A stretch of 64,000 nucleotides of DNA from Corynespora cassiicola (Eukaryota; Ascomycota; Dothideomycetes; Pleosporales; Corynesporascaceae). Location: assembly GCA_022059125.1 (NCBI GenBank), contig JAEUWY010000016.1, positions 558,001-622,000 of the forward strand, written 5' to 3'. The position numbers and the translations under genes were made by a program. Positions 1 to 64,000 of this stretch are shown piece after piece. The notes under the pieces were generated by a model that ran no database searches, was not told where the DNA came from, and saw nothing but the letters and a program-made list of their open reading frames with translations. The stretch's first letter is position 1. Each line of letters begins with the position of its first letter.

Positions 1-430
1 GGGCATGGGCTTGAGTATGGTACGGATATTCCCTAAAGATATTGCAGGATCCATTTGCTAACGTGTGGTCAAGGGCACCATGTGTGCTGGTGTAACTCCC
101 CAGGAAGGTCCCGCTCTCTACTACATTGACAGCGACGGCACGCGTCTCGCCGGCAACCTGTTTTGTGTCGGCTCCGGTCAGACGTTCGCATACGGTGTGC
201 TGGACGCAAACTACAAGTACGATCTTTCGGATGAGGACGCGCTCGAGCTCGGTCGCCGGAGTATCCTCGCCGCTACCCACCGTGACGCCTACTCTGGTGG
301 TTTCATCAACCTATACCACGTCAAGGAAGACGGCTGGGTCAAACACGGCTTCAACGACACGAACCCCATCTTCTGGGAGACTAAGCTGTCCAAGGGCGAG
401 TTCTCCAATGTTACGGCTGATTTGGAGTAA
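1..430 (+). CDS. PRE2: Proteasome subunit beta type-5 (PRE2), C-terminal part
   Basis: This is the 3' end of the gene for the chymotrypsin-like catalytic beta5 subunit of the 20S proteasome. The N-terminus, including the processed catalytic Thr, lies upstream of the window. Exon pieces are 1-19 and 74-430, joined across a 54 bp intron (GTACGG at 20, CTAAC branch site near 58-62, AAG end at 73). The join restores the family-typical GLSM-GTM sequence. Visible hallmarks are the [10 protein letters not shown] stretch, [14 protein letters not shown] and [16 protein letters not shown], followed by a short acidic tail ending at a TAA. Identity is secure from these motifs; only the gene's beginning is missing. 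Confidence 0.95.
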
Positions 431-630
431 AGGAGCGTGGCAGAGACATCACAATGATGAAAGAGGGTGAACATGAATCAAGCTGGTTTTGGGGCAGCTG
501 AAGCTGCAGTGTAGCTTCAACCTCTGTAATGCATAGATTCCTCTCTCGGAGGAAGCCACATGAAATGAATTCTGACGCTACCATTTTCATGTTCCCTTAG
601 CCACGGTTAGACGTGCTGTTCGGGTGCCAG

Positions 631-2369
631 TTAGCCCAATGGCTTCTTCTCCCGCTGTCGCTCCATAGCCTTCATCACATGCTCCACGTTGTTCTTATCT
701 ACCTTCTTCTTTTTCGGTCCTCGTTTTCTCTTCTTAGCTCCTCTTTCGCCTTCGTCGCCCTCATTGTCCTCAGCACCAATGCCCTTCCACTCCGAAAATT
801 TGACCTTTTCGCCATCACGCTCCATATCGTCGGCGTCCTCGAATCGAGAGCCGCCAAAGTCCATGTCCATGTCCTCCATGTCGCGATCATGGGCCGTAAG
901 CTTGGCGGCGCGCTTCCGAAGACGAGCTTCTTCCGAATCGTCGTTTTGGAGAAGCGAAGAATTCGGATCCAGAGTGCGGACCTTCTTAAGTGCTGCCATG
1001 ACCGTGGCATCGGCAGATGACACGTTGGCTGGCTCTTTGGCAGAGGTAGTACCTCCTGAGGTGGCTGCAAACCAGTCTCGTTTGCTTGAAGGTTGCGCAG
1101 AAGCGGTTGGCTCTGGTAGTGTTAGTGCAGTGGTAGGCGCTGGGCTGCTCTCTTCTCCTGACTCCGAGGCTGCGCGCTTCTGTGGGGGACTATGTACAAC
1201 GAACTTGGATTCAGCCTGGTCCATTTGTGCCTTGGCAGATGCCTCTCCATCCTCCTCAGACGAGGAGTCGCTGTCGTCTTCATCGTCTAGGTTGGCCAGT
1301 GGATTGTAGGTAGAACCTACGCCCTCAAAGATGTCGTCATCATCCTCGGAGTCTTTTTTCTCAGGTTCCTCTTCCTTTGGTGCATTGGGGATCTTCACTG
1401 GATTTTTAGGGTCATCCAGATCATAGCGTACCTCCGGTTCTGTTTCTTCTTTCTTCTGCTTTCTCACCTTGCGCTTCTCTTTGCCGTCTGGACCCGTGAT
1501 AATCAGGACCTCCCTTCCTTGTGAGTCAATCTCCAATCTCGAATTGTCTCCCAAGGAAGTAACTTTGCGGAATCGAGGCCCCAGGGCAGGGTATCTCTTC
1601 TCGTGCTCCGCCGCCGCGGCCTCGGCGGCTGCTTTCCTTTGCGCCTTGAGCTCCGCCAAAATATCATTTCGCGAGCGTTTCACTCCGGCTACAGGTGCAG
1701 GAGCGGATGCCGCGGGCGCCATCTCGCTATTCTTCTCCGCCTTCTCCCTGACTATACGTCCGACTTCCTGGTTCTCGAGTTCTTCCAGTTGTTGGTCGAT
1801 GTCATCTTCCCCCTCCCCTTCTGCAGACGTGCCACTGAGAACATCTTCACCCCTGCGGATTCGTTCCAATAGCTTCCTATCCAGACCTTTGACCAAATGC
1901 GTAGTATTAAGGTCTCCCGCTGTGAGCTCTTGCACGAGCTTGTGGAAGGTTTCCCGATCAAGCTCTCCCTTCTTCACAGACTCTTCCAGGTTTTTTATTC
2001 TCTGTGCCAGCTCGTCCTCTTCTTCCTCTGTGCGGTCCTTGGTGCGGTCGGTGTAGCCGGCAGCAAGCTTGACGCCCTTTGGCGCGGACGACTTCCATTT
2101 TTTGGTCGGGTTGGCTTTTGCGTTGCGTTCGGCGAGCTGACGGGCAAAGTCGGCTTGGACTGAGCTGCGACCTACTTGACGGCTATGTCTAGGTATTAGA
2201 ATAGAGGTTGAGAATAGGACGACGGAACCTACGGGGTCATGGGTATGCTGGCGTTCTTGCGTGCGCCCAAGACACCAGAAGAGGCCCGGGAGGCCGGGGA
2301 CTTGTTCGGAGACCCATCCTGCTTCCGCGCGTCGCCGAGCACTAGCTTGCGAAACTGCTGATTGTCCAT
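631..2369 (-). CDS. RED/IK-like spliceosomal protein
   Basis: The predicted protein is 562 aa, from exons 2369-2233 and 2182-631 with a 50 bp intron (GTAGGT at 2232, TAG end at 2183). I chose the ATG at 2369 because it gives the N-terminus MDNQQFRKLVL, matching the FRKLL motif of RED proteins; the open frame extending further upstream is probably non-coding. Near residue 190 it carries THLVKGLDRKLLERI, close to the THLVKGLDFALLQKV core of human RED (IK). The C-terminal half is acidic and ends in a strong basic nuclear-localisation-type stretch (KKRKRGPKKKK). RED with SMU1 acts in spliceosomal B-complex activation in animals and in some filamentous fungi; that role is inferred here from the family. 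It is transcribed away from the GH43 gene. Confidence 0.75.
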
Positions 2370-2825
2370 AGCGGGCCAGGTGAGGGAGTGGAGGTGGGCA
2401 GCGGAAAGTTGGCTGCCAAGATCGGCGGTGCAGAGGGAGATGGAGTTCCGCAGCCCTGGAGGTGTTGACGTCGTGGTCTGTGCGCGCGCAACAGGTAGGG
2501 ATGCGGGGGAGCTGCGGAGGAAGCGGCTTCGACAGACCAGCCAACGTCACGTCCAGCTCCGGACGGGACGACCTTGGGCTCCTCACGCCAGCAACAGGCG
2601 CCAATATGCCTGTGTTGACTACTGCTGCATCCTCGTCTACCTTGCTCCACTTAATGCCTCGCCAACACCTACCCCTCAGCACGCCTGCACATCGTCATGT
2701 CACCAACCCCCCGGCCCAGTGCCTGGATCAGCAAGGCCGAAGCACGTACAGGGCGGATCCCCGAGCTCATGTGTTTTTCCGTCTCTACCATGCTTTCACC
2801 ACTTTGTTTTAGCGGTGCCAATCAA

Positions 2826-2835
2826 TATATAAATA
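2826..2835 (+). promoter_or_regulatory. TATA box of the GH43 gene
   Basis: TATATAAATA lies about 64 bp upstream of the GH43 start codon, followed by a CT-rich stretch and a C/T-rich leader. The spacing and context fit a fungal core promoter. The 530 bp between the RED gene start and the GH43 start serve as a divergent promoter region; I saw no other motif there that I can name. Confidence 0.55.
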
Positions 2836-2898
2836 CCACTTCCCGCTTCTCAAGGCACTTGGACGTGTGTCGTCTTCCACCTTCACTGTTGCCTCAAG

Positions 2899-4094
2899 AT
2901 GCTCAAGTCTTTGCTTTTGGCAGCATCCGCGGCCCTGGCTTGGGGCCAGAGCTCCAACTACACTGCCTCCAATGGCACCTTCACGAATCCCATCCTCGAT
3001 GAGGGCGGCGCAGACCCGTAAGCTTGGGCTCCGATGCAACGTCGTTGCTGCTACTGACACCACCCAAGATGGGTCATCCGCCATGAAGGATATTATTACA
3101 TGATATATACAAACAATGTGGACATCACCCTTCTAAGAAGCGAGGTCCTCACGTATGTCTCACATATTTCACTCGATCCGACATGTTGACCAGGTCCAGG
3201 GACTGGAATAACGCCGAGAGCAAATTGCTTTTCCAGCCGCCCCCGGGAATGAACTACTCCACCAGCCTGTGGGCGCCAGAACTGCACTTTTTAGACGACA
3301 ATTGGTATGTAATCTTCACAGCAGACCCTCGCAATGATTCTCCACCTCCTGAAGTGGAGATGTGGTGCGAGTACAACTGCCCGGCGGTTCACCATCGCAT
3401 GTATGTTGTTGAAGGCATCGGCTCGGATCCATGGGAGGCCGAGTACAGCTACAAGGGGGAGGTAGACACATACAACCAGTTCGCTATCGACGGAACTTAC
3501 TTCAAGCACGATACCGGCCTTTACCACATCTACAGCTGCTGGTACCGCCAGTACGACGGTTGGCCAGCCAATCTGTGCATAACGAAGCTCGAAAACCCAT
3601 GGACGGTATCATCGCCTTTCTCCGAGCGCCAGATCATCTCAGTACCATCTTACGCATGGGAAAAGACGCCTTACGGCCGCGCATCAAACGATCGACTCTC
3701 CTCAAACGAGGCTCCGCAGCAGCTCGTGAACTCCGCTACCGGCCAGCAGTTTGTCATATACTCGGCAGCCCGCTCAGACAACCGAAACTATTGCCTTGCG
3801 CAGCTCGAGCTCGTAGGCCCGGACCCCATGAACCCAGGTGACTGGCGCAAGCACCCGTACCCTGTCTTCTACCAGAATCCGCAGGAGAGTGCTTACGGCG
3901 TCGGACACGCGAGCTTTGTGAAGAGTCCTGACGGCACAGAGGACTGGATTGTGTATCACGGCATGAGGGACCCCACCAACGGATGGAGCGCGAGAACCAT
4001 TCGCACGCAAAAATTCACGTGGAACGAAGATGGGACACCCGCATTTCCGAAGCCTGGCTACGGACCATATGCCGTGCCTTCAGGGCAGAGCTAG
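2899..4094 (+). CDS. Secreted glycoside hydrolase family 43 protein
   Basis: The predicted protein is 367 aa, from exons 2899-3017, 3069-3152 and 3194-4094 with introns of 51 and 41 bp. All splice joins keep the frame. It starts with a signal peptide (MLKSLLLAASAALAWG). The five-bladed beta-propeller GH43 signature is visible: the catalytic base Asp in GGADPW (about D39, split by intron 1), a second Asp in FAIDGTYF (about D167, expected pKa modulator) and the acid Glu in SSNEAPQ (about E240). SLWAPELHFL is also typical. GH43 enzymes release arabinose or xylose from plant cell-wall polysaccharides; this one is likely an extracellular alpha-L-arabinofuranosidase or related enzyme, but substrate cannot be fixed by sequence reading. 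A TATA box lies just upstream. Confidence 0.85.
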
Positions 4095-4473
4095 GGACAC
4101 GAGAAGCCGGGTACGGCGGCCAAGCCCAAAGAACTGTTCAAGGGTATGACCAATGCGATGGGAGGTTGGATTCCACAGGCCCTATTTGCTCTATAGATAG
4201 ATCCTTCTTGGGTCGTGTTCGGTTAGCATAGGTCACCATCGAAACCACATGAATACTTCTATAATCAATCTTTCGTCATTTTGTTACAAGGCGCAGTGAC
4301 CTGCCGGTGAGAACGGTGAACGACTAATGTCAGCAGGCAATTTCGCCCCATTATCTAAAAGTCCGGGATATCAAAACAAACATGAAGTGCAAACAAGCCA
4401 CCTCCCAATAAAACACGCTTGGGCGGGGCATACAACTCGGATACTGACCGCCGGAAGAAAGGGGTAGCCCGCA
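4095..4473. other. Convergent 3' intergenic gap
   Basis: These 379 bp separate the convergent GH43 and EXO5 genes and presumably hold both 3' UTRs and polyadenylation signals. I see no reading frame, repeat or RNA gene in it. Confidence 0.5.
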
Positions 4474-6317
4474 TCATACAGCACTCTTGCGTCTCTTGCC
4501 AGACCTAAGCCTATACTTCTCCGTAGCCTCTTCGACTTTTGTCTTCCTCCAAGTGCAGTCCTCGGCAAAATCACATATTCTGCATTTGAATGCCTCCTCA
4601 ATATCTACTCCCTTGGCCTCTCGCGAACCCTTCCACCACGACATTTCCGACTGTACGTAAGCATCAACGATACTAGGATCGTAAGAATTCAGCCTGGATC
4701 CGATGAGGTCGCCTGTCCTGGAAAATCGAAACTCGGCCCGAAGAACGTCGCTGATGGTACCAACGCTGGCCCGAAATTCGGTCATCATGAGAGACCACAG
4801 AGCAAGCAAATTCGGATGCTGCGATACTTCGTCGGAATCTGCCACGTTATACCGAGACTCCTCGTCTGCCCCATCTTGTTCTGCATCGGATCCAACGACA
4901 CTTCCAATTTCTTGCATGAAGCCTTCAGAGAAAGGCTCCAGGGGTTCCAGGTCGTACCGAGCAAAAACCGTCTCTGCATCAACCGTGTTCAACGACAATG
5001 ACTCAAGCAGCTTGCGGTATAGCATCAATTGCATCCACGTCGGACGTAATGATACGCCCGTTGGGATCGACCGCACGCCTCGCGTTTTGACGTCCGACAG
5101 GTAAACAGTGTGATGGGGTGTCAGGCTTCCAACCCATGCGCTCGCGCCATTGCTCTCTGAGGCGGCAGCATTAGCAAAAACCTGTTTGATACCCAGCTGC
5201 CCCAGCGGCAGCGTACCTCCAGTTTCCCGAGTCCTGGTCTGTTCCAGCTGCTCTTCATACTCGGGGTCTGGGCTTGTGTAACTCAGCTCGTCGATGATGC
5301 CGATTATGACTTGGCCCTCCAGCACACCCCAGATCTCAAGTTCGCGCGTCATTCCCGTTTCACGCAGGGTACGCAGGCCCTGGATCGTGTTCCAGAGCCG
5401 CAGCCCGAATCCGTCTACTTTGCTCTTCACTTGTACTGGCACGATCTTGTGGACCTCTTCTTCGAGTGTACGGTGAATCTTGGAGCCAGTTCTCATTGCT
5501 TTTGTCCGTATCTTGCGACCAAACTTGGAGAGTGTGTAGAAATACTGCAGCTCACACCATGCTGGAGAGACCAGGTCGGTCACAGACAAAGGTTTCCTTG
5601 GTTTTGTTCGAAAGCGTTCGAGGGGGGGTTTCTCGTTGCTGTCAGTGGTAGCGTTCAAGGTATTCGCTTCTTCTGGTGCTGATGTCGCTTCATCGCCAGG
5701 TGGCTCTGTCCTTGGGACTAGAAGCTGTTAGTTGTCCGTCAGTCTGTGTCGTGTTTTTTTTCTTTCGTGGCTAGGGCGATGATTCAGTGCAAATGCTGCC
5801 ACATACCGCTGAACGACTGGCGCGAGCGACTGTCGTACTCGAACTCAACTGACGCGCCCCTTGCTGCACGCGCTGGTGAGCTTTGCACTGTCGCATTTGC
5901 GAAGCGCACCGCAGTAGGTGACCTATGGATGGCAACATTTCCATGTTCGGCGCTCTCTGCAACGTCTACACCAGAGCAGGCGGCTGCTTTGGGAGCTGTA
6001 GCAGCTGCAGCAGCTGACTGAGTGAAGAGGTCGCCCACAAGCGTCGTCTCGTCGAGGTCGTCTGGGTCGATTTCAGACCCATAATCGCTCAGAGTTGCGA
6101 GGGATTGGAGATCAAAGTCCGACCCATAGTCACTTTTCCCATCCAGTGTGGATCCATTGCCGGCAATGGGTGTGGTCATGATGCCATGACGGTCCTGCGC
6201 GGAGGCATCGGTGGCGGGTCGACGCGACGCTGCTAGGAGCGCGAGCGCGGGACTCAAAGCGCGCGATGTCATGAGGTCATCACCTTGGCCACAAAACGGC
6301 AGCGCACGATCATCCAT
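4474..6317 (-). CDS. EXO5: Exonuclease V, mitochondrial/nuclear (EXO5/Dem1 family)
   Basis: The predicted protein is 584 aa, from exons 6317-5807 and 5717-4474 joined over an 89 bp intron (GTATGT, branch ACTAAC, end CTAG). EXO5 is a single-strand DNA exonuclease with a PD-(D/E)XK fold and a 4Fe-4S cluster. Seen here: a Cys in SPAWCELQYFY (about residue 225) and C-x2-C-x5-C in KCRICDFAEDCTWR (about 549-558), the expected cluster ligands; IIDEL (D313) and LSDVKTR (D379, K381) as nuclease residues. An N-terminal extension of about 190 aa is Ala/Asp-rich and contains two SDYGS motifs. The start is uncertain: the ATG at 6317 is used here, but the ATG at 6179, just before the SDYGSDFD segment, is also plausible. 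Yeast Dem1 works in mitochondria; human EXO5 is nuclear. Confidence 0.88.
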
Positions 6318-6521
6318 AGTAGTCGGGTCAAAATACGATGTTCAGAGGTGGCCTGAAGAGACCGTGGTCCCCGTAAGAAATCGAAGTTCTAAGATGACGC
6401 TGCGACTGCTGCAAATGCAGCCAATATAGGCACTGCCTCTGAAATTCAAGCGCAGGGTTAAGAAATACAACGGCTATCCACAAAAGCTAGAACCCCGTGG
6501 GTCTGTCTCTATTCACAAGAA

Positions 6522-7157
6522 TTACACCTTGTCAAGAGCCTCGACGGCCTCTTCAAAGTTGGGAATCTCATCAGCGCTCTCATTGGGCCTGCCCCAATTT
6601 ACAAGACCGTCGGCATCGACAGCAAAGCTGCCAGAACTTTGCCACCGGGATCCACTTTCCGTTGGTCTATTCCAGATACCTTCTTCCTTGCCAAGCGTAT
6701 ACACAGAGTGGAGGCTGGACGGACTGAGAAAATGCCAAAAAGAAGAGAGGCCAAGACCCCAGGCAGCATATACTTTGCGCTCGGGGTCTACAATCATCTC
6801 CACCTTCTGGTTGTTTGAGGGATCGGGCAGTGATGCGAGCCAGCGGTCTGTTGATGGCTGGTCACTGTGAGATACAGCGACATGGCGAATGTCGGGATGC
6901 GCCACGGCAGAAGCCCGCAGGTCCAGGAATGTCTTCTCTGCGACTGCGGCTGGTTAGTGTAGGAATCAGCGGTTTCCAAGGCCTCTGTCTGAGTGAAACG
7001 CACAAGGACAACCGCAGTGGCGAAGGAAAGCTACGACCACGGGCTTGTCGCCAGTCTTTACATGTGATGTAGGGGCAGGTTGGCCAATATCGGGAGGGGC
7101 AGCTGGCACGACTGCGCGCGGGAACATCCAAGAACGTAGCTCGGTCTGCCAGGACAT
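6522..7157 (-). CDS. AhpC/TSA-domain peroxiredoxin-like protein
   Basis: The predicted protein is 191 aa, from exons 7157-7004 and 6943-6522 with a 60 bp intron (GTGCGT at 7003, end CAG at 6944). The join restores RHCGCPFAEKTF, the redox-active segment of fungal AhpC/TSA family 2 proteins (cysteines about 48 and 50). Downstream are AVSHSD, IVDPERKVYAAWGLG and NRPTESGSRWQ, typical of this thioredoxin-fold family. I chose the ATG at 7157 (MSWQ) because the preceding in-frame codons have no ATG. The likely role is thiol-dependent peroxide reduction or another redox function, but this subfamily is poorly characterised. It lies in the same direction as EXO5, 204 bp upstream. Confidence 0.8.
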
Positions 7158-7647
7158 GGTCACTCTGAGCAAAGGCAACCAGAATGGGTTATGGACACAT
7201 CGGCCGCGGGTGCATCGTGAATTTGACGGCCATCTGGCTGGGTCGAGTCGCAGATGGCGGTAGTGGCCGTCACGGCGTCATAGGCGGGGCTTCAGTCATC
7301 GGTGCCATCAACGGGCCCGCGCAGCACCAGCCAGCTTCTTTTCGGCTGCGAGACCCACCAGGCGCGACGCGCGGTATGGCGCGTCACAGTCAGTAATGCA
7401 CATGTCACACGTCACGTTTGCAATGCATGTAGGAAGGATGTTGAAGTAACAAGCCCGTTGGGCTTTCGTCAGTTCATTGAGTAACCCTCGCTGATTAAGG
7501 GGGGGATATATACTACATCGCCGCGCACCGCTCCAGTGCACCCATGAACCCAAACCGTGAACCGTGTGACCCAAACGCCGAAGGAAGAAATCCGACCATC
7601 AATCCCGCCTAGTGGCTTGTCGAAATGTGGGCATCGTGAAGTGGCAT
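7158..7647. other. Intergenic region between the peroxiredoxin-like gene and H3
   Basis: These 490 bp contain the upstream region of the peroxiredoxin-like gene and the 3' end of H3. There is a C-rich run with an adjacent TATATA at about 7500-7513. No further gene is supported. Confidence 0.4.
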
Positions 7648-8275
7648 TTAACCGCGCTCACCGCGAAGACGGCGGGCAAGCTGGATGTCCTTGGACTCTG
7701 TAGAATGTAAGCATGTGGCCAAAGGTGAGAGTGGCGAGGGGTGGGACGTACGGATGGTGACACGCTTGGCGTGAATAGCGCAAAGGTTGGTGTCCTCAAA
7801 GAGCGAGACGAGGTAGGCCTCGACGGACTCCTGGAGAGCGCCGATGGCAGACGACTGGAAACGGAGATCGGACTTGAAGTCCTGGGCGATCTCACGAACA
7901 AGACGCTGGAAGGGGAGCTTGCGGATGAGAAGCTCGGTCGACTTCTGGTAGCGACGAATCTCACGGAGAGCGACGGTACCAGGCTTGTAGCGGTGAGGCT
8001 TCTTGACACCACCGGTAGACGGGGCGGACTTGCGGGCGGCCTTGGAAGCGAGCTGCTTACGAGGGGCCTTGCCACCAGTGGACTTGCCTACGTAAGAGTT
8101 AGCGAGATGCAACGGTGGAATGCGCGTTGTGTGGTGATGCGACGCGATGGGCGACGCGACAGGCGAGGATGCAAGCGGCGACAGCAAGACCAAGGCGATG
8201 CAGGCGATGCGGCAGTGCAGTGGAGGGTGCAGGGCGGAAGAGAGACTTACGGGCCGTCTGCTTGGTGCGGGCCAT
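7648..8275 (-). CDS. H3: Histone H3
   Basis: Splicing exons 8275-8251, 8087-7752 and 7697-7648 gives exactly 136 codons plus a stop, the canonical H3 length. Introns are 163 bp and 54 bp, both with GT-AG ends (GTAAGT/TAG and GTACGT/CAG). The tail reads [14 protein letters not shown], with Lys4 and Lys9 in place, followed by KPHRYKPGT and the [14 protein letters not shown] core; it ends RRLRGERG. It is the replication-type histone that forms tetramers with H4. It is divergently transcribed from the H4 gene with 483 bp between starts, the usual fungal arrangement that allows S-phase co-regulation. Confidence 0.98.
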
Positions 8276-8758
8276 TGTTGTGTGTGGCTGAGGATAGAAA
8301 ACTGGGTGTGTTGGTTGTGGAGTAGTGTTGGAGTGGAGCGGTGGGAGAGTGTGGTGGAAGAAAGACGGAGGGCGGGCGGGGGCGTTGGCTTATATGGGCG
8401 GCGGGCGTGGCGCGGCAGGCAGAAATCAACACTTTGTGATCTGGGGCGGGCGCGACTCTCGCTCAGCAGGAGCGACCGACTTGCTCGCTTGGCGGTGCCG
8501 GAAAGCGCGCGGTCAAACTGGATCAAACTCGCCAAAAAACTGGCCCGTGCGCTGTTGATTTCGCTGCCCGCGCACGGCCCCACCCGCAGGTGTTGATCTG
8601 AGGCCGCCTCGCTTCCCTCTTAAACCCCCGCCCGCCCCGACTGTCGACTTCTCTATCAGCTCTCGACGCCAACTCCCACAGCTCGTCAACCAAGCCCATA
8701 CTCTCTCTCCTACTCTCCAGCTTCACCAGCCTCACATCCCCCCCCCCAACCTCTCAAC
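8276..8758. promoter_or_regulatory. Shared divergent H3-H4 promoter
   Basis: This 483 bp interval separates the H3 and H4 start codons and must hold both promoters. On the minus strand a TATATAAG-like element at 8389-8396 lies about 115 bp before the H3 ATG. The H4 side has a long C/T-rich leader running into the ATG. A repeated ATCAAACT-like motif occurs around 8510-8528. Exact regulatory sites were not determined. Confidence 0.6.
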
Positions 8759-9229
<471 letters not shown>

Positions 9230-9840
9230 ATTTCTTAACTTTTCATGTTTCGCGTCACGACATTTGCTGGCTACGCGTCGGCTCTGGTGCTTGGTGGGAT
9301 GGGTTAGGCGGTCAATGCCTGTATCATAGGCTTCTGGAGTTAACGGTCACGGTTTATCAATTCAATGATACCATAATCCTTCACACACTTGTGTCTTCGC
9401 TGCGTTGTGCATGTCTGCTTGGTGTGACCTGTTTTGTCGTGTTGTTTTGGTCGCGTCGCGTCTGGGGTGAGGTTGGCTGGTGTGCTGTTTGCGGTTAGCG
9501 TGGCGGTGATGTGCGGTGCACCCGTGGATGGGCCACGTCCATCCCATGCCACACCATGTTTCCACGAGTGCGTGACAAGGTGCCATACCACGCCCTCCTC
9601 GCCTTTCCGTCTGCAGCCTGCGGGGAAAGGGTTAGTTCGCATCATCTCTGACTCATTAATCTGCCGTGTCGATCTGTAGTGCATGGCTACCTTCTCCCGC
9701 GATGCCATGCTTTTCCATCCCGAATTGCTGACGTGATCCCTCCGCCCGTCATGCCCGCCTCATCGTACATGAGCCCTACAAATCAGCGCGCCAGCTAGAC
9801 ATCTCTCCAGGCCACTTTCCTTGCTGGCTTGACTCAAAAA
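9230..9840. other. Intergenic region between H4 and the dehalogenase gene
   Basis: This region contains the H4 3' UTR and the promoter of the HAD gene. It is mixed in composition, without reading frames I would support and without repeats. A pyrimidine-rich stretch precedes the next start codon. Confidence 0.4.
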
Positions 9841-10706
9841 ATGCCCCTCTCAACGCCTCCAAAGGCTCTGTTCTTCGATGTCTTTGGCACCTGCGTCAAC
9901 TGGCGCGCAACCGTGACTCGGGAGCTTTATTCCAGGTCCCATGCCACCCTCAACTCAGCCACCGCCTCCCTCGCCTCGGACGTGCGATTGCGCGCTTCGC
10001 AGATGGAGCTGGAGGACTGGGGTGCTTTTGCGCAGCAGTGGCGCAACTCGTACAAGGTCTTCACTAGGAAGCTTGCCGGGGATCCCAGCGTACCTTACAA
10101 GACCGTCGATGAGCATCACTTGGATTCTCTGAAGCAGCTGCTCCGAGATTCGGGCATGGATGGGCTGTGGACCGAGGACGAGGTCGTCGATATCAGCCTT
10201 GTGTGGCACCGCCTGGAACCGTGGGCGGACACTGCGAAGGGGATACAGCTCTTGAATACGCTGTGTTGTATGTGCTCTCCTGCCACTTGGGTTGTGGGTT
10301 CATGCGCGCTGATGGTACAGATACTGCAACCTTGTCCAACGGCAACGTATCCCTATTGAAGGATCTCGATGCCCATGGTTCACTTGGCTTCACGCATTTG
10401 CTTAGTGCCGAAATGTTCAATTCGTATAAGCCTTCGCCGAAGGTTTATCTAGGTGGTGTAGAGCGGTTGGGCTTGCAGCCAGAGGAATGCGCCATGGTCG
10501 CGGCACATCTGAATGACCTCAAGGCTGCGAAATCGAATGGTATGCGTGCTATCTATGTAGAGAGGGTCGGCGAAGAGGATTGGGATTCGGAATATGTCCA
10601 GAAGGTCAGAGGCGAGGGTTGGGTTGATCTCTGGGTCGATCGGGGGGGGGAGAACCAAGGCTTCGTCACCGTAGCGGAAATGCTTGGTGCTCATAGCTCT
10701 ACCTGA
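9841..10706 (+). CDS. HAD-superfamily hydrolase, (S)-2-haloacid dehalogenase-like
   Basis: The predicted protein is 270 aa, from exons 9841-10267 and 10321-10706 with a 53 bp intron (GTATGT to ACAG). The four HAD motifs are present in order: FFDVFGTCVNWR (nucleophile D13), LSNGN (about 148-151), SYKPSPKVY (motif III Lys) and AAHLNDLKAAK (motif IV Asp). This motif set is that of type II 2-haloacid dehalogenases, which hydrolyse short 2-halo-carboxylates by an aspartyl-ester intermediate. Many fungal members have unknown natural substrates, so catalytic specificity is inferred. A G-run at about 10641-10648 lies inside the coding region, and the frame remains open across it. Confidence 0.85.
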
Positions 10707-11364
10707 ATATGTTGACATATTCTTACATGTATCGGCGTCCTAAACTGCGCGTGCTGGATGATTTATGCCAAACAATCATGTTAAGCAGTGTGCCTATCCT
10801 ATAACCATCAACATACGCAACCACCCCATAATCGTAGTTGCAGTGCTTGTTTTCGATGTATTCTTTTCTTCCGATATTCATATTTACCTTGTTCGTTTGA
10901 GTTATGTTGTTGGTTTGAACTGTATTCTTGTTTATAGTAATTTGCAGAGTGTGGATGAGTTAAAGTTCACAAGAATTACCCAAGTTTGATATCACCAAAA
11001 AAATCATTGCTATCTACACATAGCATCAAACTGTACAAAAACACCAGAAAGGACAGAGGGAAGCCTAGATTTCGTTACCAGTACCTTAAAACCAAATCAA
11101 TTCACATGTTGGAGGGGTCATCCATCTAGACGGTGTCGTAGGATACAGGAAAACACCGAAAAACAACGCGACGACACCATCACCCGGACCAAAACAAAGA
11201 ACGAACATCCAAAATGTAAAGAGAAACACCAGAGAGTGATAGAGAGTGATATTGCATTCGATTATACTCTATCGCAGCATGCATGCGAGTGTAGTCGTTA
11301 TCCAGAGGGCTGCCAAAGCCACATAATCCAAGGTATTGCGCCCTGCTACAGCACACCACAGCCA
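10707..11364. other. Convergent 3' intergenic gap
   Basis: These 658 bp lie between the convergent HAD and acyl-CoA synthetase genes. The interval is AT-richer than its neighbours, with poly-A stretches likely belonging to 3' UTRs. No gene or repeat was recognised. Confidence 0.4.
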
Positions 11365-13692
11365 TCAAAGCTTCGCCCTGGTCTCAGTCGCCTTATGCAA
11401 GTCTCTTCCCCTGACCCTAAAATATTCCTTTACCTTTGCCTTGGCCACATCTACAGCATCTCGGTCTTCAATGGTACTCGGCACCTGTACATCCTTGTCC
11501 ACCTCACCATGTGTCGCATTCTCAATCAGCTCGCGCAGTACGCGCCTCAAAGTTTTCCCGCTCCTAGTCTTGGGGATCATACCTTTGCCCTGTATCATAC
11601 CCCCAAGAGATGCAATAGCCCCGATTTGCTCACGCACCAACTTTTGCACCTCGCCGAAAAGCGCATCGTCAGGAACAGCAGGGTGGGGGTGATGATGAGT
11701 CGACAGAGTGACGAAGGCGAAGGGAAGGTGACCCTTCAAGGCATCTGGAATGCCAACGACAGCAGCCTCTGCAATACCGGGGTGGGAAGTGATTGCCTGT
11801 TCAATCGAGCCTGGAACGGCGTCAGCATCCCCATGTCACACCAACAGTACGTATTGCGCCCTTGAAGCATACGTAAGATGCGACACAGAGACAACCATGT
11901 TGTGGGCAAGTGAGGACTTACCTGTGCTGAATCGGTGTGCGGCAACGTTGATGACATCGTCAGCTCTGGACATGATGGAGATGTAGCCCTCTTCGTCAAT
12001 CATCCCTGCATCACCCGTATCGATCCATTGACCATCGAACCGTTTCATATAGCCCTTGTAGAAACGTTCCTCATCCCGCCAAAGCGTCGTGAAGGCCGTG
12101 GGTGCAAGAGGAATGGCCATTACGATGTTGCCCATTTCTCCTCTCTTCACCTCCTTGCCCTCGTCATCCACAACGCGCACATCGAAGCCTGGCATTGGCT
12201 TTCCGGCAGACCCGGGCTTGATAGGAAGTGGGGCATGGCGATGGGTTGAGCTGAAGTCCTGGCCAGCAGCAGCGCTAAGAGCTACCCCTGAGATGGGGGA
12301 GCCAGATTCAGACGACCACCAATTGTCCACCACGACCGCGCCGGCGGCACAATGTTTGGCAAGGAGCCTCTGATACATTTGAACAATGCTCGGCTCGCTC
12401 CGCTCCCCTGCCAGAAACAGTGCACGCAGGGATCGAAGTCCCCCTCGTTCTCCATAGATTCTCTCAAAGTAATCGTTGTCGCCATCCTCGCGTCTTATTG
12501 CCCGTAGCGCAGTCGGGGCAGTGAACATGGTGGTGACTTTGTATTCTTCAACTATGCGCCAGAAGGTGCTGGCATCCGGAGTCCCCACGGGCTTGCCCTC
12601 GAAGAGGATGGTTGTGGCGCCGGCAAGCAGCGGAGCGTACACTGTCCTGGTCTGAGACGGATTACTCGGCAGCATTTTCAAGGGGACGTACCTATGTAGG
12701 AGTGACCGACGACCCATCCGATATCGCTGGCTGTGAACATGACATCTCCGGGGCCGTGGACGCCGAAGAGGTACTTGATGGAAAAGTTGAGCCCAACCGC
12801 ATGGCCACCGGCTGATCGTACCACACCCTTGGGAAGGCCAGTGGTGCCTGCACAGCATAAACATCACTAATGGATACACGGTATCGGTACGATGTTAGAC
12901 GGACTTACCGGATGTATAGATAATGTACAAGCCGTCCTCGCTCTTCACTGGCACGGCCTCTGCCTTCAAACCCCTATTCTTCGCGCTCTTGACGAGACGC
13001 TGCCAGTTACGCTGCCCCTCTTCCTTCAGGACAGGGTCCCACCTTAGCTGCTCTCGCTGCCAGATGATGGTCTTGCCAGGCTTGAATGTGGATTTCTGAA
13101 TGGCCTCTTCAATGAGGCCTTTGTAAGCCACTGGACCCTTGGTACCCTCTATTCCGCAAGAGGCCGTCATGATGGCCCGCGGTCGGGATGCCTCGATGCG
13201 TTGGGCCAGTGCTGCAGGCGAAAAGCCACCAAATACGACGGCATGGATGGCGCCCAGACGGGCGATGGCCAGCATGGCAAAGACGGCGGCAGGGATCATG
13301 GGCATGTAAATGAGCACAACATGGCCCTTCTTCACTCCCTCCTCCCTGAGCACACCCGCAAGTGTCTCCACCTCTTGCAAGAGCTGGTGGTAGGTGAATT
13401 GCTCCTTTGAGCCCGTGACGGGACTATCCCAGCAAATGGCAACGTTGGAGCCATTTCCGTTCCGAACGTGCCGGTCCACACAATTGAATGTGGTGGAGAT
13501 CTCGCCGCCCGGATACCAGCTCCAATGGTCGTGGGTTACGCCGCTCTGCTCCAGCGTCTTCTTGCTCCTCTGCAGGGCAAGGTGCGGCTTCGTGTGCCAG
13601 GCAACAAGATCGGCCTGGCGGGACCAAAAGGCCTCTGGATCCGAGATGGAGTCTCTGTAGACTTGATCCTGGATGTGGTCAAGCCGAGACAT
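11365..13692 (-). CDS. Acetyl/propionyl-CoA synthetase-like AMP-forming ligase with C-terminal AKL
   Basis: The predicted protein is 701 aa, from exons 13692-12909, 12847-12692, 12641-11922 and 11810-11365, with introns of 61, 50 and 111 bp. All joins stay in frame. It is an ANL-superfamily AMP-forming acyl-CoA synthetase. The P-loop-like YTSG-TTGLPKGV is split by intron 1. WWSSESGSP, WIDTGDAG and the catalytic Lys in PKTRSGKTLRR follow. The sequence resembles the PrpE/ACSS3 branch, whose substrates are propionate and acetate. The C-terminus is AKL, a peroxisomal PTS1-type tripeptide. The ATG at 13692 (MSRLDHI) gives a normal family N-terminus. Substrate and organelle are inferences. Confidence 0.87.
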
Positions 13693-14589
13693 GCTGGCGG
13701 CTTGCACGGGAATGGCGAGACTGGTCGACGGCCTCTGTTCCTACGCACTACTGTGCTCGTGCGTCTTCGATGGTGCTCTCGACGGAACGATGCCGACGAA
13801 TGCAGCCAAACACACAAGGGCCCGGGGGGGGGGTTGTTGGACCTCGGCAATGGGGGCAAAGAGCAGTTGATCAGACGGCAATTGGGTTGGTGGACACATG
13901 TCAGGACGGCCCATGATGGCCTCAAGACGAGATTGATATAACAGCACTCGGCAAAGCGGTCGGCCAAGCGGGAGGTGTGGTGCGTGTCAGCCATGACGCT
14001 CACCGAGGGTGGTGGTGTCGGGTCTGGGGTCGCTAGCACCCCGCAAATGCTAACCCGATGCGGACAGCAGGGTGCGTGGGCAGCACCCCAGGGGCCATGG
14101 AGGGCGGCCGGGCTCGCGTTTGAGCGGCGGCAGGTCGGGCAGCTTGGGAGGCAGCGTGAGCCGTGGTTCAGGGCCATGTGGCATTTGGCTGGAACCAAGA
14201 TTGCAAAAGGATGCCACGGTCTGGAGGGCTGGAGGGCTGGAGGATTCTGCTGGAGCCAGCAGCACGCGGGGGCAGGCTCCGGGGGCCCAATGAGGACATC
14301 TGGCTTGCACGTCGAGGCCCGCGACTAGGCGACTGCTAATGCCGGCCTACTACATGGCCCATCACAGCAACAGGTGTTCTACGGGCGTCTGCACATGTGC
14401 ACACAGGTACCTACGGGACAGCGTGGCGTGCAGGGCGCAGCGGCAGGAGGCAGATGGCAGGGCCAAAAGGTTCAGGTTCGTTCGGTTGAATGCCTTCAAA
14501 TCAGCCGCCCCGGTCGTCAGACCCGCGACGGGCCGTCCCCCGTTGTGAGCCTGAGCGATACGTGACAGCGGCAGCAGCAACAGCGCTGG

Positions 14590-14850
14590 AGGAGTTGGAG
14601 CTGGAGCTGGAGCTGGGTTGGGGGAGGGGGGGGTGTCACGTGGGCGGGCAGTTCTGCGGGCAGTTCTGCGGGCAGTTCTGCGGGCGGCGCTGCAGGAGCT
14701 GAGCTCAAGCTCGAGCTGCACCGGCTGGACCTGATGGCGACGGCGTGCAAAGCTCCGACAGCTCCCGTCGACCTGGGAAAGCGTGGGCCGTGGGCCGTGG
14801 GCCGTGGGCAGCATGGCGGCATGGCGGCGTGGGTGGCAGCGTGGCAGCGT
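14590..14850. repeat. Cluster of short tandem repeats
   Basis: Several tandem arrays lie together: GGAGCT units at about 14592-14615, three 12 bp units of GGGCAGTTCTGC at 14646-14681, and four GTGGGCC units at about 14783-14809, followed by GGCATGGC/GGCAGCGT units. These look like replication-slippage repeats. Confidence 0.75.
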
Positions 14851-15308
14851 GGCAGGCCGCAGCGAGGCAAGGCGGCGACTGGCCAGGGAGGGCCCCAGCA
14901 CTCGAATATACACCAGGTGCGCGTCGTTGGACGTCGCGGAGTCGCGGAGTCGCGGCTATTTCCCTGGCTAGCGCGGGCGGGCGGCGCTAGCAGCGAGCAG
15001 AGGCTGCACTCATCGGAGCCTTTTCCTGTCTGCGACAGCCAGGGCGTCCAAGGGCGGCCAGGAGGGCAGACGGACAGGCGAGGGCCAGGCGAAGGGACAG
15101 CCGTGCACCAGAACCGACCAGAACCGACGGCTGCGGGCGAGCTTGCTTGGGTGTCCTCGGCCTGCCTGCGGAGCAATTGGGGGGCACTACTGGCCCCCCC
15201 CGGGAGCAGGCCTCCTGCGCGGGACTGGGACAGAAGCCGAGCGCACGACCGCTTTGGCAGCGACGTGAAACGGGAGCGAGCGTGTGCAGCGGTTCGACCG
15301 CCATGGCC

Positions 15309-15380
15309 GTGGTGGTGGTGGTGGTGATGGGCGAGGAGGAGGAGGAGGAGGAGAAGAAGAAGAAGAAGAAGAAGAAGAAG
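15309..15380. repeat. (GGT)n, (GAG)n and (AAG)n microsatellites
   Basis: Three purine-rich trinucleotide arrays follow each other: GGT repeats to about 15326, GAG repeats about 15332-15353, then AAG repeats to about 15380. Confidence 0.9.
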
Positions 15381-15633
15381 CACTATGGAGGAGGGGGGGG
15401 GGCAAGGCGGGCGGCTGGGAATCGGCAGCGGACTCAGCACCGGCGACGGCCAGCTTTGCGATTGACATGCAGCGGAATGGCCTGTGGCATCACGTCGTCG
15501 GGGTCCTGTGCCTGTGTCTGTGTGCATGCTGCATGGCCGCGAGCTGCAGAGACGTGTTAGGCGCAGTTCAGGCCCTGGGACTGCCCGAAAACAGCTCCGC
15601 AGGCGAGCGGCGACGGCGAGCTCGCACACGCCA

Positions 15634-15649
15634 GGGGGGGGGGGGGGGG
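15634..15649. repeat. Poly-G tract of 16 bases
   Basis: An uninterrupted run of 16 G is present, and length errors are likely in such a tract. Confidence 0.85.
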
Positions 15650-16379
15650 CAGGGCGAAATAGGACCAGACGAAGCGTCGCCGCGCTGCCGTCTGGACATG
15701 CTGTTAAAAAACCCAGGAGCCAGCACGGGTGCACCCAGGCAGGCTCGCGGCGGTCGACGTTCACACGAGGCCAAAGGGCGGCTGGGCGGGCGGCGCTGCA
15801 TCTCGAGGCGGGACAGACACGGGCGGCTGTTGGTGTTTCTCTGCTGCTAGCGGCCTGGCCCACGACGGGGGCGACGGGGGCCTCGCTGGCCGCTGGCCGC
15901 TGGCTGCTGGCTGCTGGCTGCTGTCCCTGTGCTGTGCTGCTGCCATGCTGCCCATGCTGCGGGCCTGTCCGGTGGACCTGTGCTGTGCTGCGTGCCTCTG
16001 CGAGCTGCTTCTGGCGGCCGTCTAGCGAGTAGCGAGCAGCGAGCAGCAACTGCTCTTGTGCGTGCTTAACAAACCCCCGACGTCCTCCAATCTCCATCGC
16101 GCCCGGTGCAGCTCTGCTTTTCCTCCCCCTCCCTCGCCCTCGCCCTCGCGCCGCCTCTCGCAGCCTCTTGCAGCCCCTCGCCGCCTGCCTCAGCATCCCC
16201 ACTATCGACACATCCGCCTGCGCTCCGCCCACTCCATCATCCCTCCCTCCCTCCCTCCCTCACCACCACCACCACTGCCACCACCACCCACCCCCCCCCA
16301 CGGCCGCCAACCCCACGCGGGCCCTATCAGTCGCTGCGTCGCCTCTCGCCGCTCTCGCCCCTGCGCTGCTGCTGCTACT

Positions 16380-16380
<1 letters not shown>

Positions 16381-16410
<30 letters not shown>
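16381..16410. repeat. (CCG)n microsatellite
   Basis: Ten consecutive CCG units lie in the C/T-rich Ras leader, preceded by CTG units. Confidence 0.9.
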
Positions 16411-16411
<1 letters not shown>

Positions 16412-16692
16412 TGCTCTGCCTGCCCGCCCGCCTGCCTGCGTGCACCGGCGCCTCTTCTGCCCTCTTCCCGCCCTGACCCTCTTTCGCGTGGGAACACGAG
16501 CCAGCAACGGCCCTGACAGCCAGCCAGCACGTCCGGCCACTTCCACGGCCCTCACTGACCCTCCGCCCTCGACAAACATCCTCTCTCCACCTCTCCACCC
16601 ATCTCCTCTCCCTCTCTCGCCCTGCACCTGCCCCCCTCACGCTGCTCTCCTACGGCCCGCCGCTGCACCCCGAGCCGATCCTCTTCTCTCAT

Positions 16693-16716
16693 ATCGTCTC
16701 GTCTCGTCTCGTCTCG
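16693..16716. repeat. (TCGTC)n pentanucleotide repeat
   Basis: About five tandem TCGTC-type units lie in the pyrimidine-rich leader of the Ras gene. Confidence 0.8.
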
Positions 16717-16856
16717 CCCAACCCCCCCGTCCCTCGCTTCTGCAGCCGCGTTTACGCTTTCTGCGACGGCGTTTCTGCACTGGCCAGCCCGCCGCAACTG
16801 TACGACGCTGTGCTCCGCCCGTCCTCCGTCCTCCGTCCAAGTCCCCGCCCGCTGAG

Positions 16857-16881
16857 GCCTGAAGCCTGAAGCCTGAAGCCT
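16857..16881. repeat. Tandem GCCTGAA repeat
   Basis: Three tandem GCCTGAA units, followed by GCCTAAA, lie about 400 bp before the Ras start codon. Confidence 0.8.
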
Positions 16882-17279
16882 AAAACTCCTGTCCACGCCT
16901 CACGCCTCACCCACTCCGCCCTCGCCCTCGCCCTCCACACTCGGCTCCATCCGTCCCTTCGACGCTGAACTGGCTGCAGCTACCCGCGACACGCGCAAGC
17001 TGTGGCCCCAGTGCATCCGCCGCTCGAAACGTTTGCCGGCTGCGAGTCCCGCAACCTCGACGCCAGCCATCCGCCGTAAGCTGAGAGGGTTGCTGGTCAG
17101 CTGCCCGCTCGCCCGTCCTTCTGTCGCCGCCGCCAGACGCCTCCACGGCCCCGCGACTACGTGGCTCGCTGTTCGCACCACTCCCCGTCCGCACCTAGCC
17201 CCTTGCCCGACTTTCGCCTCCATCCCGCTGCCACTCACTCCCGATCTGCCACCTCCCTCCCGCCTGCTCTTCCGACAAG

Positions 17280-18109
17280 ATGGCGGGGAAAATGACCTTG
17301 TACAAATTGGTGGTGCTGGGCGACGGCGGCGTGGGCAAGACGGCCCTCACCATCCAGGTACGTACGCACCCAATCTCTCCCCGCCATTGCCCTCAGGTGA
17401 GCCTGACTGACCACAACCTTCCCTCTAGCTCTGTCTCAACCACTTCGTCGAAACCTACGACCCCACCATTGAAGACTCATACCGCAAGCAAGTCCAGATC
17501 GATGGTCAATCCTGCATGCTTGAAGTCCTCGACACCGCCGGCCAGGAAGAGTACATAGCCCTACGGGACCAATGGATACGCGATGGCGAGGGCTTCGTGC
17601 TCGTATACAGCATCTCATCGCGCTCATCTTTCGCCCGCATCCAACGCTTCCACAGCCAAATCCAGCGCGTCAAGGAAACATCGCTCTCGGGCTCGCCCAC
17701 ATACCCCGGCTCACCGCTCAGCGCATCGTCACACGGCTCAGGATTCGGCCCAGCGCCCGTTATGCTCGTCGGCAACAAGTGCGATAGGGTAACCGAGCGC
17801 GAGGTCTCGACCCAGGAAGGTAGTGCACTAGCAAAGGAGCTGGGCTGCGATTTTGTCGAAGCATCCGCCAAGAATTGCGTCAACGTTGAAAAGGCCTTCT
17901 ACGAGGTTGTGCGCCAGCTACGGCGGCAAAGACACCAAGGTGTCAGTCGCGATACCAAGCCCACCCGAGGAGGACTCGCTCGCAACAACCACAGTGGCGG
18001 CCGGAAGCTGGATGGTTACGTCAATGGCGATGCCCATCGCCCTCACGGTACTCGGCGCGGAGGCGCTGGCAGGAGGAAGAACGAAAAGCCCAAGTGCGTG
18101 ATCCTGTGA
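17280..18109 (+). CDS. RAS2: Ras-family small GTPase, Ras2/RasB type
   Basis: The predicted protein is 252 aa, from exons 17280-17357 and 17429-18109 with a 71 bp intron (GTACGT to CTAG). It is a membrane-anchored molecular switch; fungal Ras2-type proteins signal growth and morphogenesis through cAMP and MAPK routes. Seen: the P-loop GDGGVGKT at residues 14-21, switch I YDPTIEDSY at 36-44, DTAGQEEY at 61-68, GNKCD, EASAK, and the C-terminal prenylation box CVIL. An insert between the core strands (SLSGSPTYPGSPLSA region) is typical of this subtype. Residue 69 is Ile where fungal relatives usually carry Thr. The end is Arg/Lys-rich, fitting a polybasic membrane anchor. Ending in Leu, the CaaX box suggests geranylgeranylation (inference). 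Confidence 0.92.
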
Positions 18110-19463
18110 AAAAAAACATGGTTCTGGTTTGCCGTGTCTTCACTCGCCTTCCACTGCCAAGTTGGTTTCCCTTTTCATCAACTGCATCCACCTGCAGCCC
18201 CGCATGGAAAAGCCTTTGGAACCATAACGCAGAGGCATGGCCATTTGCCCACTGCAGCCGCGCGATCAATACCCCTTATGTTCTCATCCCGGCCGGGCCA
18301 CTTGTTCCTGTCGATCCAGTACCAAACTTTTTTTCCACACACACCCCTAACGAGCCACGACGCAAGCTGCCTCTCCAAGCAATATCCTAGCCTCTCACGA
18401 GTGCTTCAGCGTCATCATGAACCGATAGAATCGAAATCATTAGGCGTCGGCATGGGAGCGGCGTTTACAGCTTTTTGAATGCAACGGAAGCATCATAGGT
18501 CTCCTTCATGCTGCATGAGACCCTCGGAGTTCTTGGAGTACACTTTTTTTGGATTTCCCAGGCAGGATCCGAGAGGATCTTGTATGATGATGATGCACGG
18601 CTGTCAGAAGATGGATGGGGTGGGTGTGAGCTTTTTGGACATGTAGGGTCAAGGCGCACAGCTGGTTGCCCAGGTCTGTGTCCCCGGAACCGGCCAGCTG
18701 GGGACAGCGCCATCTCTGAAATGTTTGCGACCAAAAAAAAAAGTACCGGGTTTGCCAGGGCTGCTTCGGATTTGGGATTTCGGATTGCAGACACGGCTTC
18801 TACTTCCTACAAGTTCAAATTTCCTGCTTTCTATTTCCGCTTAACTGATGGAGCTAGGAAGGGAGTGTTTCTCATTTGCTTCATTGTTTTCGAGGGGATA
18901 CCCGTCTTACTCATGTCTATATAGTGCGCATTTTATGAAAAAGAGACTAGATTCACGCATCCACTATGGTCTACCCTTTTACATATGTGACGCCGAACTA
19001 CTCCAAACTAGGTACTACGGCGAGGAAATGTGCTCATGGCCAGGTGACCTTCAATCGCCACCTCGAGCGTGTCAGATATTTTTGCCTGCAGCAGACCCTG
19101 ACAGTCCCAACACTTGACAGGACATTTATAGCCTCTGTTCTTGCATGTGCAGGCGGGAGGGGGCCGAGGGAGCGAAACCTTATCGCAAAGTTTACCTGAC
19201 AAGCCAACATGGACTTCCTAGACAACGGCGTGAAATCTGACTGCTTGGGATCCTCAACCACCTGTTCCCCTCAACCCGCTGCCAAGATTCAATAGTGAAG
19301 CTTCTCGTAGACGTATCGTTGGGGTACAGATCGCGATCGCATGCAACCCCCCCCCCCTTCCCCGTTCCCTTCGAGAACGCTTCGCCCTTTTGTTTTGCAC
19401 TATGGAAAAGCATCTTCATCATGGTGATGGTGGGAATCAGGCCCAATTGCAACTACACTTGTA
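18110..19463. other. Intergenic region between RAS and the acetyltransferase
   Basis: These 1.35 kb hold the Ras 3' UTR at the left and the acetyltransferase 3' end at the right. Composition is mixed, with short A, T and C runs (C9 at about 19348-19356). I found no gene, repeat or tRNA that I could support. Confidence 0.4.
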
Positions 19464-20897
19464 TCAACCCACGAACTCGCCGAACCTAGTGAAGTCGTCG
19501 TCGCCCTTCAATCTCTCCAGATCCTCAGCCCTCAGGCACAGCGCTACAGCGACCTCTCCATCCCTTGCCTTGGGCATCAGGTAGAACAAGCTTTCCACCG
19601 GCACGAATCCCGGGCGACGGACAGCCTCAGGCAGCCCCAGCCCCAGCCCAAAGTCTACATGATAGGCGTCAATCTTTGCCCAGCTCGATAGCATAACGTC
19701 TGCGTCTAGCTTCAGGGTTGCGGTGAAGTTTGCGCGCGCTCGGTTCTCGGGCGACTGGGAGATGAAGGTGGCCAGGGAGCGCGTCCTGTAGGCCAGGTCG
19801 CTCTCCCTGGGATCGACCTGCTGGCGCATCTCCGCAGCAATCCCTCCGAGGGGCATCGAGAGCAGCGCATCCAGGGTATACTCGTGATACGTCATGTTTT
19901 GTAGGATTCCGGGGTAGCTCGCAGGTGCGCCTAGGTATCTGCGGGCGTCGACGGCGCGGGCAAACGTTACCTCCCTGTTGGGGGGGAGGCGCGAGCTTCG
20001 CGCACGAAGCACAGACTGGTAGAGCAAGGCAGATAGTGCGTCATCCGTCGTGATGTAGCCGTTGAAGCCCGCAGGAAGCGTGCGCGTGGCCAGGTCCTTG
20101 AGCTCGTTGAGCTCGTGTCCGCCGAACCTAAAGTACGACCAGGAGCACTGGGGCGGTGCGCCAGCCTCTGGCATTGCAATGTCCGAGGCTGGTGCATGCG
20201 CTTGCGCAGGTGGAGGCTGGGGTGTGGGTTGTGGCTGGATGATTTGCTTCTCCAGTTCTCTGCCTGGCTTGTATCCGTCCTCGATGAGTGGAATCACGTC
20301 CTTGCGCGCCATGTTGCCGACACGCATCTCTTCGTCTGTAAACGCCTCTCCCCGGCATGCTTTCGATAGTAGGTTGATCATGGCAGCTTGCCCGGTCATG
20401 TCCGCCACATTGTGCTGTACATTGACGCAGAGCAATAGTCCGCCCCGGATAAACGAAGCTTGCAGCAGCAGGACAGGAGCACTATCCGCCGCACTTGCTG
20501 GCCATGTTGTGGCATCGAATCCAAGCCCTGTAAACGTGGGACATGGTGCCCATTTCTCCTCCCCCAGCATGGAAAACGGGAACTTGGCCTCTCTAAGCGT
20601 TGACATGGTGGGGCCCATTTGATCTTTGGTATAATCCTTGATGGTAAGGCAGGGCACCGCTTCTAAAGATCGAATCTTGTACACCGGAGGACCGCCTGCT
20701 GTAGAGTTGATGTCGATGACCTGACCCGCAGTCCAGGGAAAACTCGCGTACAGGCGCTGCAGGCCAACGTCCAGTATTTTGACGATAGCATCGTGCTGAA
20801 CATCGTGCGGCATGTCGAAAATGAAGCACAATTGTGTATAGAGTCTGAAAAGGGTTGGTTGTTCGCCCAGCACATCGAGATCAATGTTTAGAGCCAT
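19464..20897 (-). CDS. BAHD-type O-acyltransferase (trichothecene 3-O-acetyltransferase-like family)
   Basis: This is a single-exon gene of 477 aa. It shows the catalytic HxxxD motif as QHNVAD (H162, D166) and the structural DFGWG motif in variant form DFGLG (415-419), which together define BAHD acyl-CoA-dependent O-acyltransferases. The overall type matches the fungal TRI101-like branch often annotated as trichothecene 3-O-acetyltransferase, but no trichothecene genes are seen here and most family members have other, unknown acceptors. A Gln/Pro/Ala-rich linker occurs at about 220-250 between the two lobes. The start ATG lies only about 0.3 kb from the AT-rich block, so expression could be affected by nearby heterochromatin. 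Confidence 0.8.
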   Translation of the reverse strand: MALNIDLDVLGEQPTLFRLYTQLCFIFDMPHDVQHDAIVKILDVGLQRLYASFPWTAGQVIDINSTAGGPPVYKIRSLEAVPCLTIKDYTKDQMGPTMSTLREAKFPFSMLGEEKWAPCPTFTGLGFDATTWPASAADSAPVLLLQASFIRGGLLLCVNVQHNVADMTGQAAMINLLSKACRGEAFTDEEMRVGNMARKDVIPLIEDGYKPGRELEKQIIQPQPTPQPPPAQAHAPASDIAMPEAGAPPQCSWSYFRFGGHELNELKDLATRTLPAGFNGYITTDDALSALLYQSVLRARSSRLPPNREVTFARAVDARRYLGAPASYPGILQNMTYHEYTLDALLSMPLGGIAAEMRQQVDPRESDLAYRTRSLATFISQSPENRARANFTATLKLDADVMLSSWAKIDAYHVDFGLGLGLPEAVRRPGFVPVESLFYLMPKARDGEVAVALCLRAEDLERLKGDDDFTRFGEFVG

Positions 20898-21087
20898 AAC
20901 AGCTGGTTGTATAGGACTTAGTGAGTGTCAATTTATTAAAATCATACAATAATACCTTTTACTGTGTTGTTGCTTTTAACACGATATAGTAAGTCTAGTC
21001 TATTTTCACTAATAGAGCTACTGCTTTATATGGTTGTTACTATGTATTCTGTCATTATGTGTAGAAATGAGTCGAACACCAAGTAGC

Positions 21088-21171
21088 TAACGTGTTTCAC
21101 AAGCGAGTCGGTAACCCAAGCAAGTCGGTAACGCCTAACCTGCGCACTACCTGCGCTGAACTATTACGTAT
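21088..21171 (+). repeat. Direct repeat copy A, largely unmutated
   Basis: This approximately 84 bp unit, with GCGAGTCGGTAAC-like and GCAAGTCGGTAACG-like segments, recurs 186 bp downstream in mutated form. It resembles the subterminal part of pogo-type elements in this window and may be a transposon end. Confidence 0.65.
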
Positions 21172-21273
21172 ACGTAATATAATATATTTAAAATTATATT
21201 AAACTAATTTATTTTTTAAAAAAAATCATTTTTATTTTTTAAATATAAGTATTATATTTTTTTATTATTATAA

Positions 21274-21357
21274 TAACGTGTTTTATAAGTAAGTTAGTAA
21301 TCTAAATAAACTAGTAACATCTAATCTGTGTACTACTTACACTAAACTATTATATAA
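21274..21357 (+). repeat. Direct repeat copy B, RIP-mutated
   Basis: Aligned without gaps to copy A, all of the roughly two dozen differences are C/T or G/A transitions. Nearly all run toward T or A in this copy; one goes the other way. Confidence 0.65.
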
Positions 21358-21661
21358 TATTTTAATAATAACTAATTTAAAAAATTTATACTAAAACTAA
21401 TATATAATTTATTATTTTAATATTAATACGCGACGCGTTTAAAGCGTTAATTAAACTATAACTATATATAAAGTATTTTAAAGTACTTTTATAAACTAAT
21501 ATACTGTAACGATCTGGATTTAAACACTATTTTACTGCGCTATCTTTCTCTTCTTATTTTTAATTATTTTACTTTACTTTTACTTATTTTATTTTTAACT
21601 AGTTAGTATAAAAAGCTAGATACTCTCTGTATTTTTTAGCTTTTTATTTTAGTATAACGTA

Positions 21662-23500
21662 AACTACAAGCGAGCGGGCTATATAAGCAAGCGGATTACT
21701 TTTTAACTGCTTTAACGCGTGCGTAACTACCTACTTAACTATTTTAAAAAAATACTGTAATAACTTAATATAAAAAGTAACTATAGTAGTTATACTATTA
21801 TTTTACACGTATAAAAATTATATTTTTATTTTCTACAGCGCGTACAGCGCAGTTTTAACTACTAGCTACTACTAAAATAAATTATCTTTTTACGCTTTTT
21901 CTTATTTAATTACTTTTTAATATTTTTTTAAACTATAATTTTAGCTTTTTTAGTTTTTATTAAAATTTTTTTACGCTAGATCTGTTTTTTTTTTTACTTT
22001 ATACACTATATAGTAGCTTTATTAGTTTTTTTAAAATTTTTAACCTGCGTATAAAGTAATATAACTTTATAAATTAGTATTATAGTATTTTTATTAAAGT
22101 AAGTAAAAGCTTTAATAATTAAAGCTAGTAATAAGCTTTTATATTTTTTAATTTTATTTTAAATTAATATTAATTAAGCTTTTAGCTTGTACGCGTTACT
22201 TAGTATTTTAATTTTTTATAAAATAGTTTTAAAAATAGCTAGTATAAATATACGTAGTTTTACGTTAAGCTTTAATAATATAATTTATAAATTATATAAA
22301 ACTATTTTTACTTTTTAAAAATTTACGCGTATATTACTTTCTGTAAAAAATTATTTAAAAGTTTTTTTAAAAGCTAGTAAAAAAGTAATTTTATTAATAT
22401 AGTTAATATAATTATATATTAAGCTAAAAATTTTATTATTATACGCCTGTTTTAAAAGCGAAAAGTATTTTATATTAAAAAATTAAAAAAAATATAATAA
22501 ATATAAAAATATATAAAAAATAATAATTTTATTTATTTTACAGAGATTCTAAAAAGCTAAAAAGTTATAGCTTTTATAGCTATTAATAATAAATAGTTAA
22601 TATATTTTTATTATACAGCTCTGCGTATAAGCGTTAGAATACTTTAACTAATATACTTTTAGTTTATTTATTATTTAGTTTATCTCGCTAAGCGATATAT
22701 ACTAACTAAATAAAATATTATTATTTTTATATTATAAAAAAAAGTAGTATTTATCTGCGAAAATAATAAAAAAAAAATTATTTAACTGCACGCGTTAATT
22801 TTCTAAATTACTATAATTTACTTATAATTATTTAGCTAAATACTTTTTAGTTAATTTTACTTTTTTAAAACTATAACTACTAATTAAACTAAAATTATAT
22901 TTATTATAAAACCTGTTTTGTCAAAGTTATACGTATTTTTATTAATAATACTATATTTTTTTTTATATAATATAGTAGCTTAAACTAAAAGCTAATAATT
23001 TTAAAATTTTTATAAAAAACGTACTGGCGATTCTGCTAATAAATTAATTAAATTTAAAAATTTAGCTAATACTTAATAAAGTTACTAAGTTAGTTAATAT
23101 TAATATAGTCTGTATCTCGCGTTGTAAGTAATTAATTAGTTATATTATATATAGTAGTTAGCGTAAGTGCGAATTTTTATAAATTTAGCTTAAAAATATA
23201 AATAATAATTATATTCTTTTTAAACTTAATTAGCTGTTTTAAGTTAGACTAGTAATTACATCGCGCAGATCGTCCAGCGTATTAATAACTTATTATTATA
23301 TAAAAAATGCTGTACGCAGTAGTAGTATATTACGTACTTTAAACTAAGTTATTTTTAATAGTAGAAAAAGTAAAAATTACAGATTTTTCGTTGCTTAATA
23401 ATTAAGACAGTTTTAATAAAAGTATTATAGGTGTAGATAATGCGCGTTGGGGCAGTTAGAAGGTAGCCCGCTTGCTTATATAGCCCGCTCGCTTGTAGTT
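21662..23500 (-). mobile_element. pogo/Fot1-like DNA transposon, RIP-mutated (copy 1)
   Basis: The element is 1839 bp, bounded by TA dinucleotides (21660-21661 and 23501-23502). Terminal inverted repeats of about 60 bp begin AACTACAAGCGAGCGGGCTA at both ends, with mismatches restricted to transitions. The transposase lies on the minus strand and is broken by stops. A decayed form of the DIYNFDETGF catalytic segment lies near 22930-22975. Size, TA duplication and this motif indicate the Tc1/mariner superfamily, pogo/Fot1 branch. Confidence 0.82.
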
Positions 23501-25660
23501 TATATTAGTTAAAATATATAAAGTATAACTTAAAACTTATTATTTTATATTTACTTTTTAGTTAATACTTATATTATACTAAAATTACTAATACAGAAAG
23601 GTGATATTAAAAAAGCTTAATAGAAAAAATTACACTTTTTAAACTTATATAACTTTCTAACTAAACTAGCTATTAAAAAAAAAGCTTAGTTTTAAAAAAA
23701 CTTATTAGTACTATATTAAAAATAAAAAAAATAAGTTATTTATATAATATTTATAGCGTTTAAAATAGCTCTAAAATTATAGTAAAAAAAGTATAAATTT
23801 AAACACGCTGTAATTTTTTATTTAAAAATTTATTTAAATTTTTTATTTTTACGCTAACTATATATAGCTTATTATATACTATATAAAAAAAACTAAATGA
23901 AGAAAATTATTTTAATAATAAAAAAACTAAATTTAAAAAAAATTAGATTTTGCTTATATAAGCAATTATTATATAATAAAAATTTAAATTTACTAAATTT
24001 TATATTCTGTTAAAGAAATTTAAAACAGTTTTTATTTTTTATTATTTTATTTTAAAAATAATAGAGATTAAAGTTTTAATTATTTTTTAATAAAATAGTA
24101 TTTTTAAAAATATAAAAAAAAGTATTAATAAAACTACTACAACTTAAATTTATTTTTAATTTTATACTATATATATAAAATAGTATATAAAAAGAAAAAT
24201 TATAATTATAACTGCTTAAAACAGCTAAATAAAAAACTAATAAATAAATAGATATTTTTATTAAAAAAGCTAAATTAATAAAAACTAGTTATATACATTT
24301 TTAGAACATTTTAATTTTAATTTTAATACTAAATTAGCTTCTTTTATTTAAAAAACTTTAAAAATAATAAAAGTATTAAAAGGAGTTAGAATTATAATAC
24401 TTTTAAAAAAAATCTGATTTTTAATTAAAAAAAATTAGTTTAAAACTAAATATTATTATATTAATAAGAAAAAAATTTCTTAGATAGAGTTTTTATTATA
24501 TTAATAATTTTTTTAGAATTTTTTTAATTTTTAAAAATTTTTAAATTTTAAATTTTTTTTTATATATTTTATAGTATTTTAAAAAATTTATTTTTTAAAA
24601 ATTTAAAATAGCTTTATAGCTATAAGCTAAATATACTAATATATATTTTAAAACTTTTATAAAGTATAAAAATATTTTTAGAGTAGTATTATAAAAATAG
24701 TTAAAATAAAAGTATTTAAAGTTAAATTTAGAAAAATTATTAAAAAATTTAAATAAAATAATGTTTTTAAACTATAAAATTCTCTGTTTTTTTCTACTGT
24801 TTTTATTTTATTATTAACAAGCAGCGAGTATATTATTTTATTTTTATTTTATTTTAGTTAGCACGTACTACCCGTCGCGTAATTTTATATATTTTATAAT
24901 ATTATTTTATTATATAACGTAACGTTAACACGTAATCTGCGCTCTTATTTTAAATAATAACAGTATTTTAATAATTTTTTTTACTTTTGATTTATAATAA
25001 CTATAACTATAACTATATAATTTTTAAACGTATTTTTAGTTTTTAATTTTTTATATTTATATTATATAGTTTATATAATTACCGCCGCCTACGTACGCGT
25101 ATTTTTATTTCTATTTTATTTTTTAACGCTGTTACTTTCTACTGTTTTAATTATTTTATACAGTTATATAAATATTATAGTAGAGTTATATATAGTATAA
25201 TTATGTACAGTATAGCTTACAGCAGTTATAGTAAAAACTTAAAAAAAAATTAGATTAATATATACTTTTATAGCAAAAGTCTAAAAAAAAAAATATAATT
25301 AACTAAATAAAAAAACTGTTAACGCTAAAAGTTACTTATAAATACTATTTTTTATAATTACTATTATACGTTAGCAGTTATTTAAATATAAAATATATAT
25401 AATATATAAATTACTACTGCTACTGCTGCTACTTAAACTTTTTTTTTTTTAATTATTTTTAAAAATCTATAAAAAAAAACTATTTACTAAATAAAATATT
25501 TAAATAAAAGCGCTGCGTAATAAAGTAAAAATTTAAATTCTAATTTATTATTAATACTAAAAACTTTAACTAAACTTTTAGCTAAAATTTTAGCTAAAAT
25601 TTTAAAAAAAAGTTATTTTTACTACAGACTAAAGTTATTAAAATATTACTAACTAATATA
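23501..25660. other. Unresolved RIP-mutated sequence
   Basis: This AT-rich stretch is densely mutated and without clear terminal repeats. Some plus-strand segments look like degenerate retrotransposon coding sequence, but I could not match a domain with confidence. Confidence 0.4.
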
Positions 25661-25876
25661 AACTATAAGTAAATAAGCTATATAAGCAAGCGAGCTACTT
25701 TCTAACTACTCTAACACAGACTATCTACACCTATAATACTATAACTAAAAAAAGTCTAATCAGCTTATAAAAAGGCTTTAGTAACTTTAGCTTTTTTAGC
25801 TATTAAAAATAATTTAATTTAAAGCGTGTAATAAGCTGTTTTAGTATATAATACTCTGTATATAATAGTTAGTTAT
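25661..25876 (+). mobile_element. Left end of a pogo-like element, interrupted
   Basis: The left TIR (AACTATAAG...) and the next about 200 bp match the start of the copy at 42005. The match stops abruptly at the LTR that begins at 25877. Confidence 0.65.
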
Positions 25877-26351
25877 TATTAAAGCTGTGCTATAGGCTAT
25901 AAGCAAAGCTAAAAAGCAAGTAGCTGCTTAAATTAATATTTAAAAATAAATACTAATAAAATTATATAAATAAAATAATGTGCGATATACTGTACGGGTC
26001 TCTATATTAGTAATAAAGTATAATAAATTAATAGTTAATTTTAAATAATAGATTTGCTAACAAAGTAAATATAATTATAAAATATAATTATATAAACTAT
26101 ATATATATTAAATTCTATAAAATTCTATAGTTCTATAAAACTATTTTTATAAAACTATAAAATTTATAAAACGCTAAGTTATAAGTTCTATAAATTTTAT
26201 ACTAAGTTTTTTTTAGTATTAATATTTTTATAAAACTATTATGTAACTTATTTTAGCTTAGCAGAATAATAAATATTTACTATTAGTATTTATTATTAGC
26301 TATTTTTTAAAAAGCGTTATCTACGCTGTTTACTTTTTTAAATTTATAATA
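25877..26351 (-). repeat. LTR of gypsy subfamily C (about 475 bp), RIP-mutated
   Basis: It starts as a RIP-mutated form of TGTTAAGGCTGTGC and shares its first about 235 bp (R-U5 side) with the intact LTR at 46838; beyond the TATA-like ACTATATA it differs. It closely matches the LTR at 62976-63449. Confidence 0.75.
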
Positions 26352-29300
26352 CTACTTTTTTTTTTTTAGTTTAATATTTTTATAAGCTAATCTAATATTG
26401 TTGCGCAGTACCGCTTATTATTATACTTATAAAAATTATATTAATATTTAAAGTATTATTATAATAGTTGCTTATAAACGTTGCGTAAAAAATAATTTAA
26501 CTTATAAGCTATTATTACTAAGTAAAAAGTATAGAAATTATAAGCACGCGGGCTGTTAGTTATATATATTAGTTAATATTCTACTTTTTAACTTTTTTAA
26601 AATTAGCTCTAAAATAAATAAGCTAAAAAAAAGTAACTAAAGCTATTTTAAAAAAAATAAATATTTAGCTAAAGCTGCTTTAGCGCGGATATATAATATA
26701 TATTCTAAACTAAAATATTTATAAAAATAGAAAAAGTTTTTTAAAAAAAAAAAGTAAAAATTATTTAACGCGGATTTAAAAGTTATAAAAAAACTAAAAT
26801 AATTAGAAGCACTAAAAGCGCTAAACTAAAAAATAGCTTTAATAAATTTTAAAGTTTTTACTAGCGCTACAGCCGTAAACTAATCTATTTTCTAATTTTT
26901 TAAACTTTTTAATAGTTATTCTGTATTATTAAATTTCTAATTATTTCTAAAAAATAAACTTTTTTTTTATAAGTAAGTTTTTTTATTCTAACTTTATATA
27001 GTAGTAAATAATATTTTTTTTTCAGTATTTCTTTAGCAGTTACTAATAATTTTATAAATTTTTTTTTAGTTTTTAAATATTTTCTAAATTAAAGTATTTT
27101 TTCTATTTAACTAGAAATTTTTAAATAAACTATTTATTTTAAAAATTTTTTTATTTAATTTCGCAGTAGTTTAGCAGTACTTTAACTTTAAATTTAATTT
27201 TTTTTTCTATTTTATAGTAAAAGTATTTTTAAACTAGTATTTTAGTGTTAGTAAATTCTAGTAGTAATACATAAAATACTAAATATATTTTAGTATTAGC
27301 AGAAAGTTAGAGTTTATAGTTAACTAGTTTTTAATATTTTAGAATTAAAAATAGTCTAATTTTAACGTAATCTAATTTTTTACTTAATTATATTATTTAA
27401 AAAATTTTTATAAAAAAATATACTTTATTTTCTTTCTTTAGCTAAAGTGCTATTTTTTATTTTTTATTAATATATAAAATAGTTTTGCGTTATACTGTTT
27501 TAATATTCTTTTATAATTATTTATAAAGTTTTTATAGTTTTTCTAATTTATCTATTACTTAACTTATAACTAACTTAAATTTTTTTTTTTAATTCTTAGT
27601 AATAGAAAATTTAGATATAATCTGTATAATGTATAATAAAAAAATTACTTTATTATTACTAATTCTCTGTTATTAAATATAAGTTATACTATAAATAATA
27701 GTAATATTTAATTATTTTATTTTTAGTTACTATATATCTGTAGATATATTTTTATAGTTTAATTTATTTTTTCTATTTAACTGTCTGTCTGTAAATAGTA
27801 TACTATTAATAATTTTTTTTTAATTTTAATAGCTAATATTAATATTATTTAATAGTTTAATATAAAAAGTTTATCTCTGTTGCTAATAATTAATTAAAAT
27901 AATTTATAATACTTAATTACGTAATTTAGAATAATCTATACTAATTTTAGTACAGTATAATTATTTTTAAATAGAATTATTTTTATATATTTTATAAATC
28001 TGTTTATAACTACTAAAATAGTATTATAAAATACTTTAAAAACTAAATTTTAAAATATAAATAGTTTAGTAATAAAATCTATAGTAATATCTGTTTAAAG
28101 TTTATTTAGTATTTCTACAGTTTATAGCTTTCTATACTAAATATATATACTATATTTATTTTTTTAATATATTATATATTTTTTAATAAACTTTACTACT
28201 TAGTTTTTTAATCTAAAAATATTATATATCTGTTATATTAGTTAAATTATCTGTTTAATACCTAAATATCTATATAATAAATTTTTATAATACTGTTAAA
28301 TAATAGTTTAGTAAAAAATTTTTAGTATTTATTAGTATATTATTATAATAAAATTAATACTACGTACTAGTTTTAAAGTGTTATCTAGCGCTTACTTAAA
28401 AATAGCAGTTTAATTTATTAACTTAGTTTCTGTAATATTTGTTTTTCGGCTTAATTTTTTTTTTTTTTTTTACTTAGTATATAAATAATTTTAAATTTAT
28501 ACTGTTTTAGTTTTTTACTCTATTTAGTATATTATTAGTTTAATAGTTTAGTTATTGTAAATATTATTAGATTTTTATAATTTAAATATACTGTAAGTTC
28601 TAAACAGCTTTTTATATAAATTTTCTAATATTTAAAAAAGTCTATAATAGTAAGTAATTCTTTATTATAAATATTATAATTTTTTTTAGCTCTGCTAAAC
28701 TTTTTTAAATAATAAATAATTAAATACTATTTACTTTTTTTTTTAGTTAATATATACTTCTATTACTAGGTCTAATGTATCTGTTTCTATATATAAAAAT
28801 TTTCTACTAATAAAAAATATAAAAATTAGTAGTAATATATTTACTTCTTTAAGTGTTTTAAAAACTTATTATTAGTCTGTATTCTACTTAAATAGTATAT
28901 TTTTTTTTATTAATTTTATAAGTAGTAGTATTTTTTTTAAATAGTAATTAATAAACTGTCTGTTAAAGTTACAGAATTCTAAAAAAATTATATATTTTTA
29001 ATATTTTTTAGCATAAGCTAGTTTTTAACTACTTTAATTTTTTTTAAACTAATTTTAACTTTATATTTTTTTATAATATATTCTAAAAATTTAATTTTTT
29101 TTTATAGAATTTATATTTTTTTAGTTTAAGTCGTAGCCTAGCTTTTTTTAAATATTTTAGTACTATTTATATATACTAGACGTGTTTTTTAAAATCTTTA
29201 AAAAAAACTAAAATATTATTTAAATATATAATAATAAATATATTTAAATATACTTTTAATATATTATTAATAAGTATTTAATATATCGCAGATGCGTTAG

Positions 29301-29746
29301 TAAAACTAAATAGTATTATGAAATATTTATAGTACTTATACCGCGTTCAGAATACTGTTTTTTATTTTTTACTTTTTTTATATATATTAAATTATACGCG
29401 TTTTAGAAATCTAAAACTATAAATATTTATACTTTAAATAGTTTATTTTTAAGCTTTTAAATATTTAGTAGTAAATATCTATTTTTAATTATAATATTAT
29501 TAAGTTTTTAAACATTTATATATAACTGTAAAAATTTATTTTTTTAAAAAATAAAAATAATTAGATATTCTGCTTCTAACGTTAATTCGCGTATAAATTT
29601 TTTTTAAAATTTTTATTAAAATATATTTATAATACTATAAGTTTTTTTTAAATAAACTATAAATAAGCTTAAAAGTTAGATGCTTTTTTTTAAAAAAAAA
29701 AGCTATTTTACAGTTCTAATACTAATACTTAAATAATACTCTATTA
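26352..29746 (-). mobile_element. Truncated RIP-mutated gypsy element, subfamily C interior
   Basis: Following its left (3') LTR, this segment contains the plus-strand remains of the antisense zinc-cluster gene, then minus-strand pol. The pol part aligns along its length with 36250-38860 and with the intact pol at 47950-50680, all in the same orientation. It ends abruptly at the Tc1-like insertion, so gag and the other LTR are missing. Confidence 0.75.
26473..26960 (+). pseudogene. Remnant of the antisense Zn2Cys6/coiled-coil gene (subfamily C)
   Basis: In the plus-strand frame beginning at 26473 the codons show (Tyr)-x2-Cys-x6-(Tyr)-x8-(Tyr)-x2-(Tyr). Tyr codons occupy the places where Cys would give exactly the spacing of the intact gene at 47249, and TGY to TAY is a RIP change. 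A Lys/Leu/Ala-rich helical stretch follows, interrupted by stops. A copy at 63571 keeps the first Cys intact. Confidence 0.7.
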
Positions 29747-31351
29747 CAGTGGGGTGACACGAAAAAAACTCCCTCTAAAAAATATCAATTTTTAAACATT
29801 AATAACTTTTTGTCTAGACTAGCTATTAAAATAAATAAAAATTAATTGAATAGATATTTATTGGGGTTTTAATATATAAATTAAAAATTTAGAATTGATA
29901 TTAAGGTTTTAAGGTTAGAATTAAGCTTAAAGTAAAGATAAAAATTTTTCTAAAATTAAGTGCTTAATTATTTTTTATTAATAAAATTATTTTAACTTTT
30001 TCACACTAGCTATATTAAGCTTAGTTTATATTACGTAAGTAATAAACTGGAGCTATAATTTTATATTTAAAGTATAAAAAATTAAAGTTTAAAAAGTAAG
30101 GTTTCGATTATGTAAGTATTATTATATAATAATAAGCTAGTTAAATTAGTATATAAATTAATATTTTAAAAATTTAAATTTAAATTTCTATTTTCTCTAA
30201 ACAAACATGAGATGGAACTTTAATTTCTAGACTACAAAGAAAAAGTTAATCTTTTATATAAAACTAATACATCTATTATAACTATTTCTAATATATTAAA
30301 TAAATCTAAAAATAGTATATATTATACTATAAAACGAATTAATAAAAAATATAAATTATTTAATAGTTTAAATAAAGCTAATAAAGAAAAAAAAGTAAGC
30401 TTTCTAAAAAAGATAAAAGAATTATTAATAGAGATTTAATTAAAAGCCCTAAAAAAATAAAAAAATAAATAATATTTAAAAATAATATAAAAGTATTTAA
30501 AAGAAGCTTACAAAAATATTTAAAAGAAGAAAATTATAGTATAAAAATTAGTACTAAAAAGCCTTATTTAAATAAAATTAAAATATGTAAAAAAACAATT
30601 AAAAAATATAGAAAATATAAATTTAAAAAAAATTATATTTTCTAATAAGTTAGTAATAGAAAAAGGTCTAGATTCTAGACAGAAATATATTAGAAAAAAG
30701 AGAAATAAAGGTATAGGAGCTGAATTAGCTTCTATAAAATTAAATTATAAGTAAAAAAAAAATTAAAAAATTAAAATTAATTAAAAATTAATTACAATCT
30801 TTTAATTTAATTACTTTTTTAAAAAAAATTTATACTAATTAAATTATAGCTTGAGATATTATTATATTAGTATAAAGAGCTATTTAGATAGAAGAAAAAT
30901 CAGAATTAGTATTTATTAAAATACTTAATTCTAAAAATAGCTTTAATAATACAGATTATATATAAAAAATATTAAAACTTATTATTAAAAAATAAATAAA
31001 ACCCGGTTAGTTTATATACCTTTTTTTTTAAATAAAAAAGCTATATTAAAATTTTTTGTAGATAATTATATAGTATATAAGTTTATAATAATTAAATAAA
31101 AAATAAAAATCGTACGCTAGATAAAAAATAATTAAGCACTTAATTTTAAATTTTTTTTACTTTTACTTTAAGCTCAATTCTAACCTTAAAACCTTAATAT
31201 CAATTCTAAATTTTTAATTTATATATTAAAACCTCAATAAATGTCTATCCAATCAATTTTATTTTATTTTAATAGCTAGTCTAGTTAAAAAGTTATTAAT
31301 GTTTAAAAATTGATATTTTTTAGAGGGAGTTTTTTTCGTGTCACTCTACTG
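29747..31351 (+). mobile_element. Tc1-like DNA transposon with long TIRs
   Basis: The element is 1605 bp with TIRs of about 230 bp starting CAGTGGGGTGACACGAAAAA and CAGTAGAGTGACACGAAAAA, flanked by TA on both sides (29745-29746 and 31352-31353). The interior has a plus-strand transposase remnant: a helix-turn-helix-like ISNILNKSKNSIYYTIKRI at about 30280 and a IIFSNK segment near 30640 in the place of the Tc1 IIFSDE catalytic motif, followed by DSRQKYIRKKR. Asp to Asn and Glu to Lys are RIP-type changes. Its TIRs are less mutated than surrounding DNA, so it is probably younger than the element it interrupts. Confidence 0.82.
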
Positions 31352-31775
31352 TATTATAAATTTAAAAAAGTAGGCAGCGCAGATAACGCTTTTAAAAAAT
31401 AACTAATAATAAATACTAATAGTAAATATTTATTACTTTATTAAGCTAAAATAAATTATATAATAGTTTTATAAAAATATTAATACTAAAAAAAGCTTAA
31501 TATAAAATTAGGTTTATAAAACTATAGAATTTTATGAAATCTAATATATATATAGTTTATATAATTATATTTTATAATTATATTTACTTTATTAGCAAAT
31601 CTATTATTTAAAATTAATTATTGATTTAATATATTTTATTGCTAATATAGAGACCCGTACAGTATATCGCACATTATTTTACTTATATAATTTTACTAGT
31701 ATTTATTTTTAAGAATTAATCTAAGCAGCTACTTACTTTCTAGTTTTATTTATAGTCTGTAGTACAGCTTTAATA
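31352..31775 (+). repeat. Inverted copy of the subfamily C LTR
   Basis: The reverse complement matches 25877-26351, running from the LTR end (at 31352) to its beginning (at 31775). It is 424 bp, so some bases are missing relative to the 475 bp copy. It opposes the LTR at 25877, and no target duplication joins the two. Confidence 0.7.
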
Positions 31776-32186
31776 TATAAATACGTACCGGCTGTTTATA
31801 ATTAATAGCTATAAAAACTATAAATTACTTATATTTTAAAATTTTTATAAAAAAATTTTTTTTTTTATATATTTTTACATTTATTATATTTTTTATAATT
31901 TTTAAATATTAGCTGCTTTACGCTATTAAAGCGTAGATATAATATATAAATTTTAGTTTTAGTACGTAACTATATACACTTTATTAATAAATTTTTTTTT
32001 AAAGTATTTAAACTAGCTTTTAAATAGTTTTTAATTATAAAATTTTTTAAAATAAGCTTTACAAATGCTAAACTCGTTTTATATAACTTAAAAGCTATTT
32101 TATTAAAGCTTAATATAAAATTATAAATTTTAAAATTATTACTAAATAAGTAAAATATATAAAAAGTATAAATATTATATAATGTA
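31776..32186 (+). mobile_element. Internal fragment of a pogo-like element
   Basis: The sequence aligns with the central and C-terminal transposase portion of the copy at 42005 (region about 42900-43290) in the same orientation. It may be the other half of the copy broken at 25876, with intervening sequence lost. Confidence 0.5.
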
Positions 32187-34030
32187 TACTACGGGCGAGT
32201 CGGTTAACGGGCGAGTCAGTTACTTTTACTAAAACCACACTAAAACCTAATTTATTATAGCCTAAAATACTATATTTTAGCTTTTTATAGCAGACTACAG
32301 CACGTAATATTATTTAAAAAAAAATTTATATTAATTTTACACGTTCGCGCGTTATATCTAGTTTAATTATATTTTTTATAGTTTTTTTAAAATAGCTTAC
32401 TTTTTTAGACGCGCACTTATTTTTTTATTTTTTTTTATTACTACGCGTTTTAAATTTTTTAAAACTACTAGTTACTATTTATTTTTAACTATTAGAGTTT
32501 TTTTTTTAAATTTTTTTTTTATACAATTTTTGTTACGTAGTAGCTTTATTAGCTGTTTAAAACTTTCTAATTTTCTATTAAACTAAAACCAGCTTATATA
32601 TAATAATTACAGCCTTTTTTAATATTTTTTTTAAACGCTTTAACTATAAATATAAAAAAGCTATTCATATATTTCTAAAATTTTAACTTTATAAGCGTTA
32701 ATTATAATTTAAATTCTAAAATATTACTAAAAATTTATAACTACTAAAGTATATTATTTACAGTAAATAGTAGTAATAAAGTTTAAAATTTTATATTAAA
32801 AACTAATATAATCTGTTTTAAGTTAAAAAAAACTAATCTAGCACTTTAGAACTTTTTTTAAATATTACTAAAAGTAAATACTATATTATAAGCTATTTAA
32901 AAGTATAGCTGAAATTTAAATTTTATAAAATAAGTAATTTAGTTACGTATAAGTATTTTAACTTAGCGTCTATACGCAGTTTTTAAAAAAATAAAATAAT
33001 TTATATTAAATAGCTGTAAAAAGTATAATAAATACAAAAATATATATAAAGTAATAATTTTATTATTTTTACAGTATTACTAGAAAAAAAGTAATTTATA
33101 GCTTTTATAGCTATTAATAACTAGTAGTTAGTAGATGCTAATAGTATATTTTTTTATATATCTGTTAAAATACTTTAACTACTTAAAACTAAGCTTATTA
33201 GTTATTTAGCTGTTACTAAAGATTCTAATAACTTAGTTTTAGAGTAGATTTTTTTTATACTAGTTAGTAAAATAGTAGCGCGCTTTAAAAATAATAAAAA
33301 ATAAAATAGCTTATTTTTTAATATTAATATTTTATATAACTGTTATCTACTTACAGTTACTTAGCTAAACTATTCTTAATTTTTTTTATTATTCTAAAAC
33401 TGTAATAACTGCTTTTATTAATATTTAACTTATTATAAAACTTATTTTATTAAAGTTATATATATTATTATTTTAAATACTATATTTAGCTTTAATACTA
33501 GCTACTAAACTAAATCAGCTTTAGATTACTTTAGAGTTTTCGTATTTAGCTTTTTTATAGTTATATTTTTAATTAAATTTTATTTTAAATTTTAGTTAAC
33601 GCTTTATAAACGTACTAAACTAGTTTATACTAATAAAGTTTAGATTATACTTAGCGCGTAGAAAATTAGTTATAGTAATTATATTTATTAGCTAAGAGCT
33701 AAATTCTTACGCGTTTAGCTTAAATATATAATTAATAATTTTTTACTTTTTATTATTATCTAACTTTTATAAATTAAATATAGTATTAGTTTATAAAAAT
33801 TATTCTGCGCGTTAGTTATTTAGTATATTTTAAAATACTCTGTAAATAACTGCAGCGCGTCGCTAAAAAAAAATTATATTTTATTTAAAAATTTAAAATA
33901 TAAACTATACTTAAACTTTCTAAAACGTATTAATAATAAATTATTATTAAAGTATTAGTGTAAAAAAAGTATTTTAGTGTGGTTTTAGTAAAAGTAACTA
34001 ACTTACCTGTTAACTAACTCGCCTGTAGTA
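32187..34030 (-). mobile_element. pogo/Fot1-like DNA transposon, second TIR type (copy 2)
   Basis: The element is 1844 bp with TIRs of about 60 bp (TACTACGGGCGAGTCGGTTA at the left, RIP-variant inverted copy at the right) and TA on both sides. A minus-strand IYNFNK-type segment lies near 33450. Its length matches the other pogo copies though its TIR differs, so it is a related but separate family. Confidence 0.8.
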
Positions 34031-34032
34031 TA

Positions 34033-35137
34033 CGTTAATATCTATAAAATTAAAGTATAGATTATATTTATTTAAAAAAAAATTTAAAACTATTTTAAAT
34101 TTTTTATAAACTTATTAAATAAAAAAATTTGTTAGCTAAGTAAAAGCGTAAAGTAAATTATATATAATATAATATTATTATAAAAAAGCTAAGCGCGTAT
34201 ATAAAGCGTAATTAATAAATTTATAAAATATTAGTTAAAAAAATAAAAATATATATAAATAAAAAAAAACTTTAATAGTAGAAAAAGTAAATAATATACT
34301 TACTAAAAAAAAATAAAAACTATAGTATTAGTAAAAAATCTGCGTATAAAGTACGTAGTATAAAATACTATAAATATTATAATAAAAAAATATATAATTT
34401 CTATATTTATACTATAAAAATAAAATTTTTTATAAATAGTAATAAGTCTAAAAAGTAAATTAGCTTACTATAATTATTAATAAATATTATTATTAGTACG
34501 TAATATTACTGCGTAGATAACACGCAGATTAAAAATTAGATACTTACTTAAATTAGCTATTTGCTTAGAAAATACGTTAGTTATAAATTTATAAGCTAAT
34601 TATAAAGAATCTAGCTTCAGGCAATAGTATTTACTTTACACTAGAATTAATAACAGAAAAATAGCTTAAATAATATATTAATAGTAGTTTTAAAAATAAT
34701 ACTTATCGCGTTTTAAGCGCGCGTTAAATATAAATTTTATATAACTTACTTACTTTACACGCTAATATAAATATAAAATAATAAAAATTCTATAATATTT
34801 ATTACAGATTTTTTTTTTTAGCTGCAGTTCCTAGCAGTAATCTATTAGCTTTAATAAAAAACTTTCGCTCTTATTTTTTAAAAAAAAAAAGTATTTAAAA
34901 ATATATTCTATGTTTACGCTTTTAACGCGCTTTACGCGTATATTATATATAGTATATTTACGCGTTATATACCTAATTTTATAATATTTATTATATTATA
35001 ATAAAGTCTGTTTACTGTTTTATATTTTAAAAATTTAGTAAAAGTAAGCTATAAAAGTAGTATATAAATAACAGCGCCTTTACTCTACTTATATTTAGTA
35101 CTTTTAAAATATTTTTATACTATATTTAAAGCGTAAG
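34033..35137. other. Unresolved RIP-mutated sequence
   Basis: No terminal repeats or domains could be recognised in these 1.1 kb. They end at the gypsy element beginning at 35138. Confidence 0.4.
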
Positions 35138-35581
35138 TGTTAAGGCTGTGCTACAGGCTATAAGCGAGGCTAGAAAGCAAGTAGCCGCTTAGGTTAATTC
35201 TTAGAGATAAGTACTAGTAGAGTTACATAAGTAAAATAATATATAATATACTATACAGATCTCCGTGTTAGCGATAGAGCATAATAAGTTAATAGTTAAT
35301 TCTAAATAATAGATTTACTAATAAAGTAAATATAATTATAAAATATAATTATGCGAACTATATACTTGTGTAGTAACTGTGTTTACCTGTACTTTTTATA
35401 AGTATTTACTATTAGTACTTATAAGCGCTTACTTTGCTAAAGCGTAAGCTCTAAATTATATATTTTTTTTAGTTACGTAATATAGTACAGCAGTTCTTTT
35501 TTAGGTGTGTAATTATATATATAATTAAAACTGCGCTTTTAGTATTGCCTATCTAAGTTTTTCTAAAACTGTATTATAATA
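35138..35581 (-). repeat. 3' LTR of the subfamily B gypsy element
   Basis: This is one 444 bp LTR. It begins TGTTAAGGCTGTGCTACAGG as in the intact element and diverges from it right after the CTATATAC motif. Confidence 0.85.
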
Positions 35582-35929
35582 CTATTCTTTTTTTCTTAGA
35601 ATTTGTTTTTAAATTATATAACTAATTAGTAGTTTTGCTTATAAACGCCGTTGCCCCGCATTTTATAAGTATAACTAGTATATTATATTTTCTAACTTTT
35701 AAGCACGTTGTATTTGTTTTACGTCTGAAATCTATTACATAAATATTATTTTTTTTTTTTTATAATAAGTGTTTTGCTTTTAGTTAAGATTGCTTTATTA
35801 TATCTAATTCTCGTCTAAAGTGTGCTGAGTATACTAAACTTAGTTGTTTTTATATAAGCTTATTATAAAAGTTACTTAACTGTATTTATAATAAGTATTA
35901 AAAAAAAGTAAATAAAAATAAAAAGTTAT

Positions 35930-36210
35930 TAGCGCAGGTAATATTTTAGTTAATATAAAATAAAAAGATATTAAAACAGGCTAAGAAGCGTGCAAAGAAA
36001 AAAGCGCTCTATTTAGTATTAGAGATAGAAAAAAATAGCAAGTTAGACGCTGCTTAATCTATAGATTATTCTACTACTAATATTTTAGTTAGATTTTCGC
36101 CTGTAATATAGTCTATAATAAACTTTATTAATTCTGTTATTACTTTTTTTAATAATAGTTTAACAGTATTAAGCAATTTCTAAAATTAGTTTTTAGTTTC
36201 TATGTATTCT
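35930..36210 (+). pseudogene. Probable remnant of the antisense helical gene (subfamily B)
   Basis: A plus-strand frame around 35965 encodes a Lys/Ala-rich helical segment (AKKRAKKKALYL) between the LTR and the pol end, the same place as the antisense gene of the intact element. The cysteine cluster could not be read here, so this assignment is weaker than for the copies at 26473 and 63571. Confidence 0.45.
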
Positions 36211-39200
36211 CAGACTTAAAGTAACTTTTCTATTTAACTAAGTATTCTCGTCCTCTAAGTAATTATTAATATACTTTTATTTTTTTAATTTTAAATTTAA
36301 CTTTTTTCTCTGTTTTATAGTAGAAGTATTTTTAAACTAGTATTTTAGTGTTAGTAGGTTCTAATAGTAACACGTAGAATACTAGGTGAATTTTAGTATT
36401 AGTAAAAAGTTAAAGTTTATAGTTAACTAGTTTTTTTTATTCTAAAATTAAAAATAGTCCGATTTTAATGTAGTCTAGTTTTTTACTTAATTATATTATT
36501 TAAAGGTTTTTCGTAAAAAAATACACTTTATCTTTTTTTTTTAGCTAAAGTGCTATTTTTTGTTTTTAGTTAATATAAAAAATAGTTTTGCGTTGTGCTG
36601 TCTTAATATTCTTCTATAATTATTTATAAAGTTTTTATAGTTCTTTTAATTTATCTATTACTTAACTTATAACTAGCTTAATTTGTTTTTTTTTAATTTT
36701 TAGTAATAGAAGATTTAGGTATACCCCGTGTAATGCGTAATAAAAAAATTATTTTATTATTACTAATTCTCTGTTGTTAAATACGAGTTGTGCTATAAAT
36801 AGTAGTAATATCTAATTATTTTATTTTTAGTTACTATATATCTGTAGATATATCTTTATAGTTTAGTTTATTTTTTTTATTTAACTGTCCGTCTGTAGAT
36901 AGTATACTATTAATAATTTTTTTTTAATTTTAATAGCTAATATTAGTGTTATCTAGTAGTTTAATATAAAAAGTTTATCTCTGTTACTAATAATTAATTA
37001 AAGTAATTTATAATACTTAACTACGCGATTTAAAATAATCTATACTAATTCTAGCGTAGTATAGTTATTTCTAAATAGAATTATCTCTGCGTATTTTATA
37101 AATCTATCTATAACTACTAAAATAGCGTTATATAGTACTTTAGAAACTAGGTTTTAAAACGTTAGTAGTTTAGTAATAAAGTTTATAGTAATATCTGTTT
37201 AGAGTTTATCTAGTATTTTTATAGCTTATAGCTCTCTGTACTAAGCGTGTATACTATACTTATTCTTTTAATATATTATATATTTTTTAATAAACTTCGC
37301 TACTTTATTCTTTAATCCAGAAATATTATACATCTGTTATATTAGTTTAATTATTTATTTAATATTTAAATATCTGTATAACAGATTTTCGTAATACTAC
37401 TAAATAATAGCTTAATAAAGTTCTTTTAGTACTTATTAATATACTATTATAATAAGATTAATACTGCGTGCTGGTTCTAAAGTGCTATCTAGCGCTTACT
37501 TAAAAATAGCAGCTTTATTTATTAACTTAGTTTCTGTAATGTCTGTTTTTCAGCTTAAAGTATTAACTTTTCTATTTTTTTTACTTAGTGTATAAATAAT
37601 TTTAAATTTATACTATTTTAGTTTTTTACTCTATCTAGTATATCGTCAGTTTAATAGTTTAGTTATTATAAATATTATAAAATTTTTATAATTTAAATAT
37701 ACTGTAAGTTCCGAACAGCTTTCTGTATAAATTTTCTAATATTTAAAAAAATCTATAATAGCAAGTAATTTTTTATTATAAATATTATAATTTTTTTCAG
37801 CTCCGCTAAACTTTTTTAAGTAATAGATAATTAAATACTATTTACTTTTTTTTTTAATTAATATATACTTTTATTACTAAATCTAATACGTCCGTCTCTA
37901 TGCGTAAAAGTTTTCTACTAGTAAAAAATATAAAAACTAGTAGTAATATGCTTACTTCTTTAAGTGTTTTAAAAGCTTATTACTAATTTATATTCTACTT
38001 AAATAGTATATTTTTTTTTATTAATTTTGTAAGTAGTAATATCTTTTCTAAATAGTAATTAATAAACTACCTGTTAAAGTTACAGAATTCTAAAAAAAAT
38101 TATATATTTTTAACGTTCTTTAGTATTAGCTAGTTCTTAACTACTTTAATTTTTTTTAAACTAATCTTAACTTTATATTTTTTTATAATATATTCTAAAA
38201 ATTTAACTTTTTTTTTATAGAATTTATATTTTTTTAGTTTAAGTCGTAGTTCTGTTTTTTTTAAATATTCTAGTACTATTTATACGTGCTAGATGTGTTC
38301 TTTAAAATTTTTAAAAAAAACTAAAATATTATCTAAATATATAATAATAAATATATTTAGATGTGTTTTTAATATATTATTAATAAGTATCTAATATATC
38401 GCAGGTGCGTTAGTAAAACTAAATAGTATTATAAAATATTTATAGTGTCTATACTGTATCCGGAATACTGTTTTTTATTTTTTACTTTTTTTTATACGTA
38501 TTAAGTTATACGCGCTTTAAAAATTTAAAGCTATAAATATCTATACTTTAAATAGCTTATTTCTAAGCTTTTAAATATTTAATAGTAGATATCTATTCTT
38601 AATTATAATATTATTAAGTTTTTTAAAATCTATATATAAACGTAGAGATCTATTTTTCTTAGAAATAAAAATAATTAGATATTCTGCTTCTAACGTTAAT
38701 TCGCGTATAAATTTTTTCTTAAAATTTTTATTAAAGTATATTTATAATATTATAAGTTTTTTTTCTAATAAACTGTAGATAGGCTTAAAAATTAGATACT
38801 TTTTTTTTTAAAGAGCTATTTTGCAGTTCTAGAGCTAATACTTAAATAACGCTCTATTATTTACCTCTTTTTAAAAAAATAGTTTCTATTTACTGTATTT
38901 TTTAGAGATTCTAGAAATTACGCAAATTATTTCTAAAACTTTTACTTTTTTATTTAGTAGCTTTTTATTAAATTTAGTAAAGTTAACTTTTTTTCTTAAA
39001 AGCGTTTTAGTTAATTTTTTACTGCCTATATTATTTAGCGTAATTTTATTTACTATTAAACGCTGCTAATATGTAGGTTCTAATATAATAGCGCAGTTAT
39101 ATTCTATAAATAAAAACTTTTTTCTTACTTAATTAATATATAGATTATACTTTCTAAACTATAGAAGTCTTAAAATAACGTCGTAAATAGCTATATCTAT

Positions 39201-41430
39201 AATATTAAAAAAAATCTCTTTTTAGTGTCTCTAGATGTCTATAATAGTTGTGGCTTTTTAATTTATTAATACTTTTTCTAGTATTTTTCTTCTAGTTGCT
39301 GTATAAAAGAAATAAAGTTATTTATAAATATATATTTTTACTTTACTACGCTTTACAGCCTGCTGTAAAAAATAGTTACGCTAAGCCTCTATATCTAATA
39401 ATATTTTTATTTAGTATTTATTAAGCTTAACAGGTAGCTTAACTAAATTTTCTAAGTTAGTAGTATATAATACTTTAGATCTATTTTTAGCGCTAGGTGT
39501 TGTTCTAAAAAAAACTTATTACTAAATTTATATAAACGTTTTTTGTTTTAGTGTTATTTGTAATTTTTATATAAGCAGATTTACTAAAAATTTTACGTAT
39601 ATTTTTTATTAACTAGCATATTTATTACAAGTTTTTTATTTTTATTTATTCTAGAAAAGTGTTGCACTTATTACTTGTTCTATAGATAAGTATTATATAT
39701 ATGTATTTTATATTAAACTACTGTTGTATATATTTGCGTAGTTTCTTTAAAAACTATTCTACTACTGCTTTATTTAAGTAATAAATCTAATATTAGTTTT
39801 TTTTATAGAATGTTTATAAGTAGCTTACGTGCTTTAAATTTCTTAGATTTAAGTAGTATTATAGTTTTTGTGTGTTTTAGCTTTATAAAAAGCTTAAAAC
39901 TGTATTTAATTTATTATTAGAGTCTAGTAAAACTTCCAGCCTAATCTCTAAATCTAGTTAATTAACTTATTTTTATATTTTAGAACTACGTTATTATCAG
40001 CGTTTCTCTAGATTTTAGTTTTTTTTATCTAAGTTATAGTGTTTTTTTAACTGTTTACGTGTTACAGATAATTCTTTCTACTATACAGATATTTTTATTA
40101 AATTTTTTCTGTTTTTTTTACAGATTTTAGCTAATTTTTATTTTTATTCTAGGTTTTTATTAACCTAAAATTTAGTAAGTTCTTCTAATTTGTACTTACA
40201 GCTGTAGTTACTTAAATATTTTTTATAATTATATACGTTGTAAAAGACTTTCTCTTCTTTATAGCTAAGTTTTTTAAATTTAACTTTTTTAAAAATACTT
40301 TTAGACTCTGTTTAAGTGCTTTTATTTTAATACTAAATGTAGTTAAAAAAATTTTTTATTTTTCTGTTTCGCAGTAGTTCGCTGTCGCAGATAAATTCTA
40401 TTTTATAAAATTTTTTTATAATAATTTTCTATTTATTGTCTGCGTCGGATTTGTTATTTAGAGTAGTTTATAATATATTTAGCTGTTAAATAACTTTATT
40501 CTTTAATTAACAGTTTTTTATAATATAGTCTGTTTTTCTACACGCGTAGCAAGTTATAGTCTTACTTTTAAACTTATTATTTTTTTTATTACTTTTTTAT
40601 TCTGATTTCTAGATATTACTAAAGACTATTAGTTTATTGCTATAAATATTATAAGTAAAATATATTACTTTACGTTTAACTCGTTTACCGGTGTTAGCGT
40701 TATAGTACCTCTTACTATAATTTAGTTTAGTACGTTATTTATATTTTAAGTTCTAGTTCTAGTATAATTCTATTCGTAATTTATACAGTTTCTAATTAAT
40801 ATTAATAAATTTATTTATAAGCTGTTTAAGTGTGTTAAGCTAAGCTTTAGAACGCATAAATTTTTTTTTAATATTAGATTTAAGTTCTTAACAGTACATT
40901 GTTATAAATACTTTGTTATTTTATTTAGTAAGAATTAATAGTTATTAAAATTTATTAGTGTAGTTAGTAGCTAAAGCCTGTTACTTAAAATATTAGATAG
41001 CTTATTTAGTAATTATATTTTTATTAAAAACTCTAAAAATTTATTTAATTTTTTTTTTAAATTTGTTAAAGTTTTCTATCTATTTATTAACGTCGTTATT
41101 AGCTTTACTATTTTTATACTTAATAAAAGCTAGTTTAATTTATTAAAGTATTTTACTTTTTATATACGTAGCTGCGAATATAACGCGTTTCTTTTACTTA
41201 ATATTTTTATTTTAGAAGTTAAAAAATAAGTCGAGCTGTAAGAGCTAGTTTTTAAGCTTACTTTATTCTTTATAGTAAAAGTTAGATATTACTATTTTAA
41301 TAGAATTATTATCTGCTGTGTTAGATTATATAATTACACTAGTAGTAGCTTTAGTACTAATAGTACTACTAGTTAGAGTTAAAAGTACGCGTAATTCTAA
41401 AGTAGTACTTATTTTAAAAAGTATTTATAA

Positions 41431-41874
41431 TATTAAAGCTGTGTTACAGACTATAAGCAAGACTAGAGAATAAATAGCTGTTTAAGTTAATTTTTAAAGA
41501 TAAATACTAGTAGAGTTACGTAAGTAAAATAATGTGCGATATACTATACAGGTTTCCGTATTAGTAATAAAGCATAATAAATTAATAGTTAATTCTAAAT
41601 AATAGATTTACTAATAAAGTAAATATAATTATAAAGTATAATTATGTAAACTATATACTCGTGTGGTAACCGCGCTTACCTATACTTTTTATAAATATTT
41701 ACTATTAGTGCTTATAAGCGCTTACTTTACTAAAGCGTAAGCTTTAAATTATATATTTTTTTTAGTTACGTAATATAGCACAGCAGTTCTTTTTTAGGCG
41801 CGTAATTATATATATAATTAGAGCCGCGCTTTTAGTGTTGCCTGCCCGAGTCTTTTTAAAACTGTATTATAACA
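41431..41874 (-). repeat. 5' LTR of the subfamily B gypsy element
   Basis: This is the second 444 bp LTR, equal in length to the copy at 35138 and differing from it by C/T and G/A changes. Its first bases read TATTAAAGCTGTG, a RIP form of TGTTAAGGCTGTG. Confidence 0.85.
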
Positions 41875-43840
41875 GTAAATTTATTACTTTTATTATAGTT
41901 TACTATTTTAATTTTAAATATATTAAAAAGACGTATCTCTGTAATACGCGCTTTTTTATATAATCTAATACTAAAAAATATATAAATATTATTATAGTAA
42001 TATAAACTATAAGCGAGCGAGCTATATAAGCGAGCGAGCTACTTTCTAACTGCCCTAACGCAGACTATCTACACTTATAATACTATAACTAAAAAAAGTC
42101 CAATTAGTTTATAAAGAGGTCTTAGTAACTCTAGTTTTTTTAGCTATTAAAAATAATTTAATTTAAAGCGTGTAATAAACTGTTTTAGTATATAATACTC
42201 TGTGTATAATAGTTAGTTATTAATATGCTAGACGACCTGCGCGACGCAATTACTAGCCTAATTTAAAATAGCTAATTAAACTTAAAAAAAATATAATTAT
42301 TACTTATATTTTTAAGTTAGATTTATAAAAATTTGCACTTACGCTAACTGCTGTATATAATATAGCTAATTAATTACTTATAGCGTAAGATGCGGACTAT
42401 ATTAGTATTAACTAGTCTAGTAACTTTATTAAGTATTAGCTAGATTTTTAAGTTTAATTAACCTGTTAGCAGAATTACTAACACGTTTTTTATAAAAATT
42501 TTAAAATTATTAGCTTTTAGTTTAAGTTACTATATTATATAAAAAAAAAGTATAGTATTATTAATAAAAATATGTATAACTTTAATAAAACAGACTTTAT
42601 AATAAACGTAATTTTAGTTTAATTAGTAGTTACAGCTTTAAAAAAATAAAATTAATTTAAAAGTATTTAGCTAAATAATTATAAGTAAGTTATAGTAATT
42701 TAGAGAATTAACGCGTGCGGCTAGATAATTTCTTTTTTTATTATTTTTATAAATAAGTACTACTTTTCTATATAATATAAAAATAATAATATTTTATTTA
42801 GCTAGTATATATCGCTTAGCAAAACAGGCTGGATAATAAATTAGCTAAAAATACGTTAACTAAAATATTTTAATATTTATATATAGAGCTGTATAGTAGA
42901 GACGTACTAACTACTTATTATTAATAATTATAAAAGCTATAACTTTTTAGCTTTTTAGAACCTCTGTAAAGCGAGTAAAATTATTACTTTTTATATACTT
43001 TTATATTTATTATACTTTTTTTAATTTTTTAATATAAAGTGCTTTTTGCTTTTAAAGCGGGTATATAGTAATAAAATCTCTAGCTAAGTACGCAATTATA
43101 TTAACTATATTAATAAAATTACTTTTCTACTAGCTTTTAAAAAAGCTTTTAAATAATTTTTTATAAAAAATAATATACGCGTAAGCTTTTAAAAAATAAA
43201 AATAGTTTTATATAATTTATAAGCTGTGCTGTTAAAGTTTAACGTAAAATTATATACGTCTATACTAGCTATTTCTAAAATTATTTTATAAAAAGCTAAA
43301 ATACTAAGTAACGCATACGAGCTAAAAGCTTAGTTAATATTAATTTAAAATAGAATTAGAAAATATAAAAGCTTATTACTAGCTTTAATTATTAAAGCTT
43401 TTACTTAATTTAACAAAAGTACTGTAATACTAATTTATAAAGTTATATTACTTTATATACAGGTTAAAAATTTTAAAAAAACTAATAAAACTGCTACGCA
43501 GCGTATAAAGTAAAAAAAAAAAAAAATTTAGTATAAAAAAACTTTAATAAAAGCTAAAAAAGCTAAAATTATAGCTTAAAAAAATATTAAAAAGTAATTA
43601 AATAAAAAAAAATGTAAAAAAGTAGTTTGTTTTAGTAGTAGCTAGTAGTTAAAAGCGCGCTACACGCGCTGCAGAAAATAAAAATATAATTTTTATACAT
43701 ATAAAATAACAGTATAACTACTATAGTTACTTTTTATATTAAGTTATTACAGTATTTTTTTAAAGTAGTTAAGTAGGTGGTTGCGTACGCGTTAAGGCAG
43801 TTAAAAAATAGCTCGCTTACTTATATAGCTCGCTTGTTTA

Positions 43841-44201
43841 TATAACGAACCTCGTTCGTATAAAGTCTGAATATATTTACTTCTAAGTATCGCGCACGTA
43901 ATTTAGAATTTTATATTTAATTTCTAGTTTCTGACTTCTAATATAGCTCTAATTTAGCTCTAATTTCTTATTTTTTTATATTTTTTTATAATAACTAAAA
44001 AAAGAACTAAACTAGACTTAGAATAGGCGCTGAAAGAAAACTATAAAAAGTTATAATAGTTCTAGATAGTTCTGTAGTTTAGAAATATTTTTTTATATAA
44101 AATTTATAGGTTTTAACTTGTAATTATTTTTTAGTTCTATAAACTTTTATTTTAAGTAGTATTTAAGCTGTATTAGAGATAAGTCGCTTTATGTTTTTAT
44201 A
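43841..44201 (+). repeat. 5' LTR of the older gypsy element
   Basis: This 361 bp LTR pairs with 57487-57847. Its start TATAACGAACC is the RIP form of a likely TGTAACGAACC terminus, and it ends in TA where the partner has CA. Confidence 0.8.
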
Positions 44202-46837
44202 TTATATTTTTAAACTTTTTTTTGCTGGTAACGGCTTAAAAATATTATTTCTTTATTTATTATAAAGAGAAGTATAACTAGATAGTATACGTATTAGACT
44301 AGGTCTGTTTTAAATTACTATATATATTTTTAACTTTTAGTAAAATTAAAATTTTTTAAATTTTTTAATAACTAAAGTTTTTAAGTTTAGAACTTCTACT
44401 TTTACGTAAGTTAGATAATTTTTAGAAAAAACGCGTTGTACGCTAAAGTAAAAACTAAATAACTATTAAAAACTTACTAAAATTAATTTTAACTATTAAT
44501 ATCTAGCTCTATATATCTGCTAAATATATTTTAAAAAAATATTATTTAAAAATTAAGTAGGCTGTAAGAACAGCTTTAACTTTTTAATAATAATCTAAAA
44601 TCTACTAGATTTTTATTCTAATTTAATAACATTAATTTCTACTTTATACTAATAAAAGTTAAAATTCTATAGTTATAAACTAAAATATTAAAACTTAAAA
44701 CTGCTGCTGCAGATTCTTTTTTCTACTAAAAAAAATAGTTTAAACTATTACTATTAACTTATATTTAATAACTATTTAAATTATTTTTAATTTTAGTTTA
44801 GCTAAAGTTATTTAAGTAAATTTTTAAAATTAAACTTTTTAATAACAGAAAAACTGTTACTTTTTTATAATAGCTAGCTTCTATCTAAAATTACTTTAAT
44901 ATTAATTAGAACTATTATTTTACTAAATAAGCTTATATAGTAGAAGTCTAGAAATATACGTTAGAACTAGCTTAAAAATATTTAGAGCTCTATTATTTAG
45001 CTAATAATTTTCCGGAACAGTTTCTTAATACAGAGAAAATACTTAACTTTCTAAAATTATATTTTATTTTAGAAAATAAAAAAGTAGAAAATTAAGTTAC
45101 TTTTTATTAATTGCAGATAGAATAAGAAAAACTTTTTTCTACTTTTAAAATTTAATTTCTATCTACTGCTATTAAAAGTAAAGTATAAAAAAAAAATAGT
45201 TTTTTTACTTATAGAAAAAGATTACCTTAGCCCTGCGAGTTCTAAACTTTAAATTTAAATTTCTATAAAATAACTTTTTTAATAATATAGTAAAATATTT
45301 CTTTACTTATAATATAGAGCGCTAAAATAATTTTATATTTACTATTAGCAGAAATAAAAAAAGTAACTACAGTTTTTTACTAAATGAAATTTTAGAAAAT
45401 TAGAAAATACCTAGTCTATCCGCAGCACTTATAAAAAAAAAAAAAACTACTTACTTACGCACTATTTAAATAAATTTATAAATACTATACTAACGCAAAA
45501 ACAGTAAGCTATTTAATCTAGTTCTAGCTATAAAAAAAAACTACTATTAGTATAGTAAGCTAAACTATTTTACGCGCGACTGTAATTCTTTTTAAATAAA
45601 CTAAATTACTATTAATAATAATTTATATAACTAATTTAAAAACGTAATTAACTTTAATAAACTAGATTTAATTTAACTAAAAAATAAAAATACTTAGAAA
45701 AATTTTCTGTTTTAAGTTACAGTAAGTATAATCTATTTAATATAGACTTATTAAACTTATTAGAAAGCTATTATTTCTAAATATTTTCTATTCTCTATTT
45801 TAACGGGCTTAAAATCTGTTTATATTTTTTTATTAATACTAGTATATAAAAATTTTTATTTATTAATACTTTTATTATAGTATTTTTAGCCTGCACTTTT
45901 TAAATACTTATCTAAAAACTACTATATAAAATTAAAATACGCGGCTTCTAAAATTTAATTAAATTTTTAGTTACTTATTATATCTGCTTTTATTTTCGCC
46001 TAAATAAACATATAATACTAAATTACTTTTTTATTATTTTTAACTTTAAATTCTAAAACTGTATTATTAGTCTAAAATAGATAAAAAAATTTAAACTTAA
46101 ACTAGATACAGAATATAACTGGATTATCTAGCCCTTTTAGTATCTACTTTTATATATATTTACTCTACCTATACTTTAATATTTATACTAATTATCTACT
46201 AGCTAAAGTGCAGAGCAAAATATTTTTTAAAAAAATGTTTTTTAAAAAACTAACTAAACTAAATACTATTAAAGCTTAGAAACTTATTTGTATTAACTTT
46301 AAAAACTAAAACTTTTTTAGCTTAAATATTTTTTTCTAACTAACTTTTAACTAAATTCTAAGTTTAGTTAAAGTTTTTAAATAGCTGCTATCTTAGCTAA
46401 TACTTTTTATTTTTAAATAAAATAACTTAAAAATAAATTTTTTATAATAACTATTTTTAAAATTAACTAACTAATTAAAAACTTTTTTTCTAAAATTTAG
46501 AATATTATAGTTCCGGCACTATCCCGACTTTTTTCTATATATTAAATATACTAAAATATATTTAACTCTAAAGCTGTACTCTATTTTCTGCTTTACTAAC
46601 TCTATAACTATAAAATTATTTTTACTAAATTTTTTCTAAACAGCTATAGTTTTTTGTATAAGTAGAACTTTAAAAAACTTAAAGCTACTTAAAAATTTAT
46701 AATAATCTAACTATAATACAGTTTTATTAAGCAGAGTTAAAGTTTTTTTATATTATTTATTCTGTGTGTTTGCAAAGCAAATAAAAAGCTTAAAATATAT
46801 ATTAACTATTATAAACTAAACGCTTTAACTAGAAAAA

Positions 46838-47207
46838 TGTTAAGGCTGTGCTACAGGCTATGAGCGAGGCTAGGGAGCAAGTAGCTGCTTGGGTTGATTC
46901 TCGGGGATAAGTACTGGTAGGGTCACGTGAGTGAAACGATGTGCGATATGCTGTACGGGTCTCCGTGTTGGCAGATAGAGCACGATAGGTTGATAGTCAA
47001 TTCCAAACGATAGATTTGCTAACAAGGTGAACACAATTGTAGAGTACAATTGTGTGGACTATATACATGTGCCTGAGGCTTCTGCTCAGTACTGCTCAGT
47101 TGCTCAGTACTGCTGAGCGGACTGATCAACTGAGCACGTCACGTGACCAGCCATGGCGGTGCGACCCTGTCGGCCCCGTCATTGGCCCACGTTTGTGGCT
47201 CATAACA
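46838..47207 (-). repeat. 3' LTR of the intact gypsy element
   Basis: This 370 bp LTR has TGTTAAGG...CATAACA ends. Read in the plus direction it also abuts the antisense gene, whose ATG is 41 bp beyond its end. On the U3 side it holds three GCTCAGT repeats, a CACGTCACGTGACC motif and an inverted CCAAT (ATTGG near 47182). Confidence 0.95.
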
Positions 47208-47220
47208 CTATCCCCCCTCT
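47208..47220 (-). promoter_or_regulatory. Polypurine tract for plus-strand DNA synthesis
   Basis: On the element's coding (minus) strand AGAGGGGGGATAG directly abuts the 3' LTR, the place and composition expected of a gypsy polypurine tract. Confidence 0.85.
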
Positions 47221-47248
47221 AGCCTAGCTCGGTCCTCTGAGCTAACAT

Positions 47249-47860
47249 ATGACGCGCGGGTTTCCCTCGTTGCTGCCCACTTTCGCAACGATGCCTAAAA
47301 CACCAACAGTCTCCAGTACCGTCCGCCGTCATCGCCTAGCTGATTTTGTCGAGGCCGTAGGAGAAGTCATGGTTCAAAAGTGTTCGACTTGCGTAAAGCA
47401 TAAACGAGTGTGTAAGGTGCATGTTCGTTCCGGAAAGTGCAGTGAGTGTCTGCATCGCGGGCAGCGGTGCAACATTCGCGTTACTCAGTCCGAGTTCCAG
47501 CGTCTTGCTAAGGAGAAAGAGAAATTGCGACAACAGATAAAGGAGTCGCGCGAAGCGCAGGATGCGGCTGTGAAAGCGCATGAAAAGGCCTTGGAGGACT
47601 TGCAGGTGGCGAGAGCCAAAGAAGAGCGGCTTCGTCAACAGATGGACTTGCTCGATCGTCGTGCGGAGGAGGCCATATCGGTGGAGGAACGAGACCTGGA
47701 GGAGCAAGAGCAGCGGGAACGCGAGGCGTTGTCCGAAGTTCTTACTTTCGACGGTCCTTCCGAGGGTCTTGCTCTTAACCTTTCTCCGAGCACTTGGAGC
47801 GCTATCGAGGGTTTTCCCGACAACTTCTGGGAAGTACCCGTGTCGTCCGCTGGTCCCTAA
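47249..47860 (+). CDS. Antisense Zn2Cys6-type and coiled-coil protein of the retrotransposon
   Basis: This 203 aa protein is encoded on the strand opposite to gag-pol, between the 3' LTR and the end of pol, which it overlaps tail-to-tail by 59 bp. Cysteines at 45, 48, 55, 64, 67 and 74 give C-x2-C-x6-C-x8-C-x2-C-x6-C, the spacing of the Gal4-type Zn(II)2Cys6 DNA-binding cluster, with basic residues in the first loop (VKHKRV). A long charged coiled coil follows at about 78-165, as in dimeric zinc-cluster factors, then a short acidic/aromatic tail. The ATG at 47249 or the second one at 47291 could be used. Transcription would have to start in or beside the LTR. Remnants with the same cysteine spacing occur in other copies in this window. 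Function is unknown; DNA binding is inferred. Confidence 0.8.
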
Positions 47861-50800
47861 GTGTTTGGTCGTGTACGATGTGTCGCCTTTCTTCGGGTAT
47901 GTTTTCTTTGATTACCCCTGTGTAGTAGTGGAGGTGATTTCGTCTTCGGCTTTCCTTGAGTAGTCGCTGACAGTTCTTCAGGTTTCGTTCTGGTTCCCAA
48001 GTGTTTTCCGAATCTGGGTATCCTTTCCATTTGACCAACCATTCCTGTGCGAAGTGGTTGTCGCGGAATTCGTCTCGTCCTATCTCGCGGTAGCCTACTA
48101 GCGCTTCTACTTCGAATTCGACTTCTTCTTCCGTCTCGTAATGGAAGTGTTCTTGGACTGGTGTTTCGGCGTCGGCAGGTTCCAATAGTGACACATGGAA
48201 CACTGGGTGTATTCTAGCATTGGCAGGGAGTTGGAGTTTATAGTTGACTGGTCCCTTTCGTTCTAGAATCAAAAATGGTCCGACCTTGACGTGATCCAAT
48301 TTCTTGCTTGGTCGTGTCGTTCGAAGATTTTTCGTGAGAAGATACACTTTATCCCCCCTCTTTAGCTGAGGTGCCATTTTTCGTTTCTGGTTGACATAAG
48401 AAATGGTCTTGCGTTGTGCTGTCTCGATATTCTTTCGTAATTGTTCGTGAAGTTCTCGTAATTCTCCCGATTTGTCCATTGCTTGACTTGCAACTGGCTT
48501 GATTCGTTCTTCCTTAATCCTTGGTAATAGGAGATTTGGGTGTGTCCCGTGTAATGCATAATAAGGAGATTGCTTCGTCGTTACTGATTCTCTGTTGTTG
48601 AATGCGAGTTGTGCCATGGGTAGTAGTGATACCCAATTATTTTGTTTTTGGTTGCTATACATCCGTAGGTATGTTTTCATGGTCTGGTTTGTTCTTTCTG
48701 TTTGACCGTCTGTCTGTGGATGGTATGCCGTTGATAATTTTCTTTTAATTCCGATGGCTGACATCAGTGTCGTCCAGTAGTTTGATGTGAAGAGTTTGTC
48801 TCTGTCGCTGATGATTGATTGAGGCAATCCGTGATACCTAACTACGCGATCCAGAATAACCTGTGCTAGTTCCGGCGCAGTGTAGTTGTCTCTAAATGGA
48901 ATCATTTCTGCGTATTTCGTGAATCTGTCCACAACCACTAGGATGGCATTGTAGGGTACTCTGGAAACCGGGTCGTGAGACGTTGGTAATCCGGTGACAA
49001 AGTCCATAGCAATGTCTGTCCATGGTTTGTCTGGTATTTCTACAGCTTGTAGTTCTCCATATTGAGCGTGTGTACTGTGCTTGTTCTTTTGACATGTTGT
49101 GCATTTCTTGATGAACTTCGCTACTTTGTCTTTCAATCCAGGGATGTCGTACGTTCGTTGTATCAGTTTGATCGTTTGTTCGACACCTGGGTGTCCGTGC
49201 AACGGATCTTCGTGATACTGCTGGATGATGGTTTGATGAAGTTCTTCTGGTACTTGTTGATGTACTGTCATGATAAGATTGATGCTGCGTGCTGGCCCTA
49301 AAGTGCCGTCTGGCGCTTGCTTGAGGATAGCAGCTTCGTTCGTTGACTTGGTTCCTGCGATGTCCGTCCTTCGACTCAGAGCATCTGCTCTTCCATTTTC
49401 TTTGCCTGGTGTGTAGACAATCTTGAATTTGTACTGTCCTAGTTCTTCACTCCATCTGGTATGTCGTCGGTCTAATGGTTTGGTTGTCGTGAATGTCATT
49501 AGATTCTTGTGGTCCGAGTATACCGTGAGTTCTGAACAGCTTTCTGCGTAGATTCTCCAATGCTTGAGAGAGTCTATGATGGCAAGTAATTCCTTGTCGT
49601 GAACATCGTAGTTTTCTTCAGCTCCGCTGAACTTTCTCGAATAGTAGGCAATCGGGTGCCATTTGCCTTCTTTTTCTTGACTGATGCATGCTCCCATTGC
49701 TAGGTCTGATGCGTCTGTTTCCATGCGTAAGGGTTTTCCACTGGTGAAAGATATGAGAACCGGTGGTGATATGCTTGCTTCTTTGAGTGTCTCAAAGGCT
49801 TGTTGTTGGTCTGTATCCCACTTAAATGGTACATCTTTTCTTGTTAATTTGGTGAGTGGTAGTGCCTTTTCTGAGTAGTGATCGATGAACTGCCTGTTGA
49901 AGTTGCAGAATCCTAAGAAGGATTGTATGTCCTTGACGTTCTTTGGCGTAGGCCAGTTCTTGACTACTTCAATTTTCTTTGGACTGATCTTGACTCCGTG
50001 TCTTCCCACAATGTGTCCTAAGAATTCAACTTCTTCTTTGTGGAATTCACATTTCTCTGGTTTGAGTCGTAGTCCTGCTTTTCCCAAACATTCCAGTACT
50101 GTTCGTACGTGCTGGACGTGTTCCTTGAGGTCCTTGGAAAAGACTAGGATGTCATCTAGGTATGCGATGACGAATATGTCTAGGTGTGCTCTCAACACGT
50201 TGTTGATGAGTGCCTGACATGTCGCAGGTGCGTTGGTAAGACCGAATGGCATTACAAGATATTCATAGTGCCCATACCGCGTCCGGAATGCCGTCTTCCA
50301 TTCTTCACCTTTCTTCATGCGTATCAAGTTGTACGCGCCTCGGAGATCTAAGGCTGTAAATATCTGTGCTCCAGATAGCCTATCTCTGAGCTCTTGAATG
50401 TTCGGTAGTGGATATCTGTTCTTGATCGTGATGTTGTTGAGTTTCCTAAAATCCACACATAACCGTAGGGATCCATCTTTCTTGGGAACAAAGATGATCG
50501 GGTATCCCGCCTCTGACGTTGATTCGCGTATGAATCCTTTCTTGAGGTTTTCATCGAGGTATGCTCGTAACGATACGAGTTCTTTTTCCGTTAGACTGTA
50601 GATGGGCTCGAAAGTCGGATGCTTTCCTTCCTGAAGGGCTATTTCGCAGTCCCAGGGCTGATGCTTAGGTAACGCTCTGTCGTCTACCTCTTCTCGAAAG
50701 AGTGGTTCCCATTTGCTGTACTCTTCGGGGATTACAGGAGTTGCGCGAGTTGTCTCCAAATCTCTCACTTCTTTGTCCGGTGGCTCCTTGTCGGATCTGG

Positions 50801-51329
50801 TGGAGTCGACCTTTCTTCTTGAAAGCGTCTTAGTCGATCCCTTGCTGCCTATGTTATTCAGCGTGATCTCATCTACCATCGAACGCTGCCGATGCGTAGG
50901 TCCCGATGCGATGGCGCACTCGCATCCTATGAACGAAAGCTTCTTTTTCGCCCAGTCGATATATGGGTTATGCTTTCTGAACCATGGAAGTCCTAAAATG
51001 ACGTCGTGGATGGCCGTGCCCATGATGTCGAAGGAGATCTCTTCCTGGTGTCCCTGGATGTCCATGATGGTCGTGGCTTCTTGATCCATCAATGCTTTTC
51101 CTGGCATCTTCCTTCCAGTTGCCGTGTGGAGGAAATAGGGTCGCTCGTGGGCATGCGTTCTTGCCTTACTACGCTTTACAGCCTGCTGTGAAAGGTAGTT
51201 GCGCTGAGCCCCTGTGTCTAATAATGCCTTCATCCAGTATCCATTAAGCTTGACAGGTAGCTTGACTAAGTTCTCTGAGTTGGTAGCGCACAATGCCTTG
51301 GGTCGATCCCAGGCGCTAAGTGCTGTCCT
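47802..51329 (-). CDS. pol: Pol polyprotein (protease, RT, RNase H, integrase, chromodomain), made by frameshift
   Basis: The frame is open over about 1175 codons and has no usable ATG at its start; it is reached from gag by a minus-one shift. Residues below count from the TTG at 51293. Protease has LLDTGAQ (D26). RT has YLDD at 378-381. RNase H has METDAS (about 525) and YSDHKN. Integrase has an HHCC finger ending C731-x2-C734 and a DD35E core at D764, D830 and E866. [13 protein letters not shown] module follows, then a chromodomain at about 1060-1115 ([17 protein letters not shown]). This order (integrase after RNase H, chromodomain last) defines Ty3/gypsy chromoviruses; the chromodomain usually directs insertion to particular chromatin. 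All catalytic residues are present. Confidence 0.95.
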
Positions 51330-53260
51330 AAAAAAGACTCGTTGCTGAATCCATACAAGCGTTTCTCATTCCAGTGACGTTCGCAATCATCGTGTAAGCA
51401 TGTTTGCCAGAGATCTTGCGTACATCTCCTGTTGACTAGCATGTTCGTTGCGAGTTCTTCAGCTTCGTTCATCCCGGGGAAATGTTGTGATTGTCGTTTG
51501 TCCCATAGGTGAGTGTCGCATACATGTGTCTCGCAGTCGAACCATTGATGTTTGCATTCGCGTGGTTTGGATGGAAACCAGTTTGCGGCCATCTTGTCCG
51601 AGTAGTGGATTTGACATTGGTCTTCTCGACAAGAGGTCCATGAGTAAGTTACGTGTTTTGGATTCCTTGGGTCTAGGTAGTATTGCAGTTCTTGCGTGTT
51701 TCGGCTTCGTAGAGGACTTGGAACCGTGTTTGGTTCGCTGTCAGGGTCTGGTAAAACTCCCAGTTTGATTCCTGAATCTGGTTGATTGACTCGTTCCCAT
51801 GCCTTGGAACTGCGTCGTTGTCGGCGTTCCTCTGGGTCTTGATTTTCTTTGTCTGAGTCATTGTGCCTCTTTGTCCGTTTGCGCGTTACAGGTGATTCTT
51901 CCCGCCATGCGGGCGTTCTTGTCGAATCTCTCCTGTGTTCCTTAAGAGCTTCGGCCAATTCTTGTATTTCTTCGAGGTCCTTGTTCATCCTGAATCGTGC
52001 GAGTTCGGGTGGCGTGCTGCCATCGCTGTTTCTTTCGAACTCGTAACTGGCGTCGCTTAGATAGTCTTCGTGATCGTGTGCTTCGCGAAAGGCTTCTTCT
52101 TCCTCGGGGCTAGGTCCTTCAAATTTGACTTCTTTAAGGATGCTCCTAGGCTCCGTTTGAGTGCCTTTGTCTTGATACTGAACACAATCGAAGAATCCCT
52201 CCGTTTCTCCATGTCGCAGTGGTTCGCTGTCGCAGATGAATCCCGTTTTCTGGAATCTGTCTACGACGACTTTCCATTCATCGTCTGCGTCGGATTCGTC
52301 ATCCGGAGTGGTTTGCAATACATTTAGCTGTCGAACGACCTTGTTCTTTGATCGACAGTCTCTTGCGATGTGGCCTGTCTTTCCACACGCGTAGCAAGTT
52401 ATAGCCTTGCCTTTAGGCTTGTCGTTTCTCTTTTTGTTACCTCCTCGTCCCGCTTCCTGGATATTACCGAGGACCATTGGTTCGTCACCATAGGTGTCAC
52501 GAGTGAGATGCGTTACCTTGCGTTCAACTCGTTTACCGGTGTTGGCGTTGTAGTACCCTTTGCCATAGCTTGGTTTGGTACGTTGTCGGTATCGTGGGTT
52601 TTGGTCCTGGCGTAATTCCATACGCAGTTCGTACAGTTTCTGATCGATGTCGATGGACTCATTTATAAGTTGTTCAAGCGTGTCGAGCTGAGCTCCAGAA
52701 CGCATGAGTTCTTCTTTGACGTTGGGTTTGAGTCCTTGGCGGTACATCGTCATAAGTGCCTTGTCATCCCATTCCGTGAGGATCGACAGTTGCTGAAATT
52801 CGTTGGCGTAGTCAGCAGCTGAAGCCCGTTGTTTGAGATGTTGGATGTCTCGTCCGGCAATTGTATCCTTGTTGGCGATTCCGAAGACTTGTTTGATCTT
52901 CTCCTTGAATTCATCGAAATCCTCCATCCATTCGTTGACGTCGTCGTTGGCTTCGCCGTCCTTGTACTTGATGAGAGCTGGTTTGATCCATTGAAGTGCT
53001 TTGCCTCTCATGTACGTGGCTGCGAACATGACGCGTTTCTTTTCCTTAACGTTTCCACCTTGGAAGTCGAAGAACAAGTCGAGCTGCAAGAGCCAGTCTT
53101 CGAGCTTGCTTCGTTCTCCATGGTAGAGGTCAGGTGTTGCTACTTTGATAGAATTGTTGTCTGCCGTGTTAGGTTGTACGATTGCACCAGTAGTGGCCTT
53201 AGCACCAACAGTGCTACTGGTTGGGGTTGAGGGTGCGCGTGATCCTGAAGTGGTACTCAT
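51266..53260 (-). CDS. gag: Gag with CCHC knuckle and a C-terminal Cys/His-repeat extension
   Basis: The protein is 664 aa and starts 18 bp inside the 5' LTR. Residues about 40-215 form a retrotransposon-gag capsid region ([32 protein letters not shown]). A classical zinc knuckle [14 protein letters not shown] lies at 289-302 (C289, C292, H297, C302). After it comes an unusually long tail of about 360 aa, acidic and then basic ([15 protein letters not shown]), with three repeats of C-x4-C-x2-H at C544/C549/H552, C576/C581/H584 and C621/C626/H629, each followed by an acidic residue, Lys and an aromatic. The slippery site for Pol lies at codons 643-644. It would form virus-like particles and bind element RNA. 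Confidence 0.93.
51329..51335 (-). promoter_or_regulatory. Minus-one ribosomal frameshift site U UUU UUA
   Basis: On the coding strand TTTTTTA is in the right phase with gag (TTT TTA are codons 643 and 644), and a minus-one slip enters the open pol frame with AGG. About 10 nt downstream TAGCGC can pair with GCGCTA, enclosing CTGGG paired with CCCAAG (one bulge), a candidate stimulatory structure. The heptamer is a classical slippery sequence. Confidence 0.85.
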
Positions 53261-53268
53261 CTTGAAGG

Positions 53269-53276
53269 GTGTTCAC
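53269..53276 (-). promoter_or_regulatory. Putative self-priming primer binding site
   Basis: On the coding strand GTGAACAC starts 2 nt after the 5' LTR. No tRNA-type TGG start is present. It is the exact complement of GTGTTCAC at 53468-53475 in the LTR, which lies where the RNA should begin. Confidence 0.55.
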
Positions 53277-53467
53277 AATGTTAAGGCTGTGCTACAGGCT
53301 ATGAGCGAGGCTAGGGAGCAAGTAGCTGCTTGGGTTGATTCTCGGGGATAAGTACTGGTAGGGTCACGTGAGTGAAACGATGTGCGATATGCTGTACGGG
53401 TCTCCGTGTTGGCAGATAGAGCACGATAGGTTGATAGTCAATTCCAAACGATAGATTTGCTAACAAG

Positions 53468-53475
53468 GTGAACAC
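53468..53475 (-). promoter_or_regulatory. Predicted RNA 5' end and self-primer
   Basis: GTGTTCAC on the coding strand begins about 31 nt from the TATATA at 53506-53501, the expected position of the transcription start. The same 8 bases pair with the putative primer site beside the LTR. Confidence 0.5.
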
Positions 53476-53500
53476 AATTGTAGAGTACAATTGTGTGGAC

Positions 53501-53506
53501 TATATA
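53501..53506 (-). promoter_or_regulatory. TATA box of the LTR promoter
   Basis: TATATA within GTATATAGTCC on the coding strand is the only clear TATA in the LTR. Sequence identity among LTR subfamilies ends at this motif. Confidence 0.6.
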
Positions 53507-56500
53507 CATGTGCCTGAGGCTTCTGCTCAGTACTGCTCAGTTGCTCAGTACTGCTGAGCGGACTGATCAACTGAGCACGTCACGTGACCAGCCATGGCGG
53601 TGCGACCCTGTCGGCCCCGTCATTGGCCCACGTTTGTGGCTCATAACAAAAAAATACTTATTTAATATTTAAAATAAATAAACTTTTAGTAAGATTTAGC
53701 AAAGCTAAAGTTTTTATAAAATTAGATATTTACGCTGTATTTAATAAAATCTAAATAAACTTTAATAGTAAAAAATATACTACTTTCTAAATACGATACA
53801 GAACGTATAAATATAAAGTTTTTTTATTTAGGTTATATAACGGATTAGCTACTTTCTAGCAATATATAAACAACGTTTTAATTAACTACTTTAATAACTT
53901 TTACATTACATATCTGGACAATATTTTTATTTACTTTAAAAATAAATAAATTTATATTTAGTATATTAAAGCTGTTTTAGAATAATTACGTTAAGCTAAA
54001 CTGTAAATAAATATAACTAAATTTAAATTTTATATAAAACGTATCTAATACTTAGAATATATTCTAATTAACTAAAAACTAAAAGTAAATTTAAAAAAAG
54101 TTAAAATTTTATAGAATTAGATTTAACCTACTACTGTTACAGAAGTAAAGTTTTTTTTTAGATTTACTAGCTTTTACTAATAATTTATACTAGAATATTT
54201 CTGTATTACTTTATTAATTAGTATACTTTAAAGCTCTGCTGTATTTTTTAAATAGACTTAAAAATATAACTAAATATTTAAAGCTTTAAAAAACTCTTTT
54301 TTTTCTATTCTAACTTTTTATTATTTTAATTTTAAACTATTTATAAAACTAAAAATTAATATATTTAATAGCGCTATTGCAGGCGTATAGTTTTAGCAAC
54401 ATACTAATAAAAATTAGTATTTATATACTTTTTACAGTAAAACTCTATTCAGTTTTAAACTTAACTAAAAAATATATAATAAAAAACTTTTTACTATTAT
54501 TACTGCTTTCTAAAAATAGCAAGCTAATTTTTTTTTTATAAAGTATTAGATTTAAATATATTCTAATTATAAGTTGCTGGAATACTTTATAACAACTAAA
54601 ATTCTAAATACTAGATAAGTAAAATAGGCAGAAAAACTAGCGCTTTTTAACTTTTAAATTAAATATATTTTAAATAAAAATAATACTAGAGCTAATATTT
54701 TTAGCTGTTACAAATAAAATATAAAATTTTTTTTAGCTATATAGCGAAATAACTGTTTTTACGTGCTAATCAGACTGTATTACTTTAATCTCTAAATTAA
54801 CGCTAAGTTAGCTTAGAAATATATTAGAGTTTAAACTAAGTGTGTAGCTTGTATATATATAATATTTTTAAAAAACTTAATAAGCTTTAACTTTTTTAAA
54901 CTTATTAATATCTTTTTAAAAAAAAATTAATTAAGCTTTATAAAGAAACGCGAAAACTTTTCTAACTAGTACTAAATATATAATAAACTTATATTATACT
55001 AATATTAACTATATATTTTTTAAAATTTTATATTTATTACACGCTTAATATAAGAGGCTTATAACTAAGTTTTTTTAGCACACTTCAGCGCTATAAAAAT
55101 CTACTAGCTATTAGCCTAAAAGTACTACTAAAAAGATATAGAAAACTTATATAAGTAATATATATAGAACTGCTTTGCCTGTTAATAAGTATATTTAAAA
55201 TAAATTTATTTTACTAAAAAAATCTATTTTTTCTCTATTCCGAACTGTTCTATATAATATCTCTGTATAAACTTTAAAAAATTCCCCCGTAATAAAGCTG
55301 GCTATAACTAAATTTTAGTAATTATTAATTAACTTTTTAAGTAAGCTGTATTAATTTTATATTATAAAAATACTAACGCACATAGCATAGCCTATTTATT
55401 TATTTAATAAATATACTAATTTAGATATACTTTAAAAATAATTATATTAGACCGAAAACTACAGTTTATTTCTAGTTTCTAGTTTAAATTCTATTATATT
55501 ATTAGCGTTAAAGTTAAGCTGTTTACTGTTTACTATAAAAAAACTAATAGCTAAACTAAAATTATAAACTAATATATTAACTAAAAACTAAAGCTATTTA
55601 TAAGCTATTATTAAAATAACTAAAGTAAATTTCTGCTATTAATAGATTGCGCTTAACTTACTTTTCTATATATAAGTTTAGAAATAACTTTATATTAAGT
55701 TTTATTTAGTTCTAAATTCTGTTAAAGTTAGTATTAGAAAAAACCTAAACCTTTTAAGTTTTAGAAAAAACTAAATTACTAAAACACTCTAGTACTTACT
55801 TTATAGATATATAAAGTATAGAAGCTTATAAAAAAATTTTTTAAAAAGACTTAAAAACAAATACGAGCTTAAGTTAACTTCTACTATTACTAAGTAGACT
55901 AAACTATTAAAAATTAAGTATATCTTAGTATAAAAAATCTGATATTTATAAAACTAAGCTGAAAGCTGTTTGAACAGTAAACAGATTTCTTTAAAATATT
56001 AGAAAAAGTAAGTTATTTATACTGCTTTAAACTATTTTCTAAATTAAAAATCTATAATATATTCGCACTAGATATTCTTTATAAAAACTTAAATAATTTA
56101 CTTTTAAAATAAAAAGCTCTAAAATCTACTAAAGTACTAATTAATAAAGTAGAAAAATAGAAAGTTAAGAATATTTTTGCTAGTAAATTTATACGCTTAT
56201 TACTAAAGTATAAAATAAACTAGATTAGATATAACCCGGATTCTATATAGTATAACGTATCTAATTTTATAAAAGCTCTATATAAGTTAAAAGCTTTTTA
56301 TAATAAGTACTTTAATAAGCTAGAACCTCTCCGGTCTTTAAACTAATAGCTTTAAATATAAAAATAGAAAATAGAAAATATAAATTATTTATAAAATAAT
56401 AGAGTAGAGTAAAATAGTTATTAGATTTTTTATTTAAAATTTATTTTAAGTTTAACTCTGAAACTTCTTAAAACTAACTACTAGTTTTTTTTATTTTTAT

Positions 56501-57486
56501 TAAAAATTAGATTATTATTACTATTAGATTTTTTTAACTTAGACTTATTTTTAAACTTTAGTAATATTTTATTTAACTTACCCGCCTGCTAAAACTACTT
56601 TACTAAAAAAAACTTAGTAGATTTAGCTATTTTTTTTATATTTACGCGAACTAAACTGCGTAAAAAAGCTATTTTTAAATTAGCTAGCTTTTAATTTATT
56701 TTTTTTATATTTTAGTAGATTATTTTTAAAGTTATATAAATAGCTAGTAATACTTTTTCTATTTATATACGTCCCGACTCTACTCTAGTTATTTAAACTA
56801 TAATTAAAACAGCTTTAGCCGCGATTTTTACTATAGTAGTTAAAATAAAGTTATTTAAATTTTTTTTTTAGTTACTTATAGTTTATATTAATACTTTATA
56901 CTCAGCAGCGCAGTACTTTAGAATTTAGAATAAAATATTAGCTAACTATTCTGAATACGCACTAAGTTAGATATATACTAGCTTATATAAACTTTTTTAA
57001 GCAGTATAGTACTCACATTTTTTATTTAAAGTTAACTTAAATTTAAAGTTAATTATATATTTTTTTACTAATATGTAATAGGCGCGTAAATATATTTTAC
57101 AGTAAACTACTAATAAAGTACTAAATAAAACTAAAATAGATATTATAAAGTAAATTAAAAAGCTAATTTAATAGTAAAAAGCTTTAGAAAAAGTTAGCAG
57201 AAATACTAAATTCAGAATAAACTACTTACAGAATATAATAATTAAAAAAAAAAAAGAAAAAAGAAAAAAATTTAAAAAACTAAATTTATAACTGTTGAAT
57301 AGTAGTTTTATAAAAGTATTTTACTAGTTACGCAAACGCGTAACGCTTTTTTCTATAAAACACTAAAAGTAAAAGTAAATAATAAAATAAAATACTCTGC
57401 TTTTAATAAAAACTATTTATATTTTTTTCTAAATAGGCTTATAAATTATATTAGATCGGGACGATCTGTCTACTAAAAAAAAGTAA

Positions 57487-57847
57487 TATAATAAATTTTA
57501 TTTATATAAAGTTTAAATATATTTACTTCTAAGTATCGCGCACGTGATTTAGAACTTTATATCTAATTTTTAACTTTTAATTTCTAATATAGCTCTAACT
57601 TAGCTCTAATTTTTTATTTTTTTATACTTTTCTATAATAACTAAGAAAAGAACTAGACTAAACTTAAAATAGGCGCTAGAAAGAAACTATAAAAAATTAT
57701 AATAGTTCTAGATAGTTCTGTAGTTTAGAAATATTTTTTTGTATAAAACCTATAGGTTCTAACTTATAATTGTTCTCTAGTTCTGTGAACCCTTATTTTA
57801 AGTAGTATCTGAGCCGTATCGGAGACAAGTCGCTCTGTGTCCTTACA
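57487..57847 (+). repeat. 3' LTR of the older gypsy element
   Basis: This 361 bp partner of 43841-44201 ends CTTACA. It keeps more G and C toward its right part, so mutation differs between the two LTRs. Confidence 0.8.
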
Positions 57848-57859
57848 GCTTATAGTTTA

Positions 57860-59563
57860 CGTTATATATAATATATATACATTACGCGCAGAATGTTATA
57901 AAGTAAATAAAATTTTATAAAATATTTAAGTACTATTAGTATAAGTATTATATTAAAAGTAACTGTAGTAGTTATACAGCTGTAAATAATTTTAATATTA
58001 TATATTATAAGTACGTTTTAGTTAATATTTATAAATTTTTTAAAAGTTTAATAGTCGCTTAAATTATTTATATAGATTTTATATATACTATAATACTACT
58101 GTTACTACTACTGCTACGCTTAAAACTAATACTATTATAATTATAACTAGTATTAAGCTTACGCATTACTAGCACTAATTTAATTTTAAACTTACTAACT
58201 ACTACTGCGTTACTGCTTATAATAGTATATTTTTAAAAATTACTACTTAAGTATTTACTATATTAGTATAATTTTTTAAATTAATTTTAGTTAAATAGTG
58301 TTATATTGTAAGTGCGCTTAAGCAGATTATTAGCTATTTAGTTTATATAGTAAGTTCGCGTTTATAATATATTTATAATATATATTAATATATTTATAAA
58401 GTAGTAGTACTAGTAGTAAACTAAATAAGTCTAACTCTAAGTTTAAAAATAACTTTAAAAAAAAAAGTAGAAATAGTCTGTCTAGCAAAAAAAAAAAAAA
58501 AAAAATAATAATAATTTATATTTTAGCGGGTGCGGCGCTAGTCTAATACTGCTTTTATATATAGTATTTATAAACTTTAGACTAGTAATTTTTTACTATG
58601 TTAATATACAGTTTTAGTACGATCTTTGTGCAGTTTATATATTATTTATTTTTTTATATATATAAAATTTTTAGTTCTGATTTATAATTACAGACTATAT
58701 TTTTTATATTTTTAAAGTCTAAAACTAAAGTCTATATATTTTAGAAATTATTATACTTTTTCTAGCAGAGTAAATATTATAGTTAACTTTTTTTTAAATG
58801 TTTTTAAAAAAATTTTTTTACTTTCTAAACTTTTTCTCTTTCTAGTATAATATTAGAAAAGTATATATTATTTTCTTTTTTTTTAGTTTTAGTTTTTATC
58901 GCTCTAGTAAAAAAATATAAAATATATTATAAATATAATATAAGAGTAGTAGAAGTAAATGGTATACCTGCGATCTAACTGCGCCTTAAACTCTAAATAA
59001 ACTAATAAATTTACTAGTAAGCTTTTTACTTAGTTATTATACTAGATTATATATTTAGTACTAAGCAGTACTTAATCTTCTAAGCAGAAAATCTTATATT
59101 TATATTTTTAGTTATAGTACTAGTATTAATATTTTTATATTTTTTCTAAGTACTCTGTAATTACTGTTTTTACGCTGTATATATACTTAACTTTATTAAT
59201 TATATTTAGTACTTTTTTTTTAGTCTGTTATTTTTAAAAAGCTTAATAAGTAAAAAGTTTTTACTATAAACTGCGTAAAAAAGCGTAGTTTTCGTAAATT
59301 TATATACTAAATTATTATAAGTAAATTATACTATTAGTAAAAGTTATACTTAATCGCTTTAAAATAATAAAGTAAATATTTAAAAATATTGTTCTAGCGT
59401 CTAGTTCTAGTGTTTAGTTTATTTATTTATTTATAAATAGAAAGCGGTACTTAACCTACGCTTTATTTATAGTTAGTAGTATATTTTTATTTAAAACTTA
59501 AAAGTAAAAATAGCTTTTCTATCTAATATAATATCTTTCTATATTTTAAACTTTAATAACGTA
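57860..59563. other. Unresolved RIP-mutated sequence
   Basis: This is AT-rich sequence with A-runs (about 58491-58503). I found no element boundaries or domains that I can support. Confidence 0.4.
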
Positions 59564-61398
59564 ATTTATAAGCGAGTCGCGTATATAAGCGAGTCGCGCA
59601 TCTCTAAATACTTTAATATATATATAACTTATATTTATAATACTATAACTAAAAAATTCTTAATCAGCCTATAAAAAAGCCTTAGTAATTTTTACTTTTT
59701 TAGCTATTAAAAATTACTTAATTTAAAACGTACAGCGCGCTACTACTACTTATAATATTTTAAAAATTATAGTTTATAATTAATACGCTAAACGACTTAT
59801 AAAATACAATTACTAATTTAATTTAAAACAGCTAACTAAGCTTAAAAAGAAAGTTATTATTACTTATATTTTTAAGCTAGATTTATAAAAATTTGCACCT
59901 ATATTAAGTACTGTATATAATATAGCTAATTAATTACTTACTGCGCAAGAGGCGGGCTATATTAATATTAACTAGCTTAGTAACTTTATTAAGCGTTAGC
60001 TAAACTTTTAAGTTTAATTAATCTATTAGTAAAATTACTAGCGCGTTTTTTACAAAAATTTTAAAATTATTAGTTTTTAGTTTAAATTACTATATTATAT
60101 AAAAAAAAAGTATAGTATTATTAATAAAGATATGTATAACTTTAACGAAACAGACTTTATAATAAAAATAATTTTAGCTTAATTAGTAGTTATAGTTTTA
60201 AAAAAATAGAATTAATTTAAAAATACTTAGCTAAGTAATTATAAGTAAATTATAGTAATTTAGAGAATTAACGCTTGCAGCTAAGTAAAATTTTTTTTAT
60301 TATTTTCGCGGGTAAATACTACTTTTCTATATAATATAAAAGTAATAATATTTTATTTAGCTAGTATATATTACTTAGCGAAAGAGACTAAATAATAAAT
60401 TAGCTAAAAGTATATTAGCTAAAATATTTTAACATTTATACGCAGAGCCGTATAGTAAAAATATACTAACTACTTATTATTAATAATTATAAAAGCTATA
60501 ACTTTTTAGTTTTTTAGAACTTCTGTAAAATAAGTAAAATTATTACTTTCTATATATTTTTATATTTATTATATTTTTTTTAGTTTTTTAATATAAAATA
60601 TTTTTCGCTTTTAAAACGGGCGTATAGTAATAAAATTTTTAGCTTAGTACGTAATTATATTAACTATATTAATAAAACTACTTTTCTACTAGCTTTTAAA
60701 AAAGCTTTTAAATAATTTTTTATAAAAGCTAATATACGCGCGAGCTTTTAAAAAGCAAAAATAGTTTTATATAATTTAAAAGTAGTACTATTAAAGCTTA
60801 ATATAAAACTACGTATATTTACGCTAACTTTTTTTAAAACTATTTAATAAAAAGTTAGAATACTAAGTAACGCGTATAAGCTAAAAGCTTAATTAACGTT
60901 AATTCGTAATAAAGTAAAAAAGTATAAAAATTTATTACCTGCTTCTATTATTACAGCTATTAATTAGCTTAAAAAAAAACTGCAGTAATACTTTATACAG
61001 CTGTATTATTAAAAATTAAAATAAAAGTTTTAAAAAAGCTAATAAGGCCGCTACGCAGCGTATAAAGTAAAAAAAAAAAAATTTAGTATAAAAGAATTTT
61101 AATAAAAACTAAAAAAACTAAAATTATCGCTTAAAAAAACGTTAAAAAATAATTAAATAAAAAAAAGTGTAAAAAAGTAGTTTATTTTAGTAGCAGCTAG
61201 TAGTTAAAAATACGCTGCACGCGCTGCAGAAAGTAAAAATATAATTTTTATATATATAAAATAACAGTATAACTACTATAGTTACTTTTTATATTAAGTT
61301 ATTATAATATTTTTTTAAAGTAGTTAAGTATATAGTTGCGCGCGTACTAAGTACTTAGAAATATATAACTTATTTATATACGCGACTCGCTTATAGAT
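59564..61398 (+). mobile_element. pogo/Fot1-like DNA transposon, RIP-mutated (copy 4)
   Basis: The element is 1835 bp with TA on both sides and TIRs reading ATTTATAAGCGAGTCGCGTA at the left and its RIP-variant inverted copy at the right. It is colinear with the copy at 42005. The transposase frame keeps DMYNFNETDF near 60129, with the catalytic Glu preserved but Asp to Asn and Gly to Asp changes. It has many stops. Confidence 0.82.
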
Positions 61399-61400
61399 TA

Positions 61401-62975
61401 CGTTATAATATTTATAAAGTAAGCTTCCGCGAACTATTTTACGTTCTATATTTTTAAAGTTAGTATATAAAAAGCTATTTTTAAAAAGCAGTATATTATT
61501 ATAAAAATTATATTAAACGTGTTTTTTAAAAAATTCTTTACTAAAAATAAGCTAGTAATAAAGTTTAGTATTATTTTTTTAAAAATATTTTTAGATACTA
61601 GCAGTAGTAATAGCTTTTTATATTTACTATATTTTAAAGTTTTGCTTTTTTAGTATACAGCGTAAGTTCTTATATAATTTTTAAATATTTTTACTAATAA
61701 AAAGCTAATAATAGATTTTTTTAATTAGCTTTAGCGTTCTACGTGCGTTAAAGTAGCCTGCTATATATATATTATAGTTTCAAAATAAAATCTTTTATCT
61801 AATAGCTAGTTTATTTAGAATATATACTCTACTATTATATTTTAAAACTTTTTTTTTATTTAAGTGTTAAACGTGCGCTTTACTGCGTTTTTAAATACTA
61901 TTTTTACTATTTAAATTTATAATTTACTTTTAGGTAAAAATATTTTTTTACTACAGCTAATATAAAGTTTAAATAAATAATTAAAATTTTATTTTTGTAG
62001 ATTTACTGCTAACTAGTATTTTAGCTAATAAATATAGTACGTATAGTATATATTTTATAGTATTAGTAGTAGAAATCTAACTAGTTCTGCAAACAGAAAT
62101 AATATATATTTTATATATATTTAATAAGCTGTGCTTATTCGCAGATCTTCTTACTCTACTAACTATATTTTTTACTAATAATTTATTTTATAAAGTAGAT
62201 AATAATTAAATTAGTAGCAGATTTTTTTATATATAATCTGTTTTTTATAAAAAGCTGTCTGTAAAATTTATTTTTTCTATATAATATTTTACTTTAAAAT
62301 TAAATACTATTAAATATATTATCTATTTTATTTACTGCAGATTAAGTTTTTATACTATATATATACTACGCAGATTATTATAATTACTTAGTATTTATAT
62401 AGTATACTAAATATTTTTAAAGTAGTATTACTACTATTTAAAGCTGTATATAATAGCTAAAAACTTTAGATTATAAACTTTATAGTTTAGCTCTACAGTT
62501 TATAATTTTTTTAATATAAAAATAACTAAATACTATTTATAATTTTTAAATAGTTAAAAAAAAATATTTAATATAGTAAAAGTTAACGCGTCTGTCTCTA
62601 CGCAAATTAAATAAATAAAATTATAATAGTATAAAATAAACGTACTTAAAAAATAAGTTTTTAGCTTTATAAAAAAATTATTTATAGCTTTATTTTAGTA
62701 AAAGTTTTAGTTTTTTTTAAGTAAGTCTATAAAAAAAATAGTTTTTTTTATATATTTTTTAATAAAGCGTGGGTAAAAGTTAGCAAATTTTAAAAAGAAT
62801 TATAGTTTTTTAATATTAGTTAGCTGCAGCTATTAGATAATAGTTTTTATTTAAGTTAGATTAGCGCACATACTTTGTATATTTATAATAAATTTAAAAA
62901 AATATATTTTATTTAATATAAATATATATTTCTGTAAGTTAATAAATAGTTTTATTTTTTATAGTAATTTAAGTA
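61401..62975 (-). mobile_element. Fragment of another RIP-mutated gypsy element
   Basis: On the minus strand an RNase H motif VETDA is readable near 62585-62605, followed by decayed RT-RNase H connection sequence. The fragment is cut by the LTR at 62976, and no LTR of its own was found. Confidence 0.55.
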
Positions 62976-63449
62976 TGTTAAGGCTGTGCTACAGGCTATA
63001 AGCGAGGCTAGAAAGCAAGTAGCTGCTTAAGTTAATTCTTAGAAATAAATACTAATAGAGTTACGTAAGTAAAATAATGTGCGATATACTATACAGGTCT
63101 CTATATTAGTAATAGAGTATAATAGATTAATAGTTAATTCTAAATAATAAATTTACTAATAAAGTAAATATAATTATAAAATATAATTATACGAACTATA
63201 TATATATTAAATTCTATAAAATTCTATAGTTCTATAAAACTATTTTTATAAAATTATAAAACTTATAAAACACTAAGTTACGAGTTCTATAAATTCTATA
63301 CTAAGCTATTTTTAGTATTAATATTTTTATAAAACTGTTATATAACTTATCTTAGCTTAGTAAAATAATAAGTACTTACTATTAGTACTTATTATTAGCT
63401 ATTTTTTAAAAGCGTTGCCTACACCGCCTACTTTTTTAAATTTATAATA
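62976..63449 (-). repeat. 3' LTR of a second subfamily C gypsy copy
   Basis: The LTR is 474 bp and nearly matches 25877-26351 but is less mutated. It starts TGTTAAGGCTGTGCTACAGG. Confidence 0.78.
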
Positions 63450-64000
63450 CTACTTTTTTTTTTTTAGTTTAATATTTTTATAGGCTAATTTAATATCGTC
63501 GCGCAGCACTGTTTATTATTATATTTATAAAAATTATATTAATATTTAAAGTATTATTATAATAGTTGCTTGCAAACGTTGCGTAAAAAATAATTTAACT
63601 TATAAACTATTATTACTAAGTAAAAAATATAGAAATTATAAGCACGCGGGCTGTTAGTTATATATACTAATTAATATTCTGCTTTCTAACTTTTTTAAAA
63701 TTAACTCTAAAATAAATAAGCTAAAAAAAAAGAAAAAAATAACTAAAACTATTTAAAAAAAAAAAATTTAGCTAAAACTATTTTAGCGCGAATACGCGAT
63801 ATATATTTTAAACTAAAATATTTATAAAAATAAAAAAGTTTTTTTAAAAAAAAAGTAAAAGTTATTTAACGCAGATTTAAAAGCTATAAAAAAACTAAAG
63901 CAGCTAAAAGCGCTAGAAATACTAAACTAAAAAATAGCTTTAATAAATTTTAAAATTTCTGCTAGCGCTGTAGCCGTAAACTAATTTATTTTTTAATTTT
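63450..64000 (-). mobile_element. Interior of a subfamily C gypsy copy, cut by the window end
   Basis: The sequence is colinear with 26352-26930. The element continues beyond 64000, where its pol should lie. Confidence 0.7.
63571..64000 (+). pseudogene. Remnant of the antisense Zn2Cys6/coiled-coil gene (second subfamily C copy)
   Basis: In the plus-strand frame from 63571 the first two cysteines remain (TGC at 63571 and 63580, giving C-x2-C), followed by Tyr codons at 63601, 63628 and 63637. This reproduces C-x2-C-x6-C-x8-C-x2-C if Tyr replaced Cys by G to A mutation. A Lys/Ala/Leu-rich helical region follows, with stops. The copy is truncated by the window end. Confidence 0.72.

Follow-up and report, generated by a model that had tools for sequence, protein, structure and literature searches.

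A Ty3/Gypsy chromodomain LTR retrotransposon of the ascomycete Corynespora cassiicola carries, opposite to gag-pol and between pol and the 3' LTR, a conserved gene for a small protein in which a six-cysteine cluster, spaced as in the fungal Zn2Cys6 transcription factors, is followed by a long predicted helix; the U3 regions of its LTRs hold an array of GCTCA half-sites directly upstream of a TATA-like sequence. We consider it somewhat probable (about 0.52) that this gene encodes a DNA-binding regulator of the element's own LTR, probably dimeric, for which the arrays would serve as sites. A reading made from the sequence alone of a 64,000-nucleotide stretch of contig JAEUWY010000016.1 (hereafter the window) had already proposed that the element encodes a regulator, perhaps acting on its LTR. 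The conserved gene, the superposition of its predicted structure on known factors and the candidate U3 array now speak for that proposal, whereas the curated Pfam model of the Zn2Cys6 family (PF00172) does not recognise the protein.

The element spans 6,811 bp (46838-53648, minus strand) and has been recently active. Its LTRs, of 370 bp each (5' LTR, 53279-53648; 3' LTR, 46838-47207), match at 100%, just as the sequence-only reading had it, and it is flanked by the 5-bp target-site duplication (TSD) AAAAA (46833-46837, with its partner at 53649-53653). ORF and domain searches delineated gag (51266-53260, minus strand), with a Ty3 capsid-like region and a CCHC zinc knuckle, and pol (47802-51293, minus strand), in which the retropepsin, reverse transcriptase (RT), RNase H, integrase H2C2, Tf2-type SH3 and chromo domains score above the Pfam cut-offs and rve falls slightly short of its own (31.9 against 32.6 bits). 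The order protease-RT-RNase H-integrase-chromodomain, together with the LTRs and the 5-bp TSD, is that of the Ty3/Gypsy chromoviruses. A polypurine tract, AGAGGGGGGATAG, occupies 47208-47220 (minus strand), and a TATATA at 47060-47065 (5' LTR copy at 53501-53506; minus strand), adjoining the half-site array, would represent the sense promoter. Eight nucleotides within the first 10 past the 5' LTR (53269-53276, minus strand) have their complement in the LTR 31 nt beyond the TATA, a match that might possibly serve Tf1-like self-priming.

In the 44.35-Mb genome (23 contigs, with AT-rich blocks of 14-21% GC), a search with the antisense open reading frame (aORF) gave 75 matches, comprising 19 perfect copies and many riddled with stops, and a search with the LTR recovered 19 pairs of 100% identical LTRs. 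The 19 full copies show zero mismatches over the stretches compared, namely 2,109 nt counted from where the aORF starts plus 411 nt in the LTR and leader, and 17 of them have perfect 5-bp TSDs. They represent a recent burst, so that the identity among them is uninformative on selection; RIP-mutated copies were not taken as a measure of it, because their changes are not coding-driven. The two copies without matching TSDs (C8:146 and C6:247039-253851) each have one flank in common with a further copy (C4:847472, C7:33714). This sharing suggests that copies have exchanged sequence or, for the one at a contig end (C8), an assembly effect. Around the intact element of the window, with its 38-48% GC, lies an AT-rich block of 14-21% GC (22000-46000 and 54000-64000), a sign of strong RIP-like mutation, from which the 19 copies have so far been spared.

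The aORF (47249-47860, plus strand) is a frame of 203 residues filling the gap between pol and the 3' LTR, as described in the sequence-only reading; it is antisense to the genomic RNA throughout, and its 3' end shares 59 nt (47802-47860) with that of pol in a tail-to-tail overlap. In most aligned relatives the start is equivalent to Met15 (47291), which has an A at -3, and a product of 189 residues is therefore likelier than one of 203. Alignments, the structural model and a motif scan confirmed the cysteine spacing given earlier, C45-x2-C48-x6-C55-x8-C64-x2-C67-x6-C74 (residues 45-74; 47381-47470, plus strand). This arrangement conforms to the Zn2Cys6 spacing C-x2-C-x6-C-x5-12-C-x2-C-x6-8-C, and is the sole match of this type in the six-frame translation of the window (127,996 residues). 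It is followed by a long charged helix of 85 residues (80-164; 47486-47740, plus strand), predicted by AlphaFold with block pLDDT values of 89-98, and then by a conserved acidic/aromatic C-terminal motif around LSPSTW..EG.P..FWE (47768-47836, plus strand), seen in the alignments. What had been called a long coiled coil holds up as a helix, supported at the level of the model, but its heptad periodicity, judged on the single sequence, does not rise above that of shuffled versions (110 of 500 reach it); a coiled-coil dimer formed through this putative dimerisation helix is what we infer.

Protein searches retrieved 163 relatives of the aORF at E<=0.01, and a profile search 271 among 8,000 candidates scored. 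The matches listed are mostly metagenome proteins, with Sporormia, Cercospora and Hortaea as the named sources, and a search with a relic of a second lineage (see below) found a homologue in an Exserohilum record as well. In 32 aligned proteins of the lineage to which the window's aORF belongs (lineage 1), five of the cysteines never vary and the sixth, C48, is conserved above 90%. The six-cysteine spacing is kept in 135 of 142 sequences, a set in which P0083 is either the sequence from the window itself or a fragment nearly identical to it. Mean column identity in the aORF protein alignments is about 50%, with the cysteines invariant or nearly so. Searches of viral_contigs and genome_contigs for the DNA of intact relatives in other genomes found none. 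These observations, with the constant association described next, support the earlier reading of the frame as a gene, and more specifically as a conserved protein gene tied to its element clade rather than a chance ORF.

Four stop-containing pol relatives (L087-L090) align to the window element in the LTR R/U5 (83-93%) and the pol ends, whereas their U3 and aORF regions do not. At first they appeared to be pol relatives with another type of 3' end and without the aORF, one weak match apart, an interpretation rejected when translation and a homologue search revealed a second lineage. Once translated, L087, L089 and L090 proved to contain an antisense relic of a different kind, whose cysteines are KCSEC-like, and L088 to have a degenerate form of it. 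The search with the L087 relic yielded 51 lineage-2 proteins, intact or partial, 38 of which keep the six-cysteine spacing. All six cysteines are invariant in the 23 that were aligned (C-x2-C-x6-C-x(8-12)-C-x2-C-x6-C), and they are followed by a helix-like region and then a C-terminal SP..W motif. Comparison of the two lineage profiles gave a probability of 97.5 and an E of 7.1e-12, over an alignment that begins at the N-terminal basic helix and reaches the SPxxW motif. The window itself contains a heavily AT-mutated relic of a lineage-2 frame (35758-36144, plus strand; 22% GC); a half-site palindrome lies upstream of this relic, at 35422, and a similar one at 41715. Of 547 candidates from the pol search, 40 were scored, which covers the less distant pols of the genome; 19 of these are intact and 21 contain stops. 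All 40 carry an antisense frame of either lineage in the same place. For the 21 with stops, the coordinates put a relic opposite in strand to pol, at its 3' end, in every case (5 of lineage 1, 16 of lineage 2). Homologous elements devoid of the frame, which the sequence-only reading had named as evidence that would tell against it, are thus not seen among these copies. The frame, opposite in strand to gag-pol and recurring in many copies in the gap that separates pol from the 3' LTR, has the arrangement of the aORF-3R genes.

The relationship of the protein to the Zn2Cys6 factors differs between sequence and predicted structure. With the PF00172 model the aORF protein gives no match at E<=1, and weak matches occur in 1 of 32 lineage-1 relatives (E 0.06) and 2 of 23 lineage-2 relatives (best E 0.031). 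Its Zn2Cys6 profile score of 16.5 does not go beyond the cysteines, since 60 cysteine-preserving controls have a median of 15.0 and a maximum of 24.4, and a sequence search of the PDB gave no Zn2Cys6 match. Given the silent curated HMM and a profile similarity no better than that of the cysteines alone, plain membership of PF00172 is not claimed. The AlphaFold model, in contrast, superposes on LAC9, HAP1, Leu3, PPR1 and Pho7, with low Z. UniRef labels relatives from Sporormia, Cercospora and Exserohilum as Zn(2)-C6 fungal-type. The Zn2Cys6 assignment of the sequence-only reading accordingly survives in its spacing and, at low Z, in the model superposition, but not at the level of the family HMM. 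With these factors and Gal4 the protein shares the cysteine spacing, the order of cluster then helix and, tentatively, the predicted fold; unlike them, it has no PF00172 match, measures about 190-200 residues, is encoded by a transposon, and has its first-half basic residues off the canonical register (lineage 1) or absent (lineage 2).

The U3 of the window element contains an array of five GCTCA/TGAGC half-sites (starting at 47084, 47094, 47102, 47114 and 47131; 47084-47135), matched in the 5' LTR at 53525-53576. The five sit directly upstream of TATATA and, in the 3' LTR, precede the start of the aORF by 110-165 bp; further half-sites lie at the LTR edge (47198-47202) and just upstream of the aORF ATG (47238-47242). 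The motif occurs six times in 133 nt of U3, against 0.65 expected, a count reached by none of 1000 surrogates. Lineage-2 U3s, which cannot be aligned to that of the window and, being RIP-mutated, were scanned with GCTYA/TRAGC, contain this half-site too, in arrangements that differ from the window's but are likewise regular. In type 302 there are inverted pairs with an N4 spacer (five each in L111 and L118, three in L125, two each in L122 and L126, one in L129), and every copy except L129 beats all 1000 surrogates. The 12 copies of types 315 and 339 have one to three pairs with N13; the eight with two or three beat all 1000 surrogates, the four with a single pair are reached by 3 to 6 of 1000, and half-site enrichment in type 315 is weak by simple count. 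In L114 and L130 an everted site repeats every 23 bp. The geometries across lineages include direct/mixed, inverted N4 and everted with a 23-bp period. Copies within one U3 type are relatives, and the spacings were noticed before being tested; repetition inside a single U3 (five or three units) is the stronger argument. Beside the array, at about 47139-47148, U3 also has a TCACGTGA-type E-box, mirrored in the 5' LTR, and lineage-2 U3s show an ACGTRA-like sequence in a similar place.

The R/U5 matches the window element at 79-93% in 18 of 20 lineage-2 loci, the match being absent from the other two within the stretch fetched. U3 and aORF each fall into two groups, with the same membership for both. 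For lineage-1 relics the alignment continues across the LTR into the start of the aORF in 20 of 20 cases. This pattern fits U3 and regulator forming one cassette, though neighbouring sequences travel together anyway.

On the reading that we prefer, the aORF would be expressed and its product would fold the six cysteines into a Zn2Cys6-like two-zinc cluster, dimerise, probably via the helix after the cluster, and bind the U3 GCTCA half-sites just upstream of the TATA box. The 5' LTR array would then place transcription of the genomic RNA under its control, and the 3' LTR array, upstream of the aORF, would let the protein control its own gene by feedback. Diverged proteins of different lineages would be paired with differently spaced versions of one half-site. 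Known Zn2Cys6 dimers differ by the spacing of a common half-site, and half-site arrays in differing geometries are a feature that the aORF system has in common with them. The conserved acidic/aromatic C-terminus makes us lean towards an activator rather than a repressor.

The chief competitor, rather unlikely in our estimate, is a genuine zinc-cluster/helix protein that acts at another step of the life cycle, for example as a chaperone of nucleic acids, as a factor in nuclear import or in the pre-integration complex, or as an assembly inhibitor for copy control, with the GCTCA arrays used by a host transcription factor. Such copy control is exerted on Ty1 by p22, an assembly inhibitor, and assembly or scaffold roles would suit the long charged helix. 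The sequence, moreover, provides no proof of a DNA-reading Zn2Cys6 domain, and retroviral-style accessory roles appear among the proposals for plant antisense aORFs in a review (PMC7264820). This explanation does not, however, predict the fold match to DNA-binding domains, nor a lineage-specific, regular half-site geometry beside the TATA.

An improbable alternative is that the working product is antisense RNA, with tail-to-tail or antisense transcription giving rise to dsRNA and to small RNAs, which would restrict the element. The full-length antisense position and the pol overlap agree with it, and dsRNA is discussed for such genes in that review (PMC7264820), but an RNA role requires neither (near-)invariant cysteines at this level of column identity nor common protein features in two lineages whose DNA cannot be aligned. 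A host gene captured as a passenger by one family, with no role for the element, seems slightly less plausible again. Fungal genomes carry many Zn2Cys6 genes, and this one gave 150 scored Zn2Cys6 matches of 342 candidates; yet none of the 150 is an aORF copy, and the frame is present in every scored pol copy of two old lineages and in records from four other genera. As to a chance frame opposite pol or leader, antisense frames are frequent in GC-rich coding DNA, and others of 106-133 residues occur inside gag and pol of this very element. The aORF, however, overlaps pol by only 59 nt. Its full-length homologues, in all of which the cysteines are held in place, number in the hundreds, and their conserved six-cysteine spacing rules chance out, leaving it a negligible probability.

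Antisense genes in this place have precedents, and that of Boty, brtn, was reportedly described by Zhao et al. in 2011 (Virology 417:248). According to passages in citing papers, brtn is an additional antisense gene of the Boty-like retrotransposons of Botrytis cinerea and shares with the aORF a chromodomain Ty3/Gypsy gag-pol, the orientation and the location between pol and the 3' LTR; these descriptions, from which the likeness is drawn, mention neither a zinc cluster nor LTR sites (PMC4227169, PMC8365987, PMC7264820, PMC5987419). Among the aORF homologues listed, whose names are shown in part, none was recognisable as BRTN. A Monilinia transcript is said to resemble both a truncated Pol and BRTN (PMC5987419), and transcripts from such a region therefore exist in a related setting. 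The plant aORF-3R genes (Grande gene23, RIRE2, Retand and PvRetro13 ORF2) have the same place and orientation; some of their products are nuclear and one has an SMC-type domain, and according to the 2020 review clear database similarities have been described for no aORF-3R protein (PMC7264820). Those genes lie in plant elements; the fungal aORF, by comparison, can be given a predicted fold and putative sites. The view in the sequence-only reading, that LTR retrotransposons are not generally known to carry such a factor, is thus right only in part: Boty and plant elements have an antisense gene there, but we found no zinc cluster described for such an aORF, nor GCTCA arrays, in our searches of the open-licence PMC literature. 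Within that scope the predicted zinc-cluster fold and the half-site arrays would appear to be new, the antisense gene in this position being already known. A parallel to the U3 variation is furnished by crapaud, a Ty3-like element of Podospora, whose subfamilies have LTRs that diverge in the 5' half (U3) and are otherwise shared, for which its authors propose promoter selection or recombination during the template switch; crapaud is described with two ORFs only and no antisense gene, whereas here U3 types track aORF types (PMC10787394).

Extending the idea of a self-encoded LTR regulator, we tentatively suggest private promoter codes, a possibility in which we place somewhat less than even confidence: the antisense zinc-cluster regulator of each lineage would read the GCTCA half-sites of its own U3, lineages would split when the U3-plus-regulator cassette changes geometry, and copies would answer only to their own protein, resulting in feedback with an immunity-like specificity. 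Antisense genes beside the 3' LTR have been known for years in plants and fungi without a function, and one aORF family now has a predicted fold and candidate DNA sites. If our reading is true, the role of the aORF-3R genes would become directly testable in vitro, and the element would bring along its own transcription regulator, which would explain both the origin of U3 subfamilies and bursts of single lineages.
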